Assembly (NCBI RefSeq): GCF_002210425.1
Contig: NZ_MWQK01000001.1
Coordinates: forward strand, 1-64,000
Length of the DNA stretch: 64,000 nucleotides
DNA from: Fibrobacter sp. UWB2
Lineage (GTDB): Bacteria > Fibrobacterota > Fibrobacteria > Fibrobacterales > Fibrobacteraceae
Direction of reading: 5' to 3'
Position numbers and translations under genes: made by a program. Each line of letters opens with the position of its first letter. Position 1 is the first letter of the stretch. The notes below the pieces were generated by a model. That model worked only from the letters and a program-made list of their open reading frames with translations, did no database searches and was not told where the DNA came from. Positions 1 to 64,000 of this stretch are shown here, piece by piece.

Positions 1-253
1 GGCTCTGTCAAGCCTTTCCGTATTGCTGCGTTAAAAATCTTTATTGGCTGTAAATTGGCTGCGGTTTCTTGGCGGGCTCTGTCAAGCTTGGCTGTATGTT
101 TGCGAACCTGCTGTGGTTATGCTGCGGCGGTCAAAATGGCCAAAATAGCCTAAAAACAGCATTTCCGAGGTGAATTTGCAGGTTTCGATGGGCTGACGGA
201 TTGGGAAAGTTTTGCTAACCCAGGGTTGGCGTATAAAATGACTTGACAGAGCC
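1..253 (+). mobile_element. MITE-like 253-bp element, copy 1
   Basis: A 253-bp element begins at the first base of the window with GGCTCTGTCAAG and ends with CTTGACAGAGCC, a perfect 12-bp terminal inverted repeat. A second copy of the left-end 12-mer lies inside it at 75-86. There is no open reading frame long enough for a transposase, so it is probably non-autonomous. The same 253 bp recurs at 4340-4592 in the same orientation. The right flank (254-261, CGAATCAT) equals the left flank of the other copy, which fits an 8-bp target duplication. The transposase family that would move it cannot be told from this window. Confidence 0.85.
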
Positions 254-272
254 CGAATCATCGGCTCTTTTT
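254..272 (+). terminator. 3' arm of a terminator split by the MITE
   Basis: Bases 258-268 (TCATCGGCTCT) followed by TTTTT are the descending arm and T-tract of an intrinsic terminator. The ascending arm is at 4304-4314 (AGAGCCGATGA), at the other end of the foreign segment. Joined through one copy of CGAATCAT they give an 11-bp perfect stem. What remains locally is only a weak GAGCC/GGCTC hairpin with the element end. Confidence 0.7.
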
Positions 273-360
273 GTTTCGTATTTGAAAGAACAAACTCACC
301 AAATAAAAAAAACGATATTCGGGTGGGTTATTTTGTTATACCCTAAATTACCCTCTGAGT

Positions 361-1086
361 AAGCACGACCTTAAAGACTTAAAGGAACGGTGCAACGAGC
401 AGAGCTGGGAACAGGGCTTGCATGTGCCGGAGAAAGGAAAGACATTTGCTGGAGAAGTCCGGGAAGAAACGGTGGCATGGAGCAAAGACACCTACCAGCT
501 TTTGAAACAGGCAGAGCAGGGAAAGGTCAAAAGCTATGTGCAGGATATTGCCCTTGCGGTGCTGGATTGTAAGGAAACAGCGACCAGCCGGGAAACCTTT
601 ATCCGGCTGATGAATGAAAGAGGGTACGGGGTGGACTGGCAGGACAGCCACAAGTACATCACATATACCGACTTAGCCAGGGAACAGGCAGGAGAAAAGG
701 CTTGTAAAATCAGGGATAACAAGCTGGAAAAATACTACAATATGGATTTTGGAAAGGAGAGTATGGAGCATGAGTTTGAGAGAAATGCACGAACAGCAGA
801 AGCAGAGCAGTCCAAGAGAGCAGCTTCAAGAGTTAAACCGACAGAGCCGGACAGAGCTGGAAAACAGTCTGCTCAAAGAAGCGTTGGCGATGTCGAGCGA
901 GAACTGCGAGGAATTGATGAAGCAGTCAAATCAAGAACAAGTGAGGGCAGAGCAGAACAGGCAGAGAGACGCAGAGCAGAACAGGAAGCTCATCAGCGAG
1001 CTGAAGCAGAGCGTAGAGCTGCTGAAGAACAGCAACGAATTGCTTCAAGACGCTATATCGGGCGAGATTGGGAGCCTGAAAGATGA
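361..1086 (+). pseudogene. Conjugative relaxase, 3' fragment
   Basis: This is the C-terminal part of a relaxase/mobilisation nuclease of the kind found in Firmicutes conjugative elements (Tn1549-like). Reading in frame from about 361 gives KHDLKDLKERCNEQSWEQGL and then an Arg/Glu/Ala-rich tail ending at 1086. The N-terminal catalytic half with the nicking tyrosine and metal-binding histidines is missing. The frame closes at a stop at 304, and nothing upstream of about 358 looks like relaxase, so the break is near there. It overlaps the next gene in a different frame, as in intact elements. No transfer function is expected. The family assignment is from remembered similarity. Confidence 0.75.
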
Positions 1087-1342
1087 GGTTAAGGAAAACA
1101 CCGTCCAAGAGGTTAGAAAGGCGTTACAGGCGAATATAGAGGCTATACAGAGGGCTACAAAGCTTCTTGAGAAGCAGTCTGATACACTTACGAGCGTGAT
1201 GAAGCAGAAGATCCGGGAGCTTGAGGAAAGTAAGAACAGTTTTTTTAGATATGAGGGCTTGAAGTTGTACCTGTTTTGGGGCGGTATGGTCTGCAATATT
1301 TTAGTGTTTCTTATGCTGTTGTATGGTATGATTAGTAAGTAA
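770..1342 (+). CDS. Mobilisation accessory coiled-coil membrane protein
   Basis: A 190-residue protein beginning MSLREMHEQQ. It is rich in Glu, Gln and Arg with long predicted coiled coil over residues 1-150, then one hydrophobic segment near the C-terminus (LYLFWGGMVCNILVFLMLL) that should anchor it in the membrane. The start at 770 is preceded by GGAAAGGAGAG and is preferred over an upstream TTG. It overlaps the relaxase 3' end in another frame, an arrangement seen in Firmicutes conjugative and mobilisable elements where such proteins accompany the relaxase. The exact role is unknown. It looks intact although its partner is truncated. Confidence 0.65.
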   Translation: MSLREMHEQQKQSSPREQLQELNRQSRTELENSLLKEALAMSSENCEELMKQSNQEQVRAEQNRQRDAEQNRKLISELKQSVELLKNSNELLQDAISGEIGSLKDEVKENTVQEVRKALQANIEAIQRATKLLEKQSDTLTSVMKQKIRELEESKNSFFRYEGLKLYLFWGGMVCNILVFLMLLYGMISK

Positions 1343-1380
1343 AAAGAAATCGATAAATTAGAATTTGACGGGGAGGTCTC

Positions 1381-1863
1381 ATGAGGACAGAATATAAACA
1401 CAATCCGCCCATTCCATATAGTCTGCATGATATGCGGGTCAAAAAGATTATAATTCAAGATAAAACAATAGTCCTTGAATTCGAGGACGGATATGAAAAA
1501 CTTACAGAACCTTTTGAACAGGTCGAGGGAAACATCACAATCGAAGGTGTGGATTTTGATTGTACCTGCGTTATGTTGCAGAGCAAATGGGGAAACTATG
1601 GAAAATTCAACGGTGAGAAATTAGAACTGGAACGCTTTATAAAGAGATACAAAAACTATAGCTTTGAAATTGTAGGAAATCAAGAAGAGGACAAAAGTCG
1701 TAGGCGTCTTCCCGAATCCAGAATCGTGCGAGAGGCTCATCGGCTCGCTACTGATGGAACAACACGAGGAATGGATGGAAGAAAAAGCTTACTTAACCGA
1801 GAAGGAAATGGAAAAATCTGCTTTTTGTGCATGAATTTACAGAAAAAGACTTGCCTAATCTAA
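1381..1863 (+). pseudogene. Hypothetical protein, 3' end replaced by IS256 DNA
   Basis: Starts with an ATG behind GGGGAGGTCTC. The first 100 or so residues (MRTEYKHNPPIPYSLHDMRV onward) read as a compact alternating beta/charged domain that I do not recognise. From about base 1690 the frame runs through DNA that encodes an IS256-type transposase C-terminus in another frame, so the last 57 residues are probably not native. The gene is most likely truncated by an insertion-sequence remnant. Low GC content and codon use match the rest of the foreign segment, not the host. Confidence 0.55.
1694..1834 (+). pseudogene. IS256-family transposase, C-terminal remnant
   Basis: In the frame starting at 1694 the DNA reads KVVGVFPNPESCERLIGSLL and continues MEQHEEWMEEKAYLTEKEME to a TGA at 1832-1834. 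The KVVG-FPN-xS pattern, an LL-ME-EEW stretch and the stop shortly after are typical of the extreme C-terminus of IS256 (mutator) transposases. The catalytic core is absent, so this is a relic about 47 codons long. It overlaps the preceding hypothetical gene out of frame and lies just upstream of the tet(O) leader. Confidence 0.65.
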
Positions 1864-1905
1864 GGAATATAATTAGATTTAGTATTATACAAGGAGTTAA
1901 TAAAT

Positions 1906-1929
1906 ATGCGGCAAGGTATTCTTAAATAA
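1906..1929 (+). CDS. tet(O) leader peptide MRQGILK
   Basis: A seven-codon ORF (MRQGILK, stop) with AAGGAG nine bases upstream. It is the leader peptide classically found before tet(M)/tet(O)-type genes. It is followed by complementary segments and two hairpins before the resistance gene. In the attenuation model for this family, ribosome behaviour on the leader under tetracycline favours read-through of the terminators. Confidence 0.8.
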   Translation: MRQGILK

Positions 1930-2081
1930 ACTGTCAATTTGATAGTGGGAACAAAAAGTAGCAGTCCCGTTTCACTTTTAATATGGGGCTTAGTTTTTTG
2001 TACCCAGTTTAAGAATACTTTTATCATGTAATTTTATATGCCCGAAAACATATAAGTGTTTTGGGGCTATTGGAGTTATTT

Positions 2082-2117
2082 ACCCAGTGATAGGAGTATT
2101 TATCACTGGGTATTTTT
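2082..2117 (+). terminator. tet(O) attenuator hairpin
   Basis: ACCCAGTGATA (2082-2092) pairs perfectly with TATCACTGGGT (2101-2111) and is followed by ATTTTTAT and another T-run. It lies 37 bases upstream of the tet(O) start, between the leader peptide and the gene, so it is the probable transcription attenuator. Confidence 0.8.
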
Positions 2118-2153
2118 ATGCCCTTTTTTGGGTGTTGATAGGAGGAAAATCAC

Positions 2154-4073
2154 ATGAAAATAATTAACTTAGGCATTCTGGCTCACGTTGACGCAGGAAA
2201 GACAACATTAACGGAAAGTTTATTGTATACCAGTGGTGCAATTGCAGAACTAGGGAGCGTAGATGAAGGCACAACAAGGACAGATACAATGAATTTGGAG
2301 CGTCAAAGGGGAATCACTATCCAGACAGCAGTGACATCTTTTCAGTGGGAGGATGTAAAAGTCAACATTATAGATACGCCAGGCCATATGGATTTTTTGG
2401 CGGAAGTATACCGTTCTTTATCCGTATTAGACGGAGCAGTATTATTAGTTTCTGCAAAGGATGGCATACAGGCACAGACCCGTATACTGTTTCATGCACT
2501 ACAGATAATGAAGATTCCGACAATTTTTTTCATCAATAAAATTGACCAAGAGGGGATTGATTTGCCAATGGTATATCGGGAAATGAAAGCAAAGCTTTCT
2601 TCGGAAATTATAGTGAAGCAAAAGGTTGGGCAGCATCCCCATATAAATGTAACGGACAATGACGATATGGAACAGTGGGATGCGGTAATTATGGGAAACG
2701 ATGAACTATTAGAGAAATATATGTCAGGGAAACCGTTTAAAATGTCAGAACTGGAACAGGAAGAAAACAGGAGATTCCAAAACGGAACGTTATTTCCCGT
2801 TTATCACGGAAGCGCTAAAAACAATCTGGGGATTCGGCAGCTTATAGAAGTAATTGCCAGTAAATTTTATTCATCAACGCCTGAAGGTCAATCTGAACTA
2901 TGCGGGCAGGTTTTTAAGATTGAATATTCAGAGAAAAGGCGGCGTTTTGTTTATGTGCGTATATATAGCGGAACATTGCATTTGAGGGATGTTATTAGAA
3001 TATCTGAAAAAGAGAAAATAAAAATCACAGAGATGTATGTTCCGACAAACGGTGAATTATATTCATCCGATACAGCCTGCTCTGGTGATATTGTAATTTT
3101 ACCAAATGATGTTTTGCAGCTAAACAGTATTTTGGGGAACGAAATACTGTTGCCGCAGAGAAAATTTATTGAAAATCCTCTCCCTATGCTCCAAACAACG
3201 ATTGCAGTAAAGAAATCTGAACAGCGGGAAATATTGCTTGGGGCACTTACAGAAATTTCAGATTGCGACCCTCTTTTAAAATATTATGTGGATACTACAA
3301 CGCATGAGATTATACTTTCTTTTTTGGGGAATCTGCAGATGGAAGTCATTTGTGCCATCCTTGAGGAAAAATATCATGTGGAGGCAGAAATAAAAGAGCC
3401 TACTGTTATATATATGGAAAGACCGCTTAGAAAAGCAGAATATACCATCCACATAGAAGTCCCGCCAAATCCTTTCTGGGCTTCTGTCGGGTTGTCCATA
3501 GAGCCGCTCCCTATTGGAAGCGGAGTGCAGTATGAAAGCAGAGTTTCACTTGGATATTTAAATCAATCGTTCCAAAATGCGGTTATGGAGGGGGTTCTTT
3601 ATGGCTGCGAGCAGGGGCTGTATGGATGGAAAGTGACAGACTGTAAAATCTGTTTTGAATATGGATTGTATTATAGTCCTGTAAGTACCCCCGCAGACTT
3701 TCGGCTGCTTTCCCCTATCGTATTGGAGCAGGCTTTAAAAAAAGCAGGGACAGAACTATTAGAGCCATATCTCCACTTTGAAATTTATGCACCGCAGGAA
3801 TATCTCTCACGGGCGTATCATGATGCTCCAAGGTATTGTGCAGATATTGTAAGTACTCAGATAAAGAATGACGAGGTCATTCTGAAAGGAGAAATCCCTG
3901 CTAGATGTATTCAAGAATACAGGAACGATTTAACTTATTTCACAAATGGGCAGGGAGTCTGCTTGACAGAGTTAAAAGGATACCAGCCAGCTATTGGTAA
4001 ATTTATTTGCCAACCCCGCCGCCCGAATAGCCGTATAGATAAGGTTCGGCATATGTTCCACAAGTTAGCTTAA
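2154..4073 (+). CDS. tet(O): Tetracycline resistance ribosomal protection protein Tet(O)
   Basis: A 639-residue EF-G-like GTPase that binds the ribosome and dislodges tetracycline. Visible motifs are the P-loop AHVDAGKTT at residues 10-18, switch II DTPGH at about 74-78, NKID at about 128-131, and RGIT in switch I. The sequence agrees with Tet(O) from memory almost throughout (for example [20 protein letters not shown]), and less well with Tet(M) and Tet(W). Full length and intact. It has a strong ribosome site (AGGAGG) seven bases before the ATG and is controlled by the leader peptide and attenuator upstream. Low GC content marks it as acquired. A KTR gene follows. Confidence 0.96.
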
Positions 4074-4124
4074 CAGCTTGCAAAAGTCATATAAAATGAG
4101 ATTTGAAAGGATTAGAGACTAATT

Positions 4125-4298
4125 ATGATGAAATGCGAATGGATATTGTGTCCTGTTTGTGGGAGCAAAACCCGTAATAAAATTAGGAAGGACACTGTTT
4201 TGGAGAATTATCCCCTTTATTGTCCAAAATGCAGACAAGAAAGATTGATTAAAGTTGACAACTTGAAGATAACTGTCATCAAAGAGCCAGACGCTTAA
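4125..4298 (+). CDS. Cysteine-rich KTR-domain small protein
   Basis: A 57-residue ORF, shorter than most gene callers' cut-offs. It reads MMKCEWILCPVCGSKTRNKI and has a second CPKC pair at about residue 34, giving a zinc-ribbon-like CPxC...CPxC arrangement with the KTR tripeptide. Proteins of this type (Cys-rich KTR domain) commonly sit directly downstream of ribosomal-protection tetracycline genes in Firmicutes elements. It probably binds zinc; its function is not established. A second ATG one codon in (4128) is equally possible. Confidence 0.75.
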   Translation: MMKCEWILCPVCGSKTRNKIRKDTVLENYPLYCPKCRQERLIKVDNLKITVIKEPDA

Positions 4299-4303
4299 GA
4301 CGC

Positions 4304-4339
4304 AGAGCCGATGAAATTGTGGAACAATTCACGAATCAT
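4304..4339 (+). terminator. 5' arm of the MITE-split terminator, with target duplication
   Basis: AGAGCCGATGA (4304-4314) is the ascending arm of the terminator that should close the tet(O)-KTR transcript. The loop runs up to CGAATCAT (4332-4339), which abuts the second MITE copy. The matching arm and T-tract are at 254-272 beside the first copy, so the terminator is currently interrupted. Confidence 0.7.
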
Positions 4340-4592
4340 GGCTCTGTCAAGCCTTTCCGTATTGCTGCGTTAAAAATCTTTATTGGCTGTAAATTGGCTG
4401 CGGTTTCTTGGCGGGCTCTGTCAAGCTTGGCTGTATGTTTGCGAACCTGCTGTGGTTATGCTGCGGCGGTCAAAATGGCCAAAATAGCCTAAAAACAGCA
4501 TTTCCGAGGTGAATTTGCAGGTTTCGATGGGCTGACGGATTGGGAAAGTTTTGCTAACCCAGGGTTGGCGTATAAAATGACTTGACAGAGCC
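4340..4592 (+). mobile_element. MITE-like 253-bp element, copy 2
   Basis: Same sequence and orientation as 1-253, with the same 12-bp inverted ends. Left flank CGAATCAT, right flank ATTTTTAA. The two copies bracket the tet(O) segment as direct repeats, giving a composite structure or the product of homologous recombination between a circle and a chromosomal copy. Confidence 0.85.
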
Positions 4593-4620
4593 ATTTTTAA
4601 GGCTCTGTCAAGTCTTTTAT
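4579..4620. repeat. Perfect 14-bp inverted repeat at the element boundary
   Basis: GACTTGACAGAGCC (4579-4592, element end) is mirrored after eight bases by GGCTCTGTCAAGTC (4601-4614), followed by TTTTAT. The downstream arm extends resemblance to the inverted element end for about 20 bp, so it may be a remnant of another copy. The hairpin plus T-run could terminate rightward transcription. Confidence 0.6.
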
Positions 4621-4629
4621 GTATAAAAA

Positions 4630-4657
4630 AACAGGTGCTCCGCTTGGAGCACCTGTT
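4630..4657 (-). terminator. Terminator of the GH116-like gene
   Basis: AACAGGTGCTCC and GGAGCACCTGTT form a perfect 12-bp stem with a four-base loop. On the minus strand the stem is followed by a run of T. It lies about 75 bp beyond the stop of the gene at 4734. Confidence 0.85.
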
Positions 4658-4670
4658 TGAAGTTGAAGGG

Positions 4671-4717
4671 GATTCCCGCTCGTCCCCGTCAAGCGAGGAC
4701 AGGTTGGCGGGAATGAC
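4671..4717. repeat. Intergenic palindromic repeat
   Basis: ATTCCCGC (4672-4679) and GCGGGAAT (4707-4714) form an 8-bp stem and end in GAATGAC. It resembles the GTCATNCCCGC-type palindromes found elsewhere in the window (for example 12756 and 59504). Confidence 0.5.
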
Positions 4718-4733
4718 AACTCGCAGTTTTCAA

Positions 4734-7700
4734 TTACTTGTAAAGCAGAGCGAACACCATGCCAGGACGGAAGTACTTACCAGCGGTGTACTTGAGTGCC
4801 GTGCTGTGGAGGAGCGTGAAGAGCTCGTTCACATCGACCTTGTTGCTCTTTGCAATGGCGCCGAAAGCCTTCGTGAAGGCGGCGAGATTGCGCGGGAGCT
4901 TCGGGCTGATGCGGGAGTCGGCGAGGAGAGCGCCCTTCTTCAGGAGTTCCTTGTGCATCTTGTCGGCGGCAGTTGCGCTGAGGCCGAACTTTGCAACGAG
5001 AGCTTCCGGGTGGAGGCGGCAAGAACCGTTGAATCCTTCCGGTGCAGCAAACGGAACGCGTGCTTCGTCATAGAGGTTTCCGATCATGGAATCGGCGAGC
5101 ACGGAGGCTTCTTTTTCCAAACCGTGGAACATCATGGCGGTCATGATGCTGTACTGAATACCAATCCAAACGTCGTGAGCCTGGAAGTTGAATTCGTCGA
5201 GCGGAGAACCGTCCTTACGAACAAGGTTTGCAGCTCCGATGAGTGGGCTGTTGGCCTTATAGTTCGTATTGAAAATTCTGAGCAAGTTAGACTTGGCCTT
5301 CACGCTGTCGGTAATCGGTTCGAGGTCGAGCAAGCGGAGGTAAGTGTCTGCAAGCATCGTATCAGCGAACACGTCATCGCAGTCGTTAGCAATCTTTGCT
5401 TCCCAGCTCTTGGTGAAGGCTTCCTTGCACTGAGCCGTAATCCAAGCCTTCTTGAGGCCGCGGAGTTCGTTCTTGGAAAGGTCTTCGCCGTCCGGGATTT
5501 CGCCTGCGCAGAGCCATTCGTTGATGGCCTTCACGCCAGCGTTCGGATCTTCCGGGAGTTCGAGCGATACCTTCACGGCTTCGCGGAGTTCGGCGTACTT
5601 TTCGACGTTCAAGTCCTTCATTTCCATCGGAGTGATGAAGAAGCGGAAGTAGCCTTCGTTTTCGTCCCAGAGCGATTCGGTGAATTCCTTGTTGGCGGCT
5701 TCGGACTTGGCGTTCCACTTGGCGGCCTGGTCGTTATCACCGAGGAGTTCAGCAATCTTGGCTGCAGCGCGGAGGCCTGCAATCCAGAGGGAACCGCAGT
5801 AAACGGAGATGCCGTAGCTGCAGAGGTTGTCGAACGTATCGTCCGTACCGTGCGTGAGCGGGAAGTTTTCGCCCGGGTTCACCATCTTTTCGAGGTATTC
5901 CATAGCGGCGTAAACGGCTTCCTTGCAATCGGCGAGGCACTGCATGTCCTTCGTCTTGTGGTAGTGACGGTAGACCATGAGCACGTATTTCGGAGCGAGG
6001 TCCTTCCATTCCTTAACATTGTGCCAGTCGTAGGCATCCGGTTCGGCGTCGAAGGGGCTACCGAGGTCGTGAATCACAGCGCCACGCACAGCACGCGGGC
6101 CTTCGAGCTTCGGATCCGGGAGGTCGGCGTAAGGGAGGTTCACAAATTCGTGGTGACGGCGACGGTTGTTGTTCACGGCGAGGATGGCATCGCCAAAGCG
6201 CTTCATCACAACGCCATCAAGGCGCGGCATGAGGGCGAGCAAGCTAAAGCTGCCGTAGAAGTAAACGTCGAGAGAGTTGAAGAACGGATAGTCAGCGCAT
6301 TCGCGAACGAGGAAGCGGTCTTCCTTGTCCCACACGGTGGCTTCGGCGAGGAAGCTGAGCGTGTTGATGGCGAGGCTCTTGAATTCAGCCTGCTTGGCGG
6401 CGGTCTTGTAGAGCTTTGCAACCGGCTTCTTCGGAACAAGGTTTTCAAATGCCTTGAGGCGATCGTCAAAAGTCTTGTCGGCAGCGAGAGCTTCCGTAAG
6501 GAGGGCGACCACACGGCCGTATGCTTCCGGGTAGAATGCGGTGTACTTCTTGGCGGAAGTGAGCTTGTTCAGCTTGATTTCCGGGAAGTCGAGCACCATG
6601 TTGAACTGGAAGGAGACCTTCTGCTTCGGCTTGAGGACTGCGGTAACGGCGATGGCGCCGGCAATCGTTTCACGTCCGCTGTAGACGTTCTTGACCCAGG
6701 AGTTTGCAACGCGACCGCTCTGGAGTGCAGCCTTCAAGACGGACTTGGCGTCGTCCTGATAGAACATCGGCTTCACGGAAACGTTGAGGTTATCCTTCTT
6801 GTTCCAAGCCACGCTTACGCCCATGCAGCCGTTGAAGTCGCTTTCGGCGAGAGCCTTTTCGTTATAAAATTCGATACCGCGAACAGAGCGGCCATCTTCG
6901 AGTTCCTTGTCGAACTGCACACCCTTCGGGAAACGTGCTGCCGGAACGAGAACAAAGCTAGAGTCCTGAACGCCCTGGCGGTCCTTCTTGGCCATGTAGC
7001 CCGTGATGCTGTCTTGAATCTGGACAATCGTCACTTCGCGGGTTTCCTTGGTGTTGTTTTCGAGCGTAAAGACGGTAGCGTTCACCGGGAGGCTGGAGAG
7101 GCGTTCGTCGCCCGGAGTCACGTAGCTGGATTGCGTCTTGGTGATGGAAACACCCTTGCCTTCGTAAACGGTTTCGCTGACCGGATAGAGGGCGGTGTAC
7201 TTCATCTTGGCGGCGTCATAGCCCGGCTGGCCGAGAAATTCGCTGTCGTTTGTCCAAGCGGCGGTGAGGGCGCCTTCGCGGGCAGCCTTTTCACCAACCA
7301 TGCCGTCGAAGAAGTCGATGAGCACGGCGCGGTTGATGGCGGCGGTGTCCTTGCCTGCAGCAATCAAAGCCTGGGTGCGGTCGCTGAACTGGATGTGCCA
7401 GCGTTCAAAAGCGGCCTTGTTCGTTTCGAAGAAAGTCTTGTCGGCGAGAACCTTGTTGAGCTTGGCTTCGGCCTTCTTCTGGTCCTTCATGTCGGCGTCG
7501 CCGAAAACGCGTGCGCCGCTCTCGTCGAGGAGCGGGAAGTTGTTGTTGTAAATGCCGAATGCGGCGAAGTTGCCAATCACAAGCGCAGCCTTTGCGCTGA
7601 GGACAGCTTCCTTGAAGAAGAAGTTGTTGAAGCGGAGGTCAGACGGCTTTTCGGTGCGAACCTGGACGCCCGGCATCACGTTCATCACGGGAGTCGTGCC

Positions 7701-7877
7701 TGCAGGCGTTGCGGTAAACGTAGAACCGATACCGCCCACGGCAATACCCGTGGTGGAAGGAGTTGTAGAAAGCGGGGTGTACCACGGCTGAATGAATTCC
7801 ACAGCGAGACCCGGGGTCATCAGCTTCTGGACAGAGCCGGACATTTTTGCACCGGCAAGATATTCTTTAATGCTCAT
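4734..7877 (-). CDS. GH116-like beta-glucosidase/glucosylceramidase family enzyme
   Basis: A 1047-residue protein resembling GH116 (the non-lysosomal glucosylceramidase GBA2 and bacterial beta-glucosidases). The N-terminal half has the GIAVGGIGST turn typical of the family's beta domain. The C-terminal half has the (alpha/alpha)6-type blocks: ECADYPFFNSLDVYFYGSF, VIHDLGSPFDAEP, and HGTDDTFDN followed by SVYCGSLWIAGLRAA. By analogy the Glu in ECADY and the Asp in the DDTFD block would be nucleophile and acid/base. No signal peptide is seen, so it is probably cytoplasmic and acts on imported beta-glucosides or cellodextrins. It is longer than typical bacterial members. It stands alone, with its own terminator at 4630. 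Confidence 0.75.
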   Translation of the reverse strand: MSIKEYLAGAKMSGSVQKLMTPGLAVEFIQPWYTPLSTTPSTTGIAVGGIGSTFTATPAGTTPVMNVMPGVQVRTEKPSDLRFNNFFFKEAVLSAKAALVIGNFAAFGIYNNNFPLLDESGARVFGDADMKDQKKAEAKLNKVLADKTFFETNKAAFERWHIQFSDRTQALIAAGKDTAAINRAVLIDFFDGMVGEKAAREGALTAAWTNDSEFLGQPGYDAAKMKYTALYPVSETVYEGKGVSITKTQSSYVTPGDERLSSLPVNATVFTLENNTKETREVTIVQIQDSITGYMAKKDRQGVQDSSFVLVPAARFPKGVQFDKELEDGRSVRGIEFYNEKALAESDFNGCMGVSVAWNKKDNLNVSVKPMFYQDDAKSVLKAALQSGRVANSWVKNVYSGRETIAGAIAVTAVLKPKQKVSFQFNMVLDFPEIKLNKLTSAKKYTAFYPEAYGRVVALLTEALAADKTFDDRLKAFENLVPKKPVAKLYKTAAKQAEFKSLAINTLSFLAEATVWDKEDRFLVRECADYPFFNSLDVYFYGSFSLLALMPRLDGVVMKRFGDAILAVNNNRRRHHEFVNLPYADLPDPKLEGPRAVRGAVIHDLGSPFDAEPDAYDWHNVKEWKDLAPKYVLMVYRHYHKTKDMQCLADCKEAVYAAMEYLEKMVNPGENFPLTHGTDDTFDNLCSYGISVYCGSLWIAGLRAAAKIAELLGDNDQAAKWNAKSEAANKEFTESLWDENEGYFRFFITPMEMKDLNVEKYAELREAVKVSLELPEDPNAGVKAINEWLCAGEIPDGEDLSKNELRGLKKAWITAQCKEAFTKSWEAKIANDCDDVFADTMLADTYLRLLDLEPITDSVKAKSNLLRIFNTNYKANSPLIGAANLVRKDGSPLDEFNFQAHDVWIGIQYSIMTAMMFHGLEKEASVLADSMIGNLYDEARVPFAAPEGFNGSCRLHPEALVAKFGLSATAADKMHKELLKKGALLADSRISPKLPRNLAAFTKAFGAIAKSNKVDVNELFTLLHSTALKYTAGKYFRPGMVFALLYK

Positions 7878-7992
7878 AATGAGGTCCGATATTTAAAGGT
7901 TTATACGGGTGGAAAGATAGTATTTTAGAGCTTAGTCTTGTATTGCTTTCTCTTTTTGCAGTCTTTTTACATGAAATGTTTTTGATTTGAAT

Positions 7993-7998
7993 TATCTT
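7993..7998 (+). promoter_or_regulatory. -10-like box, leaderless type
   Basis: TATCTT ends six bases before the ATG at 8005. The spacing puts the transcription start at or next to the start codon, a pattern repeated before many genes in this window. Confidence 0.45.
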
Positions 7999-8004
7999 TA
8001 AGGT

Positions 8005-8205
8005 ATGACTAAGTTGATTGCACATATGCTCCCCGGCGTTTTCCTTATCGTCGTGTTTTCCCTGTTGAAAGCCTACGTTATCCCTGCTCACGTGACCTTT
8101 GAATCGTGGTTTGTCTACGTCAATTTTTTAGTCTGGGTTGTCTGCATAACGGTCCCGTGCGTCATCTATTATCTCCGCACTCCGCCTGGAATCGATCATA
8201 AATAA
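8005..8205 (+). CDS. Small two-helix membrane protein
   Basis: A 66-residue protein with two hydrophobic stretches, LPGVFLIVVFSLLKAYVI (about 9-26) and FVYVNFLVWVVCITVPCVIYYL (about 36-57), and a short charged tail. Not recognised as a named family. It is divergent from the GH116 gene. The start at 8005 is supported by a TATCTT box six bases upstream and no Shine-Dalgarno sequence. It is followed by an intergenic repeat and purN. Confidence 0.6.
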   Translation: MTKLIAHMLPGVFLIVVFSLLKAYVIPAHVTFESWFVYVNFLVWVVCITVPCVIYYLRTPPGIDHK

Positions 8206-8207
8206 AT

Positions 8208-8305
8208 TAGACGAGAGAACGGACCTACGGTCCTACAGACGAGTGACGAAAGAGGTACTCTAAAGATTTGTTTTGATTCCGTGATTGTTGGAATATTCTC
8301 TCGTC
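8208..8305. repeat. Intergenic repeat family with exchangeable hairpin
   Basis: TAGACGAGAGAACG, then hairpin GGACC-TAC-GGTCC (8221-8233), then TACAGAC and GACGAAAG. An inverted version of the first part (TTCTCTCGTCT) occurs at 8295-8305. The same outer sequence surrounds a different hairpin (CTCGC-GCGAG) on the opposite strand at 17061-17106. Confidence 0.6.
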
Positions 8306-8329
8306 TCTAGTCTTTCGTCTAAAAAAAAC

Positions 8330-8335
8330 TATATT
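8330..8335 (+). promoter_or_regulatory. -10-like box of purN, leaderless type
   Basis: TATATT ends six bases before the purN ATG at 8342. No ribosome-binding site is visible between them. Confidence 0.45.
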
Positions 8336-8341
8336 TGGCCC

Positions 8342-8932
8342 ATGTTCAAAATAGGCGTCATGGCTTCCGGCGGTGGAAGCAACTTCAAAGCAATTATTGA
8401 CCGCATTGGCGAGGGTGACCTCGAAGCCCAGTGCAAGTTCTTAATCACGAACAACGCGGGTTGTGGTGCGGTGCATCATGCCGAAGAATTCGGAATCCCG
8501 GTGCATCACATTTCGGGTAAGACGCATCCGGATCAGGCTGCGTACGAAGCGGCTATGCTTGAAGTTCTCGACAAGTACGATGTGGACCTTTTGATTTTGG
8601 CGGGTTACATGAAGGCGCTCCCACTTTGCATGCTTAAGCGTATGCCGGACCGCATTTTGAATATTCACCCGTCGCTGTTGCCGAAGTTTGGCGGTAAAGG
8701 TTTCTTTGGACATCATGTTCATGAAGCTGTGCTTGCCGCGCATGAAACGGAATCTGGCCCGACGGTGCATCTCGTGAGCGAAGAAATTGACCGCGGTCGT
8801 ATCTTGGCGCAGACTAAAGTTCCTGTGATGCCGGACGATACCGCCGATACGCTTGCCGCCCGCGTCTTGGTTCAAGAACACGCTTTGTACTGGAAGACAA
8901 TTAAGGAATACGCGGCCTCGCTGGGTCTATGA
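8342..8932 (+). CDS. purN: Phosphoribosylglycinamide formyltransferase
   Basis: A 196-residue GAR transformylase that moves a formyl group from 10-formyl-THF to glycinamide ribonucleotide in purine synthesis. It has the N-terminal GVMASGGGSNFKAI phosphate-binding loop and the INIHPSLLPKF-type block (NIHPSLLPKFGGKG) with the catalytic Asn-His. The later GPTVHLVSEEIDRGRIL segment supplies the conserved Asp. A longer reading frame exists upstream, but the ATG at 8342 fits the family start and the TATATT box. The last four bases (ATGA) overlap rnhB, so the two are translationally coupled. Confidence 0.93.
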   Translation: MFKIGVMASGGGSNFKAIIDRIGEGDLEAQCKFLITNNAGCGAVHHAEEFGIPVHHISGKTHPDQAAYEAAMLEVLDKYDVDLLILAGYMKALPLCMLKRMPDRILNIHPSLLPKFGGKGFFGHHVHEAVLAAHETESGPTVHLVSEEIDRGRILAQTKVPVMPDDTADTLAARVLVQEHALYWKTIKEYAASLGL

Positions 8933-9732
8933 AATTTAAACTGCCCGCATTTTTAGAAAACATTGAATCCCCGGTAGAAGGGGAGGTGGCTCTGCGCAAG
9001 TTCGCTGCTAATCCTCTCGCTTTTGGCGGTGACTTGGACTTGTTTTCTGCGGGTGCGAATGGTGCGCGTTCTGAAAATGCGTCGTATGGTTCTGCAATTG
9101 TTGTGGGCATTGACGAAGTAGGCCGAGGACCGCTTGCGGGGCCTGTTGTGGCATGCGCTGCAGTGCTTAAGTCGCCCGATGCGCTTTTGACGCTGAACGA
9201 TTCCAAAAAGCTTTCTCGTCCTAAGCGTGAAGCGATGTTTGATGCGGTTAAGGACGCTTGTGCATGCTACGCCATTGCTAGCGCGAGTGTCGAAGAAATT
9301 GACGAAATCAACATTCTCGAAGCGGATTTCTTGGCGATGCGCCGTGCTTTGCAAGCGCTCGGATTCCCGGGCCTCAATGAAACTGCTCCTGAAATTCCTA
9401 TAGAAGTCAAAGGCTCTTTCGCCGATGTATTGGGAACGCCATCTTGTCCTAAAATCCTCATTGCTGTCGATGGCAATCTCAAAATCGACAAGATGCCACA
9501 AAACATCCAGATGCCCATCGTCAAAGGCGATGGGCGCATCGCAAGCATCTCGGCTGCGTCAATCCTCGCGAAAGTCTTCCGTGACCGCTATATGGATAAA
9601 TTAGAAGAACTTTATCCGGGTTACGGTTTTAACAAGCACGCCGGTTACGGCACCAAGGCTCACCTCGACGCCATCCGCCGCCAAGGCTTCACGCCGGCCC
9701 ACCGCAAAACTTTCCATCCCAAAAGCTTGTAG
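8929..9732 (+). CDS. rnhB: Ribonuclease HII
   Basis: A 267-residue RNase HII that cuts RNA in RNA-DNA hybrids and single ribonucleotides in DNA. The core starts at about residue 56 with VVGIDEVGRGPLAGPVVACA, carrying the first two catalytic acidic residues. NDSKKLS, a central AVDGN segment and KGDGRIASISAASILAKVFRD follow. Two features are unusual: an N-terminal extension of about 55 residues without recognisable motif, and an insertion around residues 142-175 (including ETAPEIPIEVKGSFADV). It overlaps purN by four bases and ends in a terminator at 9745. Confidence 0.92.
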   Translation: MKFKLPAFLENIESPVEGEVALRKFAANPLAFGGDLDLFSAGANGARSENASYGSAIVVGIDEVGRGPLAGPVVACAAVLKSPDALLTLNDSKKLSRPKREAMFDAVKDACACYAIASASVEEIDEINILEADFLAMRRALQALGFPGLNETAPEIPIEVKGSFADVLGTPSCPKILIAVDGNLKIDKMPQNIQMPIVKGDGRIASISAASILAKVFRDRYMDKLEELYPGYGFNKHAGYGTKAHLDAIRRQGFTPAHRKTFHPKSL

Positions 9733-9744
9733 CAACTTTTAACT

Positions 9745-9771
9745 CGCGCTTTCTCGGCGCGTTTTTTTTTG
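9745..9771 (+). terminator. rnhB terminator
   Basis: CGCGC (9745-9749) pairs with GCGCG (9757-9761) and is followed by nine T. It lies just after the rnhB stop. Confidence 0.7.
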
Positions 9772-9793
9772 CTGTTCGTGCGTTTGTGCAAAC

Positions 9794-9828
9794 AAAAAGA
9801 AAAGAGACTCAACTTTCGCCAAGTCTCT
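9794..9828 (-). terminator. Terminator after the tRNA-like remnant
   Basis: AGAGACT (9803-9809) pairs with AGTCTCT (9822-9828). On the minus strand the stem is followed by a T-rich run, so it terminates leftward transcripts coming through the tRNA-like segment. Confidence 0.6.
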
Positions 9829-9830
9829 TT

Positions 9831-9967
9831 TTCTGCGGGTGCCAGGACTCGAACCTGGAGCTGTATGAAGACCGGACGAGCCTATATCGCTATAAGAAAG
9901 TTAGGGCTCGTCCTCTCGCCAACACGGCCGGTTGATACCGGTCGCTTATGGCTCACGTCGGCTCCAG
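9831..9967 (-). pseudogene. Duplicated tRNA-Arg 3' end on a hairpin-rich segment
   Basis: Bases 9831-9861 are an exact 31-bp copy of 10019-10049, which covers the T-arm and 3' acceptor strand of the tRNA-Arg gene. The 5' half of a tRNA is absent. In its place lies a segment with three inverted repeats: CTGGAGC/GCTCCAG (9855/9961), GGACGAGCC/GGCTCGTCC (9874/9905) and CCGGT/ACCGG (9928/9937). It has its own minus-strand terminator. It could be a decayed tandem tRNA, an old attachment-site scar or a tRNA-mimicking RNA. Confidence 0.55.
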
Positions 9968-9979
9968 TTTCTCGTAGAA

Positions 9980-10014
9980 ATAAAAACAGAAAAGGCTAGT
10001 CTTGCGACTAACCT
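9980..10014 (-). terminator. tRNA-Arg terminator
   Basis: AAGGCTAGTC and GACTAACCTT flank a four-base loop (about 9992-10014) with one mismatch. On the minus strand they are followed by a T-rich tract, directly after the tRNA 3' end. Confidence 0.6.
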
Positions 10015-10021
10015 TCTCTTC

Positions 10022-10095
<74 letters not shown>

Positions 10096-10131
10096 GTTTT
10101 GTTTTGTTGTCTTCTCTCGTTGACGGGTCCA

Positions 10132-10159
10132 AATATAGAATAATCGAAAATAATGTCAA
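10132..10159 (-). promoter_or_regulatory. Promoter of tRNA-Arg
   Basis: On the minus strand TTGACA (10154-10159) and TATATT (10132-10137) are separated by 16 bases, about 37 bp upstream of the tRNA 5' end. This is a near-consensus sigma-70-type promoter. Confidence 0.65.
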
Positions 10160-10265
10160 GGGTAAAGTGCGAAAAAAATGAAATTTTTTGAAAAAAGTTT
10201 CGAGCGTTCTCTTTTTGACCATATAAACTTCCTTTTTGACCGTTTGTACGTTTGAATTACCCCCT

Positions 10266-10295
10266 ATTTACCCCCTAATTGCGCTCCCGTATAAT
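10266..10295 (+). promoter_or_regulatory. Probable promoter of the class A PBP gene
   Basis: A perfect TATAAT at 10290-10295 with a weak TTTACC -35 about 18 bases upstream, 58 bp before the ATG at 10354. Just upstream are short direct repeats (CTTTTTGACC twice, about 10208 and 10230). Apart from these and the tRNA promoter, the 10096-10353 gap shows nothing. Confidence 0.45.
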
Positions 10296-10353
10296 TGAAT
10301 AGATTTCATCGATTAGCTATTTTTGTCCGCAAACTTTTTTAGTGTGACTTAAA

Positions 10354-12747
10354 ATGGATAAGTTCAAATCATTCATGAAGATTTTAGGCGCGGCCATCGT
10401 TAAGTATGGTTCCCTCGTTTGGCAGAAAATTTGGAGCTTGGTGAAGATTGCTTTTGCCAACAAGGTTTTCCGCTGGTTCTTTATATTCATGTGCCCGATT
10501 TTCGTGGCGTTTATTGCTGCGCTAGTCGTCTATATTCATTACTCGCCGGAACTGCCGTCGCTTTCGCAGCTCGAACAGATTAATCCGCGACTTGTGACGA
10601 ATATTTACGACAAGGATGGTCAAATTGCGCATGAATACTTCGTGGAACGCCGCGAATGGACTTCCATTGACTCGATCCCGCTGAACGCTATCCATGCCGT
10701 GATGGCGACCGAAGACCGTGCGTTCTACAAACACTGGGGCATGAACGTTTGGGCGATTCCGTCTGCGCTTATCGAAAGTGCCGTCTCGGGCAACAAGCTC
10801 CGCGGTGCATCGACTTTGACACAACAGCTCACCAAGCTCCTCTTCCTCACGCCGGAACGTTCGCTTTCCCGTAAGATCAAGGAAATGATGACGGCTATTC
10901 GCATCGAACAGACCTACACGAAGGAAGAAATTCTTGAATTCTACATGAACGAAGTTTACCTCGCTGGCGGTAACTACGGTTTCCAGGCGGCAGGCAAGTA
11001 CTACTTCGGCAAGCCGCTCGATAGCCTTTCTATTCCGGAATATGCTGTGCTCGCAGGTATGTTGCAGCGCCCTGAAACGTATCGCCCTGACCGTCACCCG
11101 AAGGCTTCCAAGCGCCGTCGTAACACGGTGCTCTATGCTATGCGTGATGCAGGCTTCATCACGAACGAAGAATACCGCAAGTATATAGAAGAACCGATTG
11201 TGCTAGCCAAGAAAGAAGAAGCTACGGGAACGGGCTTGTATTTCTTTGAAGAAATTCGCAAGTACATGGAAAAAAAGTACGGCGAAAATTCTCTCTATGC
11301 CGATGGCGTGTCTGTCTACAGTACGATTGACCCGGACATCCAGGCGTTCCTTGACAGTGTCGCTCGTGCGCAGGTCGAACGCGTCCGTCGCCGTATCAAG
11401 TACCGTGCAACTCGCAGACTCCAGCTCACCAAGAAGTACGACATGCCCGAAGATAGCGTTGTCGCTCACTTCGATAGTGTCTACACGCTTTTCAAGAAGG
11501 AATATCTCGCTGCTGATACGGTTCGCAACAAGCGTGGCCAGTTTACCCGTTTCCCGGACAGTATCCGTTATCATCACGCAGAAGTAGCCGCAATTATTAT
11601 TGAGAATGAGACTGGTGCTATTCGCGCCATGGTGGGCGGTAGCGACTTCAACAAGTCCAAGTGGAACCGTGCCGTGCAGTCCTTGCGCCAGCCGGGTTCT
11701 TCGTTCAAGCCGATTGTCTATTCTACCGCTATGGACAATGGCGCAAGCCCCTGCGACTCCGTGAATGACCAGCCGGTGACTATTCCGGACCCGGATGACA
11801 AGAACCCGAACAAGGTCTGGCGCCCGGGTAACTTCGAACATGACTTCGAAGGCATGATGACGCTCCGTCGCGCTCTGTACAAGTCCAAGAACCTTCCTGC
11901 CATTTTGACCGGCATGAAGTACGGTCTCAGCAACGTGGTGAACTACGCTCGCAAGTTCGGCATCAAGCGTGCTCCGTTGCAGGCTGTCCCGAGCTTGGCG
12001 CTGGGTTCTGTGGGTGCAACGCTTATGGAAATGACTTCTGCTTACACAGTGTTCCCGAACGGCGGTAACCGCATCGAGCCGTACATGATTGAATCCATCG
12101 TGGACCGCAATGGCGAAGTGGTGGAGAAGAATTCCAAGGTCGAACACGAAGTCTTGCGCCCGGCATCGGCTTATTTGATGGTTGATATGCTCAAGGACGT
12201 GAACGTTCGCGGTACGGCCGGCCGTGTGTGGGCTTCTGGTTTCCGCCATCCGAGCGGCGGTAAGACCGGTACGACGAACGATTACACGGATACGTGGTAC
12301 ATCGGCTTCACCAAGCAGTACACGATGGGTGTTTGGGTGGGTTCCGATACGCCGGGGACCATGGGTGCCGGTCATACAGGTACCGAAGACGCTCTCCCGA
12401 TTTGGATGGCGACGATGGCTAAACTGCACAAGGATTTGCCGAAGCTTCCGTTCCCGGTTCCGCCTGGTGTGATCAGCCGTGGCATCTGCAACCACACGGG
12501 TCTTATTGCTGGTGAATTCTGCTCTGAAAAGACTTACTGCCTCTACACGGCGGGCTACGGTCCGACTGAAAAATGCGATGGCAACCACTTCTCGTCGCAG
12601 ACAAAGTCTGCTGATAACGCAACGTTGTTCAGCAACAAGAGCGTTGTCGAGAACAACCGCTACGAAGCTCCGCAGCCCAAGAAAAAGAAAGGCAAAGGCA
12701 AGGACGAACCGCAGCAGCCCAAGCGTAGCACGAGAAAGATGTTCTAG
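10354..12747 (+). CDS. Class A penicillin-binding protein (PBP1A family)
   Basis: A 797-residue bifunctional peptidoglycan synthase. After a cytoplasmic stretch of about 40 residues there is one membrane helix (WFFIFMCPIFVAFIAALVVY, about 42-61). The GT51 glycosyltransferase domain has ATEDRAFYKHWG with the catalytic Glu, GASTLTQQL and the EFYMNEVYLAGG block. The transpeptidase domain has PGSSFKP (active Ser in SxxK), SKN and KTGTT. Residues about 370-415 are an insertion between the domains. The C-terminus is Lys/Pro-rich. It polymerises and cross-links glycan strands in the periplasm. It stands alone, with a terminator at 12798. Confidence 0.95.
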   Translation: MDKFKSFMKILGAAIVKYGSLVWQKIWSLVKIAFANKVFRWFFIFMCPIFVAFIAALVVYIHYSPELPSLSQLEQINPRLVTNIYDKDGQIAHEYFVERREWTSIDSIPLNAIHAVMATEDRAFYKHWGMNVWAIPSALIESAVSGNKLRGASTLTQQLTKLLFLTPERSLSRKIKEMMTAIRIEQTYTKEEILEFYMNEVYLAGGNYGFQAAGKYYFGKPLDSLSIPEYAVLAGMLQRPETYRPDRHPKASKRRRNTVLYAMRDAGFITNEEYRKYIEEPIVLAKKEEATGTGLYFFEEIRKYMEKKYGENSLYADGVSVYSTIDPDIQAFLDSVARAQVERVRRRIKYRATRRLQLTKKYDMPEDSVVAHFDSVYTLFKKEYLAADTVRNKRGQFTRFPDSIRYHHAEVAAIIIENETGAIRAMVGGSDFNKSKWNRAVQSLRQPGSSFKPIVYSTAMDNGASPCDSVNDQPVTIPDPDDKNPNKVWRPGNFEHDFEGMMTLRRALYKSKNLPAILTGMKYGLSNVVNYARKFGIKRAPLQAVPSLALGSVGATLMEMTSAYTVFPNGGNRIEPYMIESIVDRNGEVVEKNSKVEHEVLRPASAYLMVDMLKDVNVRGTAGRVWASGFRHPSGGKTGTTNDYTDTWYIGFTKQYTMGVWVGSDTPGTMGAGHTGTEDALPIWMATMAKLHKDLPKLPFPVPPGVISRGICNHTGLIAGEFCSEKTYCLYTAGYGPTEKCDGNHFSSQTKSADNATLFSNKSVVENNRYEAPQPKKKKGKGKDEPQQPKRSTRKMF

Positions 12748-12755
12748 CGTTTGTT

Positions 12756-12784
12756 GTCATGCCGGCCTCCGTGCCGGCATCGCC
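12756..12784. repeat. Palindromic intergenic repeat
   Basis: GTC followed by ATGCCGGC-CTCCGT-GCCGGCAT and CGCC. An 8-bp perfect stem with a short loop. Same layout (GTCAT, GC-rich stem, short loop, CATCNCC) as 59504-59532 and 21187-21236. Confidence 0.65.
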
Positions 12785-12797
12785 ATTTATAGCGTGT

Positions 12798-12824
12798 AAG
12801 GAGCCCTACGGGCTCCTTTTTTGC
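12798..12824 (+). terminator. Terminator after the PBP gene
   Basis: AGGAGCCC-TA-CGGGCTCCT with T-run TTTTTT. A strong hairpin between the PBP gene and the next promoter. Confidence 0.8.
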
Positions 12825-12869
12825 GTATAATTGTTTTTCTTTGCTTCGCTTTTTACTTATTTTGTAAGT

Positions 12870-13661
12870 ATGAATTTAAAGCGTGCTCTTTTTCCGGTAT
12901 TTTGCTCTTTGTTTGCTCTAGTCTCTACGGGGTGTATCAATACGCATTTTCAAAAGCTGCATATGACGGCTTCTGAAGCGCCCGAAGTCCATGGGGCAAA
13001 TACTTATCAACAACCACATTCCGCTTCTTGGCGTGTTACGGGTAAAATTAATAGTAATACGCGAAGAGATGTAAAGATTACTCCAGAAACGTCAAATTCA
13101 AAAAATAAGTCAAAAGAGAGTGTGGAACCGGATTGGCTTTATAAAATGGGCGGTGTCGAATTTACGGGCAAGGCTGACTTCTTTTACAAGGCTAATAGTG
13201 CTTTTTTGGGGACAGGCATAGGGTACAACGACGGCATATACCACCACTTCTCATTTGGTGGCAACTTTTCACACGTTGAATTTGGATTTTTCATCGGACT
13301 TTACCACCAATATTTCGATGCCGATTATGTGGGGGAGCATTGCGAAGTTGTTTTATTTAGCGATGATAAATGTGATTCTTTTTCAAATGAAAGTCACGGC
13401 CTTAGCACGTCTTTATTTGGCGGTGGATTTGCCGGTTTGATATTTGGCGATTTCTTTTTAAACTATAGCCTGAGCGTCTATGCGCCAAGTCCCGAAATTG
13501 AAGGGGGGAGTCCGGACCTTTCTGGAATTCATTCGAACTATTTTACGATGGGGTATAGGTTCCATTGGGTTGAAGTGAGTGCTGGTTTCGTAATGTCGCT
13601 TGTTGAAGGTAGTATTGCTAGTTATGGCTTTACAGGCGGATTAAGTTTTTATTTGAACTAA
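12870..13661 (+). CDS. Lipoprotein with beta-rich C-terminal domain
   Basis: A 263-residue exported protein. MNLKRALFPVFCSLFALVSTGC is a signal peptide with lipobox VSTGC (Cys 22), so it should be lipid-anchored in the envelope. Residues 25-85 are polar and low-complexity. From about 95 there are alternating aromatic and Gly-rich strands (FTGKADFFYK, FFIGLYHQYFDAD, FGGGFAGLIFGDFFLNYSL) ending in a strand, like a small outer-membrane barrel. The family is not recognised. The start at 12870 is preceded by TATTTT six bases away. Confidence 0.65.
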   Translation: MNLKRALFPVFCSLFALVSTGCINTHFQKLHMTASEAPEVHGANTYQQPHSASWRVTGKINSNTRRDVKITPETSNSKNKSKESVEPDWLYKMGGVEFTGKADFFYKANSAFLGTGIGYNDGIYHHFSFGGNFSHVEFGFFIGLYHQYFDADYVGEHCEVVLFSDDKCDSFSNESHGLSTSLFGGGFAGLIFGDFFLNYSLSVYAPSPEIEGGSPDLSGIHSNYFTMGYRFHWVEVSAGFVMSLVEGSIASYGFTGGLSFYLN

Positions 13662-13680
13662 GCGAATGAATTAAGCGAAA

Positions 13681-13712
13681 AAAATCCCGAGCTCGTGAGA
13701 GTCGGGATTTTT
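13681..13712. terminator. Bidirectional terminator (lipoprotein/groEL)
   Basis: AAAATCCCGA and TCGGGATTTTT form a stem with A and T tracts on both sides, between the convergent lipoprotein gene and groEL. Confidence 0.85.
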
Positions 13713-13742
13713 AGTGGAGTTAGAATATGAAATTCTAGCGGA

Positions 13743-15392
<1,650 letters not shown>

Positions 15393-15414
15393 TTAAAATT
15401 CTTTTGGTTGCCTA

Positions 15415-15696
15415 TTAGAGCGTTGCGATAACGTCGGATTCCTTGACGATGAGGTAGTTTTCGCCGTCGACGGTAACTTCAGTACCGCTGTACTTGCCGT
15501 AAAGCACCACGTCGCCAACCTTGACTTCCATAGCGACGACTTCGCCCTTGTCGTTCTTGCGACCCGGACCTACGGCCACGACCTTACCCTGCATCGGCTT
15601 TTCCTTTGCATTATCCGGAATGAAGAGACCGGAGGAGGTCTTCTGTTCGGCTTCTGCCGGCTTGACAACGATTCGATCTGCTAAAGGCTTGATCAT
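15415..15696 (-). CDS. groES: Co-chaperonin GroES
   Basis: A 93-residue co-chaperonin with [20 protein letters not shown] at the N-terminus, the mobile-loop region [17 protein letters not shown] and the [17 protein letters not shown] block. It caps the GroEL ring. The reading frame is open further upstream, but the ATG at 15696 matches the family start and has AAGAGGA before it. It is the first gene of groES-groEL. Confidence 0.97.
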
Positions 15697-16057
15697 TATT
15701 TTTATCCTCTTTTGAGCTTTTGCCCAGTTAAATTGCTTGGCCCAATTGATTGTTGGAGTTGTTCCAAATTGGACCATTTCTTTTGTTACACCGCTTTTAG
15801 AGCAATTTCCGTGCCAATATATAAATAGGCGTATCTTTGGGGAGATAGACAGATGTTTTTACTTAAGACGTTCAATTTTGAAACTCGAAGGAGAAAACGC
15901 CTAATCCGTTTTTGCGTACGTGTTTAAAAAAGAAACGTAAATATATGGGGCCAAAACACGACCATAAATTGTAAAAAAATGTTTTTTACGTACGAATTTT
16001 TTATCTTTAACCCCACGTAAGGGTGTTTGAATACACTTATATAAAAAGGGTTTTTGA
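15697..16057. other. Gene-free region upstream of groES
   Basis: No convincing gene. There is no CIRCE operator (TTAGCACTC-N9-GAGTGCTAA). Near groES three CAATT motifs are spaced along the minus strand (about 15730-15775), including CCAATT/AATTGG inverted pairs, which could be an operator of another kind. The right part, before 16058, holds a TATAAA box at about 16039. Confidence 0.5.
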
Positions 16058-16978
16058 ATGAAAATAGTTCTTCCTGTTGCTGGAAATGGCATTCGCCTAC
16101 GTCCATATACGGAAAATCTGCCAAAGTGCTTGCTTCCTGTTGCCGGCAAGACAATCATTGATTGGATTGTCGATGGTGCTCTTTTTTTGAATCCTTCTGA
16201 GACGATTTTTATTACGGGGTATAAGGCTTCTGTTGTTGATGAATTTTTGAAACAGAGACCGGAATGGGGTGCTGTCCGTACGGTGGTCCAGTCCAATCCG
16301 CAAGGCCTGGGTGAGGCAATTAGCCTTGCTCTCCCGTATGTGAACGACGATGAACCGCTTTTAATTATCCTCGGCGATACGCTTTTTGAAGCCGATTTGT
16401 CAATCCTTAAAAACGTGGATGAGAATATTCTCTACACGTTCAAGGTGGCAGATCCGAAGCGTTTTGGCGTAGCTGTGACGGATAAGAATGGCCGTATCGA
16501 ACGCCTTGTGGAAAAGCCACAGGAATTCGTTTCGGACGAAGCTATAGTTGGTATTTATTACATCAAGGATGTTAAGGCCCTCAAGGAAGCCTTGAACTAT
16601 CTCATGCAGAACGATATCCGTACGAAGGGCGAATTCCAGTTGACGGATGCCCTTGAACGCATGATCCAGGGTGGCTGCAAGTTCCGCACGGCTCCGGTCG
16701 AAAAATGGCTGGATTGTGGCCTTGTCGAAACTCTGCTTGCAACGAACGCTCACATTTTGCAGCGCAATGAAAAGTCTGCACCGAAGTTCGAAAGTTCCGA
16801 AATCATCATGCCTTGCCATATTGGCAAGAACGTGGTCATCAAGAATTCCAAGGTCGGTCCTAACGTGTCGGTCGGGGATGGCTGCGTGATTGAAAACTCT
16901 GAAGTCAGCGACGCCATTCTCTGGGATGGTGTGAAAGTTGCAAACCAGAAGCTTGCGGGCGCTGTGATTCACGAATAA
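16058..16978 (+). CDS. Sugar-phosphate nucleotidyltransferase
   Basis: A 306-residue enzyme of the RmlA/GlmU-like NDP-sugar pyrophosphorylase group. It transfers a nucleotide from NTP to a sugar 1-phosphate. It has the N-terminal GNGIRLRPYT and PKCLLPVAGK nucleotide-binding motifs, then ILGDTLFEAD with the metal-binding Asp, VEKP, GEFQLTDAL and EKWLDCG. From about residue 250 a short left-handed beta-helix follows (IGKNVVIKNSKVGPNVSVGD). The substrate cannot be fixed: dTTP-glucose and UTP-glucose types both fit. It has no sugar-pathway neighbours and is monocistronic, with a terminator at 17031. Confidence 0.85.
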   Translation: MKIVLPVAGNGIRLRPYTENLPKCLLPVAGKTIIDWIVDGALFLNPSETIFITGYKASVVDEFLKQRPEWGAVRTVVQSNPQGLGEAISLALPYVNDDEPLLIILGDTLFEADLSILKNVDENILYTFKVADPKRFGVAVTDKNGRIERLVEKPQEFVSDEAIVGIYYIKDVKALKEALNYLMQNDIRTKGEFQLTDALERMIQGGCKFRTAPVEKWLDCGLVETLLATNAHILQRNEKSAPKFESSEIIMPCHIGKNVVIKNSKVGPNVSVGDGCVIENSEVSDAILWDGVKVANQKLAGAVIHE

Positions 16979-17030
16979 TTCTTGAATGGTGCTGCGCAGG
17001 GCTGCGCGGCTCGCTCGAATTGCAATTATA

Positions 17031-17060
17031 AAAGGACATCGCTTAGCGATGCCCTTTTTT
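17031..17060 (+). terminator. Terminator of the nucleotidyltransferase gene
   Basis: GGACATCGC-TTA-GCGATGCCC followed by TTTTTT. Confidence 0.8.
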
Positions 17061-17106
17061 CTTTCGTCTTTAGTCTGTAGCTCGCTTGCGAGCGTTCTCT
17101 CGTCTA
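17061..17106. repeat. Intergenic repeat, second copy of the 8208 family
   Basis: CTTTCGTCTTTAGTCTGTAG, a CTCGC-TT-GCGAG hairpin, then CGTTCTCTCGTCTA. The reverse complement matches the 8208 copy on both sides of the hairpin while the hairpin itself differs. Confidence 0.6.
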
Positions 17107-19446
17107 TTACAGCACGTCTACAGTTACTTTGTACATAGGCTTGTCCTTGTAACTGCGGAGAGCTTCTCTCGGGGCCGTGATGACTTTCAGGTTTTTCTTC
17201 GTGATGCCCGGCTGAGCGCGTAAGACCTTGAGGAGGTCGGCGTTGCGCTTCGATGCCATTTGCGGGAGAACCTTCATCATGTAGTTCTTGTCGATTTCGG
17301 CGGAGTGTTCCTTGACGTAGGCCTGGAACTCCTTGTCCTTTTCTTTAATTTCTTCGATGGCCCTGTAGTCGAGTTCGTTCAGTTCCGTCTTGTTGTTCTT
17401 TTGCTTATAGAAATCGATCTTGAGCTGTTTGACCTTGTATTCCTTGGCGGTCTTTCTCGGGTTGTAGTACTGCGTGAAGGTCAGCATCAGGTTCGGGTCC
17501 TTCTGGATCATTTCCGTCATCTTGGTGGCCTTGGCGTACTGTTCGCTGGTGAACGTATCTGTGTTTGCGTCAATCAGCACTTCATCGTTCTTGCCGAGGT
17601 CAAAGCCGAGCGCGCTTGCGCCTGCCATGGCGAGGTTTCCAACGAGTCTGAACGGAGAAATAGCGACCTTCACGAGCAGGTTCACGACGGTCTTCCAGAT
17701 GATTTTGCCGTAAGAGAATTCAGGGTCATCGAGGTTGCCTTTGACCGGCACGTCGAACTGGATTTTGTCGTCCTTGTCCTTCAAGATGTAGAGACCGATT
17801 TTCATCGGGACGGTGTATTCCGGATCGATGTCGTCCACCTTGTTGCCGACGGTGATGTTGTAAATGTCAATCGTGTTCTTGCTGTCGATGTTGCGGTCGA
17901 CAATCTTGTTTTCGCTTGCGAAGGCGAGGGTGCCTGCCTTGAGCGGGTAAGCCGTGTAGTGCAACGAGTAGTTCGAGAAGTGCTTGAGCACGAGGTTCTT
18001 CACGCTGATGTAGATGTCCATCGTGTTCAGGTTGCTGAGTGCTCCGTGGTACTTGAGCGAGAGACTGCCACCTTCGGGGAATGCGGCAGAAACGTTCACG
18101 TTGCAAGGCGTGTCGTAGTTGATGTTCTGGCCGGTAACGGTAATGGCGCTCACCTTGTAGTTGAACGGACGGATAATGGTGTGATCGGTGATGGTGATGT
18201 AAGTGTTCTTGACGAGGAGCTTGTTTATCTTCGCCTTGAGCTTCTTTGCGGCGGCGGGCTTTTCTGCTGTAGTTGTTGCGCTAGTCGAATCAGCGACGAC
18301 CTTTGTTGTATCTGTGGGTTCTTGCTTTGCAGCTTCTGCAACTGGTTCTGCCTGCGTAGAATCGGCGGCGGTTGTATCCGTCATGCTTCCGGCCTTGTTC
18401 TTCGGGGTGAGGAGTACGTCAATGTTTGTCTTGCCGTCCTTGTACAGGTCGATGTGGGCGAAGGCACCATCTACGATGACGGAGTCGATGAGGTATTCGT
18501 TGTCGACGAGGTTTGCCTTGTTGATTCCGACAGTGACGTTTTCTGCGCCCATCTTGCTTCCGCTGACTTCGGTGAGGTCAATCTTGTCGAGCGAGACCTT
18601 GCCCTTGACATTGGAGGCGAGGATGCTGTTGATGTTACCGCTGATGGCGATTTGAGCCGAGAGGTAACCCGCAAAATCCTTGTAGTTGATGGAATCGTTC
18701 AGGTACGGCTTGATGCAGGAGAGTGCAAATCTATTCAGGTTCAGGAAGATGTTGAAGTCGTAGGTGGCCATGTTGGCATCGACCTTCACGTTCAGGTCGC
18801 CACCGTCTGCAAACTTGAGGCTCACGTCGACGCCGGTCGAGTTGTCTTCGAGATAAATGGCCGGGATATTGATGGAAAAGTCCTTGAGGTGGAATTTGGA
18901 GCCGACTTTTGTATCCTGGTAGATGATGTTGCCCTTGTCAAATACGATGTTTCTCAGGCTGAGCTTGACGGGGAGCCCTGCGGCGATTTCAGCAGCGCTC
19001 TTGCTGCTGTCCGATTCGACCTTCTTTTCTTCGGGGTGCTCGGCGTAATAGATGCTGTCCTTTTGGGCGAGGAAGTCTAGAATATCGGAGAAGTTGAAGC
19101 GTTCTCCGTGCTGCGTGGTGCGAACATAGAGGGCCTTCATGTAGATGTCGCTGATGTCAAGCGTTCTCGTGAAGAGCTTTAGCGGGTTGATGTTCATACT
19201 GAACTTGTCGAACGCGACAAAGCGGGTCTTGTCGTCCGCTTCCATGACCGCGAGTGTATCTACGTCCAAAACGTAGGTAAACGGGTTCAGGCTGATGTTC
19301 TTGATGGTGATGCTTCGGCCAATCATTTCCTTGGAGTGCTCTTCGATGTAGCTACGGGCAATCTTGGGCGCTACGAGAAGTGTGACGAAGTAGAGGAGGA
19401 TCAAAGATCCTAATACAATGAGGGTGATTTTGAGTGGCTTTTTCAT
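17107..19446 (-). CDS. DUF748/AsmA-like inner-membrane-anchored protein
   Basis: A 779-residue protein with one N-terminal membrane helix (LKITLIVLGSLILLYFVTLLVA). The periplasmic part starts ITIKNISLNPFTYVLDVDTL, the DUF748 hallmark that resembles AsmA-type domains. Repeats of that fold follow, with FNYKVSAITVTGQNINYDTP and VPMKIGLYILKDKDDKIQFD in the second half. A Ala/Thr-rich low-complexity linker lies around residues 355-415. AsmA-like proteins bridge the membranes and move or organise lipids; that role here is inference. A longer frame exists, but the ATG at 19446 has TAGATT seven bases upstream and begins the signal anchor. Confidence 0.7.
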   Translation of the reverse strand: MKKPLKITLIVLGSLILLYFVTLLVAPKIARSYIEEHSKEMIGRSITIKNISLNPFTYVLDVDTLAVMEADDKTRFVAFDKFSMNINPLKLFTRTLDISDIYMKALYVRTTQHGERFNFSDILDFLAQKDSIYYAEHPEEKKVESDSSKSAAEIAAGLPVKLSLRNIVFDKGNIIYQDTKVGSKFHLKDFSINIPAIYLEDNSTGVDVSLKFADGGDLNVKVDANMATYDFNIFLNLNRFALSCIKPYLNDSINYKDFAGYLSAQIAISGNINSILASNVKGKVSLDKIDLTEVSGSKMGAENVTVGINKANLVDNEYLIDSVIVDGAFAHIDLYKDGKTNIDVLLTPKNKAGSMTDTTAADSTQAEPVAEAAKQEPTDTTKVVADSTSATTTAEKPAAAKKLKAKINKLLVKNTYITITDHTIIRPFNYKVSAITVTGQNINYDTPCNVNVSAAFPEGGSLSLKYHGALSNLNTMDIYISVKNLVLKHFSNYSLHYTAYPLKAGTLAFASENKIVDRNIDSKNTIDIYNITVGNKVDDIDPEYTVPMKIGLYILKDKDDKIQFDVPVKGNLDDPEFSYGKIIWKTVVNLLVKVAISPFRLVGNLAMAGASALGFDLGKNDEVLIDANTDTFTSEQYAKATKMTEMIQKDPNLMLTFTQYYNPRKTAKEYKVKQLKIDFYKQKNNKTELNELDYRAIEEIKEKDKEFQAYVKEHSAEIDKNYMMKVLPQMASKRNADLLKVLRAQPGITKKNLKVITAPREALRSYKDKPMYKVTVDVL

Positions 19447-19542
19447 AGTATAAAATCTAAATATAATTGTGATAAAAATGTTATGTTCCCTGTGGTAAAC
19501 ATGTCTGTCGCGATTTGTTTTCCGTCCTTGTCTGAAAAAAGT

Positions 19543-19548
19543 TATTCT
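19543..19548 (+). promoter_or_regulatory. -10-like box of the GH9 gene, leaderless type
   Basis: TATTCT ends six bases before the ATG at 19555. Confidence 0.4.
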
Positions 19549-19554
19549 TAGAGT

Positions 19555-21174
19555 ATGGACGCGAAAATTCATTATTGTCATCCGGGTTATGTTCCTTCAG
19601 GAGCAAAGTCTTTTTTGGTCGCCTTTTCGGAAGGCTCCTCTTTGCCGTCGGTCAAGTTCAATATTCTAGATAGCGAAAATCGCGTTGTTTACGAAGGTTT
19701 GGCCGAAAACTTGCAGCGCTGTGAATACACCGGCGAGACTCTGTTCAAGGGTGACTTTTCGGCGGTCAAAACCCCGGGGCGTTACCAGATTGCCTTGGTA
19801 GACTTTGATGCGAAGTCGCATTTGTTTGAAGTCTCGGATGAATGGATGAATCGCGAACTCAAGGCGAATATCAAGTCGTTCTATTACCAGCGGAGCGGTG
19901 TCGAGCTGCCAGAGCGTTTGGCGGGTGTTTGGGCACGCCCTGCGGCGCACTTGGACTCAGCTCTCGAATTTCATCCGACAATGGAACGCGCTGGGCTTTG
20001 GAATGCCCATGGCGGCTGGTACGATGCGGGCGATTACGGCAAGTATATTGTGAATGGTGGCGTCAGCGTTGCGACATTGATGCTTGGCTGTGAACTCAAG
20101 AAACCGAATGAACTGCCGGAAAGTTTGCTTGATGAAATTCGTTTTGAACTTGAATTTTTCTTGCGCATGCAGGATGAAGATGGTGGCGTGTTCTTCAAGG
20201 TGACTCCTTACCGTTGGGATGGCTTTGTGACGCCTACGGAATCGGATGCTTCTCAAAAGCGCTATATCCTTGGAAAGTCAACGTCTTCGACTTTGAATTT
20301 TGTGGGAGCGCTTGCTCAGGCTCACCACGTCTATGCCAATGTCGATTGTGATTTTGCGGAAAAATGCTTGTTCGCTGCTATCCGTGCGTACCTTTGGTCC
20401 GAAAAAAATCCTGAAGTCGATTGGCCGCACAATACAGAAGGCAGTGGCGGCTATGGTGATTCGGATTTAGGCGATGACTTTTTCTGGGCTCGTGCCATGT
20501 TGTATCGCGAACTGAAAAACGTTGAAAGTATCGCTGATGTGAATGTTTCAGGCTTGCTTGAACGTTTGGAAAGTCAACTTCCGGTAGATATGGACACGTA
20601 CCTGCCGACATACGGATTGCAATGGCGATCGACACAGAACCTGGCCTGGTTTGCGCTTGCGACAATGGATTGCAAGTGGACGGAACGCGCCCGTATGGCG
20701 TTCAAGTACACGGCCGAAGAAATTTTGCATTTGCAAAAGGAAGACCCGTATGGACTTTCAATTCGCAAGTTCATCTGGGGGAGCAATGGCGATATTGCAA
20801 ACCATGCGCTGACGCTTTATTTGGCGTATGAATGGTTTAATGATTCGAAGTATCGCGATGCGGCGATGGAACAGATTGAATTTATTTATGGCAAGAATCC
20901 TGTAGACGTGAGCTTTGTGACGGGCTCTGCTTGGAGTTCCCCGAAGTTCCCGCATCACCGCATTAGCCATTCCGATGGCGTTGATGAACCGGTGCCTGGG
21001 CTTGTCGTTGGTGGAATTAATGAAGACCGCCAGGATTTGCATAGGAATCCGCATTACATGGGGGAGGCTCGTGGCATGTCTTATGCAGACGAGCAATGTT
21101 CCTTTGCCAGTAACGAAGTTGCTATCAACTGGAGCGCTCCTCTGACAGCGGCATTGCTGCTGTTAAGCGCTTAA
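19555..21174 (+). CDS. GH9 family endoglucanase/cellodextrinase
   Basis: A 539-residue glycoside hydrolase family 9 enzyme acting on beta-1,4-glucan. Residues 1-95 are an Ig-like cellulase N-domain. The (alpha/alpha)6 catalytic domain starts near 104 and has GGWYDAGDYGKYIVNGG with the catalytic Asp pair (D157, D160). FPHHRIS follows, and the last helix has SFASNEVAINWSAP with the acid Glu at about 521. There is no signal peptide, no carbohydrate-binding module and no sorting tail, so it is predicted cytoplasmic. It may cleave imported cellodextrins and not crystalline cellulose. The start is set by the TATTCT box. Confidence 0.9.
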   Translation: MDAKIHYCHPGYVPSGAKSFLVAFSEGSSLPSVKFNILDSENRVVYEGLAENLQRCEYTGETLFKGDFSAVKTPGRYQIALVDFDAKSHLFEVSDEWMNRELKANIKSFYYQRSGVELPERLAGVWARPAAHLDSALEFHPTMERAGLWNAHGGWYDAGDYGKYIVNGGVSVATLMLGCELKKPNELPESLLDEIRFELEFFLRMQDEDGGVFFKVTPYRWDGFVTPTESDASQKRYILGKSTSSTLNFVGALAQAHHVYANVDCDFAEKCLFAAIRAYLWSEKNPEVDWPHNTEGSGGYGDSDLGDDFFWARAMLYRELKNVESIADVNVSGLLERLESQLPVDMDTYLPTYGLQWRSTQNLAWFALATMDCKWTERARMAFKYTAEEILHLQKEDPYGLSIRKFIWGSNGDIANHALTLYLAYEWFNDSKYRDAAMEQIEFIYGKNPVDVSFVTGSAWSSPKFPHHRISHSDGVDEPVPGLVVGGINEDRQDLHRNPHYMGEARGMSYADEQCSFASNEVAINWSAPLTAALLLLSA

Positions 21175-21186
21175 TTGAAATTGTCA

Positions 21187-21236
21187 TGTCTGCCGGAGCC
21201 TGTCCTGAGCGTAGCCGAAGGATGCGGGCATCTCCC
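21187..21236. repeat. Intergenic repeat (GTCATG...CGGGCATCTCC)
   Basis: It lies in the gap between two convergent genes and has the same ends as 59504-59532, but carries an extra inner segment (CCTGTCCTGAGCGTAGCCGA). It may serve as the shared termination region. Confidence 0.5.
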
Positions 21237-21241
21237 TCTAG

Positions 21242-22231
21242 TTATTTCTTGCCTTGCTTTGCCGGCACTTTGGCGGGCGTCTTGACGTCGCCTTTCTTTT
21301 CTTTCGGCTGTTCTTTCGCTGTAGCCTTGGGCGTATCTTTGGATGGCTCTTTGGCTTTTGCCGATGTTTTTTCTTGCGTCTTGCTTGAATCTTTCACAGC
21401 TTCTTTTGTTGTTTCTTTGGCTGTTGCTTTTTCAGAATCCTTGACGGCTTCTTTTTCTGATTCGACTTTTATCTTGTCCTCAATTTTCGGCAGGAGTTTT
21501 TGCAAGTTGACGTTCGAGCGGAATTCACGCTTGTATTCGGCGTAAGAACGGATAGGCTTGTAATAAGAAGAATCAACCGCTTCGAGTGTGTCTGTATTAA
21601 ACAAGTCGAAATACGAGGCGAAAAGAGCTGCCCAACTGCGGAGCCAATCCTTGCGAGATTCGCGGTTGCTATACCAGCAGTTTGGATTGTAAGTGTAATG
21701 ATGGATGTCCTTTGTAACGTAGACAGGACTGTTGCCGGAAAGCTTTTGGAATATTCTCTTGACTCTGTATGTTGACGATGCTCCGGTCAAAAGAAGGACT
21801 GTGTCGGCTTTGTGCTTTTTGAGCCAAGGGACGAGCGAATAGGCTTCGCTAATGGTAGAAGGATCGTTGTGCGGAACGAGAAAAACGGCGTTACTGTCGA
21901 ATGATCCGAGCTTCATGAAGTCATCGGCGTAGAATTCGGAATTGCTGCGTTCACGGTAGACGCGGCGACCAAGAAGGAGGACGGAATCGGCTTTGCCTTC
22001 TTTGACGAGATTTGCGGCGTAGTCGCTGCGTTCAAGATCTGCGGTTTGTCCATCGAGAACGGCAACCCATTTAACGTGTCCTATTTCATCATCTTCGACA
22101 AGCCAATGACCGCTTTTTTCGAAAATGGCGTATGTAAGGACTGCAATAACAAACAAAATCAGCAGTACGATGCCAATGCTGAAGTTCTTTTTCTTTTGGT
22201 TGCTCTTATCTGATTTTAAAATTTTTGACAA
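21242..22231 (-). CDS. Membrane-anchored YdcF/DUF218-like protein with Lys-rich tail
   Basis: A 329-residue protein. One membrane helix (IGIVLLILFVIAVLTYAIF, about 19-37) is followed by a domain resembling DUF218/YdcF: VAVLDGQTADLERSDYAANL, KADSVLLLGRR, HNDPSTISEAYSL and ADTVLLLTGASSTYRVKRIF. This group is linked to envelope and lipid-carrier metabolism in other bacteria. From about residue 240 the chain is a low-complexity Lys/Ala/Glu/Thr tail of about 85 residues (repeated TAKE, AKEPSK motifs). Family call moderate; the tail has no assigned role. It is 5 bp from rimI. Confidence 0.5.
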   Translation of the reverse strand: MSKILKSDKSNQKKKNFSIGIVLLILFVIAVLTYAIFEKSGHWLVEDDEIGHVKWVAVLDGQTADLERSDYAANLVKEGKADSVLLLGRRVYRERSNSEFYADDFMKLGSFDSNAVFLVPHNDPSTISEAYSLVPWLKKHKADTVLLLTGASSTYRVKRIFQKLSGNSPVYVTKDIHHYTYNPNCWYSNRESRKDWLRSWAALFASYFDLFNTDTLEAVDSSYYKPIRSYAEYKREFRSNVNLQKLLPKIEDKIKVESEKEAVKDSEKATAKETTKEAVKDSSKTQEKTSAKAKEPSKDTPKATAKEQPKEKKGDVKTPAKVPAKQGKK

Positions 22232-22236
22232 AATAA

Positions 22237-22665
22237 TTACCTGCAGAACTTGTACAATGCGGCGTCTTCGCCATCGGAATAATATTTCTTGCGGACGCTA
22301 TACAGCTTGAGCCCGTGCTTCTCGTAAAAGGCGCGTGCCTTGGCGTTACCGTCACGGACTTCCAAAAAGCATTGGTCGCCATTTTCGGTGAGTTTGTCCA
22401 AACCCGCTTTCAAAAGTTGACTACCGATGCCTTTGCGCTGTTCTGATGCGCGAGTGGCGATACTCAAAAGCTCGGAATCGGGTCCGAGCAAATGGAATAT
22501 GGCATAACCTAAAAGCTTGGCTTCATCTTCACAAACAACGCAATATGCATAGCTTGCGCGGATTTCCGATAGAAATTGCTTTTCGTTCCAATCCTGAAAC
22601 GCAAGTTCCCGTTGCAATTCGAGAACTTGTGGCAAGTCGTTTTCAGTCATCTCGCGCAGTCGCAT
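22237..22665 (-). CDS. rimI: RimI-type ribosomal protein N-acetyltransferase
   Basis: A 142-residue GNAT acetyltransferase. The acetyl-CoA loop is RASEQRKGIGSQLL, and FLEVRDGNAKARAFYEKHGL with the terminal VRKKYYSDGEDA matches RimI, which acetylates the N-terminus of ribosomal protein bS18. It sits directly after tsaB (5 bp), a common genomic pairing. Confidence 0.85.
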   Translation of the reverse strand: MRLREMTENDLPQVLELQRELAFQDWNEKQFLSEIRASYAYCVVCEDEAKLLGYAIFHLLGPDSELLSIATRASEQRKGIGSQLLKAGLDKLTENGDQCFLEVRDGNAKARAFYEKHGLKLYSVRKKYYSDGEDAALYKFCR

Positions 22666-22670
22666 TGTGA

Positions 22671-23300
22671 TTACACCTTCAACTTCTCGAAGTACGAGGG
22701 CTGGATGTAGTTTGCTTCTTGAATGAGCGAAGGCTTCACCGTATCAAAAAGCGGAGCCCACATGTTGAGCTTCTTGTCGGTGTCGAGAACCGTTGCGATT
22801 CCCTTGTCCTTGAAAACGGCGATGAGCGCTTCGTCTGCAAGTGCGGCTGCATCGACAACGGCGTTCTTCACAGAACTTGCCTGGAGTCGTGCAACGACAT
22901 CAGCGGTTTCGATAAAGCTCTCTTCGTTGTTCAAACGCAAGTACCAGAAGCCATTGCGTGCGCGAATCACGACAGCGACAGATTCATCGGTGGCGCCAGC
23001 AAAGCAGGCGAGGGCCTGCAATGTCGTTACGCCATAGAGGTCGCGTTTGCCGCTAAAGCAAAGCCCTTGGCAGAACGCGACTCCCGTGCGCAGTCCGCTG
23101 AATGAACCCGGTCCGACTGTCACCATGACGCGTTTCACGTCATCGAGAGAGGCTCCGACTTTAGCCAAGAGATTGTCCAGGCTTGCGCTCAGGATTTCGC
23201 CCTTGGCGGACGGATCGACCATTTCTTCGTACACGGAGTCTGCGCTCAGTGCCATCGAGATTCCCTTTCGGGATGTATCTACAAAAAGATCGAAGTTCAT
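22671..23300 (-). CDS. tsaB: tRNA threonylcarbamoyladenosine protein TsaB
   Basis: A 209-residue ASKHA-fold protein. It has the N-terminal LFVDTSRKGISMAL, VTVGPGSFSGLRTGVAFCQG (the TsaB signature) and YGVTTLQALA. TsaB is the scaffold partner of TsaD in making the t6A37 modification of ANN-reading tRNAs; it has no kinase activity of its own. The operon is ddl-tsaB-rimI, with 2 bp to ddl. tsaD is not in the window. Confidence 0.9.
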   Translation of the reverse strand: MNFDLFVDTSRKGISMALSADSVYEEMVDPSAKGEILSASLDNLLAKVGASLDDVKRVMVTVGPGSFSGLRTGVAFCQGLCFSGKRDLYGVTTLQALACFAGATDESVAVVIRARNGFWYLRLNNEESFIETADVVARLQASSVKNAVVDAAALADEALIAVFKDKGIATVLDTDKKLNMWAPLFDTVKPSLIQEANYIQPSYFEKLKV

Positions 23301-23302
23301 GA

Positions 23303-24337
23303 CTAACGCTTAATCTCCAAGCTCTTGTCGATGATGAGGTCGATGAGCTGGCTGTAGGTGATGCCAACGCAAGCAGCCTGTTGCGGCAACAGCGATGTCG
23401 GAGTCATGCCTGGGAGCGTGTTCGTTTCAATTGCAAAGAGCTCGCCGTCCTTCGTGATGCGGACGTCCGTGCGGCTATAGCCTGCACCGCCCAAAGCGTA
23501 GTGGGCGTTCTTCACAAGTTCCTGAATGCGTGCGGTGAGTTCCGGTGCAAATTCAGCCGGAGTGACTTCCTGGCATTCGCCGTTGTACTTTGCTTCGAAG
23601 TCGAAGTATTCACGGGTTGTCATGCGCATTTCGGTCGGCGGAAGCGGCTTTTCGCCTTCAATGTAACCGCAGCTAGCTTCGCCACCGGCGATGAACTTTT
23701 CGCAGAGCAAACGGTTAGAATCCTTGAACAAGTCTTGGGCAATCTTGCCTGCTTCGTCGAGATTCTTCGCAATGCCGATGCCGATGGAGGAACCTCCCAG
23801 CGGGTCCTTGATAACGAGCGGGAATCCGAGTTCGTCGGCAACGCTTACGAGCGTGTCGCCGGTAAAGTTGTGCTTCCAGATCACGCGGTAAGGCGGAGTC
23901 GGGATGCCGTTTGCACGGTAAATTTCCTTGGACTTGATTTTGTCCATGGCGAGGGCCGATGCCAAAAGGCCGCAGCCCGTGTACGGAATGTTCCAGTTTT
24001 CGAGCATGGCCTGGATGTGACCGTCTTCGCCCCACTTGCCGTGGAGGGCGAGGAATGCGATATCTGCCGACGGAAGTTCCGAAAGTGCCGGGGACTTCTT
24101 CTTGTTGGCGGCAGTGCCTTCGAGGCTGTGGAAATAGTTTTCCGAGAAATTTGCCTTCTGGTACGGAGAAAGTTCACGGGAAGACCAATGCCAGGTGCCG
24201 TCCTTGTCAATGAGCACCGGGTGGATGTTGTACCTTTCCGGATCCATGGCGCGCACAACGCCAGTACCGCTAACGACAGAAACATCATGTTCAGTAGATG
24301 GACCGCCCATCAATACCAAAACGCGTAAACGGGACAT
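23303..24337 (-). CDS. ddl: D-alanine--D-alanine ligase
   Basis: A 344-residue ATP-grasp ligase that makes the D-Ala-D-Ala dipeptide of peptidoglycan. It has the N-terminal LMGGPSTEHDVSVVSG, LHGKWGEDG, YTGCGLLASALAMDK, LVIKDPLGGSSIGIG (ATP loop), FDFEAKYNGECQEV with the Tyr typical of D-Ala-specific enzymes, and IETNTLPGMT with metal ligands. Nothing points to a D-Lac or D-Ser variant. The start has GAGGT upstream. It is the first gene of ddl-tsaB-rimI. Confidence 0.95.
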   Translation of the reverse strand: MSRLRVLVLMGGPSTEHDVSVVSGTGVVRAMDPERYNIHPVLIDKDGTWHWSSRELSPYQKANFSENYFHSLEGTAANKKKSPALSELPSADIAFLALHGKWGEDGHIQAMLENWNIPYTGCGLLASALAMDKIKSKEIYRANGIPTPPYRVIWKHNFTGDTLVSVADELGFPLVIKDPLGGSSIGIGIAKNLDEAGKIAQDLFKDSNRLLCEKFIAGGEASCGYIEGEKPLPPTEMRMTTREYFDFEAKYNGECQEVTPAEFAPELTARIQELVKNAHYALGGAGYSRTDVRITKDGELFAIETNTLPGMTPTSLLPQQAACVGITYSQLIDLIIDKSLEIKR

Positions 24338-24451
24338 AAAAACCTCACTAAAAATCTTTGCGATTTAATCTAGTAATTTAACGCAAACTCTTGCCGGAAT
24401 GAACGGGCAAAATCTATATTGAAATAAATAGGTGTTGAAAAAGGAGTTCTT

Positions 24452-25372
24452 ATGCGAGTTTTTGTAACGGGTGGTACAGGTTTTATTGGTCATTACGTGG
24501 TCAAGGCTCTTTTGGAGAAGGGACACGAAGTTGTCATTGCTACGCGCCACCCGAACAAGGTGCCGACATTAAGGGCTAATCCGAACGTCTCATTTGTCGA
24601 GGCGGCACTCACGGATTTCGAAAAGATGGGCGAGGGCCTGATTGGCTGTGACGCCTGCATTCATGTGGCTCTTGGTTGGGGCGATTCCCCGAGCGCCATG
24701 CTCATGAACGATACCCGTGCAACGGTTGCACTCCTAGAAATGTCCGCTCGCGCTGGCTGTGAAAAGTTCATCATGACGAGTAGCACTTCTGCCATGGGCC
24801 GTGTGCGTTCTGAAATGTGTGAATCTACGAGCAATTTGCCGATTGATTTGTACGGTGCCACCAAGGCGGCGGGCGAAGCATTTGTGCTTGGCTTTAGCCA
24901 TGGTTACGGAAGCCAGTTCCCCGAAGTCAAGATGAAGCGTAACATCATTCGTCCGGGGTATACGTTTGGCAATCCGGCGTTCCCCGATGGTTGCTCGCAA
25001 CCGGACCGCCGTTTCTTTGAAATGGCATACGCCGTCAAGGAAAACCGCGATATCAATATCATCAAGAACGATGGCACGCAGTTTATCCACGCTTCCCAGC
25101 AAGCTGAAATTTATATGAAATTGCTGGAATCCGATTACAACGAAGAAATTTTCTTGGGCCTCGGTTCCGAATGGATCAGCTGGAAGGAAATTGCTCAGAA
25201 GATGATTGCCCTCAAGCCGGGTTGCACATCCAAGATTGTGGAAACGGACATGGGCTGGGGCGAAGAACCGATGCTTTATGACGTCCAGAAAATCAGGCAT
25301 TGTTTCGGTCTTTCGTTTGATGCTCACGATTATTTAGACGAGCATATCCGCTGGACTTTTGAAAATGCTTAA
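24452..25372 (+). CDS. NAD(P)-dependent epimerase/dehydratase
   Basis: A 306-residue extended short-chain dehydrogenase. Rossmann motif VTGGTGFIGHYVVKALLEKG is at residues 5-24. The catalytic Ser is in TSSTSAMG, and YGATK gives the YxxxK pair. IIRPGYTFGNP forms the substrate region. The substrate is probably a nucleotide sugar or a related keto compound; sequence alone does not fix it. It is monocistronic, with an AAAAAGGAG ribosome site and a terminator at 25400. Confidence 0.8.
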   Translation: MRVFVTGGTGFIGHYVVKALLEKGHEVVIATRHPNKVPTLRANPNVSFVEAALTDFEKMGEGLIGCDACIHVALGWGDSPSAMLMNDTRATVALLEMSARAGCEKFIMTSSTSAMGRVRSEMCESTSNLPIDLYGATKAAGEAFVLGFSHGYGSQFPEVKMKRNIIRPGYTFGNPAFPDGCSQPDRRFFEMAYAVKENRDINIIKNDGTQFIHASQQAEIYMKLLESDYNEEIFLGLGSEWISWKEIAQKMIALKPGCTSKIVETDMGWGEEPMLYDVQKIRHCFGLSFDAHDYLDEHIRWTFENA

Positions 25373-25399
25373 TTTGTAATTAAATTTTCATCAGAAGTT

Positions 25400-25431
25400 A
25401 AAAAAAGTGCCGCTTTTGTGCGGCACTTTTT
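25400..25431. terminator. Bidirectional terminator
   Basis: AAAAGTGCCGC and GCGGCACTTTTT around a short T-rich loop, between the convergent epimerase and UbiA genes. Confidence 0.85.
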
Positions 25432-25437
25432 GCATTC

Positions 25438-26406
25438 TTACATTCCTAAAATGCTGCTGACGATTAAGGAAATGAGTCCGAACAGCATCGCAAATTTTGT
25501 AAATCGCTGAGCACGACTGTAGTCTTGGCTGCTTGCGCTTATAAGGGATATTGCAAAACACGGCGTAAGCGACAAGGCTGTTAGTGCAAGGAAAACCGGC
25601 GGGTAATTGTGCTTGAATAGTTTGTCTAAGAAGAAGACTGGAATCGGGAGCGAAATCCATGTGAAGATGATGATGTCACCCGCGAGCCTTCTAGCAACCT
25701 TTTCGCCTGCGATAAGCGGAAAAGTCATAATGCCCGCCTTTTCATCTCCGGGCATGTCTTCTAAGTCCTTGTAGATTTCTCGAGCAACGGTGAGTAAGAA
25801 TGCAAAGGGAATTGCGGGGATGATGGCCCACATTTTTTCTTCAGGGTAATCATGCCAAGAAAAGTTGAAGAAGTGTTGCACGGCGTACAGTAACGGGGTG
25901 GTGCAAAGGAATGCGACCGTAATGTTTTTGAGTGCGGGGGAATGCTTGAGCTTGCGGTTGTAGGCAACGAGCAAGGCGCAAAGCAATATGAAGAACCACA
26001 TCGGGAATGACAAGATGACAGCGCCCATCCAGCCGAAGTCAAGAGCGTGTTCTGGGTCCTTGACGACTTCCATGAATCGGACGTTTTGGATGATGCTATC
26101 GCCAATTCCGCAGAGAAGTGCGGTAACGGCTAAAATGTAGCAGGCAATGCGGGCCGTTTTGATAGAAACCTTGCCGGTCACGAGCGGTCGGTTGGGACGG
26201 TTAAGCTTGTCGCTTTCTAAATCGAGGTAGTCGTTTTGGATGTTGGCAAATCCGATAGCTGAGGCAAACCCGAGTATTTGTAGAATGAGAACAGGGGTGG
26301 TTGGGTTGTGCTGTATCAAGGCGTAGCCCACGATAAGGGTGATTATGGCAATCACGATGTTTATGGGACGCGTCATCTTAAAAAGCGTAAAAAGCGTAGA
26401 AATCAT
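25438..26406 (-). CDS. UbiA-family prenyltransferase
   Basis: A 322-residue integral membrane prenyltransferase with about eight hydrophobic helices. Both Asp-rich motifs are present: NDYLDLESDKLNRPNRPL (near 70) and KDLEDMPGDEKAG (near 205), which bind the Mg-prenyl diphosphate. The spacing resembles the geranylgeranylglycerol-phosphate transferase or (S)-2,3-di-O-GGGP synthase-like branch more than menaquinone MenA, but the acceptor cannot be decided from sequence. The start at 26406 has AAGGGAAA upstream; the frame is open further but without a signal. Confidence 0.75.
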   Translation of the reverse strand: MISTLFTLFKMTRPINIVIAIITLIVGYALIQHNPTTPVLILQILGFASAIGFANIQNDYLDLESDKLNRPNRPLVTGKVSIKTARIACYILAVTALLCGIGDSIIQNVRFMEVVKDPEHALDFGWMGAVILSFPMWFFILLCALLVAYNRKLKHSPALKNITVAFLCTTPLLYAVQHFFNFSWHDYPEEKMWAIIPAIPFAFLLTVAREIYKDLEDMPGDEKAGIMTFPLIAGEKVARRLAGDIIIFTWISLPIPVFFLDKLFKHNYPPVFLALTALSLTPCFAISLISASSQDYSRAQRFTKFAMLFGLISLIVSSILGM

Positions 26407-26518
26407 GGATTTTCCCTTCGATAACAACTGAATAATAGACAAAAAATACGTTTGTGAAAAGAGCTTTTCTTTAAAATGGCTCAAATTAGGTGAAAAAACT
26501 AATTTCTATCTTTACACT

Positions 26519-26806
26519 ATGCCTTTTTTTACGAAGAGTAATTTGGAAGATTTGAGAAAGGAAGCCGAACAGCTTTCTATTTGCGTCGAGCATTTTCTGT
26601 ATGCCTCGGAACATATTCCCGAAAGTGACTGGAAAACGAAAGGTTTTTACGACAATTGCATCGAAAAGTGCAATGGCCGCCTGAAGGCGATTCATTTTTT
26701 GATGGAATCGATTCGCCGCGGACGCCCTGTGACTGAAGAGGAATTGGAAGAGGCTCGGGAGCTCGAAGACGAAAAACTTTCTAAATTGAAAAAAGATGCG
26801 AAATAA
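26519..26806 (+). CDS. Hypothetical helical protein upstream of rsgA
   Basis: A 95-residue, mostly alpha-helical, acidic/basic protein ending in a Glu/Lys-rich helix (TEEELEEARELEDEKLSKLK). No family recognised. It overlaps the start of rsgA by 11 bp, so the two are co-translated. The ATG has TATCTT six bases upstream. Confidence 0.6.
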   Translation: MPFFTKSNLEDLRKEAEQLSICVEHFLYASEHIPESDWKTKGFYDNCIEKCNGRLKAIHFLMESIRRGRPVTEEELEEARELEDEKLSKLKKDAK

Positions 26807-28025
26807 CGATTTTGATTCCGACGAAAATGAAACTCCATTGAAGAGTGTACGCACGTCACGGCGCGAACACAGAAGCCGCCGTATCGATGTAATGCGTGAA
26901 TTGGAATCGGGAGTCGTTGATGAACGCCCAATCAAGGAGCGTTTCAGTCGCGAATTTAAAAAGGCAAAAATCAAGCGCATCAAGAATCCGGTCGAAAACA
27001 TCGGTGAAGAAAATTGCGTGGAAGGGCTTGTGCTCGAAGTCCACCGCCGCACCTGCGAAGTGCGATTAAACAAGAAGGAGGTGCCCCCCCGGAATAAATC
27101 CGGGGTGACAGAAGGCGGGCATGACAACCTTCCTACTTCCGACTTCCTACCGTCTACAGTAACAGCTATGTACCGTGCAACGACGTCCAAGACGCTTGGG
27201 GAATTCCCGGCCGTGGGCGACCGCGTCTTGCTCGGGCTTGTGAATGATGCCGATGACGAAGGTGATGGAGTCGGTTCGCAGAAGTATTGCGTTGTGCGAG
27301 TGCTCCCGCGAAAGAGCGAACTCAAGCGCCCGGGCCCGCGCGATAGCTTCTACAAACAGCAGACACTTGCCGCAAATATCGACCAGGTCGTGATTGTTGC
27401 GAGCGTGACGCAACCGGAATTCAACTACGGGTTCATGGACCGCTTTTTGCTTGCCGCAAACTTGAACGATTTGCCGTTTGTGCTCGTGCTCACCAAGATG
27501 GACTTGTTGCCGAATGGCGAAGCGGACCTATCGACGGATATTCGCGACTTCATGAAAATCGTGGACAAGGTGATTCCCGTGAGCGTTAAAAGCGGGAATG
27601 GCCTCGAAGTTTTGCGCAATGAACTCGTCGGAAAGTCCTCTGTCTTTAGTGGTATGAGCGGGGTTGGCAAGTCTACGCTCATCAACGAGCTCGTTCCGCA
27701 TGCCGAACTGCGCACGGGAGATGTCCGCGAACGCGATGGCAAGGGTCGCCATACAACGACTTCTTCGAGCTTGTTTGATTTCCCGGGTGGCGGTTACGTC
27801 ATTGATACGCCGGGGATTCGCAGCATTGGCCTTATGGATATGGAACCGGAAACGCTTGCAAAGATTTTTCCGGGATTCTTCGAAGATGACTTGTTTACAT
27901 GCAAGTTTAGCAACTGTAAGCACCTCAAGGAACCGGGCTGTGCCGTGCGTGCCGCTGTCGAATCGGGCAAAATTTCCGAAGCCCGCTATGCTAGTTACGT
28001 GAGAATTTTGAATTCAGGGAAATAG
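26796..28025 (+). CDS. rsgA: Ribosome small-subunit-dependent GTPase RsgA
   Basis: A 409-residue circularly permuted GTPase that checks late 30S maturation. An OB fold (about 75-180) is followed by G4 TKMD, G5 SVKSG, G1 SGMSGVGKST, switch with TTT and G3 DTPG, then the zinc finger CKFSNCKHLKEPGC. Two features are unusual: a basic N-terminal extension of about 70 residues, and an 84-bp in-frame insertion (27084-27167) in an OB-fold loop made from an intergenic palindromic repeat. The catalytic parts look intact. Confidence 0.93.
   Translation: MRNNDFDSDENETPLKSVRTSRREHRSRRIDVMRELESGVVDERPIKERFSREFKKAKIKRIKNPVENIGEENCVEGLVLEVHRRTCEVRLNKKEVPPRNKSGVTEGGHDNLPTSDFLPSTVTAMYRATTSKTLGEFPAVGDRVLLGLVNDADDEGDGVGSQKYCVVRVLPRKSELKRPGPRDSFYKQQTLAANIDQVVIVASVTQPEFNYGFMDRFLLAANLNDLPFVLVLTKMDLLPNGEADLSTDIRDFMKIVDKVIPVSVKSGNGLEVLRNELVGKSSVFSGMSGVGKSTLINELVPHAELRTGDVRERDGKGRHTTTSSSLFDFPGGGYVIDTPGIRSIGLMDMEPETLAKIFPGFFEDDLFTCKFSNCKHLKEPGCAVRAAVESGKISEARYASYVRILNSGK
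27084..27167 (+). repeat. Palindromic repeat inserted in frame in rsgA
   Basis: CCCCGGA-ATAAA-TCCGGGG (27087-27105), then TGAC and GGGCATGAC, followed by a low-complexity tail to 27167. It adds 28 codons (start PPRNKSGVTEGG) between two OB-fold strands. The same palindrome family occurs at 37239, 37832 and 55980. Confidence 0.7.
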
Positions 28026-28029
28026 ATTT

Positions 28030-28440
28030 ATGTCGAATTATGTTGTAAAAATAGCGCTCATTGCATCGATTATCCTGATGGGTTCAAATATTTCCGAGTT
28101 TTTGGCGAACTTTAAGACTGCAAGCGAAAAAATTGGTGAATTGTTGAGCATGGCCAAGGCAAATTCTGCAACGGAAGCTGAATTGCGTAGATCTAATATT
28201 ATTCTTTCGTGCATCCTTTCTGTGGTCTATGTGGCTTTGGTCTATTTTTCGGATATCGTTATCTGGATTGTTGCTTTAGTTGTCTTGAAATTGCTTTTTA
28301 CATTGCTCGTTTCTGATAAACTGCTCATCCATGTTTTGCGTGAAGGTTCGCTTTCTAAAAAAGGGTATCTGGTCTCAAAATTTGATGCTCTTTTTAACGC
28401 TGTTATGGGACTTGCCTTTGCCATAATTCTGGTATTTTAA
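28030..28440 (+). CDS. Hypothetical membrane protein
   Basis: A 136-residue protein with about four hydrophobic segments: IALIASIILMGSNI, SCILSVVYVALVYFSDIVIW, VVLKLLFTLLVSDKLLI and FNAVMGLAFAIILVF. Polar, helical residues 30-55 lie between the first and second. No family recognised. It starts 5 bp after rsgA and is followed at 2 bp by the next gene, so probably one transcript. Confidence 0.6.
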   Translation: MSNYVVKIALIASIILMGSNISEFLANFKTASEKIGELLSMAKANSATEAELRRSNIILSCILSVVYVALVYFSDIVIWIVALVVLKLLFTLLVSDKLLIHVLREGSLSKKGYLVSKFDALFNAVMGLAFAIILVF

Positions 28441-28441
28441 G

Positions 28442-29068
28442 ATGAAAAAGAATCCTTTTAATTTTGTAAAGTGTGCCGTTGTAGCCTTGGTTTTTGCGCT
28501 TTGTGGAGCTTCATCTTCTTTTGCGCAAGTGGGCTCGGGGGCGACTGCTTTTAATCCGCTTGGCGGGGTTTCTGCAGGTGCGGGGACAAGCATGCGCTGG
28601 CCGTTATTCTTGGGCGGAACTTTTGGGCTTGGCTCTGGAGCGGGTGTTGGCGATGGTAATGGCGTCGGCATTTGCCAAATCAAGCCGTTGATTGGTGCAT
28701 GGATGCCAGGCCTTGCCTTTGTTCGCTTGGGGTATGGCTTTTCGAGCTACGAAGAAAAGGATGATGATGGCAACAAGAACGAAGTTGAAAGTTCGGATTT
28801 TAGCGTTGACTTGGGTGTGCATCTCCTCAGTGAATTTTTCGTGAAAGGTTCTTATTCTCGTGTGGACGCGCTTAGCGAAAAAGGCGATGTCGCATGGAAT
28901 GAATGGAGCGTTGGCTTTGGTACGTTCTGGGTTGTATTCTCGAGGACTTTCCTGACGCTCGATATTGGTTACCATTGGGTACTTGAACATTATGACCCGT
29001 TGATTGATAGGGATGTTTCGGGTGGACGTTGGCAGATGAATCTTGGATTCTCTGTGTTTGTCTATTAA
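28442..29068 (+). CDS. Exported beta-rich protein, probable outer-membrane barrel
   Basis: A 208-residue protein with a clear signal peptide (FNFVKCAVVALVFALCGASS, cleavage near SFA-QV). The mature part alternates Gly/aromatic strands (FVRLGYGFSSYEE, FSVDLGVHLLSEFFVKGSYS, TFLTLDIGYHWVLEH) and ends in a strand with terminal Tyr (NLGFSVFVY), as outer-membrane beta-barrels do. Family not known. Confidence 0.6.
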   Translation: MKKNPFNFVKCAVVALVFALCGASSSFAQVGSGATAFNPLGGVSAGAGTSMRWPLFLGGTFGLGSGAGVGDGNGVGICQIKPLIGAWMPGLAFVRLGYGFSSYEEKDDDGNKNEVESSDFSVDLGVHLLSEFFVKGSYSRVDALSEKGDVAWNEWSVGFGTFWVVFSRTFLTLDIGYHWVLEHYDPLIDRDVSGGRWQMNLGFSVFVY

Positions 29069-29092
29069 TTTGTAATTATTGTGAGTTGCGTA

Positions 29093-29722
29093 ATGAAGAA
29101 TGTTGCTGTTTTGGGTGGTGCTTTTGATCCGGTCCATAAAGACCACATGCGTGTGGCAAGAACTTGCCTGGACCGTGGTTTCTGTGATGAAGTTTGGTTT
29201 ATGCCGAGTCCCGACCGTTGGGATAAGCAACTGAATGCTTCGCCAGAAGACCGCTTTGCAATGCTCGAACTTGCATTCTCTGGCGATAAGCGCTTGTTCC
29301 TTTCGGATCTAGAAATCCAGCAGGGCGATTACCGCGGCTCGTACGTGTTCTTGATGAGCCTCAAGGAAAAATTCCCAGATATCAATTTCCGCTTGCTCAC
29401 GGGTGCCGATACTTACGAAGGCATTCCGCATTGGCGCGATCCCTTGAATTTTTACGGCACGAACTACAACGGCCATTTGCTGCTCCGCGATATTGAACTG
29501 ATTGTCTTTGCCCGCAATGGTTATCCACAGCCGGATATGGAACAACATAAGCGCAACGGTTACGCTCCGCTGTACTGGCTTGGTCCGGAACAGGGCTTTA
29601 ACGGCGTTTATTCGAGTACTGCCATCCGCAGGTCGCTTTTGCTGAACCGGGGTGTGTGCCCGCAGGGGCTGGAACAATCTGTTTACGATTACATCATCAA
29701 ACACGATTTGTACAGGGAATAA
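29093..29722 (+). CDS. nadD: Nicotinate-nucleotide adenylyltransferase family protein
   Basis: A 209-residue nucleotidyltransferase of the NadD type, which makes NaAD from NaMN and ATP in NAD synthesis. It has GGAFDPVHKDHMRVA with the HxGH-like signature altered to HKDH, MPSPDRWDKQ, LTGADTYEGI and YSSTAIRRSL (the ISSTxIR block). The changed second half of the first motif (KDH in place of NGH) is notable, so substrate assignment is moderate. A GTG at 29081 is an alternative start. Confidence 0.7.
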   Translation: MKNVAVLGGAFDPVHKDHMRVARTCLDRGFCDEVWFMPSPDRWDKQLNASPEDRFAMLELAFSGDKRLFLSDLEIQQGDYRGSYVFLMSLKEKFPDINFRLLTGADTYEGIPHWRDPLNFYGTNYNGHLLLRDIELIVFARNGYPQPDMEQHKRNGYAPLYWLGPEQGFNGVYSSTAIRRSLLLNRGVCPQGLEQSVYDYIIKHDLYRE

Positions 29723-29723
29723 A

Positions 29724-30689
29724 ATGGGCAAGGCTCCGTCAGATATGTTCTTTGAAAGCGAAGTGCGCCCTGAATACGAAGGCCGCCTTTTGCTCGATTC
29801 TCTTTGCGACCGTTTCACATACCACAGCCGTGAAGACTGGATAGACCGCCTGACGCGCGGACTCGTGACGATTAACGGTGCAACAGCCAATGTAGAGACT
29901 GTAGCGCATCGCGGCGACAAGGTCGTTTACCATGTTGAAAACTACAGCGAACCCGAAGTCCCGACTGATTTTGAAACGGTCTTTGAAGATGATGAATTTA
30001 TTCTAGTCGCAAAGCCGGCTGGCGTGCCTGTACACCATACGGGCCGCATTTTCTACAACACGTTTGCTGCAATCATCCGTCGCGAATTCGATTCCGAGAC
30101 GGCAACGCCGATGCATCGATTGGACCGCGATACGGGCGGACTTATCTTGTTTGCAAGGTATGGCGAAACGGCTGCACGTTTCCAGAAAAATCTGGACCGC
30201 ATTTTGCTCCGCAAGTTCTACCTTGCGGTCGTGCGTGGAAAATTCCCAGAAGGCGAAGTGGAATGCCACATGCCTTTGCGAGAAGACCCGGAAGACCCGA
30301 TTCGCTTGCGCATGCACCACCGTGTTGATGGCAAGGAATGCTTTACGCGCTTTAAGCTCGTGCGCCATTTGGATTGCCCGGAAATTGCACCGGAACTTTC
30401 GCTTGTCGAGGCGGAGCTCATTACGGGACGTAAGCACCAGATTCGTGCGCACCTCGCTGAAATGGGTTACCCGATCGTGGGGGACCGCCTGTATTACCGC
30501 GATGGTGAATTTTACCAGAAACTCGCGCAGGGCGGAGAACTCACCGACGAAGATATCAAGGTGCTTGGCGCTCACAACCAGATGCTTTTTGCGTACAAGG
30601 TCGAACTCCAGCTCCCGTACTGGAAAGAACCCCGCACCTTCGAAAGCCACGCGTACCCCGCTGATATGGCAAAACTCCTCGCAGAATAA
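29724..30689 (+). CDS. RluA-family RNA pseudouridine synthase
   Basis: A 321-residue enzyme. An S4-like N-terminal part (about 20-75) is followed by the RluA core: VAKPAGVPVHHTGR, the catalytic HRLDRDTGGLILFAR with the active Asp, RKFYLAVVRGKF, and GRKHQIRAHLAEMGYPIVGD. The RNA target (23S or tRNA site) cannot be fixed. It starts 1 bp after the nadD-like stop and ends at a strong terminator. Confidence 0.88.
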   Translation: MGKAPSDMFFESEVRPEYEGRLLLDSLCDRFTYHSREDWIDRLTRGLVTINGATANVETVAHRGDKVVYHVENYSEPEVPTDFETVFEDDEFILVAKPAGVPVHHTGRIFYNTFAAIIRREFDSETATPMHRLDRDTGGLILFARYGETAARFQKNLDRILLRKFYLAVVRGKFPEGEVECHMPLREDPEDPIRLRMHHRVDGKECFTRFKLVRHLDCPEIAPELSLVEAELITGRKHQIRAHLAEMGYPIVGDRLYYRDGEFYQKLAQGGELTDEDIKVLGAHNQMLFAYKVELQLPYWKEPRTFESHAYPADMAKLLAE

Positions 30690-30727
30690 CGCAAAAACGC
30701 GAAAAAATGCGTTTTTTGCGCCGTTTT
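30690..30727 (+). terminator. Terminator before the TonB operon
   Basis: CGCAAAAACGC and GCGTTTTTTGCG around an eight-base loop, followed by CCGTTTTT. Confidence 0.75.
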
Positions 30728-30773
30728 TACATAAAAATTGAATCAGTGCGTGAATTTTTGGCGCACTTCTTTG

Positions 30774-30779
30774 TATTTT
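30774..30779 (+). promoter_or_regulatory. -10-like box of the TonB operon
   Basis: TATTTT ends six bases before the ATG at 30786. This favours that start over the ATG at 30780. Confidence 0.45.
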
Positions 30780-30785
30780 ATGCAC

Positions 30786-31577
30786 ATGAAATTTTCATTC
30801 CTTCCTAAAGTATTGTTGTGTCTGGGGCTTTCTGGCGTTTTTGCCGTTGCCCAAGAAACGGTAGAAAGCGTTCGTCGCCAAATCAAGACGGTCGAGGCCG
30901 AAACCGCTCGCGAAAAATCTATGCACGAAGCCGAAAAGAAGCGCCATGCCGAATTCGTTGAAGTCGGTCGCAAAAAGGTGCAGAACCTCTCGGCCCAGAA
31001 CAAGTCCTTGAAAGCCGAAATCGACTCGCTCAAGGTCGAACTCAAGAAAATTTCAGCGGCCCGCTCCAAGACGAATGGCTCGATCCGCTATTTCGAAAAC
31101 CGCAAGACGAAGTACGCCGATTCTCTTGCGACGGTCATCGATTCTCTCGTGCCGTTCTTTGAATCGGATTTCCCGTACCGCACGGACGAAGCAGTCAAGA
31201 ACATCCAGGAAATCGCAAGCATGTTGCACAAGGGCCTGATAGAAACGGACGATGCTTTGAACCGCACGATGGAAGTCTTTTACGACCGCATCCGCCTGGG
31301 TTACACCACCGAAGTTTGGAAGGGCTTTTTGCAGGTGGACGCTCGCAACGTGGCTGGAACGTATTTGCGCTATGGTGCAGTCGCCTCGATTTTCGTCAGC
31401 AATGACGGTAACGATGTTTTGTTCCTCACTCGTAACGGTCTCGGCTACTCCTGGAAGAACGTCTCCGAAGACCTCACGATGCGCACGGTCCTCAAGGACG
31501 TGATGAAGGTCGCCGAAGGCAAGACTGCTCCAAGACTTGTGACTATCCCAGTATCTTTCCCGAAGGAGGCTAACTAA
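30786..31577 (+). CDS. DUF3450-like periplasmic coiled-coil protein of the TonB operon
   Basis: A 263-residue exported protein. Signal peptide MKFSFLPKVLLCLGLSGVFAVAQ, then coiled coil from about 25 to 100 (Glu/Lys/Ala-rich) and a globular C-terminal half with PFFESDFPYRTDEAVKNIQE and VEVWKGF-like TTEVWKGFLQVD. This fits DUF3450, which in Vibrio TonB2 loci is the first gene before ttpC. It overlaps the next gene by one base (TAATG). It probably works with TtpC in energising outer-membrane receptors. Confidence 0.75.
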   Translation: MKFSFLPKVLLCLGLSGVFAVAQETVESVRRQIKTVEAETAREKSMHEAEKKRHAEFVEVGRKKVQNLSAQNKSLKAEIDSLKVELKKISAARSKTNGSIRYFENRKTKYADSLATVIDSLVPFFESDFPYRTDEAVKNIQEIASMLHKGLIETDDALNRTMEVFYDRIRLGYTTEVWKGFLQVDARNVAGTYLRYGAVASIFVSNDGNDVLFLTRNGLGYSWKNVSEDLTMRTVLKDVMKVAEGKTAPRLVTIPVSFPKEAN

Positions 31578-33073
31578 TGAGCTTCCGTAATTTTACCGCT
31601 TTTGTATTTGCCGCGAGCCTCGTGGCGCTCACGCCGACTGCAACACTTGCTCAGCAGAACACGACTGTCGATGCTGTCAAGAAGCGTGCAGAACTCAACA
31701 GCGCGAAGGCTGATCTCGAAGAAGCCCGCCGCAAGCGCGACATGGCTGTCGCCGCCCGCTGGAAGGACCGCGAAACGTTCAACAAGGAACGTGAACTCTT
31801 CAATGAAAAGTATCAGCTCGGCAAGGAACGCGTGGACGCTTTGATGTCCGAACGCACCCGCTTGCTCGAAGACGTGCGCGTGGCTCGCGAAGACTTGGCA
31901 CAGGTCAAGCTCCAGGCCGAAAAGGCACGTGCCGAATACCTCTCGCTCGCCGCTGGTCCGGAACGCTTGGAAATGCTTGCCAAGTTCCAGGAACAGGGCG
32001 TGCCGTTCAAGGTTGCCGATCGCGTCGAAGCGCAGAATAAGGTCAAGAAAGAGATGGGGCTCTACCGCGATGACCCGCTCCGCATTGCCCGTGCGATGCT
32101 TGACGTCGCCAAGAAAGAAATGAAGTTTACGCGTGAAGTCCGCACTGAAAAGGCTGACCTCATGTTCGGTAGCTCGGTTGCCGAAGGCGACCGCATGCGC
32201 TTGGGCGGCCTCTTTGCCATGCAGATGGCGAAGGTCACCGACATCAACGGTTTCCATCCGTCGGCTTTGATGCTCCCGGTGGCAGGCGAAAAGAAGCGCG
32301 TCTATAGCTGGCAAGAAAATCTTTCTCCCGAAACGCGCAAGGACGTGGCGAAGGCTTTTGCTGGTGCGAATGATTCCGCTTTCGTGATGGTGCCGGTCGA
32401 TGTGCTCCTCAGCACCGAACTTTCGAGCGAACTGGCTAACCACCAGGAAACCACGTGGAAAGAAGACTTTGCTGAATTCTTCCATAACGGCGGCATCCTG
32501 ATGTACCCGATTGCAATGCTCTTTATCCTTGGCCTTATCATCTTCCTCGTGCGCCTCGTTTGGCTCCTCATCCTTGGCTTTGGTGGCCGTGGTGCCCGCA
32601 ATGCGGCTAAGGCTCTCGCTAATCGCGACCTTCGACTTGCTACGGCTGAATCCCAGAGTGCTCATGGCGAAGTGGGCAAGGTGTTGCGCTCCGTGCTTGG
32701 CAAGAATTTCAAGGACCGTGCGAGTGCCGAAAAGTCTCTCGAAGTCCTATTCGCAGGCGAAGTGCCAAAGCTCGAAATGGGCCTCAGCTGGATTTCCGTG
32801 TTTGCATCGACGGCTCCGCTCCTCGGCCTTTTGGGTACCGTTATGGGGATGATTGAACTTTTCAATGTCATTACCATGCACGGCACGAGCGACCCGAAAC
32901 TTTTGGCTGGCGGTATTTCCATTGCCCTTGTGACGACGGAAGCTGGCCTTATCGTGGCTATCCCGCTCCAGCTCTTGCACACGCTCCTCGTGAACATCTC
33001 GGATTCTGTCCGTACCCGCATGGAAAAGACGGGCCTTGCCGTCCTCAACGCTATCTGGATTAAGGAAAAGTAA
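31577..33073 (+). CDS. TtpC-like ExbB/TolQ-family protein with periplasmic extension
   Basis: A 498-residue protein. Signal peptide (FTAFVFAASLVALTPTATLA), then about 240 residues of periplasmic coiled coil and globular region. The C-terminal MotA/TolQ/ExbB proton-channel domain has helices near 305-335 (ILMYPIAMLFILGLIIFLVR) and the signature STAPLLGLLGTVMGMIELFN. The fourth-membrane block is ISIALVTTEAGLIVAIPLQL. This is the layout of TtpC, needed for TonB2 activity in Vibrio. It is directly linked to exbB. Confidence 0.82.
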   Translation: MSFRNFTAFVFAASLVALTPTATLAQQNTTVDAVKKRAELNSAKADLEEARRKRDMAVAARWKDRETFNKERELFNEKYQLGKERVDALMSERTRLLEDVRVAREDLAQVKLQAEKARAEYLSLAAGPERLEMLAKFQEQGVPFKVADRVEAQNKVKKEMGLYRDDPLRIARAMLDVAKKEMKFTREVRTEKADLMFGSSVAEGDRMRLGGLFAMQMAKVTDINGFHPSALMLPVAGEKKRVYSWQENLSPETRKDVAKAFAGANDSAFVMVPVDVLLSTELSSELANHQETTWKEDFAEFFHNGGILMYPIAMLFILGLIIFLVRLVWLLILGFGGRGARNAAKALANRDLRLATAESQSAHGEVGKVLRSVLGKNFKDRASAEKSLEVLFAGEVPKLEMGLSWISVFASTAPLLGLLGTVMGMIELFNVITMHGTSDPKLLAGGISIALVTTEAGLIVAIPLQLLHTLLVNISDSVRTRMEKTGLAVLNAIWIKEK

Positions 33074-33705
33074 TGGACGAATATTCCGTCATCGAAGCGA
33101 CCATGAGCATCCTGCTGCGCGGCGGCTGGGTGTTGCTCCCGCTATTCATGATTGGGTGGCTGGGCTGGTTCTTGATGTTTGAACGATACGGCTATTATTT
33201 TATGCTGAAAGGCACTTCGACTTCGAAGTTCTTCAAGGATTTGGACACGGTGGGTGAGGAGGCTGCATTTGCAAAACTCCGCAAGCGCCGTTTTGGCTAC
33301 TTCTTGGCTTTGGTCGAAAACGTGCGGAAGTACCGTAAAGATGGTCCTGTGGCTGTACGCAATGCGATGCTCGCGACGCGTCATGAACTGGACGTGAGCC
33401 TTTCCAAGTCGCTCAAGACGATTGTGACTTGTGCCTCGATTGCACCGCTTCTCGGACTTTTGGGAACGGTATCCGGCATGGTGCATACGTTCGAGACAAT
33501 TAAGCAATTTGGCTTTGGGAACCCGGTGCTTTTGGCCGATGGCATTTCCGAAGCGCTCCTCACGACGCAGGCGGGCTTGCTTGTTGCGTTCCCGTTGATG
33601 CTCGTTTATAACTATCTCGAAAGTCGAGTAGATTCTATTGGTGATTTTGCCTGGGGCGAAGCGCTCAAGTTCGAAGAACGTTGCTTTGCCAAGGAGGTTG
33701 AATGA
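33073..33705 (+). CDS. exbB: ExbB-type proton channel subunit
   Basis: A 210-residue MotA/TolQ/ExbB protein with three membrane segments: GGWVLLPLFMIGWLGWFLMF, then SIAPLLGLLGTVSGMVHTF, then EALLTTQAGLLVAFPLMLVY. With ExbD it uses proton motive force to drive TonB. It shares one base with the ttpC stop (TAATG) and overlaps exbD by 4 bp, so translation is coupled. Confidence 0.88.
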   Translation: MDEYSVIEATMSILLRGGWVLLPLFMIGWLGWFLMFERYGYYFMLKGTSTSKFFKDLDTVGEEAAFAKLRKRRFGYFLALVENVRKYRKDGPVAVRNAMLATRHELDVSLSKSLKTIVTCASIAPLLGLLGTVSGMVHTFETIKQFGFGNPVLLADGISEALLTTQAGLLVAFPLMLVYNYLESRVDSIGDFAWGEALKFEERCFAKEVE

Positions 33706-34106
33706 GTTTTATCCGTAAACGTTCGAGAAGCGGTGGAGGCATTGATGTCTCTCCGATGCTCGATATGGTGTTCATCCTTTTGATCTTCTTCATCGTGACT
33801 TCGACATTCACGCGTGAAACCGGCGTGGATGTGACGAAGCCGAAGGCGAGTACCGCAAAGGAACTCGCTAAGGAAAGCATTTTGATTGGTGTCACCCGTC
33901 AGGGGACCATCCACATCAACGAGACGCAGGTGAACCTCTCGACTTTGCAGACCGTGCTCCGCCAGATGATGGCCGAAGCGCCGGATCGCCCGGTGATTAT
34001 CGTGAGCGACCGCGATGCCCCCAACGGTGTTGTTGTTGATATCCTCGATGAATGTAATTTGGCGAAGGTGAGAAAAGTCTCCATTTCCGCGAATAAGGAG
34101 GAGTAG
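33702..34106 (+). CDS. exbD: ExbD/TolR family biopolymer transport protein
   Basis: A 134-residue protein with a short basic N-terminus and one membrane helix carrying the key Asp: IDVSPMLDMVFILLIFFIVT (about 10-29). The periplasmic part ends with the ExbD-type DRDAPNGVVVDILDECNLAKV block. It forms the motor stator with ExbB. It overlaps exbB by 4 bp. Confidence 0.9.
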   Translation: MSFIRKRSRSGGGIDVSPMLDMVFILLIFFIVTSTFTRETGVDVTKPKASTAKELAKESILIGVTRQGTIHINETQVNLSTLQTVLRQMMAEAPDRPVIIVSDRDAPNGVVVDILDECNLAKVRKVSISANKEE

Positions 34107-34117
34107 CTCTCGCTCTC

Positions 34118-34759
34118 ATGCTTGACTTTTGTGCGAAATATTTCCGATTCCCGGTGGCGTTTGTGCTCTCGTTTGTCGTGGGCGCTGTGTTCTTCCTTGC
34201 GATCCCGGTCATCAACGTGTTATTCTTCGATAAAGGCGTGAAGTCTGAAAAAGTTCTCGAAGAAGTGACCGAGGTTGAAGTTCTCGTGAGTGAGAAAAAG
34301 CCCGAAGTGAAGCAGAAGGTCATCCGTACGGTGGCAACTCCGAATACGTTCAAGGTTTCGGCGCACATGGGCGTTTCTCGCAGCCAGAATTTCCAGATGG
34401 ATTTGTCGCTTGCTCGCGGTGCTGCTGGCGATGGCGTTGCCGTAGATGCTGGCTCGATGGAAAACGTAATTTACGAGGCTGGTGAAGTGGATGAACAGGC
34501 GCAAGTGTTGCGTGAAATCCAGCCGAAGTTCCCGGAACGCGCCAAGAAAATGGGCGTTTCGGGTTACGTGAAAGTATTTATTGTGATTGATGTGAACGGT
34601 GACGTGGCTCAGGCTCAGGTGCTGACGCAGGACCCGGCAGGATACGGCTTTGATATCGAAGCGCTCAAGGCTATTCGCCAGTGGAAGTTCTCCCCGGCTC
34701 AGTTACGCGGCTTCCCAGTAGCACAAAAAGCTACAAAGGAGTTCCGTTTTGTCAAGTAA
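34118..34759 (+). CDS. tonB: TonB family energy transducer
   Basis: A 213-residue protein. N-terminal anchor FPVAFVLSFVVGAVFFLAIPVINVL, then a spacer with Glu/Lys/Val-rich stretch (shorter and less Pro-rich than classical TonB). The C-terminal TonB domain starts near 125: QPKFPERAKKMGVSGYVKVF, IDVNGDVAQAQVL, FDIEALKAIRQWKFSPAQ. It links the ExbBD motor to outer-membrane transporters. It matches TonB2-type proteins that lack the long Pro-Lys spacer. Confidence 0.88.
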   Translation: MLDFCAKYFRFPVAFVLSFVVGAVFFLAIPVINVLFFDKGVKSEKVLEEVTEVEVLVSEKKPEVKQKVIRTVATPNTFKVSAHMGVSRSQNFQMDLSLARGAAGDGVAVDAGSMENVIYEAGEVDEQAQVLREIQPKFPERAKKMGVSGYVKVFIVIDVNGDVAQAQVLTQDPAGYGFDIEALKAIRQWKFSPAQLRGFPVAQKATKEFRFVK

Positions 34760-34806
34760 TTTTAATTACAAATTTGGGAACTCTTTGAGTAATGCTACCC
34801 GTACCG

Positions 34807-34885
34807 CATGCGGGCGGGGCCCCAGCTCGGAGTTGCGAAGGCCGCACGGGCCCCTCCCTGCACCCTCCCCATCCTTGGCCGACGC
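34807..34885. repeat. GC-rich mosaic repeat, copy 1
   Basis: It starts with a 25-bp block (34807-34831, CATGCGGGCGGGGCCCCAGC then TCGGA) and ends CCCATCC-TTGGCCGACGC. The 25-mer and the ending recur at 39098-39223, where a longer inner segment separates them. It lies between tonB and the TPR gene, and creates a spurious upstream extension of the TPR reading frame. Confidence 0.7.
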
Positions 34886-34895
34886 GAATGTAGTG

Positions 34896-35912
34896 ATGAA
34901 AAGTTTATCTCAGAAAGGAATGTTTTTTATTAAGAAACACATCTTTCTTTCTGTGCTTTGCTTCTTGCTGTTTTTGCCGTTGAATGTTTTTGCTGCTGAT
35001 GATTTCTTCTTCAAGGCGAACGAACTTTACGACCAGGGGCGTTACAAGGAATCGGTGAAGTATTACCGTGCTGCGATTGACGATGGCCGTTACGAGCCGT
35101 TCGCATGGTTCAACTTGGGCAATGCCCTTGTGCAGCTCGGCAAAAAAGAAGTCGCGATGGTGGCTTACAAGCGCACTGTCGAACTGCTCCCGGATTTTGT
35201 GAAGGCTTGGATGCTTCTTGGCGATTTGTATTACCTCGCTGAATCTCCGAGCGATGCGATTGTCGCCTACAACCGTGCGATTGAACTCGGGACGGAAACG
35301 GACCACATCCATTTTGCACTTGCGGAATGTTATATGAAGGGTAGCGACTGGACGCTTGCGCAAAAGCATTTTGAACGTGCGCTGGCGCTAAACCCGGACC
35401 GCATGGATGCTTGGTACGGCCTTGCCGAAGTCTATGAAAAACTGGGCGATTACGAATATGCAGTGAAGACGCTCAAGAATGCGCTCCAGATGACAGCGAC
35501 CGCTGGCGCCGACGTGCATTACACGCTCTCGTATTACTACCGCAGCATGGATTCTACGCGGCTCGCTCTCAATGAAATGGAAAACGGCATCATGATGGAT
35601 CCTGAAAACGTTTCCGCTCGCCGCTATCTCGCGCAGATGTATGTCAAGAATGAATCCCCGTGGATGGCTATTTTCACGCTCGAAGAAGGCCTCCGCCACA
35701 AGAAGGGAATTGCGGATTTGAATCTCGACTTGGGACAAATTTACTTTACGCAAAAGCGCTACGACGAAGCATTTGAATGTTACATGAAAGCTTGGCGTGC
35801 AGGCAATTCTCAAGGCCGCATCGGAGCAGAAAACGTCGGCCACATCTTCTCGAACGCTGGCGACACCGAAAAAGCTGAATCCCTCTACGCCCGCATCCGT
35901 AACAAAAAGTGA
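34896..35912 (+). CDS. TPR-repeat periplasmic protein of the TonB operon
   Basis: A 338-residue exported protein. The signal peptide lies within KKHIFLSVLCFLLFLPLNVFA. About eight tetratricopeptide repeats then fill the rest (for example NELYDQGRYKESVKYYRAAI, AWFNLGNALVQLGKKEVAMV, AWYGLAEVYEKLGDYEYAVK). The last gene of Vibrio TonB2 loci is also a TPR protein. An ATG at 34920 is an alternative start; neither has a clear ribosome site. The longer frame from 34749 reads through a repeat and is not believed. Confidence 0.8.
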   Translation: MKSLSQKGMFFIKKHIFLSVLCFLLFLPLNVFAADDFFFKANELYDQGRYKESVKYYRAAIDDGRYEPFAWFNLGNALVQLGKKEVAMVAYKRTVELLPDFVKAWMLLGDLYYLAESPSDAIVAYNRAIELGTETDHIHFALAECYMKGSDWTLAQKHFERALALNPDRMDAWYGLAEVYEKLGDYEYAVKTLKNALQMTATAGADVHYTLSYYYRSMDSTRLALNEMENGIMMDPENVSARRYLAQMYVKNESPWMAIFTLEEGLRHKKGIADLNLDLGQIYFTQKRYDEAFECYMKAWRAGNSQGRIGAENVGHIFSNAGDTEKAESLYARIRNKK

Positions 35913-35919
35913 CGTCTTA

Positions 35920-36336
35920 CTACTTTGTAGTCCCTAGTAACTCATCCCATAATTTTTTATTGGGCGTTGTATCAATGTAATTACCGCGCTGTGGATGAAT
36001 CTTGCCACTGTACACATCAATTTTGATACGCCCGAATTTATCGATGGTTACATCTTTTCGATGAATATCATAGTGGTTTACTAATGTATGTACTCTATAC
36101 AAATCATCGTCAATTTTTTCGATTGATTTGGCGGTGCGCATGAGTATACCTTTTGCAGATAAGATGTAAGCGATTAATAGAAAAAACGTAAAAATGGCAA
36201 ATGCGTCATGAGCATTTTTGAATGGACTGTTAAAAACAACAACAGCCGTATAGGTTATTATTGAAATAAAAATTGTAGTCCATACAGCGAATATAATCCA
36301 TACGATTTTCAGTACGCTAGACTTCATCTTTAACAT
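35920..36336 (-). CDS. Hypothetical membrane protein
   Basis: A 138-residue protein with two N-terminal membrane helices (VLKIVWIIFAVWTTIFISII and AFAIFTFFLLIAYILSA) and a cytoplasmic or periplasmic domain of about 70 residues with beta character (DDDLYRVHTLVNHYDIHRKD, FGRIKIDVYSGKIHP). No family recognised. It lies 6 bp upstream of the U32 gene on the same strand, so possibly co-transcribed. Lower GC content than neighbours. Confidence 0.6.
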   Translation of the reverse strand: MLKMKSSVLKIVWIIFAVWTTIFISIITYTAVVVFNSPFKNAHDAFAIFTFFLLIAYILSAKGILMRTAKSIEKIDDDLYRVHTLVNHYDIHRKDVTIDKFGRIKIDVYSGKIHPQRGNYIDTTPNKKLWDELLGTTK

Positions 36337-36342
36337 GAAATA

Positions 36343-39030
36343 TTACCCTTTCTTGCGGTCTTGCCAGACGCTTTGATTGAACAGCTGGCCTTCGGAAAGT
36401 CCGTACTTTTCTTCGACGCCTGCTTTAGAAATCGCTGTGTCAATGTCGAGCTTGCCGCGGATGGCTTGCGTATAAATGTCAATCTTGCGGCGGACAGATT
36501 CGGGTTCTTCGTCCAAGAGTTCTAGGCGGTAGCTGCTCACGTTTTGTGCGATGAGCCTTGGCAATAGCTTGAGGGCGGATTGCGGCTTGCCGACAAAGAG
36601 CGTGTTGCGGCATTCGGCATCGGATTGCAAGAAGTGGCGTTCGCCTTTGTGGTCGAGAATTTCGACTTTATGTTGTGTGCAAATCTTTTTGCATTCGGGG
36701 AAGCGGCGGCCTGTTGTGAGGGCGCGTGCGAAGGCGCAGTATTCTGAGTGGAATGCTGGCATGTACTGGTGTAGCGCGAGTTCGAGTTTGCTTCCGTCTA
36801 TGTTCTTGAGCAAGTCAAAAAGCTGTGTGCTGTTGAGGTCCCACGACGGATGCAATTTTTCGAGTCCTTGTGCCAAAAGCCAATCGTAGCTTGCGCTGTT
36901 GGTGGCGTTCAAGCTGTAGTCGCCGACCATCGGAATTCCGGAATCCTTGAGGAGCGCGAGCGAACCGAGATTACGCACCAAAGCAAATTCCGGCATGAGC
37001 GTGAGAATTTGTTTGATGTAATGGTTTTCGCTGGGCTTATGGATGCGGAGCGTAGCGATGCCGGCTTCAAAACCGAGCTTGTGGATGCGTTCGAGCGGCT
37101 CGTCGTATTTGACGCCCCAGTCAAAGTCCATGACGACTTTGTCGATGTCGAGACCTTGCAAGGCTTCGATTTGTTCGGGACGGCGAACGAGGACGGTAAT
37201 TGTGCGGCGATTGCTTGCTGCTTTGTCGGTAGTGCCCGCCCCGGAACGGAGTCCGGGGTGAACTCCAGCGGGAATCTCCTTCACCGAAACGCTATGTAGG
37301 AATGCGCGACCGTTGTCCGCAGAAGGTGCAAGTTCTTTCCACTGCAAGCGCTTTTCGTCCAAGGCTTGTACTGCTTCTTGACGGAGTGTGCGCAAAACTT
37401 TACCGGGGAGGAATGCGTTTTGTGGGAGCTTGATTTCGAGTTTGTCTAGAACGTAAGCGGTGGCGCTCAATCCTGAAAGTTCTTTTTTGGCGATGGCTTG
37501 CAAAGCATCGGCGGAACTTTCGTTGCGGGCGGCTTCGAGGACGGGGCCTTCGACCGTGGCGCTGTTCACGCTGGCAGTTGCGCAGTTTTCGCGATTCTCG
37601 CAGCCCTCGTGATTGTCGCGAGTCTCGGTAATCGTGAGCTTGAGCGGTTCGCCAATGGTTCCTTCGAGCGTCATGCACACGGGAATGTGCTTTGCAAAAC
37701 TTCTGTCGGTGAATGTCTTGTGCAGTTCTTTTTCGAGAGCGGGGGAGTCGTTGCGGTAGGCCTTCATGCCGTACGAGACTTTGCGCAAGTTGAATTCTCG
37801 ACCGAATTCCAGACGAACTTGTGCACTTGTCACCCCGGCCTTTGTGCCGGGGTCGGTATTTGCGCTTTTTCCTCGTCGTCCAATTTGTTGGAATGTAGCT
37901 TTGTACAGTCGACTTCCCGTTTGGCGCGGCTCGGGCTCTGCCCTATATTCTTCGAATAAAATCCCGTCGCCAGGCAACAATGTGCACGGAACAGGCTTGT
38001 CTTCAAGTTCCACAATCACGCCGCCGCGTTCCACCTGAACGACGGTTCCGATAAATTCGCCATGGTGGTTCGAGAAGGAGCCATCGACGAGTTCCTGGTG
38101 GTTCACTCCATCGAGCCAACCTGTGTTGAGTCCGCGCGAGAACAAGACTTCGAGCGGTTCCAAATCCTGCGCAGTAAGCCCGGCGGCATTTCCATTCGCA
38201 CACTCGGCTTTTTCTTTATAACCTTTTTCGCTCAGTATTTCCAGCGCCTTGCGATACGCGTGCGAAACGGCAGCCACATATTCCGGGCTTTTCAAACGCC
38301 CTTCGACCTTGAGCGATTCTACGCCGATGTCCTTGAGTTCTTCAAGTTTCGGGAGTGCACAAAGGTCACGTGTGCTGAACAAGTAACGGGCCTTCGGATC
38401 TTTCCATTCCTTGCCGTCCACAAAAATGCGGTAGGGAAGGCGGCAGCTTTGGGCGCACTGCCCGCGGTTTGCCGAGCGTCCGCCAAAGTTTTCGCTGGTA
38501 AGGCACTGCCCCGAGTACGAGACGCAAAGCGCCCCGTGGATGAAAACTTCAAGTTCCAAGTCGGTGAGGCTCTTGATTTGCGCAATTTGTTTTGCCGAAA
38601 GTTCGCGAGCCAAGACCGCTCTTGAAAATCCGATGTCCTTGACCAAGTTCACGGCTTCGGAACTCGCGAGCGTCATTTGCGTGCTCGCGTGGATTTCCTG
38701 TTCTGGGCTAATCGCCTTGATGAGCCTTGCAAGCCCGATGTCCTGGATGATGAACGCGTCCGGCTTTAACGCAATCAAGCGTTCCAAAAATTCCGGCAAT
38801 TCCTGAATTTCGCGCTCGAAGATGAGAATGTTCATCGCAAGGTACGTCTTTACGCCGCGAAGTCTTGCGTAGCGGATCATCTCTTCGACATCTTCAAATG
38901 AAAAATCTTCGGTTCGACCGCGTGCGTTCCAGTGGGGCACACCATAGTAAACCGCGTCCGCCCCGTTGTTGATGGCGGATTCCAGCATGTCGCGCGTACC
39001 GACAGGCAAAAGAAGTTCAGGATTGTTCAT
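36343..39030 (-). CDS. U32 family peptidase, RlhA-like
   Basis: An 895-residue U32 protein. The N-terminal domain has ELLLPVGTRDMLESAINNGA, ADAVYYGVPHWNARGR and the cysteine cluster VSYSGQCLTSENFGGRSANR with GQCAQSCRLPY. A second part ends in KICTQHKVEILDHKGERHFL. This architecture matches RlhA, which hydroxylates C2501 of 23S rRNA in E. coli, though it is about 240 residues longer. Two palindromic repeats lie in frame at 37239 and 37832 and explain part of the extra length. The start has TATTTT seven bases upstream. Confidence 0.8.
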   Translation of the reverse strand: MNNPELLLPVGTRDMLESAINNGADAVYYGVPHWNARGRTEDFSFEDVEEMIRYARLRGVKTYLAMNILIFEREIQELPEFLERLIALKPDAFIIQDIGLARLIKAISPEQEIHASTQMTLASSEAVNLVKDIGFSRAVLARELSAKQIAQIKSLTDLELEVFIHGALCVSYSGQCLTSENFGGRSANRGQCAQSCRLPYRIFVDGKEWKDPKARYLFSTRDLCALPKLEELKDIGVESLKVEGRLKSPEYVAAVSHAYRKALEILSEKGYKEKAECANGNAAGLTAQDLEPLEVLFSRGLNTGWLDGVNHQELVDGSFSNHHGEFIGTVVQVERGGVIVELEDKPVPCTLLPGDGILFEEYRAEPEPRQTGSRLYKATFQQIGRRGKSANTDPGTKAGVTSAQVRLEFGREFNLRKVSYGMKAYRNDSPALEKELHKTFTDRSFAKHIPVCMTLEGTIGEPLKLTITETRDNHEGCENRENCATASVNSATVEGPVLEAARNESSADALQAIAKKELSGLSATAYVLDKLEIKLPQNAFLPGKVLRTLRQEAVQALDEKRLQWKELAPSADNGRAFLHSVSVKEIPAGVHPGLRSGAGTTDKAASNRRTITVLVRRPEQIEALQGLDIDKVVMDFDWGVKYDEPLERIHKLGFEAGIATLRIHKPSENHYIKQILTLMPEFALVRNLGSLALLKDSGIPMVGDYSLNATNSASYDWLLAQGLEKLHPSWDLNSTQLFDLLKNIDGSKLELALHQYMPAFHSEYCAFARALTTGRRFPECKKICTQHKVEILDHKGERHFLQSDAECRNTLFVGKPQSALKLLPRLIAQNVSSYRLELLDEEPESVRRKIDIYTQAIRGKLDIDTAISKAGVEEKYGLSEGQLFNQSVWQDRKKG
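37235..37270. repeat. Palindromic repeat inside the U32 gene (a)
   Basis: CCCCGGA (37239-37245) and TCCGGGG (37252-37258) around ACGGAG, followed by TGA. On the coding (minus) strand it is translated as GVHPGLRSGAGT, a poorly conserved-looking linker between two domains. Confidence 0.65.
37828..37856. repeat. Palindromic repeat inside the U32 gene (b)
   Basis: GTC then ACCCCGGC (37832-37839) and GCCGGGGT (37846-37853) around a six-base loop. On the minus strand it is translated as TDPGTKAGVT within a stretch rich in Gly, Arg and Lys. Confidence 0.65.
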
Positions 39031-39097
39031 ACCCGCAAAAATAGAATTTATTGAATGACTTTAAAAAAGTCTGAAGAATAACTTTAGAAAAGTACGT

Positions 39098-39223
39098 CAT
39101 GCGGGCGGGGCCCCAGCTCGGAAAAATCTAAAACCCATCCTGGCGCAAGCGCCAACCTTACGGCTCGACCATGACCATACAAGTATGGTCGCGGCACTCG
39201 TCTTTAAAGGTTGTGGCCGACGC
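39098..39223. repeat. GC-rich mosaic repeat, copy 2
   Basis: Same 25-bp start (39098-39122) and same TGGCCGACGC end as 34807-34885, with about 70 bp of extra inner sequence containing two hairpins (GGCGC-AA-GCGCC and GACCATAC-AAGTATGGTC). It fills most of the gene-free gap 39031-39296; nothing else is seen there. Confidence 0.65.
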
Positions 39224-39296
39224 TTTTATTCTCTCGACGAAATTATATGCGTTACAATTGTTTTTTTGTCACGCTGTTTTCATTAGGAAATGTTAA

Positions 39297-39644
39297 TTAA
39301 ATGTCTTCTAGCTTGTAGCCGAATTGCACAATGGCGCCGGTATTGACTTCACGGAAAATGCGCAAGTGGGCAAGCCCTTCGAGGATGGCGTTGTCCAGCG
39401 TGTCCTGGTTTTGCGCTGCATTGTTCCCAAGTCCAATGGTGGGTATGTCCTGTGAACCCTTGTAACCCTCGTGGATGACCTTCACGTAAGTGTATTCCGG
39501 GTCCATCTCAAGGATGGCTTCGTGGATATGCTTGTCGTTATAGCCCGGATCGCTCTCGAATGATTGCTCGGAACGGCTACGGATCGTAAGAGAACCGCAA
39601 TAGCCATCCTGTTTAAATTTCAACCATTTTTGTCCGACTGTCAT
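39297..39644 (-). CDS. Hypothetical protein
   Basis: A 115-residue cytoplasmic-looking protein (MTVGQKWLKFKQDGYCGSLT onward) with no recognised motif. The ATG is preceded by GAGGGAA. It is divergent from the small lipoprotein at 39677. Confidence 0.6.
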   Translation of the reverse strand: MTVGQKWLKFKQDGYCGSLTIRSRSEQSFESDPGYNDKHIHEAILEMDPEYTYVKVIHEGYKGSQDIPTIGLGNNAAQNQDTLDNAILEGLAHLRIFREVNTGAIVQFGYKLEDI

Positions 39645-39676
39645 AATTCCCTCAAAAAATAATCTAATTTTGCGAT

Positions 39677-39895
39677 ATGTTCAAGAAATCCCTTATTTTG
39701 TCGTCTTTAGTTTGCATTTCAATGTTTGGTTTCTCGGGCTGCTCCAACCAGGAGGCTGAGTACAAAATTGCAACTCTTACCGAAGAAAACGCCCGTCTGG
39801 CACGTCAAGTCCTTGTTCTCAAGGCTACTTTGGATTCATTGAACGCCCACAACAAGGCTGTGGATCACTCGCTCAAGTCCCTGGACATGAAATAA
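39677..39895 (+). CDS. Small Lpp-like lipoprotein
   Basis: A 72-residue lipoprotein. Signal peptide with lipobox FSGC (Cys 21), then a single coiled-coil helix with heptad Leu/Ile/Val (ATLTEENARLARQVLVLKAT) and C-terminal Lys. The size, single helix and terminal Lys resemble Braun-type lipoproteins, though attachment to peptidoglycan is inference. The ATG has TAATTT six bases upstream. Confidence 0.7.
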   Translation: MFKKSLILSSLVCISMFGFSGCSNQEAEYKIATLTEENARLARQVLVLKATLDSLNAHNKAVDHSLKSLDMK

Positions 39896-39996
39896 GAGAA
39901 ACTTTGGGCGCATGTGCTCAAAAAAACATACAATTTTCTCTCATTTTCTTACAATAAACCGATTTTCTGCACGAAAAATTTGTTAAATTTGCGCTC

Positions 39997-40159
39997 GTGA
40001 CTGGCCCCGGTTTGTCGCCACGGCGAAAACCATTTTTGCTTCCCACGTGAAGCCCCGCGACCGTCAAGTCTCCAAGGAGGCGCTAGTAAGATGGTCTTTA
40101 ATTAACCCACACATTCCAGTCACCCCGCTTGCAGGTTATTTTCCAGCCTGCTCGTGTGG
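39997..40159 (+). ncRNA. Structured leader RNA, unidentified
   Basis: About 160 nt upstream of the gene at 40188. Closing helix GTGACTGG (39997-40004) with CCAGTCAC (40116-40123) encloses three helices: GGTTT-G-TCGC/GCGA-AAACC (40009-40031), GCTTC/GAAGC (40038-40053) and GACCGTC/GATGGTC (40059-40096, with an inner CTC/GAG hairpin). A further helix CCACAC (40107-40112) with GTGTGG (40154-40159) crosses the closing helix, giving a pseudoknot or two exclusive folds, with GCAGG/CCTGC nested in it. A TTAAAT box lies just upstream (about 39983). It resembles a riboswitch or autoregulatory leader. Confidence 0.55.
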
Positions 40160-40187
40160 TTCAACCCTTACTTTATGAGGTGCCCAC

Positions 40188-40817
40188 ATGGAAATAATCG
40201 CTCTCGCACTTTCACTCCTCGCAGTGATTCTGTGCATTGTTATCCTTGTTAAGGTTAATAAGCTTCTCACGATGCTTCGTACCCCGATTTTCAAGAAGCT
40301 CACCCCGGACATGAACTTGAAGCCGTCCGCCCGTCGCCCGATTAGCGCACAGGAAATGGCTCAGCGTGGTGGCAACAATAAGGAAAATCGCCAGAACAAG
40401 GAACGTCCGAACAACAATAATAAGGACAACCGCAATCAGCAGCAGGCTCAGGCTCATGCCCCTGCAACGCGTGATCGCAATGAACAACAACAGCGTCCGG
40501 AACGTGGCCCGCGCCGCGAACGCCGCCCGGAACGCCCGCATCGTGAAGCTAACGCTGAAGCTCCTGTTGCTGCTGCAGAACAGGCCGCTCCGGTTGCACC
40601 GGCTGCTGAAGCTCCGGTCGCCGAAGCTCGTCGCCCGCTCGCTCCGCGCATTCCGGTTGAAACTCCGGCCGCTCCGGCTGTCGAAGCTGCCCCGGTCGCT
40701 CCGGTTGCTGAAGCCCCGGCTGAAGCTGCTGCAGAAACCGCTTTTGATCCGTCCAAGGTCCGCTATGGCCGTCGCAACGTGATCAAGAAGGCTCCGGAAC
40801 TCTCCGAAGAAGCTTAA
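40188..40817 (+). CDS. Membrane-anchored low-complexity Ala/Pro/Arg-rich protein
   Basis: A 209-residue protein. One N-terminal helix (IIALALSLLAVILCIVILVK), a short conserved-looking part to about residue 55, then Asn/Gln/Arg-rich (60-110) and Ala/Pro/Glu-rich (115-190) disordered segments, ending SKVRYGRRNVIKKAPEL. The Arg/Asn-rich part could bind RNA; that is inference. No family recognised. It is preceded by the structured leader and GAGGTG, and closed by a strong terminator. Confidence 0.6.
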   Translation: MEIIALALSLLAVILCIVILVKVNKLLTMLRTPIFKKLTPDMNLKPSARRPISAQEMAQRGGNNKENRQNKERPNNNNKDNRNQQQAQAHAPATRDRNEQQQRPERGPRRERRPERPHREANAEAPVAAAEQAAPVAPAAEAPVAEARRPLAPRIPVETPAAPAVEAAPVAPVAEAPAEAAAETAFDPSKVRYGRRNVIKKAPELSEEA

Positions 40818-40835
40818 TTCTCACGAGAATTTGCA

Positions 40836-40872
40836 AAAAATCCCAGTCCAACCGGACTGGGATTTTTTTTGT
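40836..40872. terminator. Bidirectional terminator
   Basis: AATCCCAGTCC-AACC-GGACTGGGATT with A and T tracts, between convergent genes ending at 40817 and 40876. Confidence 0.9.
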
Positions 40873-40875
40873 ATG

Positions 40876-41142
40876 CTAAACGTTTTCGTAGTGACCTTTG
40901 CAAGAAAGAATGTCGATAAATTCACCATTAATTCTGTAGATTAGCCGATTGCCATCGTCAATTCGTCGACTCCAAAATCCGCTGAGGTTTCCTTTCAATG
41001 CTTCAGGCTTACCTAAGCCTTCGAAATGGTTTCGCTCGATGTCTTTAAGCAGTTGGTTGACTCTTTTGAGTGTTTTCTTATCTTGTAGTTGCCAATAGAG
41101 ATATTCTTGCCACGCTTGTTCGGAAAATGCAATCTTAGCCAT
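40876..41142 (-). CDS. yoeB: YoeB/Txe-type toxin (mRNA interferase)
   Basis: An 88-residue RelE-superfamily toxin. AFSEQAWQEYLYWQLQDKKT, LLKDIERNHFEGLGKPEALK, LSGFWSRRIDDGNRLIYRI and the C-terminal CKGHYENV match YoeB, with catalytic His and Tyr at the end. It cleaves mRNA at the ribosomal A site when freed from its antitoxin. It overlaps the antitoxin gene by 8 bp. Confidence 0.92.
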   Translation of the reverse strand: MAKIAFSEQAWQEYLYWQLQDKKTLKRVNQLLKDIERNHFEGLGKPEALKGNLSGFWSRRIDDGNRLIYRINGEFIDILSCKGHYENV

Positions 41143-41416
41143 TTTCCATTGCCTCGAGTTCTTCCAACGTCTTCACAATACCTTTCCCGGCATTGAGCTG
41201 TTCGATGCCTTTTTTGAGGGCCTCAATGTCGCTTGCTTTGGCGTTGTAACGGGCTGTGGGCTCGCGGACTTCGAAGGGAATGCGATGTTCATTGATGACG
41301 CTCTTGATGAACATGTTGATGGCTGCAGATGCGGACAAACCAACGTTATTGCAGAATTCGTCAAAACGTTCTTTGTCTTTGCTATCGATTCGTGCTGAAA
41401 CTGTTGCCTGTGCCAT
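41135..41416 (-). CDS. RelB/DinJ-type antitoxin
   Basis: A 93-residue antitoxin. N-terminal ribbon-helix-helix (ATVSARIDSKDKERFDEFCN, GLSASAAINMFIKSVI) of the RelB/DinJ type and a C-terminal toxin-binding part ending LEELEAMENG. It should bind the toxin and repress its own operon. The ATG has AAGGAGCG upstream. YoeB is more often paired with a YefM-type antitoxin. Confidence 0.85.
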   Translation of the reverse strand: MAQATVSARIDSKDKERFDEFCNNVGLSASAAINMFIKSVINEHRIPFEVREPTARYNAKASDIEALKKGIEQLNAGKGIVKTLEELEAMENG

Positions 41417-41551
41417 AAGACGCTCCTTTTTATACGATCCAATATATAAAAATGGACTGCAAAGTGCAATGGATTGTAATTAATTGGTTGCAAGATAGCG
41501 CATTTTGCGTTGCTTTGCAATTTATACTTGTTTTTGAATGCGCAAAAAAAA

Positions 41552-41628
41552 GTTACCCCGCAACAGAGTGCGGGGTAACATTTTTTTTTGATCCCCTCCC
41601 TAATGGTCGAGGATGACGGGGGGGGGCC
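41552..41628. repeat. Composite palindromic repeat
   Basis: GTTACCCCGC/GCGGGGTAAC hairpin (41552-41579) with T-run, then GATCCCCTCCC-TAAT-GGTCGAGGATGAC and a G-run. The same two modules in the same order recur at 43914-43985. The T-run hairpin could end transcripts from the band-7 side. Confidence 0.65.
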
Positions 41629-41630
41629 TT

Positions 41631-42950
41631 TTATTTTGACAGTTTCTCAGTAAGTCCCATAAGCATGTTCAAGCCGACTGCGTCCATGGCAGTGCTTGCG
41701 CCGCCCTTGGAGTCACCGGTCATCATGATTTCCGGGACGAGCGGATGTGCGGACTTGGCGAGAGCCTCAGCAACACCGACCTTGGTCTTGTAATCCCATT
41801 CGGCGCGTTCTTGCGGAGTCAAACCGGCGCTGACGAGGGCCCTGTTTGCGGCTGCTTCAGCTTCTTTTTCGGCCTTGATTTTCTTAGCGACTTCGAGAGC
41901 TCTTAGAGCTTCGAGACGGGCGACTTCCTGTTCCTTCTGAGCTTGGAGAACGGCCACGTCGCGTTCCTTTTCGGCCTGCGTCACAGCCTTGATCTTTTCC
42001 ACTTCCTGGTCGGCCTTGGCCTGGGCGATGCGAGCCTTACCTTCGGCTTCGGCGGTGATGGCAGCCTGCTTTGCCGTTTCTGCGGCCGTTGCGTTAGAGA
42101 CGCGCTTCATTTCGCGGTCCTTCACGATGTCGAGCTGCTGTTGTGCTTTCTGGTCGAGGCGGACGTTCTGGATTTCGAATTGCACCACTCTGATGCCGTA
42201 AAGACGGAGTGCCGAGGGCTTTGTCAAGATGCGGTTGCCGTTCTTATCGAGTTTCAGCTTTGTGACCTTGTATTCTTGCGTTTCGGCTTTCTTGATGATT
42301 TTGCCTTCGGAATCGTAATCGTCTTCGCCGGCCTTTTCGGTGAGCACTTCGATTGTGGTGAGGTATTCGCCTTCGGTGAGCTGGTCTTCGGCGATTCTTC
42401 TGAATTCGGCAATCTTTGTCACCTTGGCTTCTTCAGCAGTGAAAAGCGGTGCGGTCTTTCTAACGGCAGAGAGCACGGAGTTTCTGACAAGGTCATGCTT
42501 GAGCTTCTTGTCGGAACGTTGTTCGCGATGGATTTTCACGAGGTCTTCGCAGTCCGTGGGGAGCTGGTATTTGAGGTAGCCGCTGATTTCGGCGTTTGCA
42601 TTTCGGGACAAGGTCACGGAAATATCGTCCTCGTCGTCGTCGCCGCCTTCCCAGCCTTCGCCCTTTACCTTATCGGTAGAGGAGTTGAAGTAGAAGTCCT
42701 TGGTTCTGTCGTAAGAGTAGATGCTTGCAAATCCCTTGAAGTAAAAACCGGCGTGGTCGATGCAGGAGAGGGTACCAAACGGAGACTGCTTCACAAGAAG
42801 CTGCGTTGCACTATTGTAACCGATATTGCACTTGAGCAAAATAAGAGCGATAACAACGATGACCGCGACAATGATTGCTTTTGTGTAATTCTTTTTGGGA
42901 AGCTGTATTTTGGGTTGCACTTTGGGCTGTAATTTGGATTCTGTTTCCAT
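41631..42950 (-). CDS. SPFH/band-7 (prohibitin-like) membrane protein
   Basis: A 439-residue protein. Membrane helix near residues 22-40 (AIIVAVIVVIALILLKC), then a band-7 domain with an acidic insertion (EGGDDDEDD, about 95-103). A long coiled coil follows, rich in Ala/Glu/Lys (TAAETAKQAAITAEAEGKAR, KAVTQAEKERDVAVLQAQKE), and a Gly/Met-rich end. SPFH proteins oligomerise into membrane microdomain cages. The start at 42950 is supported by AGAAGGAA; an upstream ATG is not. Confidence 0.8.
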   Translation of the reverse strand: METESKLQPKVQPKIQLPKKNYTKAIIVAVIVVIALILLKCNIGYNSATQLLVKQSPFGTLSCIDHAGFYFKGFASIYSYDRTKDFYFNSSTDKVKGEGWEGGDDDEDDISVTLSRNANAEISGYLKYQLPTDCEDLVKIHREQRSDKKLKHDLVRNSVLSAVRKTAPLFTAEEAKVTKIAEFRRIAEDQLTEGEYLTTIEVLTEKAGEDDYDSEGKIIKKAETQEYKVTKLKLDKNGNRILTKPSALRLYGIRVVQFEIQNVRLDQKAQQQLDIVKDREMKRVSNATAAETAKQAAITAEAEGKARIAQAKADQEVEKIKAVTQAEKERDVAVLQAQKEQEVARLEALRALEVAKKIKAEKEAEAAANRALVSAGLTPQERAEWDYKTKVGVAEALAKSAHPLVPEIMMTGDSKGGASTAMDAVGLNMLMGLTEKLSK

Positions 42951-42986
42951 TGTTTTTTCCTTCTTTAGTTTATGCAATAAATATAG

Positions 42987-43841
42987 TTATTGCATAAGGC
43001 TTGTCAGGGAGAGCGCCGTCGTTCTTTCGGTACTGCTCTTGACAATGTCCGCAATCGTCTGGCGGGCTTCTTCGCCTTCGGGGGCGGGGTAGAGGGGGTA
43101 CACGTGTCCCAGTTCTTCGCCGACGTGGAGCGTGACGGATACGCCTGCCGCCTTCATTTTTTCACCGCAATTGACGATGTCGGGGTAGAAAACTTCCCAA
43201 GTGCCGACGAAAATGTCGGTGGGCGGGAGCCCCTGCATGTTGCCGTAGAGTGGCGAAACCATCGGGTCATGCGCATCCATGCCGTTAGCCCAAGAAAGAC
43301 CAAATTGATGCAGTTCGTCAATATGAAGCCAGTTGTCGTATTCTGCAATGGATTCGTCGCCACCCGTGATGTCGACCCAGGGTGAAATTAAGATGAGGTG
43401 CATGGGCGAGGGGAGCGACTGCTCTTGGATTTCTTCAGCGAGCGCAAGTGAAAAACCGCCACCGGCACTGTCTCCCATGATGATGATTTTGCTTGCGGGG
43501 AAGCGTTTCAAGAGTTCGCTGTAGAGCTTTAATACGAGTGCATGGGCTTCGAGCGCCGTATGTTCCGGCAAAAGGGGGTAGTCCGGCATGACAAAACCGC
43601 AACCTGTTGCCTTTGATATTTCAGAAAGAATTTTCCAGTGGGATGGCGTAATGCCTTGCCTGTAGGCTCCGCCGTGGAGGTAGAGAATGACGGGCTTGGT
43701 TTCGTCTGCGGCCGCCATCTCGTAAACGTGCATGCTCTCGATTTGGTATTCTTTTACGGGGCGCTTGTAGACGCTCACCAATGAGACTATTGCTACGAGC
43801 GCGAGCAACAAACAGGGCACGAATATCTTTGCAAATTTCAT
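42987..43841 (-). CDS. Alpha/beta hydrolase, hormone-sensitive-lipase type esterase
   Basis: A 284-residue esterase. N-terminal membrane or signal segment (FAKIFVPCLLLALVAIVSLV), then YLHGGAYRQG (oxyanion HGG), GDSAGGGFSLALAEE with the nucleophile Ser in GDSAG, and the late Asp/His (EELGHVYPLY). It is probably exported or anchored. The substrate is not defined; acetyl-xylan or small esters are plausible in a fibre degrader. The ATG at 43841 sits right after a repeat-containing leader. Confidence 0.8.
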   Translation of the reverse strand: MKFAKIFVPCLLLALVAIVSLVSVYKRPVKEYQIESMHVYEMAAADETKPVILYLHGGAYRQGITPSHWKILSEISKATGCGFVMPDYPLLPEHTALEAHALVLKLYSELLKRFPASKIIIMGDSAGGGFSLALAEEIQEQSLPSPMHLILISPWVDITGGDESIAEYDNWLHIDELHQFGLSWANGMDAHDPMVSPLYGNMQGLPPTDIFVGTWEVFYPDIVNCGEKMKAAGVSVTLHVGEELGHVYPLYPAPEGEEARQTIADIVKSSTERTTALSLTSLMQ

Positions 43842-43913
43842 ACGAGGGGCCAATACACCAAAGTTCTCGACAATATACTTTTTCCGTCGTGTAAACTCAA
43901 GTAAAAAAAAGAA

Positions 43914-43985
43914 GACCCCGCAATAGTGTGCGGGGCGACAATTCACTGGATCCCCTCCCGCGCTACGCTTGGTCGAGGATGACAA
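43914..43985. repeat. Composite palindromic repeat, second copy
   Basis: ACCCCGC-AATAGTGT-GCGGGG (43915-43934) followed by GGATCCCCTCCC, CGCGCTACGC and TTGGTCGAGGATGAC. The order of modules is the same as at 41552-41628. Confidence 0.65.
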
Positions 43986-43994
43986 GCCTGATTA

Positions 43995-44684
43995 CTAGAA
44001 TTCGATCAAGCCCTTGGCTTCGTCAGCGAGGATGACTTTCGTTGCCATGTTGATGAACAGGCCGTGTCCGACGATACCCACGATGTGTTCCAGATCACGG
44101 GCGAGCTTGTTCGGGTCTGCAATGGGAGCGAACTTCGCATCGGCGATGAGGTTACCGCTGTCGCTAATCACCGGACCGTCCTTGCCGGGAGCGCCCATGC
44201 GAACTTTGACTTCGCCACCGAGCTTTTTCACGCGTTCTGTGACGACGGCGATAGCGCCCGGGATGATTTCAAGAGGGACGGCGAACTTGGTGCCGAGCTG
44301 CTGCACGGCCTTGCCGGAGTCAGCGATAATCACGTAGTTGTCCGTCATGGAGGCTACAATCTTTTCGAGGAGGTGTGCGGCTCCGCGTCCCTTGATTAGG
44401 TTGCGGTTCGGGTCGATTTCGTCGGCGCCGTCAATCACCATGTCGAGGTGGCTCACTTCGCCCATTTCCTTGAGCGGGATGCCGAGGCTACGGCATTGGA
44501 GTGTGGTGCTCCAGCTGGTCGAAACGCCCGTCACGTGGATGCCTTCGGTCTTGATGCGTTCGGCAAGGCGGTTCACCATGTGAGCTGCCGTGCTGCCTGT
44601 GCCGAGACCGACAATCATTCCGTCCTTGATCATGTCTGCGGCGCGAACGCCTGCAGCCTTCTTGAGTTCGTCCATCGATGCCAT
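43995..44684 (-). CDS. rpiA: Ribose-5-phosphate isomerase A
   Basis: A 229-residue isomerase of the pentose phosphate pathway. It has MIVGLGTGSTAAHMV (phosphate loop), DMVIDGADEIDPNRNLIKGRG with catalytic Asp/Glu, and GAAHLLEKIVASMTDNYVII. The start at 44684 is chosen because AAAGGAG lies nine bases upstream; the ATG at 44693 would abut it. It shares one base with the slyD stop (TAATG). Confidence 0.93.
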   Translation of the reverse strand: MASMDELKKAAGVRAADMIKDGMIVGLGTGSTAAHMVNRLAERIKTEGIHVTGVSTSWSTTLQCRSLGIPLKEMGEVSHLDMVIDGADEIDPNRNLIKGRGAAHLLEKIVASMTDNYVIIADSGKAVQQLGTKFAVPLEIIPGAIAVVTERVKKLGGEVKVRMGAPGKDGPVISDSGNLIADAKFAPIADPNKLARDLEHIVGIVGHGLFINMATKVILADEAKGLIEF

Positions 44685-45316
44685 TAGCGCCATCTCCTTT
44701 CGTTTGAATCAAAATTGTCGTCGCCCATGCGATTGTCGTAACTGTCGTAGTTATCGTATCCGTCGTTAAATTCGTCTTCATCCGGGAAGCCGGACTCCTG
44801 TTCGGTGAAACTTGCTTCGACGATGTCTACAACTTCGACGTTAAAAATCAAATCCTTGCCTGCAAACGGGTGGTTCCCGTCCACAATCACGGTGTCTTCG
44901 AGAATTTCCTTGATGGTGTAAATGCCGTCGCACTGGTCGTCATCGCCATCCAGGTTCAAGTCGTTTACAAATTCCTCGGCGGAGTCCGGTAACTGGAATT
45001 CGCGCATGTCGTTATCCTGGTACATTTCAAGTTCCATGCCGAGCCAGAGCTCTCCGACGTCGCGGAGTTCTTCTTTCGGGACCGTGAGGATAAGGTCCTT
45101 GCGGTATTCGCCGTAACCGAGATTTGCCGGAATGCTCACCGTAAATTTTTCGCCCAGACGACGCCCCGTCAATGCGTCTTCGAGTCCGGGAATGATATTG
45201 TTGTATCCGTGGATGTACACGAACGGTTGGGAGGCGGGAACTTCTTCAAGAATTCGCTTGCCTTCTCTGAGGGTGTAGGCTATGCTCACCTTCATCTTGT
45301 CTTGAATGACTACCAT
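44684..45316 (-). CDS. slyD: FKBP-type peptidyl-prolyl isomerase, SlyD-like
   Basis: A 210-residue prolyl isomerase and chaperone. The FKBP core is split by an IF (insert-in-flap) domain: YIHGYNNIIPGLEDALTGRR, SIPANLGYGEYRKDL, then VDGNHPFAGKDLIFNVEVVD, the SlyD pattern. The C-terminal tail is acidic and Asn/Asp/Tyr-rich (NDGYDNYDSYDNRMGDD) and lacks the His/Cys metal-binding residues of E. coli SlyD. MKVSIAYTL seven codons in is an alternative start. It is co-transcribed with rpiA. Confidence 0.88.
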   Translation of the reverse strand: MVVIQDKMKVSIAYTLREGKRILEEVPASQPFVYIHGYNNIIPGLEDALTGRRLGEKFTVSIPANLGYGEYRKDLILTVPKEELRDVGELWLGMELEMYQDNDMREFQLPDSAEEFVNDLNLDGDDDQCDGIYTIKEILEDTVIVDGNHPFAGKDLIFNVEVVDIVEASFTEQESGFPDEDEFNDGYDNYDSYDNRMGDDNFDSNERRWR

Positions 45317-45373
45317 ACATGCCCAAATGTAGTAAAATTGGTCAATTTCGCCACTTATATTAAATTGTTTTTC

Positions 45374-45379
45374 TAAATT
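45374..45379 (+). promoter_or_regulatory. -10-like box of the phosphoesterase-rlmH-folA run
   Basis: TAAATT ends six bases before the ATG at 45386; no ribosome site between. Confidence 0.4.
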
Positions 45380-45385
45380 ACGGGC

Positions 45386-46114
45386 ATGCTTTACGGTATT
45401 TGTTCAGATATCCATTCCAATGCCACTGCTTTTGAGGCTGTGCTCCAGTCCATGCGCGAAAATGGCGTGGAACGGAGAGTATGCCTTGGTGATATTGTGG
45501 GATATGGCGTTGATACCGATGAGTGCGTCAATTTGGTTAAAGAGAACATGGATGTGTGCCTGATCGGGAACCATGATAGCGTGGCAGTCCGGTACGAATC
45601 CAGCGCCGGGTTCAACCCGTACGCGAAGCAGGCGATTGAATGGACCCAGAAGAATCTCTCCAAGGAGTCCGTGTCGTTTATCCGCTCGCTCCCGTACATC
45701 CAGGAAGAAAACGATATCTGCTTTGTGCATGCGTCGCCCTTGTCTCCGGCAGATTGGGTCTATGTGACCGATCTCGAGGATGCGCTGAACGCTTTCGACC
45801 ATTTCTCGGAGCGTTACTGCTTTGTGGGACATACGCATAGCCCGGTCATCATTGCTAGCCGCCCTTTGGCGATCCCGAAGATTCTGGACGAGTACGAGTA
45901 CGTGATTGCGAATACCGAACGCTTGCTGGTGAACGTCGGCAGTGTGGGGCAGCCCCGCGATCGCGACCCGAGAGCCTGCTGGTGCCTGCTCGATACCGAG
46001 ACCAAGTGCGTGCGGCTCATCCGAGTGGAATACGACATCCGCGAGACGCAGAACCGCATGAAAAAGCAGGGGATGCCCTCGTTCCTGATTGACCGACTAT
46101 CGGTGGGGCGTTAG
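45386..46114 (+). CDS. Metallophosphoesterase (YfcE/diadenosine-type)
   Basis: A 242-residue calcineurin-like phosphoesterase. It has the metal-binding motifs GICSDIHSNATA, CLGDIVGYG, LIGNHDSVAV, FVHASP and FVGHTHSP in order. Soluble and single-domain. The natural substrate is unknown. It begins a three-gene run with rlmH (0 bp gap) and folA. Confidence 0.85.
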   Translation: MLYGICSDIHSNATAFEAVLQSMRENGVERRVCLGDIVGYGVDTDECVNLVKENMDVCLIGNHDSVAVRYESSAGFNPYAKQAIEWTQKNLSKESVSFIRSLPYIQEENDICFVHASPLSPADWVYVTDLEDALNAFDHFSERYCFVGHTHSPVIIASRPLAIPKILDEYEYVIANTERLLVNVGSVGQPRDRDPRACWCLLDTETKCVRLIRVEYDIRETQNRMKKQGMPSFLIDRLSVGR

Positions 46115-46576
46115 ATGAAGTGGGTGTTGGCGGTGTTTGGTAAGGCTGGTTCCCCGTTCATTGCGGACGAGGTGGAAAAGTATGTGAAGCGTTTGCGCGG
46201 TTCCGCGATGCCACTGGAAGTGGTGGAGCTCAAGGAATCGAAAATTGACGACCACGCCCAGGCGCTTGCCCAAGAAGCTGCCCTTTTCGAAAAAAAATTC
46301 CCGCGTAACGAGTACCGCCGAGTGATCCTCTCCGAAGAGGGCAAGCTCATGACGACGGTGAAGCTTGCCGATACGTTACAGGCCCGCTTTACGGGAAATA
46401 TTGTGTTTTTGATTGGCTCTGCGTACGGTATCGACGAGAACTTGAAAAAGTCCGCCGACTTGCTCTTGAGCCTTTCTCCATTGACTTTTACCCACGACCA
46501 CGCCAGGATTATTACGGTGGAACAGCTCTACCGCGTCCAGATGGTCATGCAAAACCACCCATATCATCACCGATGA
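46115..46576 (+). CDS. rlmH: 23S rRNA pseudouridine-1915 N3-methyltransferase RlmH
   Basis: A 153-residue SPOUT methyltransferase acting on helix 69 of 23S rRNA. It has the C-terminal knot FLIGSAYGIDENLKKSADLL and the end LSLSPLTFTHDHARIITVEQ with LYRVQMVMQNHPYHH, both close to the RlmH signature. It starts directly after the phosphoesterase stop and overlaps folA by four bases. Confidence 0.93.
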   Translation: MKWVLAVFGKAGSPFIADEVEKYVKRLRGSAMPLEVVELKESKIDDHAQALAQEAALFEKKFPRNEYRRVILSEEGKLMTTVKLADTLQARFTGNIVFLIGSAYGIDENLKKSADLLLSLSPLTFTHDHARIITVEQLYRVQMVMQNHPYHHR

Positions 46577-47076
46577 GACGAGAGATGTTAATTTCTGCAA
46601 TTGTAGCGGTTTCTGAAAACAATGTCATCGGGCGTGACGGTCACTTGCCGTGGCACCTTTCTGCTGACCTCAAGCGATTCAAGGCGATTACTACGGGGCA
46701 TGCCATCATCCTCGGTCGCAAGAACTACGACGATATCGGCCGCCCGCTTCCGAACCGCACGAACTACGTGCTCACCCGTAACAAGGATTTCCAGGCTCCG
46801 GGCTGCATCGTCTGCTCGTCGCTCGGTGAGGCTATCGAGGCTGCCCGCGCCGCAGGCGAGACGGAATGCTTCGTCATTGGTGGTGCTGCCGTGTACCGCG
46901 AAGCGATGCCGCTGGTTGAAAAGCTCTATTTGACGAGAGTTTTGTCGCATGTGGAAGGCGATGTCTTCTTCCCGGAGTGGAACGATAAGTTCCAGAAAGA
47001 AAGCGAAGAATCTTTCCCGGCAGACGAAAAAAACGATTTCCCGACAACCTTTGAAATTTGGGTACGAAAAAAATAA
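46573..47076 (+). CDS. folA: Dihydrofolate reductase
   Basis: A 167-residue DHFR that reduces dihydrofolate with NADPH. It has ISAIVAVSENNVIGRDGHLPWHL with the Trp-His-Leu loop, DLKRFKAITTGHAIILGRKNYDDIGRPLPNR, and FVIGGAAVYREAMP (GG cofactor turn). The ATG at 46573 overlaps the rlmH TGA. An ATG at 46585 (MLISAIVAV) is closer to the usual family start. Confidence 0.93.
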   Translation: MRREMLISAIVAVSENNVIGRDGHLPWHLSADLKRFKAITTGHAIILGRKNYDDIGRPLPNRTNYVLTRNKDFQAPGCIVCSSLGEAIEAARAAGETECFVIGGAAVYREAMPLVEKLYLTRVLSHVEGDVFFPEWNDKFQKESEESFPADEKNDFPTTFEIWVRKK

Positions 47077-47115
47077 GGTTCTATTGCCCTTAGAATAACT
47101 TATTATATACTAGAG

Positions 47116-48807
47116 ATGTTGTTGAGGAATGGAAAGAAAATACTTAGACTTCTCATTGCAGTGCTTGCCGCTGTAGTGGTTGTTCTATTTGTTGTCAGTT
47201 TTAACGGCATGTGCCGTCATGGTTCGTGCAACAATGTCATCGCGCTTAACGATGGCTGGTCCATTTCTTTTGGCGGCATTCATCTTCCGCCGATGGAACA
47301 TGTCTCTGATTTCCGAGTTCCCTCAAATATTCAGCCCGGCGATACGATTATCTACGAGCGCGACATGCGAAACGATTCGATTCCCTTGCCGACAACGCTC
47401 CGATTCCATGCGTATCACGTTGCAGTAGCTGTCTATGTTGACAGTGTTTGCTATTACCGTTATGGTTTTGAACGCTTTAAAGAGGGAAAACTGGTCGGTA
47501 GCGGCATCCATCTCGTGAATATGCCGGAATTTCTTGACGACCATGTCATTCGCGTGGTGACGATTGTGACCGAAAAAGCGGCCGCAAAATCTGTGGCGCA
47601 GATTGAACTTTTGCGTTCAAATAGCATGACAGACTATTTTTCGCAAAATTCCGATTCTATCACCATTGGCATATTCCTGATGTTCTTTGGGATGATAGCC
47701 TTTATTACAGGCTGCTGTGCCGTCGGCTTTGACAGGGCTTATTACCGCCTTGTTCTGATTGGCTTGTTTGCTGGTTTGATGGGACTTTGGACGCTGAATT
47801 ACGCGAAGGGTATCCAGATTGTTTCCACGAACTATGCGCTGGATACGACGCTGGAATACGTTTCGCTTTACCTCGCTGCGATTCCGTTTGGGCTTTTGAT
47901 TATCAATATGCGTGCGGGCAAGATTTCGACCTGGAAGTTGAACGTGCTGAAAGTCATTGTCGGCTTTGGTGTGCTGTTCTTCTTGGTAACGACGATTTTG
48001 CATGTGACCGATATTGCGCATTACCCGACGTTCTTGCTCATTTACCATAGCTATATCTTTGTTTCGTTCCTGTTCATGGTATTCTTCAAGGTCCTTTATG
48101 ACCGCGGTGCCGGATTGCAAGAGAAAATTCTTGCGTCGGGAACGGTGGTGTTTGTGCTGTTTGGCATTGCCGATTTGTTCCGCTATAATGTGCAGAACTT
48201 GTTTGGCATGGAAAAATCCTTCTTGGATGCGACTTGCCTCCCGGTCGGTACGCTCCTGTTCATCTTGTTCTTGATGGTGGGCTATCTTGTCTACATGTAC
48301 GAGGAACTCATGGACAAGACTGAAAAGGAAGTGCTCCGCCAGATTGCTTATCGCGATGCCTTGACTGGCATTTATAACCGTGCAAAGTGCGAACACATTT
48401 TTGAAGTGCTCAACCGCGATGATAGCGACTATGCTATTGTGAGTATCGACGTGAACGGCCTCAAGTATGTGAATGACCACTTTGGACATTCTACAGGCGA
48501 TAAGCTTTTGTGCGCCTTCGCCGACGTGTTCAAGAACGCGTTTAACGGCATCGGGACTACAATCCGCATGGGCGGTGACGAGTTTGTGGCGATTGTTCGT
48601 GCAGAACATCTTTCTGATTTGAATACGGCGTTAAAGACAATGGTGCTCTTGGAAAAAGAGGCCAAGTTGCCGATTGCATTGAACGTCGCTTACGGTTACT
48701 CCGTGCGCCGTCGCGGTGATGCCGTGACTGCAATGGACGTTTATCGCATGGCCGATGCAAACATGTACGCCATGAAGCTCGCCTCTAAGCAACAGCGAAT
48801 GGCATAA
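47116..48807 (+). CDS. Membrane diguanylate cyclase (7TM-DISM-like sensor + GGDEF)
   Basis: A 563-residue sensor. N-terminal helix, then an extracytoplasmic beta domain of about 160 residues (to about 175). About seven hydrophobic helices (186-400, including IGIFLMFFGMIAFITGCCAV) follow, and a GGDEF domain from about 420. The active motif is MGGDEF, with YRDALTGIYNRAKCEH and DVNGLKYVNDHFGHSTGD before it, so it should make c-di-GMP. The layout is like 7TMR-DISMED proteins; the ligand is unknown. No RxxD inhibitory site is seen five residues before GGDEF. Confidence 0.85.
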   Translation: MLLRNGKKILRLLIAVLAAVVVVLFVVSFNGMCRHGSCNNVIALNDGWSISFGGIHLPPMEHVSDFRVPSNIQPGDTIIYERDMRNDSIPLPTTLRFHAYHVAVAVYVDSVCYYRYGFERFKEGKLVGSGIHLVNMPEFLDDHVIRVVTIVTEKAAAKSVAQIELLRSNSMTDYFSQNSDSITIGIFLMFFGMIAFITGCCAVGFDRAYYRLVLIGLFAGLMGLWTLNYAKGIQIVSTNYALDTTLEYVSLYLAAIPFGLLIINMRAGKISTWKLNVLKVIVGFGVLFFLVTTILHVTDIAHYPTFLLIYHSYIFVSFLFMVFFKVLYDRGAGLQEKILASGTVVFVLFGIADLFRYNVQNLFGMEKSFLDATCLPVGTLLFILFLMVGYLVYMYEELMDKTEKEVLRQIAYRDALTGIYNRAKCEHIFEVLNRDDSDYAIVSIDVNGLKYVNDHFGHSTGDKLLCAFADVFKNAFNGIGTTIRMGGDEFVAIVRAEHLSDLNTALKTMVLLEKEAKLPIALNVAYGYSVRRRGDAVTAMDVYRMADANMYAMKLASKQQRMA

Positions 48808-48901
48808 TTAGAACTTAGATCTTTGAAAATCTGCCAACTAAGTTCTGCTAACTAAGTTCTATAAAACTTTTCTTTCGCACATTTTTTTGATTAGATTTTG
48901 A

Positions 48902-50188
48902 ATGATGATTGAGTTCAATATCTTTTATAAGCTTGCGGCGGCGCTGGGTATCGGTTTTATTATCGGTATGCAGCGTGAAAACTCGTATTCCCGCAATAAT
49001 TCAAGGCACCCCGCTGGGCTGTGCTCGTTTTCGATTGTAAGCCTTTGTGGCGCCTTGTCCTGCTACCTGGGCGACTTGATGGAATCGATCGTTCCCTTTG
49101 TCGTCGGGCTTGTGATTGTCGGGCTTTTGCTAGTGGCAAGTCATATTGCGTACGGTCTTTCGAATCAGAATAATGGCGGGCCTGCGGGCGTCACGACGAG
49201 TGCGGCACTTATCATGATTTATTTCTTGGGGGCGCTTTGCTGGTACAACCGGCTCTTGGAAGCGTGTATTCTCATGATTGTGCTTTTGTGGCTGTTGGCG
49301 GTCAAGCGTCAGCTTCACGATTTTGCGAAAAAGATTTCGACTGAGGACATTATCGCGACTGTCAAGTTTGCGGTGATTTCTCTCATGATTTTGCCGTTCT
49401 TGCCGAACCGCTCATTTGGTCCGCCGGGGCTCGAGGTTTTGAACCCGCATACGATTTGGCTCTTTGTCGTGTTCATTTGCGGCATTGGCTTTGTGGGCTA
49501 TGTGCTCATCAAGCTTGTTGGGCCGGGCAAGGGCATTTGGCTCACGGGACTTTTGGGCGGGCTTGCGAGCAGTACCGCACTCACGCTGAATTTGGCGGGC
49601 CGTAGCGTCGATAACGAACAGTATGCGGCGGACTTCACGCTAGGCATTGTGCTCAGCTGGTCGGTGATGTATGCGCGACTCTACCTCATTTGCATATTCC
49701 TGATGCCGTCGCTTGCGCTTCCGCTTTTGGCTCCTCTCCTTGTGCCTGTGGTGCCGGGGCTTGGCTATGCGGGGTACTTGAAGCTTCGTGAATCCAAGGA
49801 TCATCGTCAGAAAACAACTGATTTTAACAACCCGTTCAAGTTGTTGCCGGCAATTAAGTTTGGCTTGGTCTTTACGGTGGTCATGTTCATCGCGAATGCG
49901 GCTCATGCGTACTTTGGCTCGGGCGCGTTGATGATTTGTAGCTTCTTGGGCGGTGCTGCTGAAATGGATGCGGTGGCGTTCTCGCTCATCGACATGTGCC
50001 GAAAGGCGACTCTTGAACACCACAACCTGATTTTGGCGCTCCTTTTTGCGAGCCTTGCCAATACGCTTACCAAGGGCTGCATGGTGTATTTTCTTGGGTC
50101 TAAGTCCATGCGAGGCCCGATTCTCCCGGCGGTGGGGCTTATCTGCGGCGTGTCCGTAGTGATGATTGGAATTTATTCGGTGGTATAA
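48902..50188 (+). CDS. MgtC/SapB-DUF4010 family membrane protein
   Basis: A 428-residue membrane protein with about eleven hydrophobic segments. It starts with an MgtC-like part (LAAALGIGFIIGMQRENSYS, AGLCSFSIVSLCGALSCYLG) and continues into DUF4010 (GPGKGIWLTGLLGGLASSTALTLNLAGRS and GALMICSFLGGAAEMDAVAF). Function is unknown in this family; a transport role is assumed. It ends 1 bp before thiD. Confidence 0.8.
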   Translation: MMIEFNIFYKLAAALGIGFIIGMQRENSYSRNNSRHPAGLCSFSIVSLCGALSCYLGDLMESIVPFVVGLVIVGLLLVASHIAYGLSNQNNGGPAGVTTSAALIMIYFLGALCWYNRLLEACILMIVLLWLLAVKRQLHDFAKKISTEDIIATVKFAVISLMILPFLPNRSFGPPGLEVLNPHTIWLFVVFICGIGFVGYVLIKLVGPGKGIWLTGLLGGLASSTALTLNLAGRSVDNEQYAADFTLGIVLSWSVMYARLYLICIFLMPSLALPLLAPLLVPVVPGLGYAGYLKLRESKDHRQKTTDFNNPFKLLPAIKFGLVFTVVMFIANAAHAYFGSGALMICSFLGGAAEMDAVAFSLIDMCRKATLEHHNLILALLFASLANTLTKGCMVYFLGSKSMRGPILPAVGLICGVSVVMIGIYSVV

Positions 50189-50189
50189 A

Positions 50190-50942
50190 ATGTCTGAAAA
50201 AATGAATTTTGCATTGACTATCGCAGGCTTCGATGGCTCTGCGGGCGCTGGAATTTTAGCGGATGTTAAGACGATGGCGCATTTTGGCGTGTACTGTGAA
50301 TCTGTATGTACTGCACTCACACAACAGAACGAAGATGAATTTGTGGCGCCTGGCTGGGTAATTTGGGAACGCATCGAAGCGCAACTTGAAACGTTGTTTG
50401 CCAAGCGCCAGTTCAAGTTCGTGAAAATCGGACTTGTCGAAAAGGCTAAAGTTTTACAGCGAATTGTTGAATTTGTCCGTGAAAAATCTCCGGATGCTTA
50501 CATTATTTGGGATCCGATTGCAAGCGCTTCGGCGGGCTTCCACTTTATGCGCTCGGCAGAACGCGATGAATTTATGCCGGTGATGAAGAAGATTGATTTG
50601 GTCACGCCGAATCTGGACGAGTTCGGATTCTTGGGATTTGAACAGGCCGCTTCTCGCGGAAAGTTTGAATTCGGGAAAGATTTCGCCTTGCTTTTGAAGG
50701 GCGGCCATTCAAAAGATGACGAAGCCGTTGATACATTGTGGGATAGGGATCGTAAACAGTACAAGTTCACAAGTCCGCGAATCCCGGGGAATGGCAAACA
50801 TGGTACTGGCTGCCATCTGTCATCGGCAATTTTGGCGAATCTCGCGATTGGCCATACGCTGCCGGAATCTTGCCAAATTGCGAAAGATTACCTCACCGAG
50901 CTATTGCAAAGTGGGGACGGGCGATTGGCGAAAGATATTTAA
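50190..50942 (+). CDS. thiD: Hydroxymethylpyrimidine (phosphomethylpyrimidine) kinase
   Basis: A 250-residue ribokinase-like kinase in thiamine synthesis. It has TIAGFDGSAGAGILADVKTM (HMP-binding Gly-rich start), SVCTALTQQNE, WDPIASASAG and the C-terminal GNGKHGTGCHLSSAILANLA with the anion-hole GTGC. It lacks the usual VMV-A-G wording but keeps the catalytic Cys. The start has no ribosome site but follows the previous stop closely. Confidence 0.85.
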   Translation: MSEKMNFALTIAGFDGSAGAGILADVKTMAHFGVYCESVCTALTQQNEDEFVAPGWVIWERIEAQLETLFAKRQFKFVKIGLVEKAKVLQRIVEFVREKSPDAYIIWDPIASASAGFHFMRSAERDEFMPVMKKIDLVTPNLDEFGFLGFEQAASRGKFEFGKDFALLLKGGHSKDDEAVDTLWDRDRKQYKFTSPRIPGNGKHGTGCHLSSAILANLAIGHTLPESCQIAKDYLTELLQSGDGRLAKDI

Positions 50943-50946
50943 ACTG

Positions 50947-50976
50947 AAAAAAAAGCACCCCGAAGGGTGCTTTTTT
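50947..50976. terminator. Bidirectional terminator
   Basis: AAAAGCACCC-CGAA-GGGTGCTTTT with A and T tracts, between convergent thiD and typA. Confidence 0.9.
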
Positions 50977-50995
50977 AATGTCTGTAGAATGCTGA

Positions 50996-52831
50996 TTAAT
51001 CGTCATCTTCAGCCGGCTTCTTGGACATCTGCTTACGCTTGATCGGATCGAGCTCGGTCTTGCGGATGCGGAGCACTTCCGGAGTGACTTCGATGCATTC
51101 GTCTTCGTTGATGAAGGTGACGCATTCTTCCAAAGTCATGCGGCGGTACGGCGTGAGCTGGATCATGTCGTCAGCGGACTTCGAACGCATGTTGGTGAGG
51201 TGCTTGCCCTTCGTGACGTTCACGGTGATATCGACGTCGCGGTTGTGTTCGCCCACGATCATGCCCGGATAAACTTCGGCACCCGGACCAATGATGAGGT
51301 AGCCACGATCTTCCAAGTTGGAAAGTGCATAGCTTGCTGCTTCGCCCGGTTCCTTGGCGATGAGTACACCGTTGATACGAGACGGAATTTCTCCCTTGTA
51401 CGGCTGGTATTCCTTGAAGAAGGACTGCGTCACAGCGTAACCCTTGGAAAGGGAGAGGAGCTTCGGACGGATACCGATAAGGCCACGGGAGGGAACGATA
51501 AATTCGAGAGAAACGCGGTCGTTTTCGTCGGTGGTCATGTTGACCATTTCGCCCTTGCGCTGCTGGATTTCCTGGATGCAGGCGCCGCTGAATTCGTTCG
51601 GAACTTCGACCTTGAAGTCTTCCACCGGTTCAAGGAGTTTGCCGTTTTCGTCGTTCTGGAAAATCACCTGCGGAGAGCCGATGGTGAATTCGTAAAGTTC
51701 ACGGCGCATGTTTTCGACGAGAATCGTGAGGTGCAAAATGCCACGGCCAGAGACCTTGAACGTCGATGCGCCTTCTGCCTTTTCGACGAGGAGGGCGGGG
51801 TCTGCCATGTGGGCTCGTTCCAAACGTTCCTGGAGCTGGTTTCCCGTCATGAACTTTCCACCGTACTTGCCGGCGAGCGGGGAGGTGTTCACCGTGAAGA
51901 GCATGGAGATGGTCGGCGGGTCGATGTGGATACGCGGCAAGTGAATCGGATTACTTGTTGCGCTGAGCGTATCGCCAATGTCAAAGTAATCAAGGCCTGC
52001 GATGAGGATGATTTCGCCCGGACCGGCTTCTTCAATCGGCTTCGGGGTGAGGCCTTCGTAGCGGAGGATCTTCTGCGGGCGGATGGTCTTGACTGTTCCA
52101 TCCGGGAATGCCTGAGCGTAAGTCTGGTTCGGCTTGAACACGCCCTGCTGTACACGACCCACAGCCAAACGGCCGAGGAAGCTCGAGTATTCGAGGGATG
52201 CAATCTGGAGGAGCGGTTCTGCGTTCGGATCGCCCTTCGGAGCCGGGATGCGTTCGATAATCTTGTCCATCAAGATGCTGAAGTCGCCATCCGGGTCTTC
52301 AAGTTCGGCGCGGCAAATGCCCTTACGGCCACTACCGAACACCTTGTCGAAGTCGAGCTGTTCTTCAGATGCATCGAGTTCGCAGAACAGGTCAAAGACC
52401 TTGTCCAAAGCGAGGAGCGGGTTGCAGCCGTCGCGGTCGATCTTGTTCACGACGATGATCGGGGTAAGGCCGAGCTGCAAAGCCTTCTGCGTCACAAAGC
52501 GAGTCTGTGCCATCGGGCCTTCGAATGCGTCAACCACCAGGATAACGCCATCGACAGTACCCAAAACGCGTTCCACCTGGCCACCGAAGTCAGCATGCCC
52601 CGGGGTATCGACGATGTTCACGCGGTATCCCTTGTACATCACGCTCGTGTTCTTGGAGAGGATGGTAATGCCGCGTTCGCGTTCAAGGTTGTCGGAGTCC
52701 ATCACGCGGTCCACGATTTCTTCACCTTCATGGAAGGTACCGCACTGTTTGAGGAGCTGGTTCACCAAGGTTGTTTTACCGTGGTCAACGTGGGCGATGA
52801 TGGCAACGTTTCTGATTTTTGATTGATCCAT
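50996..52831 (-). CDS. typA: Translational GTPase TypA/BipA
   Basis: A 611-residue ribosome-binding GTPase of the EF-G group that helps large-subunit assembly under stress. P-loop [39 protein letters not shown]. Domain III/V blocks include [35 protein letters not shown] and the C-terminal [19 protein letters not shown]. Ends in a Lys/Asp tail. Full family length. Confidence 0.96.
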
Positions 52832-52909
52832 ATTTTACCGTTTGGCTTTAATTTTCGGCGCAAAGATAGAAAAATGAGCGGAAAAATGCAATATTTCCAG
52901 TTCGTATTC

Positions 52910-52915
52910 TATATT
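52910..52915 (+). promoter_or_regulatory. -10-like box of ruvX
   Basis: TATATT ends seven bases before the GTG at 52923. Confidence 0.4.
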
Positions 52916-52922
52916 TAGGGGC

Positions 52923-53336
52923 GTGAATTACTTGGCTTTGGATTACGGAGAGCATCGTGTTGGGGTCGCTTTTGGCGATTCCGAGCTCAAAATGGCGTTT
53001 TCGCGCGAGACGATTGACCAGAAGACGACGAACCTGTTCGAACGCCTGGACCAGCTCGTGCGCCTCAACAAGATTGACGAATTTGTCGTCGGGATGCCAT
53101 ACCATCCGGATGGCCGCAAGGATGGCAAAAACGTGGTGGTGGAGGCTTTTATCAAGGATTTGGCACTGCGATTCCCAGGAATGAAAATCCATACGCAGGA
53201 TGAATCGTACTCCAGCGTGCAGGCGCAGGAGTTCACCTCGTACATGAGCAAAAAGAAAAAGCAGAAGAACAAGGCCATTATCGACCGTACTGCCGCCGCT
53301 ATAATATTGCAACGATGGTTCGACGAAAACCCTTAA
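52923..53336 (+). CDS. ruvX: Pre-16S rRNA nuclease / Holliday junction resolvase-like RuvX
   Basis: A 137-residue YqgF protein with RNase H-like fold. It has LALDYGEHRVGVAFGD (first catalytic Asp), FVVGMPYHPDGRKDG, TQDESYSSVQAQEF (Glu) and DRTAAAIILQRW (last Asp). It starts with GTG, with TATATT seven bases upstream. Divergent from typA. Confidence 0.92.
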   Translation: MNYLALDYGEHRVGVAFGDSELKMAFSRETIDQKTTNLFERLDQLVRLNKIDEFVVGMPYHPDGRKDGKNVVVEAFIKDLALRFPGMKIHTQDESYSSVQAQEFTSYMSKKKKQKNKAIIDRTAAAIILQRWFDENP

Positions 53337-53358
53337 AACCTAATACCCAACTTTTTAC

Positions 53359-53364
53359 TATATT
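53359..53364 (+). promoter_or_regulatory. -10-like box, leaderless type
   Basis: TATATT ends six bases before the ATG at 53371. Confidence 0.4.
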
Positions 53365-53370
53365 TTAATC

Positions 53371-53829
53371 ATGGCTAAAGAAATCGATAATTTTGATGAT
53401 GAAGAAATGGACGAAGCCAACGGTGCGATGCTTGACGCATTGAACGCCGAAGAAAACTTTGTCCCGCAAGTCCGTGACTACAGCGACCGTCGCATCCTGA
53501 TTTGGGAAGAAGACGATGTCCGTCGTGAAGCCTGCCTCGAAGTCCTTTCGGACTTGCTCGTGGGCGCTTACTTCAAGACGGTGAAAACCGAAGAAGAAGC
53601 TCTGCAGCAGCTCGAAGAAGATGACTGGGACACGTTCGTCGTGGACTTCTACACCGAAGGTGTTTCTGTCAGCGATTTCATCAAGCGCGTGAATAACTAT
53701 CCGGGTTCTATCCTCGTGGCCATCAACATGGGTCCCTTGACGCTCCCGGAAGAACGTGAACCGGCTAAGGCCGAAAACTTGCGCCGCCTGTTCGACATCG
53801 AACGCGCCAGCTCCCAGATCCACGCATAA
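53371..53829 (+). CDS. Degenerate receiver-domain protein
   Basis: A 152-residue acidic protein. After about 35 acidic residues a response-regulator-like fold follows: RILIWEEDDVRREACLEVLS (acidic pocket), DTFVVDFYTEGVSVSDFIKR with a candidate phospho-Asp, then SILVAINMGPLTLPEE. The conserved Lys is not obvious and there is no output domain. It is probably a stand-alone receiver or pseudo-receiver. No kinase gene is nearby. Confidence 0.55.
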   Translation: MAKEIDNFDDEEMDEANGAMLDALNAEENFVPQVRDYSDRRILIWEEDDVRREACLEVLSDLLVGAYFKTVKTEEEALQQLEEDDWDTFVVDFYTEGVSVSDFIKRVNNYPGSILVAINMGPLTLPEEREPAKAENLRRLFDIERASSQIHA

Positions 53830-53856
53830 GCATTGTCTCCTGACGCTTCACTCTCG

Positions 53857-53929
53857 TCATCCTGAGCGAAGCGAAGGACCCAGTAAAGTCTTGTAAATGC
53901 AGTCAAGCCCGCCTTTGAGCGGGCTTTTC
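53857..53929. repeat. Intergenic repeat and terminator
   Basis: GTCATCCTGAGCGAAGCGAA and GGACCC form a repeat block (53857-53881). It is followed by an intrinsic terminator AAGCCCGC-CTTTGA-GCGGGCTT (53905-53926) with T-tail, closing the receiver gene. Confidence 0.6.
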
Positions 53930-54022
53930 TGCTATTTGACGATAAATTCATTTATTCTTATATTTTGCTTACAAATTTAAAATTGCATATACTGCTAGGA
54001 TATAAAAAAAAGGATTAGGTTC

Positions 54023-55930
54023 ATGAAAACCAAAATGAAAAAGAGTCTCCTTGCTATTACAGCAACGGTTGGTGCGTTTTCTGCAATGACTTGCCTTACG
54101 GCTTGCGAAGATACGCTTGCCGATGCAAAGGGACAAGCTTCCGTAGCCACCGTTAAGGAGCTTGGTGACTGCGGCGAGTCCAATGAAGGAGAACTTGTCT
54201 ATGTCAAGGAAAAGTCCTCGGTGTATCTGTGCGCCGACAGTACCTGGAAAACCGTGAATGTTTCTGTTTCGGATGGCAAGGATGGCTCTGATGGTAAGGA
54301 TGGTTCCGACGGTAAAGACGGAAAAAACGGAACAGACGGTAAAGATGGCAAGAACGGAACGAATGGCGTTGATGGCAAAGACGGCAAGAATGGAGCCGAT
54401 GGAAAGTCTTGCACGGTAGAAGAAATTAAGAATGGGTACAAAGTTTTGTGCGGTGGCGATTCTGTCGGAGTGCTTTTGAATGGCAAGGACGGCAAAAACG
54501 GAGTCGATGGCAAAGATGGTGATAATGGCACAAGCTGTACCGTCAAGGAAAACAAGGAAAAGAACGGCTTTGATTTAAGCTGTGGTGGCAAAACGGTCAC
54601 GATTACGAACGGCAAGGACGGTCAAGACGGCAAGCCGGGCGAGAACGGCGCATCGATTACGGGACCGCAGGGTGAAAGCTGCAAGGGCGAAGCTCTTGAA
54701 AATGGCGATATCAAGATTACTTGTGGTGAAACCGAAGTCGGCGTACTTAAGAACGGAGCTGCTGGTACTAATGGTACAAATGGTGAACCCGGCAAAAGCT
54801 GCACGGTCAAAGAAAATGCCGAAAAGAATGGCTATGACCTGGAATGTGATGGCAAGGTCGTGACTGTAACAAACGGCACTCCGGGCGTGAATGGAGAATC
54901 TTGCACAATCGCCGAAGATAAGGGCGGTGTCGTGACGCTGCAGTGTGGCGAAGGCGAAAACGCCAAGACGACCAAGCTCTACAAGGCCTTGTGCGGTAGC
55001 GATCCGTATGACCCCGAAACCCAGCGTTGCGTCGATGGAAGCGTTTTTGGAAAATGCGGCAAGGGAACATATATAGAAAATGTGGAGTTCTGCTACGATG
55101 GCGAGGCTTATCCACTTTGCGGAAAGGATTTGTTGGAATACAATCCGAACAGGGAAGCCTGCAAAGATGGGGTTGTTCTCAGCTTATGCGGAACGAAGAC
55201 CTTTGATCCCACTGTTTACGCTTGTGTATCGGGGATGATTTTACCGCTTTGTGTAAATGAACCGTATAATCCGGATCTTCAGGAATGCGATGATGAGACT
55301 GGTTCGGTTACAGACAAGTATGTTGAATATTGCGGCACGAAACCTTATGATCCGAACATCAAGTTCTGCGATGATCGTGATGGCGAAAATGTTATTTATG
55401 GTATGGTTACGGTAACGCACTCGGGGATGGGTTATTCGGAAACCTGGATGACGGATAACCTGAGATACAAGACCAAAACGGGAAGCGTTTGCCATCCGGA
55501 TGATAATGACGCATGTACAGAATACGGTCGTTTCTATGTTTGGGATGCTGCTATGTGGGTAGACGATGATACTGGTAATTATGTTGATATTTGCCCGGAT
55601 GGTTGGCGATTGCCTACTTACGGACAGTATATGAACTTGGCGCAGGTTTTTGGTGGTGCGGAACGAGCCGGAATCCCCTTAAAGTCCAAAGATTGGGATG
55701 GCACTAATGAATCTGGCCTTAATATTTTGGAGGCCGGTTATGTGGAAATCAAAAATAACGCGTATGTCTTTAATAATGATTCGACTAGTTTCTGGACTCG
55801 CGATTATTATAATGGCTCAATGGCACTCTCCTTTGATGTTCATGATGGCAAAAAAAACTTAGCTATTTTGAAGCAAGATAAGAAACTTCCGAAATCAGTC
55901 CGTTGCATTAAAACAAAAACAAATAATTAA
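54023..55930 (+). CDS. FISUMP-domain lipoprotein with collagen-like and Cys-rich repeats
   Basis: A 635-residue surface lipoprotein. Signal peptide with lipobox LTAC (Cys 28). From about 85 there are collagen-like GxD/GxN repeats (DGKDGSDGKDGSDGKDGKNG) interrupted by about five two-Cys modules (for example SCTVKENAEKNGYDLECDGK). Residues about 325-455 hold six CG-PYDP-C modules (CGSDPYDPETQRCVDG). The C-terminus (about 470-635) resembles the FISUMP domain: WMTDNLRYKT, EYGRFYVWDAAM, CPDGWRLPTYGQ, SVRCIK. It may mediate adhesion to fibre or cell-surface architecture; that is inference. The start is behind AAGGATTAGG. Confidence 0.85.
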   Translation: MKTKMKKSLLAITATVGAFSAMTCLTACEDTLADAKGQASVATVKELGDCGESNEGELVYVKEKSSVYLCADSTWKTVNVSVSDGKDGSDGKDGSDGKDGKNGTDGKDGKNGTNGVDGKDGKNGADGKSCTVEEIKNGYKVLCGGDSVGVLLNGKDGKNGVDGKDGDNGTSCTVKENKEKNGFDLSCGGKTVTITNGKDGQDGKPGENGASITGPQGESCKGEALENGDIKITCGETEVGVLKNGAAGTNGTNGEPGKSCTVKENAEKNGYDLECDGKVVTVTNGTPGVNGESCTIAEDKGGVVTLQCGEGENAKTTKLYKALCGSDPYDPETQRCVDGSVFGKCGKGTYIENVEFCYDGEAYPLCGKDLLEYNPNREACKDGVVLSLCGTKTFDPTVYACVSGMILPLCVNEPYNPDLQECDDETGSVTDKYVEYCGTKPYDPNIKFCDDRDGENVIYGMVTVTHSGMGYSETWMTDNLRYKTKTGSVCHPDDNDACTEYGRFYVWDAAMWVDDDTGNYVDICPDGWRLPTYGQYMNLAQVFGGAERAGIPLKSKDWDGTNESGLNILEAGYVEIKNNAYVFNNDSTSFWTRDYYNGSMALSFDVHDGKKNLAILKQDKKLPKSVRCIKTKTNN

Positions 55931-55942
55931 CTCTTGAAAACA

Positions 55943-56001
55943 AGGCCGCCCCAAACGGGACGGCCGTGTTGCTATGTCCCCCCGGACTTGTTCCGGGGTC
56001 G
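55943..56001 (+). terminator. Terminator plus palindromic repeat
   Basis: GGCCGCCC-CAAAC-GGGACGGCC (about 55944-55966) follows the FISUMP gene with only a weak T-run. A CCCCGGA-CTTGT-TCCGGGG palindrome (55980-55998) of the rsgA/U32 family then lies between convergent genes. Confidence 0.6.
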
Positions 56002-56006
56002 GCTTT

Positions 56007-57254
56007 TTAATTCCCGCAGGCTGAAATCACGCCCGGAGTGGGGACGCCCAAACACCAGGAATCGCCGTCATCACGTTTGTCCCAAAGCTCGATGTTGAGC
56101 TGGGTACTTTTGCGAACTCCGCTTGTTGCTGTATGTACAGGAATTGGCGATGTAATGAGAGAATCTGCCTTTCCGTAATAAAGCGAATCAAGAATTGCGC
56201 CATCGCATTGCAATACAATTGAACTGGAAGATTTGACAAAGGCGGGCAGGCTTTCTGTGTACTTGTATATTCCTTCGATATCTGCGGATTCGGCTTCGCC
56301 TACGACTAGCGCTTCGTTTGGTGGGAGTTCGATTGCTCCGAATTCGGCAGAACCATCTGTGTCTGAAGTCTTCCCGAATGTACATTTATCTAGAACGAGC
56401 GTGTCCGTGCTGCCATTGTAAAATTCCACGAAGTTAAATTGCGTTGAATCACTTTTGTTTGCGTTTAGGAAGAATTCGCTTATAACGATGTCGTTTACGT
56501 TTGGCGAACGCTTCATGGCCGGAATTGTGAGTGGAATTTGCACATTCACTTCTTTGGCGATGTCAATGGCAAGTTCGATTTTGCTGCGGAGCGATGCAAT
56601 TTGAAAACTCGGGATGGGCGTGGTTTCGTCGAGCGTAAAGTCGTCCTCCAGGCTGAAAATTGCTTTGCCGTTTTCGTCCAGCATCGAAAGCGAAATGTGG
56701 TACTTGCGATTGAGTTTGAGCTTGTCACTTGTGAATGTTACGTTGTCGGAATCGAATACCATGGGGTAGGTGTACGTATCCTCTTCGCTTGTGAGTTCCA
56801 TCTCGCCGCTCTTAATTCCCGCGGGGTTCCCAAATCCAATCGGAATCTTCACGTACACAAAACCGATAAGTGCGTGCATTGGAATTTTAAGGCTCACAGC
56901 GGAACCCGCTTCGAGCGCTGTCGTGACTTCGCCTTCTTGCATCAAGCTTCCGTTGGCGTAGAGCTTGGCGTTAAATTTCCAGTTGTCGCTTGGGAAAAGG
57001 TCGAGGTTGAACGACTTTTTATCAATGGAATGCACGAGGTGGAGCGTGTCCGTGCCGTAGCAGTCTAGAACAAGGCTATCGAGCAGCGGAGTCTCGGTGT
57101 AGTCCAGGTTGAGGGCTATGTTTGCCGATTCTCCAATTTGGATGGTGTCAATGGGGGACTCTGCCTGCGAATCGCCGGAGCAGTTCCAGCATGTAAGGGC
57201 AGTGAGTGCGGTAGCCGCATAACGGCAGACGTGTTTTTGTATTGTAGGACTCAT
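56007..57254 (-). CDS. Lamin-tail-domain lipoprotein
   Basis: A 415-residue exported protein. N-terminal signal with lipobox TCWNCSGD (Cys 25). The middle (about 40-260) is beta-rich. From about 275 the lamin-tail-like (LTD) block appears: NDIVISEFFLNANKSDSTQF, FVEFYNGSTDTLVLDKCTF, NEALVVGEAE and the closing WCLGVPTPGVISACGN. LTD domains are common in secreted or surface proteins of Bacteroidota and Fibrobacterota. The ribosome site AGGAGG is excellent. Function unknown. Confidence 0.7.
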   Translation of the reverse strand: MSPTIQKHVCRYAATALTALTCWNCSGDSQAESPIDTIQIGESANIALNLDYTETPLLDSLVLDCYGTDTLHLVHSIDKKSFNLDLFPSDNWKFNAKLYANGSLMQEGEVTTALEAGSAVSLKIPMHALIGFVYVKIPIGFGNPAGIKSGEMELTSEEDTYTYPMVFDSDNVTFTSDKLKLNRKYHISLSMLDENGKAIFSLEDDFTLDETTPIPSFQIASLRSKIELAIDIAKEVNVQIPLTIPAMKRSPNVNDIVISEFFLNANKSDSTQFNFVEFYNGSTDTLVLDKCTFGKTSDTDGSAEFGAIELPPNEALVVGEAESADIEGIYKYTESLPAFVKSSSSIVLQCDGAILDSLYYGKADSLITSPIPVHTATSGVRKSTQLNIELWDKRDDGDSWCLGVPTPGVISACGN

Positions 57255-57356
57255 ATAACCTCCTGATATTTGGTTGGTCCTACTTATTTAACACGCGTTT
57301 TTGGGCCGTTTGGCCCGGATTTTTATTGTAAAATTTTAGAAACCCGGAGCTAGCGC

Positions 57357-57824
57357 TTACAAGTGCAGTTTGCTTTTGCCGTTCTCGACGCGGTTGCCTT
57401 GCAACTTCGCGGCGCAGGCCTTGTCTTGCCTTAGAATCTTCACGAGTGCACTCGGGCTAAGCCCGAAAGCCGCTGCCGCGGCTTTGGTATCGCCATTCTT
57501 TGTCGCCATAATGTCAAAGACATGGGCAACGAACAGCGGAAACTGTGGATTGCTCGGCTGGATATGCCCGTTACTGCCCGGGAACTTCATTTCGACTTCG
57601 GGCGGTTCTTCGCGTACGTTTAAGGCGAGTGCCATTTGCATGCGATGGAGCGCATGAATCTTGTTCTCTTTTGCGCTCCTGCTTTCGGAAGACTTAATTT
57701 CTAAATTATATTGTTGTAACGAAAGATGGACTCCGGTATTGGTCTTGTTCCTGTGCTGGCCGCCGGGACCGCTGCCTTGGTAGCCTTTCAGGGAACAGGC
57801 GCGTAAAAGTTCATCTAGATTCAT
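57357..57824 (-). CDS. Stand-alone GGQ-domain release-factor-like protein
   Basis: A 155-residue protein: MNLDELLRACSLKGYQGSGP, then the catalytic GGQHRNKTNTGVHLSL motif, which triggers peptidyl-tRNA hydrolysis in RF1/RF2/ArfB. It lacks the codon-recognition domains of RF1/2. The C-terminal part (GDTKAAAAAFGLSPSALVKI) looks like a helix-turn-helix followed by a basic tail (NRVENGKSKLHL), which in ArfB-like proteins enters the mRNA channel. A longer start at 57848 would overlap the divergent lipoprotein start at 57843. Candidate for ribosome rescue. Confidence 0.7.
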   Translation of the reverse strand: MNLDELLRACSLKGYQGSGPGGQHRNKTNTGVHLSLQQYNLEIKSSESRSAKENKIHALHRMQMALALNVREEPPEVEMKFPGSNGHIQPSNPQFPLFVAHVFDIMATKNGDTKAAAAAFGLSPSALVKILRQDKACAAKLQGNRVENGKSKLHL

Positions 57825-57842
57825 TTTCAGGTAGGTATCGCG

Positions 57843-58562
57843 ATGCATGTTCTGAAAAATAAAATAGTTCTAGCGCTTTTGGTAAGCGTTTTTGCGATTA
57901 TGTCCGGTTGCGCCGGGTCTTCTAACGGTTCTGCTAATGAATCAACCGAGACTGCCGCCGTTCGTGACGCGAAAGTTAAAGCCCAGGAATCCCAAAAGCT
58001 CGCCATGCTTGAAGAAATGTACGATCTTTTCAAGATGTCTGTCGTGAACCGCGCTCCGCACGATGTCTTGCTGGATTTTTTGACGGACCCGTCGGAAACC
58101 TGGCTCGATGAAATCGAGAGCCATGCAAAGACTTACGATGCCGCCGCAATGGATACGTGCCAGTTCTACGAGGCCTATGCCATTGTGCTTTACAGACTTT
58201 TCGAGCGCGAACATCTTTGGACCGTGCCTGATTACCGCATGCTCTACTTGCTCCTCTACGATAGCGGCTTCCTGGACGTGGTGGATCGCGTGAAAATGGG
58301 TCCGTTCGAAGTCAAGAACGACCGTGGAAGCGTTGGACTTGCCTCAAGCCCCAAGGTGCCGATTATGCTCTTTAACTGGGACGATACCAAGTGGAAACTC
58401 GACCTGATTGAAACGCTCCCGCTCATTACAAAGGGCATTGAAGCGACTGCCGTCAAGAAAAACTGGACGGGTGCCAAGCTCGCTCTTTACTGGCTCGACA
58501 AAAAGTACCACTTGCAGTATTCACGCTTGGACGAATCGCTCTTGGAACCGATCGGTTTTTAA
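57843..58562 (+). CDS. Lipoprotein of unknown function
   Basis: A 239-residue lipoprotein (lipobox MSGC, Cys 23). A short Ser/Asn-rich linker is followed by an alpha/beta domain with no recognised family (MYDLFKMSVVNRAPHDVLLD, WDDTKWKLDLIETLPLITKG). It is followed after 27 bp by another exported protein, so probably an operon with the next gene. Confidence 0.65.
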   Translation: MHVLKNKIVLALLVSVFAIMSGCAGSSNGSANESTETAAVRDAKVKAQESQKLAMLEEMYDLFKMSVVNRAPHDVLLDFLTDPSETWLDEIESHAKTYDAAAMDTCQFYEAYAIVLYRLFEREHLWTVPDYRMLYLLLYDSGFLDVVDRVKMGPFEVKNDRGSVGLASSPKVPIMLFNWDDTKWKLDLIETLPLITKGIEATAVKKNWTGAKLALYWLDKKYHLQYSRLDESLLEPIGF

Positions 58563-58589
58563 CAGTCTTAATATCAAGGTCTAGAATTT

Positions 58590-59474
58590 ATGCGTAAAAT
58601 TCTTGCGGTCTGTGCGCTTGTTCTCGTTTCGGCGGCGATGTCTTTTGCGGCTCCCGCATCATCAAAGGCAAAGTCCGCTACTGGCGCGACTAAAATCTAT
58701 AGCGCTATCGAAGCGAAGGAAGGCTTTGTCGGCGGGCGCCTTTTTGACGTGCTTGATTCTGTTGGCGGCACGGGAACGTGGATGGAATGGGATGTAAACG
58801 GCGTCCGTGATCCGTCCTTGGTAAAGATTTTGGACCCGCTTCTGAATTCGACGAATAAGCCCAAGATGATCTGGGTCATCACGGAACGCGATAAGCCTTT
58901 ACTTGCGGTCCTTTTGCCGAAGGGTGCAGGCGAAGTCCTTGTGTTTTATGAAATCGGAAAGCTCGATGCAAAGCCTGTGGCGCTCAAGTTGAACAATGTG
59001 CTCACTCCTGACGTTGTATTTAGGGATTACAGACAAGTTTCTGAAAAGGCGTTTGTACACTTGGACCGTCCGAATCTGAAAATCTCCGTGTTGGACAAGT
59101 TTATTCGCTTTACGTATGATAATCCCGATGAAACGCCGCTTCGCTATGATCCGGATTTTGCGACCAAGACTCTTGTCGAAAAACGTGCCGAAGTCAACGA
59201 CTATCTCGGTTTTTTGAAATACGAGTATTCCATGATGCTCCGCGCTTTTGTCCAGTCCACCCGCGGTATTTTCAACTGGCAGCCATGGCACTGGTACATG
59301 GAAAAATGGAACTCAAAATACATGATTTCGGCTAAGGAAATCGAGCAGATGCTCTCCAAGGGTGTGCGTCCCGACTATATTACGGTCTTTAAGGCCAAGG
59401 CTTCAACCGGTGAAATGGTCGAAATGCGTACAACGGGGAATGGTTTCCTCGAAATGGTCATTACAAGACCCTAA
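58590..59474 (+). CDS. Exported protein of unknown function
   Basis: A 294-residue protein with a signal peptide (ILAVCALVLVSAAMSFAAPA). No recognised domain. It has beta-rich middle stretches (KPKMIWVITERDKPLLAVLL, GAGEVLVFYEIGKL) and a C-terminal Trp/Tyr-rich part (NWQPWHWYMEKWN). Probably co-transcribed with the lipoprotein upstream and located before porU. Confidence 0.6.
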   Translation: MRKILAVCALVLVSAAMSFAAPASSKAKSATGATKIYSAIEAKEGFVGGRLFDVLDSVGGTGTWMEWDVNGVRDPSLVKILDPLLNSTNKPKMIWVITERDKPLLAVLLPKGAGEVLVFYEIGKLDAKPVALKLNNVLTPDVVFRDYRQVSEKAFVHLDRPNLKISVLDKFIRFTYDNPDETPLRYDPDFATKTLVEKRAEVNDYLGFLKYEYSMMLRAFVQSTRGIFNWQPWHWYMEKWNSKYMISAKEIEQMLSKGVRPDYITVFKAKASTGEMVEMRTTGNGFLEMVITRP

Positions 59475-59503
59475 TTTTAACACCCAAAAAGATGTTACCA
59501 TTT

Positions 59504-59532
59504 GTCATGCCCGCCGCTGAGCGGGCATCTCC
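59504..59532. repeat. Palindromic repeat upstream of porU
   Basis: GTC then ATGCCCGC-CGCTGA-GCGGGCAT and CTCC. It lies before the GTG start of the next gene and accounts for the misleading upstream ATG at 59492. Confidence 0.7.
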
Positions 59533-59560
59533 ATTTCTGTTTTTTACTATTTTAAAATTC

Positions 59561-62500
59561 GTGAAATCTATCATCAAAAAATTTCAGATTCTTTTTGTTG
59601 CCTGTGCAACAGTTTCTAGCTTGGCGTCTTCTGTTATTGAAGATTCCAAGAAGCGTTTTGTCTTTGACGACGAAGTCATGGATGCTTCGACGAAGTCTTG
59701 CGAAGATGGCTCGGGACTGCGCTTTGTTCCTGAAAATGCCTTTTACGTGAGTGACGACGGCGTTCCTGTCCGCCATTACCGTGTGGCTCTCCCTTCTAGC
59801 TCAAAGCCTTCGGTCTCGGTGACGAATAATCGCCTCGTGTCTCTTGGTGCATCTCCTTGCAAGTCTACGCCTGCAAAAATCCAGTCTATCGATGTCTCGA
59901 GCCCGTTCCTCAAGGATAACTTGTGGATGGTCGATGTGTTTGTTCCGCTTTACGTCAAGGAAGGCGGTTCCATTGCGCTTCGTAAGAATTTCCGCTTGAA
60001 TGTCGAATTTGCTTCTGCCACGGCTAGCGGTCGAAATCCCGGTGCGCGTGCGCTTATGCAGGTCGTGAACGAAAAGTCCGCTGCGCAGTTTGGTACGCCC
60101 GTTGCAAGGTCTGTTTTGCGTCGTGAAGCGAGTTCCGAAATTGACGGCATTGTGCAGCTTGCCGAACTCGTCGTAGGCGATGAGAATATGGCTACGTTCA
60201 GCGAAGATGGCCAGTATGCCTTCGGATTCAATGCGGTCCGCACGGCGCTGAGTAAAGTTGGCCGTGGTGAAAGCGATGTCAGGGGCATTCCTGTCGAAAA
60301 GCTTTGCATTTACGGGGCCTCTCCGGATACGCTCCCCGATATGGGACCGGGTGCAAAACTCCGTAACCCGAACCAGCTCTTTGAACTGCCCATCAAAGTC
60401 GATGACCGCAATTCCAATGGCATCTTCGATGAAGGGGACTCGGTCTATTTTGTTGGCTACGGTAACGCATTCTGGAAACGTGTCGATTCAGAACCGAACG
60501 AAATTGAGAATGTGTCCAAGACGAACATGGGATATTTCCATTCGTATTCGCCGTATTCCTATTACCAGCATTTTATTTTAGGCTACAAGCAAGTGGGCAA
60601 GGGCGCACGCCTGGAAACGCTTGATGCGCCAAAGTCTACGGGCCGCAACATCGAATGGCTTCGCTATGTCCGCGCTGAAAGGGATGAGCTCTTGCGCGAT
60701 GCCTATTATGGTCAGGATTGGGAAAAGACGACCGGTAAGGAATACTTCTGGAAATGGCGTGAACAGGGCGAAATCACAGAACTGTCTGCCAAGGATTTAG
60801 AGTTTAAGGCAACGACGAGCAACTTGCCGGGGATGGTTTCTGACGGAAAGGGCTTTGTGTCTGTCTCGTTCTTCCCGCTTCGCTCGCAGAGCTCCAGCAC
60901 CATGTTCTCTGATAGCACCTATTTCAAGCGCTACAGCACGATATACTTTAAGCTTTCTGTCAACGGAAAGATGTATTCCAGGGTCCAGGGGGATGAACTC
61001 TACTGGAACGATGGCGACATGTTGCCGGGCGGAAACTTTAGCGTGTCGACGGATGCATTGAAAGAGACTGGAAACGAATATGAACTGACTATCCTCGACA
61101 ATACTTACCAAAACGACCGCTTTGATGGTTATACCGTGGCTTACCAGTGGGACCCGACAAAGGTTTCTATTGATTCTGCGGAATGGATGTTGCCAGCCTT
61201 TACGACTGGCGTTGTTAAGATTCCGGTGGGGAAGGATTCCGACCTTCGCGTGATGAAGTTCAAGGACTTTGCTCCATTGGGACTTTTGAAGGTGACCGAC
61301 GGTGTGGCTCTCGATAGTATTGGAAAAGACGAAGATGTCCGTTACTTGCTCTATCGTGATAGCGACCGTCGAAAGACTTTGACTTTGAAGGGAATTGTGA
61401 CATCGTCGGAGAACGCTATCCAGAAGCTTGCCAATATCTCTTCGAAGACGGAATACCTCATTATTACTCCCGAGGAGTTCCTTGCTCCTGCAGAATCCTT
61501 GGCTGTGTTCCGCTCTAGCGACAAGTCGGCAACTCCGCTTGTGACTGCGGTTGTCCCTGTTGAAAACATTTACAGGCATTACACGGGTGGTGCGCTCTCG
61601 CCGATTGCGATTAGAAACTATATCGCGTATGCCCGTAGCGTGTGCCCGGATTTACGCTTTGTCCTGCTTGCCGGGTCCGGCCATTACGATTACCGCGGAA
61701 CCAAGCATGGCCCGAACTATATGCCTCCGTTCGAGAAGGAATCTTCGGTGACCGAGGACTTCTTTGGTGTTCTCGATTCGGGAGAAGTTGTTCGTAGTGG
61801 CAAGGCGTATGATGTCGATGTTGCTGTGGGGCGCTTGCCGGTTTCTTCTGTTCAGGAATTCAAGAACTATAACGAGAAGGCTAGGGATTACGACGAAATC
61901 CAGAGGTTCGACCATGGCGAATGGAGATCGACGTTGTTGCTCGCTGCTGATGACAACAAGAACGGCGTATCAGATGACCCGATGGATCATACCATTTACC
62001 AGGAAAACTTGGCGACCATGATTGATACGACCGCCGAAGCTCTTGGCTTTAGAATGAACATGAAAAAGATTTACCTTCTGGATTACGAAGCCGATGCTGC
62101 AGGTCAAAAGCAGGAAGCTGCAAATGACTTCTTGAGCATTTTGAACCAGGGCGCCTTGATGACCATATTCTATGGGCATGGATCCAAGGTGGCTTGGGCT
62201 TCCGAAGGTTTGCTGAAGCTTTCGTACCTTCCGAAGTTTACGAACAAGAATCGTTATACTGTGCTGAATTCGTACTCCTGTACGGTTGGCCGTTTTGATG
62301 AAGGCGATACGAGATCGATGACCGAAGCTGTTGTGCTCTTGCCGCAGGCGGGCGCAATTGCAGCCGTAGGTGCCGCTCGCGAAACATACGCAAATCCCAA
62401 TGAAATCTTTGCGAAGAACTTTGTGAGCCGCGCCTTGCTCAAGAATGGAAACTATCTGGGTGTGGCTTACATGCAGGCTAAGGACAACGTATTCCTGCAT

Positions 62501-63673
62501 AAGAAATCGGAGCCTACCTATTCGAGCAATGTCTTTAATTCGGAACACTACGTGTTTATGGGCGAACCTGTGGTTCGCATGCCTCTTGCCGATTTGAAAA
62601 TATCGCTTGACAGCCCGGTTGATTCAGTGAAGGCTTTGGACAAGATGAAGTTGTCTGGAAAGGTCTCTGGAATGTCGTCGGGGAGTATCGCCTTGACTCT
62701 TAGGGAAGGGCGTTATACCAAGCGTCTCGATATGATTTCGACATCGCATTATGCCGATGTCAAGTACGATGGCCCGCTTATTTATTCCGAAATTGTCCCT
62801 GTCGTGAACGGCCGCTTTGAAACGGAATTTGTGACTCCGAAAAAACTGAATATCGGGGATTCTCTTGCGGAACTGCGTGCCTGGGCTTATTCGTCAAAGG
62901 ATGTTGCTATCGGTCGCTATTTCGAAAAGAATATCAGGATTACCGGCGTGTCGAACTATGCGGATTCGCTGAACGACAAGACCCCGCCGACGATTAAAAT
63001 CCAGTTGTGCAATTCGGGTGAAAAGACTTCGTTTGCCGACAATCAGCTAATCAAGCTCCAGACTCCGGCATGCTTGCAGGTTGTTGTCGAAGATGAAACC
63101 GCCTTGGATTACCGTGAACAGGCTGATGAAGGTATCTCGTTTGAAATGATTGGGCTTGAAAACCCGTATCATCCGGCTCCGTTCCTGGAACAGTCTTCAA
63201 AACGCGCTGTAGCCCGCAAGTCGTTGACAACGGAACTTTATCCGCCGGGAAGCTATATCTTCAGGGTCCGTGCCATGGACGTTCTCGGTAATGTTTCTAT
63301 AAAGACCGTGGTTGTCGATATTACGGAGAACATGCAAGCTGGCCTTGCCGATGTGTTCAACGTGCCAAACCCGATGGGCAAGAAGGGAACGACGTTCTAC
63401 TTCAAGAACCTCTCGTCTGATTTGGACCCCGATGTGAACATCTTCATTTACAACCAGCACGGTAGACTTGTCAAGGTTATCAAGAATGCGGTGTCTGGCG
63501 TAACGCACTGGGATGGCCGCGATAATTTCGGACGCTTGCTTGCTAACGGACTTTATCACTATGTTGTTCGCAGCAAGACGAAGATTTCGAACGATGATAA
63601 CTCTTCGGAAACCAAAACGAAGACTAAAACTCAAACTTGGACTAAAAAACAAAAACTGTTGATTTCGAGGTAA
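59561..63673 (+). CDS. porU: PorU-like type IX secretion sortase (C25 peptidase)
   Basis: About 1370 residues with a signal peptide (IIKKFQILFVACATVSSLAS). Gingipain-type C25 catalytic domain: LAGSGHYDYRG and YDVDVAVGRLPVSS precede the active-site FYGHGSKVAWASEG (His) and NSYSCTVGRFDEGD (Cys). The C-terminal part has Ig-like domains and a VPNPMGKKGTTFYF / HWDGRDNFGRLLANGLYHYV end of the T9SS FlgD-like type. PorU cleaves sorting signals and attaches cargo to the surface. The start GTG 59561 is preferred; the upstream ATG reads through a repeat. Confidence 0.82.
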   Translation: MKSIIKKFQILFVACATVSSLASSVIEDSKKRFVFDDEVMDASTKSCEDGSGLRFVPENAFYVSDDGVPVRHYRVALPSSSKPSVSVTNNRLVSLGASPCKSTPAKIQSIDVSSPFLKDNLWMVDVFVPLYVKEGGSIALRKNFRLNVEFASATASGRNPGARALMQVVNEKSAAQFGTPVARSVLRREASSEIDGIVQLAELVVGDENMATFSEDGQYAFGFNAVRTALSKVGRGESDVRGIPVEKLCIYGASPDTLPDMGPGAKLRNPNQLFELPIKVDDRNSNGIFDEGDSVYFVGYGNAFWKRVDSEPNEIENVSKTNMGYFHSYSPYSYYQHFILGYKQVGKGARLETLDAPKSTGRNIEWLRYVRAERDELLRDAYYGQDWEKTTGKEYFWKWREQGEITELSAKDLEFKATTSNLPGMVSDGKGFVSVSFFPLRSQSSSTMFSDSTYFKRYSTIYFKLSVNGKMYSRVQGDELYWNDGDMLPGGNFSVSTDALKETGNEYELTILDNTYQNDRFDGYTVAYQWDPTKVSIDSAEWMLPAFTTGVVKIPVGKDSDLRVMKFKDFAPLGLLKVTDGVALDSIGKDEDVRYLLYRDSDRRKTLTLKGIVTSSENAIQKLANISSKTEYLIITPEEFLAPAESLAVFRSSDKSATPLVTAVVPVENIYRHYTGGALSPIAIRNYIAYARSVCPDLRFVLLAGSGHYDYRGTKHGPNYMPPFEKESSVTEDFFGVLDSGEVVRSGKAYDVDVAVGRLPVSSVQEFKNYNEKARDYDEIQRFDHGEWRSTLLLAADDNKNGVSDDPMDHTIYQENLATMIDTTAEALGFRMNMKKIYLLDYEADAAGQKQEAANDFLSILNQGALMTIFYGHGSKVAWASEGLLKLSYLPKFTNKNRYTVLNSYSCTVGRFDEGDTRSMTEAVVLLPQAGAIAAVGAARETYANPNEIFAKNFVSRALLKNGNYLGVAYMQAKDNVFLHKKSEPTYSSNVFNSEHYVFMGEPVVRMPLADLKISLDSPVDSVKALDKMKLSGKVSGMSSGSIALTLREGRYTKRLDMISTSHYADVKYDGPLIYSEIVPVVNGRFETEFVTPKKLNIGDSLAELRAWAYSSKDVAIGRYFEKNIRITGVSNYADSLNDKTPPTIKIQLCNSGEKTSFADNQLIKLQTPACLQVVVEDETALDYREQADEGISFEMIGLENPYHPAPFLEQSSKRAVARKSLTTELYPPGSYIFRVRAMDVLGNVSIKTVVVDITENMQAGLADVFNVPNPMGKKGTTFYFKNLSSDLDPDVNIFIYNQHGRLVKVIKNAVSGVTHWDGRDNFGRLLANGLYHYVVRSKTKISNDDNSSETKTKTKTQTWTKKQKLLISR

Positions 63674-63677
63674 ATAA

Positions 63678-64000
63678 ATGGAATTACGTGAAAAACCGGG
63701 CAAAGTGCAAAAGCTTTTGGAACTTTCCCTCCGCTTTCGCCTGATTTTTGTGTTGTTGATGGTTGGCTTTTCTGTGGCGTTCCTCGCGACAGGCTGGCAA
63801 CAGATGGCATCGCTCCCGCTGGGGGCTTCTGAAGCGCTTGGCATGTGGATTGCAAAGTTCACAAATGTCATGTCGGCATGGAATTCTGCGCAGTACATTT
63901 TTGTAGCCGCGCTTTCTATGGTTGTGCTCTACTTTGTATTTGGCGGTGTGCGCGGCGGCTTTGGTGGCTTGCTTGCTCTTGCGGCGTTTGTGGGCTCGCT
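63678..64000 (+). CDS. Membrane protein, partial at the window edge
   Basis: The first 107 residues of a protein that runs off the right end. It starts MELREKPGKVQKLLELSLRF and has hydrophobic segments LIFVLLMVGFSVAFLATGW and YIFVAALSMVVLYFVFGGV, then a Gly-rich stretch. It follows porU by 4 bp, so probably the same operon. The family cannot be named from this part. Confidence 0.6.
   Translation, partial: MELREKPGKVQKLLELSLRFRLIFVLLMVGFSVAFLATGWQQMASLPLGASEALGMWIAKFTNVMSAWNSAQYIFVAALSMVVLYFVFGGVRGGFGGLLALAAFVGS

Follow-up and report, generated by a model that had tools for sequence, protein, structure and literature searches.

How does a gene for a ribosome biogenesis GTPase come to carry, within its reading frame, a palindrome that also occurs between genes? 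The case is found in rsgA of Fibrobacter sp. UWB2 (genome G000), within a window of 64,000 nucleotides at the start of one contig. The insert is probably a stack of short, non-autonomous repeats that form hairpins, lodged in a surface loop that tolerates them; versions of this loop would have spread between lineages by recombination.

The rsgA gene and its composite insert

The rsgA product matches RsgA/YjeQ chains in the PDB with E-values as low as 2e-53, and orthologues were found in 35 of the 36 genus relatives searched. Among named records its relatives are, with few exceptions, Fibrobacter MAGs of rumen or horse-faecal origin (best segment 73-93% identical), in agreement with the Fibrobacter-like host supposed in an earlier note on this DNA. 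The note's description of the enzyme as an 'essential-type' GTPase overstates the case: Staphylococcus aureus can do without RsgA (PMC8579695), and knockouts of yjeQ/yloQ survive, though they grow slowly (PMC9032327).

The palindrome CCCCGGAATAAATCCGGGG (27087-27105) keeps the frame of the ORF, as had been claimed. The extent first given for the insert, 27084-27167 or 28 codons, was nearly right; with boundaries taken from orthologues, the loop covers 93 nt or 31 codons, 26 more than the shortest loops (Table 1). The single palindrome of that description is present, but its nesting in a second palindrome and the heptamer array behind it had been missed. An unsplit copy of this outer palindrome, GAGGTGCCCGCTCGGTGGCGGGCATGACA, lies at contig position 100107. 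Folded as single-stranded DNA, the loop with the inner REP gives a z-score of -2.36.

Table 1. Features of the window that bear on the rsgA insert
Feature	Coordinates	Strand	Basis
Half copy of the ~100-bp heptamer/hairpin element of G023/G024	17060..17109	+	96% over 50 nt
rsgA, small-subunit ribosome biogenesis GTPase, 409 aa	26796..28025	+	Pfam RsgA_GTPase, E=5.8e-54
Hypervariable OB-fold beta2-beta3 loop of rsgA	27069..27161	+	Alignments, loop extraction, AlphaFold2
Outer palindrome, split by the inner REP: GAGGTGCCC (27078-27086), AGGCGGGCATGACA (27113-27126)	27078..27126	-	Comparison with G004
Inner TGTC-tagged REP, TGTC-ACCCCGGA-TTTAT-TCCGGGGG	27086..27110	-	Palindrome scans, family scan
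Degenerate heptanucleotide array CTTCCTA-CTTCCGA-CTTCCTA-CCGTCTA	27129..27157	+	Period 7 in the insert
U32-peptidase-family gene (Peptidase_U32 + DUF3656) with two in-frame palindromes	36343..39030	-	Pfam
CCCCGGA palindrome (37239-37258) nested in another palindrome of the U32 gene, encodes EIPAGVHPGLRSGAGTTD	37229..37279	+	Palindrome searches
REP in the U32 gene, encodes TDPGTKAGVT	37828..37857	+	Family scan; other sequence at this site in G004
CCCCGGA palindrome, intergenic copy	55980..55998	+	Exact-site search

In an AlphaFold2 model of RsgA, itself modest (mean pLDDT 68.9), insert residues 95-118 lie between strands 86-91 and 121-125 with pLDDT below 50. This predicted placement between beta2 and beta3 supports the OB-fold loop proposed at the outset. 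The preceding beta1-beta2 loop, which touches h44 in solved complexes (PMC8579695), is a near-invariant HRRT, so the insert avoids the loop that reads the rRNA.

A TGTC-tagged REP family

Exact CCCCGGA-N-TCCGGGG sites occur three times in the window (27087, 37239 and 55980), where none is expected, and the whole 3.53-Mb genome holds 20 exact-arm copies against none in the reversed control. The palindrome is thus repeated, as the note had it. The copy that it placed between genes, at 55980, is indeed intergenic; the copy at 37239, within the U32 gene, had been overlooked.

The CCCCGGA palindrome is part of a larger TGTC hairpin family. Across 464 kb of the same contig, 42 tagged stem-loops were counted against 3 in the reversed sequence, and a stricter scan retained 39 members of uniform architecture, with a unit size of about 28 bp. 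The tag is TGTC in 37 of the 39, and the stem, allowed to vary from 7 to 10 bp, measures 8 bp in every copy and starts with AT (35) or AC (4). Hairpin loops are of 6 nt (29 copies), 5 nt (9) or 4 nt (1), and the unpaired tail is mostly CTCC or CGCC. As the search imposed a [T/C/A]GTC tag and a stem start of AT or AC, the information lies in the constant stem length, in the tag's T and in the tail. Stems vary with matched changes in both arms (ATGCCCGC/GCGGGCAT, ATTCCCGC/GCGGGAAT, ACCCCGGC/GCCGGGGT). A strict form of the pattern matches 174 times in this genome and never in the control; counts within the genus range from 0 to 177 per genome, and few are found beyond it. A distant Fibrobacterota genome (G055), with 18 copies of TGTCATTCCCGCGAAAGCGGGAATC-like REPs, is an exception to the low counts outside the genus.

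The CGTC-tagged REPs carry a one-sided CGTC, often TGTC, tag, a stem of 8-9 bp that almost always starts with AT, a loop of 4-5 nt (other lengths in some species) and a tail that is mostly CCA; they lack association with a transposase, and some copies lie within genes (Di Nocera et al., 2013; PMC3733652). The Fibrobacter REP has the same kind of one-sided tetranucleotide tag, stem length and AT start, a short loop, a short tail and some in-gene copies, likewise with no transposase association in a search for Y1_Tnp (PF01797). Its loops, however, are mostly of 6 nt rather than 4-5, and its tail is C[T/G]CC rather than CCA. These features suggest a close match to the CGTC/TGTC-tagged REPs, a superfamily that holds Rickettsia RPE-4 and RPE-6; since loop length and tail differ somewhat, the element is called a variant of that superfamily. 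The text of the paper on CGTC-tagged REPs, which covers five phyla, makes no mention of Fibrobacter (PMC3733652). The earlier analogy with Rickettsia was therefore apt, and closer than claimed, as tag and stem, and perhaps the tail, fit the superfamily that includes these two elements.

RPE-1 to RPE-7, described as about 100-150 bp long, occur in obligate intracellular bacteria, where they lie within the frame of housekeeping genes, at solvent-exposed sites; each orthologue has its insert at one and the same position (Ogata et al.; PMC2229807, PMC3767692). In Fibrobacter, too, palindromic repeats stand in frame in housekeeping genes, and the ATGAC motif of RPE-4/6/7 is present. The core element, in contrast, measures about 28 bp, a length near 100 nt being reached by composite loops only; the host genus is one of gut bacteria, and loops differ among close relatives. 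The Fibrobacter case works like an RPE insertion, yet it is not an RPE by size. In-frame palindromic regions are also described in addA, addB and priA of Wolbachia (PMC4224334), a likeness by description, not by sequence, with a different host biology.

The heptamers recall other heptanucleotide tandem repeats, the TAACTGA repeats (PMC4679880) and the STRRs of cyanobacteria, in being degenerate, dispersed and mostly intergenic. Their units differ from these, and those of Fibrobacter also stand in frame in conserved genes, where they form hairpin halves. Period-7 arrays are the most numerous of any period in the 464 kb, yet few (4 at lag 7 against 0-1 at other lags); like STRRs, the units occur in tandem and have dispersed relatives. 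A further repeat family, GCGGGCGGGGCCCCAGCTCGGA, has four copies in the 464 kb (window 34810 and 39101; contig C1 125128 and 380589). The literature searched, of partial coverage, contained no prior description of such in-frame repeat insertion in Fibrobacter.

Variation of the rsgA loop in the genus

Among 61 distinct rsgA genes of the genus, loop length ranges from 5 to 54 codons. The fillings comprise REPs, heptamer arrays of the CTCGTCT, AACTCCG and CTTCCTA types, a GTCATCCTGAGC-type repeat and some unclassified sequence. Beyond what the earlier note had noticed, several unrelated repeat families use one and the same loop. In an alignment of relatives the insert is absent from the sampled genomes of other families. 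The note had expected it to be absent or variable in other Fibrobacterota, and had named conservation across distant RsgA proteins, or a palindrome found nowhere else in the genome, as evidence against itself; with an insert variable in the genus and absent from other families, and a palindrome that is dispersed, neither is the case.

All 61 loops are multiples of three and none contains a stop, regularities that would be needless if the segment were skipped by RNA splicing or translational bypass to leave a normal protein. Hairpins with repeats do recall bypass elements, but skipping is hardly credible here.

Intermediate states of the composite insert exist among relatives. The loop of G026 is a bare DDGTV turn, and that of L217 consists of the heptamer tail only, 39 nt identical to G004, with the palindromes absent. 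G004 has the same outer arms as G000, but between them lies another filling, about 55 nt long, which recurs in another G004 palindrome and in one of G000. These states suggest that a bare turn acquired the heptamer tail, then the outer REP and then the inner filling, in an undated sequence of events that draws no direct support from the core tree, since the loop of G001, sister to G000, is of another kind. The ~55-nt hairpin filling (TCCCCATNCGCGGATCATG...AAAGAG) also occupies a corresponding position within the TGTC palindromes of several loci (L130-L138 of G004; contig C1 near 376961), and its arms co-vary. In G023 and G024 the loop is filled by a heptamer/hairpin element of about 100 bp (fold z=-4.36), and full-length relatives of the G023 element, 80-89% identical, occur elsewhere in the genus.

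In-frame repeats in other genes

As with Rickettsia RPEs, in-frame palindromic repeats recur in conserved genes, namely rsgA, the U32 gene, tilS and cobA-hemD. Both palindrome sites of the U32 gene are variable loops in orthologues, and an internal stop was found in none of 37 genomes. In TilS several loops contain repeat-encoded peptides and vary across 30 genomes; in several TilS matches a single stop is reported, which seems to be the one that closes the reading frame. In the tilS gene of G000 (contig C1 142972-144207) at least two REPs stand in frame, as do a heptamer array and a repeat of the GTCATCCTGAGCGAAGTCGAAGGATC type. CobA-HemD of this genome carries REP and heptamer peptides. REPs also occur in the linkers of two paralogous Ser-rich lipoprotein-like genes (contig C1 261792-262973 and 264628-265824), where they encode, for example, GDAGTESGMT.

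Ordinary low-complexity drift, in which slippage grows and shrinks the loop and likeness to dispersed repeats is incidental, would account for the period-7 arrays that dominate many loops, and the loops of G007 and G011 resemble its plain outcome. As a general account it is nonetheless improbable: the loops contain genome-wide elements, both the REP and the ~100-bp hairpin element with its relatives, and tilS and rsgA of G004 share a filling that is read in the same frame.

Loop alleles shared between distant lineages

G002 shares its 90-nt rsgA allele, letter for letter, with G015, G021 and L244, at a core identity of 84-85%, and the 105-nt allele of G023 differs from that of G024 by 1 nt, with cores 82% identical. 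The excess identity of these inserts (99-100% against 82-85% for the cores) has a binomial P of 1e-7 to 1e-8; at third codon positions, identity between these cores is only 58-63%. The remaining pairs that share alleles are close relatives and weaker, with little or no excess identity. In tilS, G012 and G014 have identical inserts and cores 77% identical.

The 45-nt flanks of the rsgA loop are often more alike when alleles match and less so when they are unlike (e.g. L254, G015); away from these immediate flanks, the gene follows the tree. On this core tree, built from rsgA alone and possibly itself recombinant, loop type requires 29 changes, compared with a mean of 34.5 and a minimum of 28 in shuffles. 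Short-tract recombination between lineages is the simplest reading of the shared alleles, which appear to have been exchanged horizontally, a conclusion beyond the scope of the earlier note. Nothing beyond neutral exchange in a genus that recombines would be needed.

A second, independent insertion from an identical donor was considered and rejected: elsewhere in the same genomes the G002 allele has only partial copies, of 86% identity at best, and the G023 allele only heptamer runs of about 32 nt. Protein-level purifying selection for identical alleles was also rejected, as third codon positions differ by 37-42%.

It is likewise improbable, if a possibility worth weighing, that the loop DNA is inherited vertically and kept for a function at the DNA or RNA level, such as a regulatory hairpin in the rsgA mRNA. 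Inserts 99-100% identical in genes so divergent at third positions are what it would predict, and orthologous intergenic copies look well conserved, though those pairs were chosen with bias. Close relatives, however, have unrelated or minimal loops, so no particular loop sequence is required, and the flanks tend to track the allele, as recombination predicts. In a genome-wide scan of conserved windows the G023/G024 insert falls within about the top 1-3%, in the company of tRNAs and of coding segments that look highly conserved; window identity alone was therefore not counted as proof. A first test of repeat conservation, on intergenic copies, was set aside because pairs had been picked on equal scores.

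Turnover and origin of the inserts

ORFs of 150 aa or more cover about 90% of the 464-kb sample, taken from one contig, yet only 8 of its 39 REPs were placed in verified genes (P of 8 or fewer of 39 about 5e-19 at p=0.85); most gene insertions have thus evidently been purged. Four further REPs fall, on reading by eye, in spurious frames or doubtful start regions. Of about nine REP sites resolved in G004, about one is common to both genomes, and one G023 REP is missing from G024. REPs are gained and lost quickly, and these presence/absence comparisons suggest active mobility. Empty-site comparisons revealed no clean target-site duplication. The transposase search, for Y1_Tnp (PF01797) only, found no match in this genome; mobilisation of the RAYT/IS200 type was accordingly rejected for G000, though several relatives do have a match. 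A GTAG REP mobilised by RAYT fits neither this result nor the TGTC tag.

Recombining, non-autonomous repeats in a permissive loop remain the preferred account. The key element would be a Fibrobacter version of the TGTC/CGTC-tagged REP that lands genome-wide and is mostly lost by selection where it strikes genes. Survivors would be those that lie in frame and free of stops in a disordered loop, and they are presumably translated. A repeat already in the loop may offer a larger and safer target in which more repeats can nest; in this lineage the heptamer tail would have come first, then the outer REP and then the inner one. Loop versions could subsequently spread among lineages via short-tract homologous recombination. 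The sequences themselves give the identity of the repeats, the in-frame loops, their nesting, their variability among lineages and the discordance between alleles and cores. Translation, neutrality, the order of events and the route of recombination are what we infer from them.

At the protein level the inserted residues are most likely tolerated, not selected. Tentatively, and with rather little likelihood, the RsgA loop may instead be an exchangeable cassette whose variety is selected, for example as an escape from a toxin or a phage factor directed at RsgA, or as a means to tune 30S assembly.

In-frame palindromic repeats have so far been treated mainly as a trait of intracellular alphaproteobacteria and of scattered REP-rich genomes. 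In the gut genus Fibrobacter they occur in many lineages, and a single loop has accumulated several repeat families. The dozens of natural RsgA loop variants (5 to 54 residues), together with similar series in TilS and the U32 protein, constitute a natural experiment in insertion tolerance, by which the neutrality of repeat peptides, the attraction of further invasions by invaded loops and the movement of alleles between species by recombination become testable. They also call for caution, as such repeats yield both real protein sequence and misleading alignments.

Elsewhere in the window, an exact 253-bp direct repeat (1-253 and 4340-4592) flanks what looks like a ribosomal-protection-type tetracycline resistance gene (ORF 2154-4073). 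Mobilisation-like ORFs also lie between the two copies, and the whole resembles a small mobile element.
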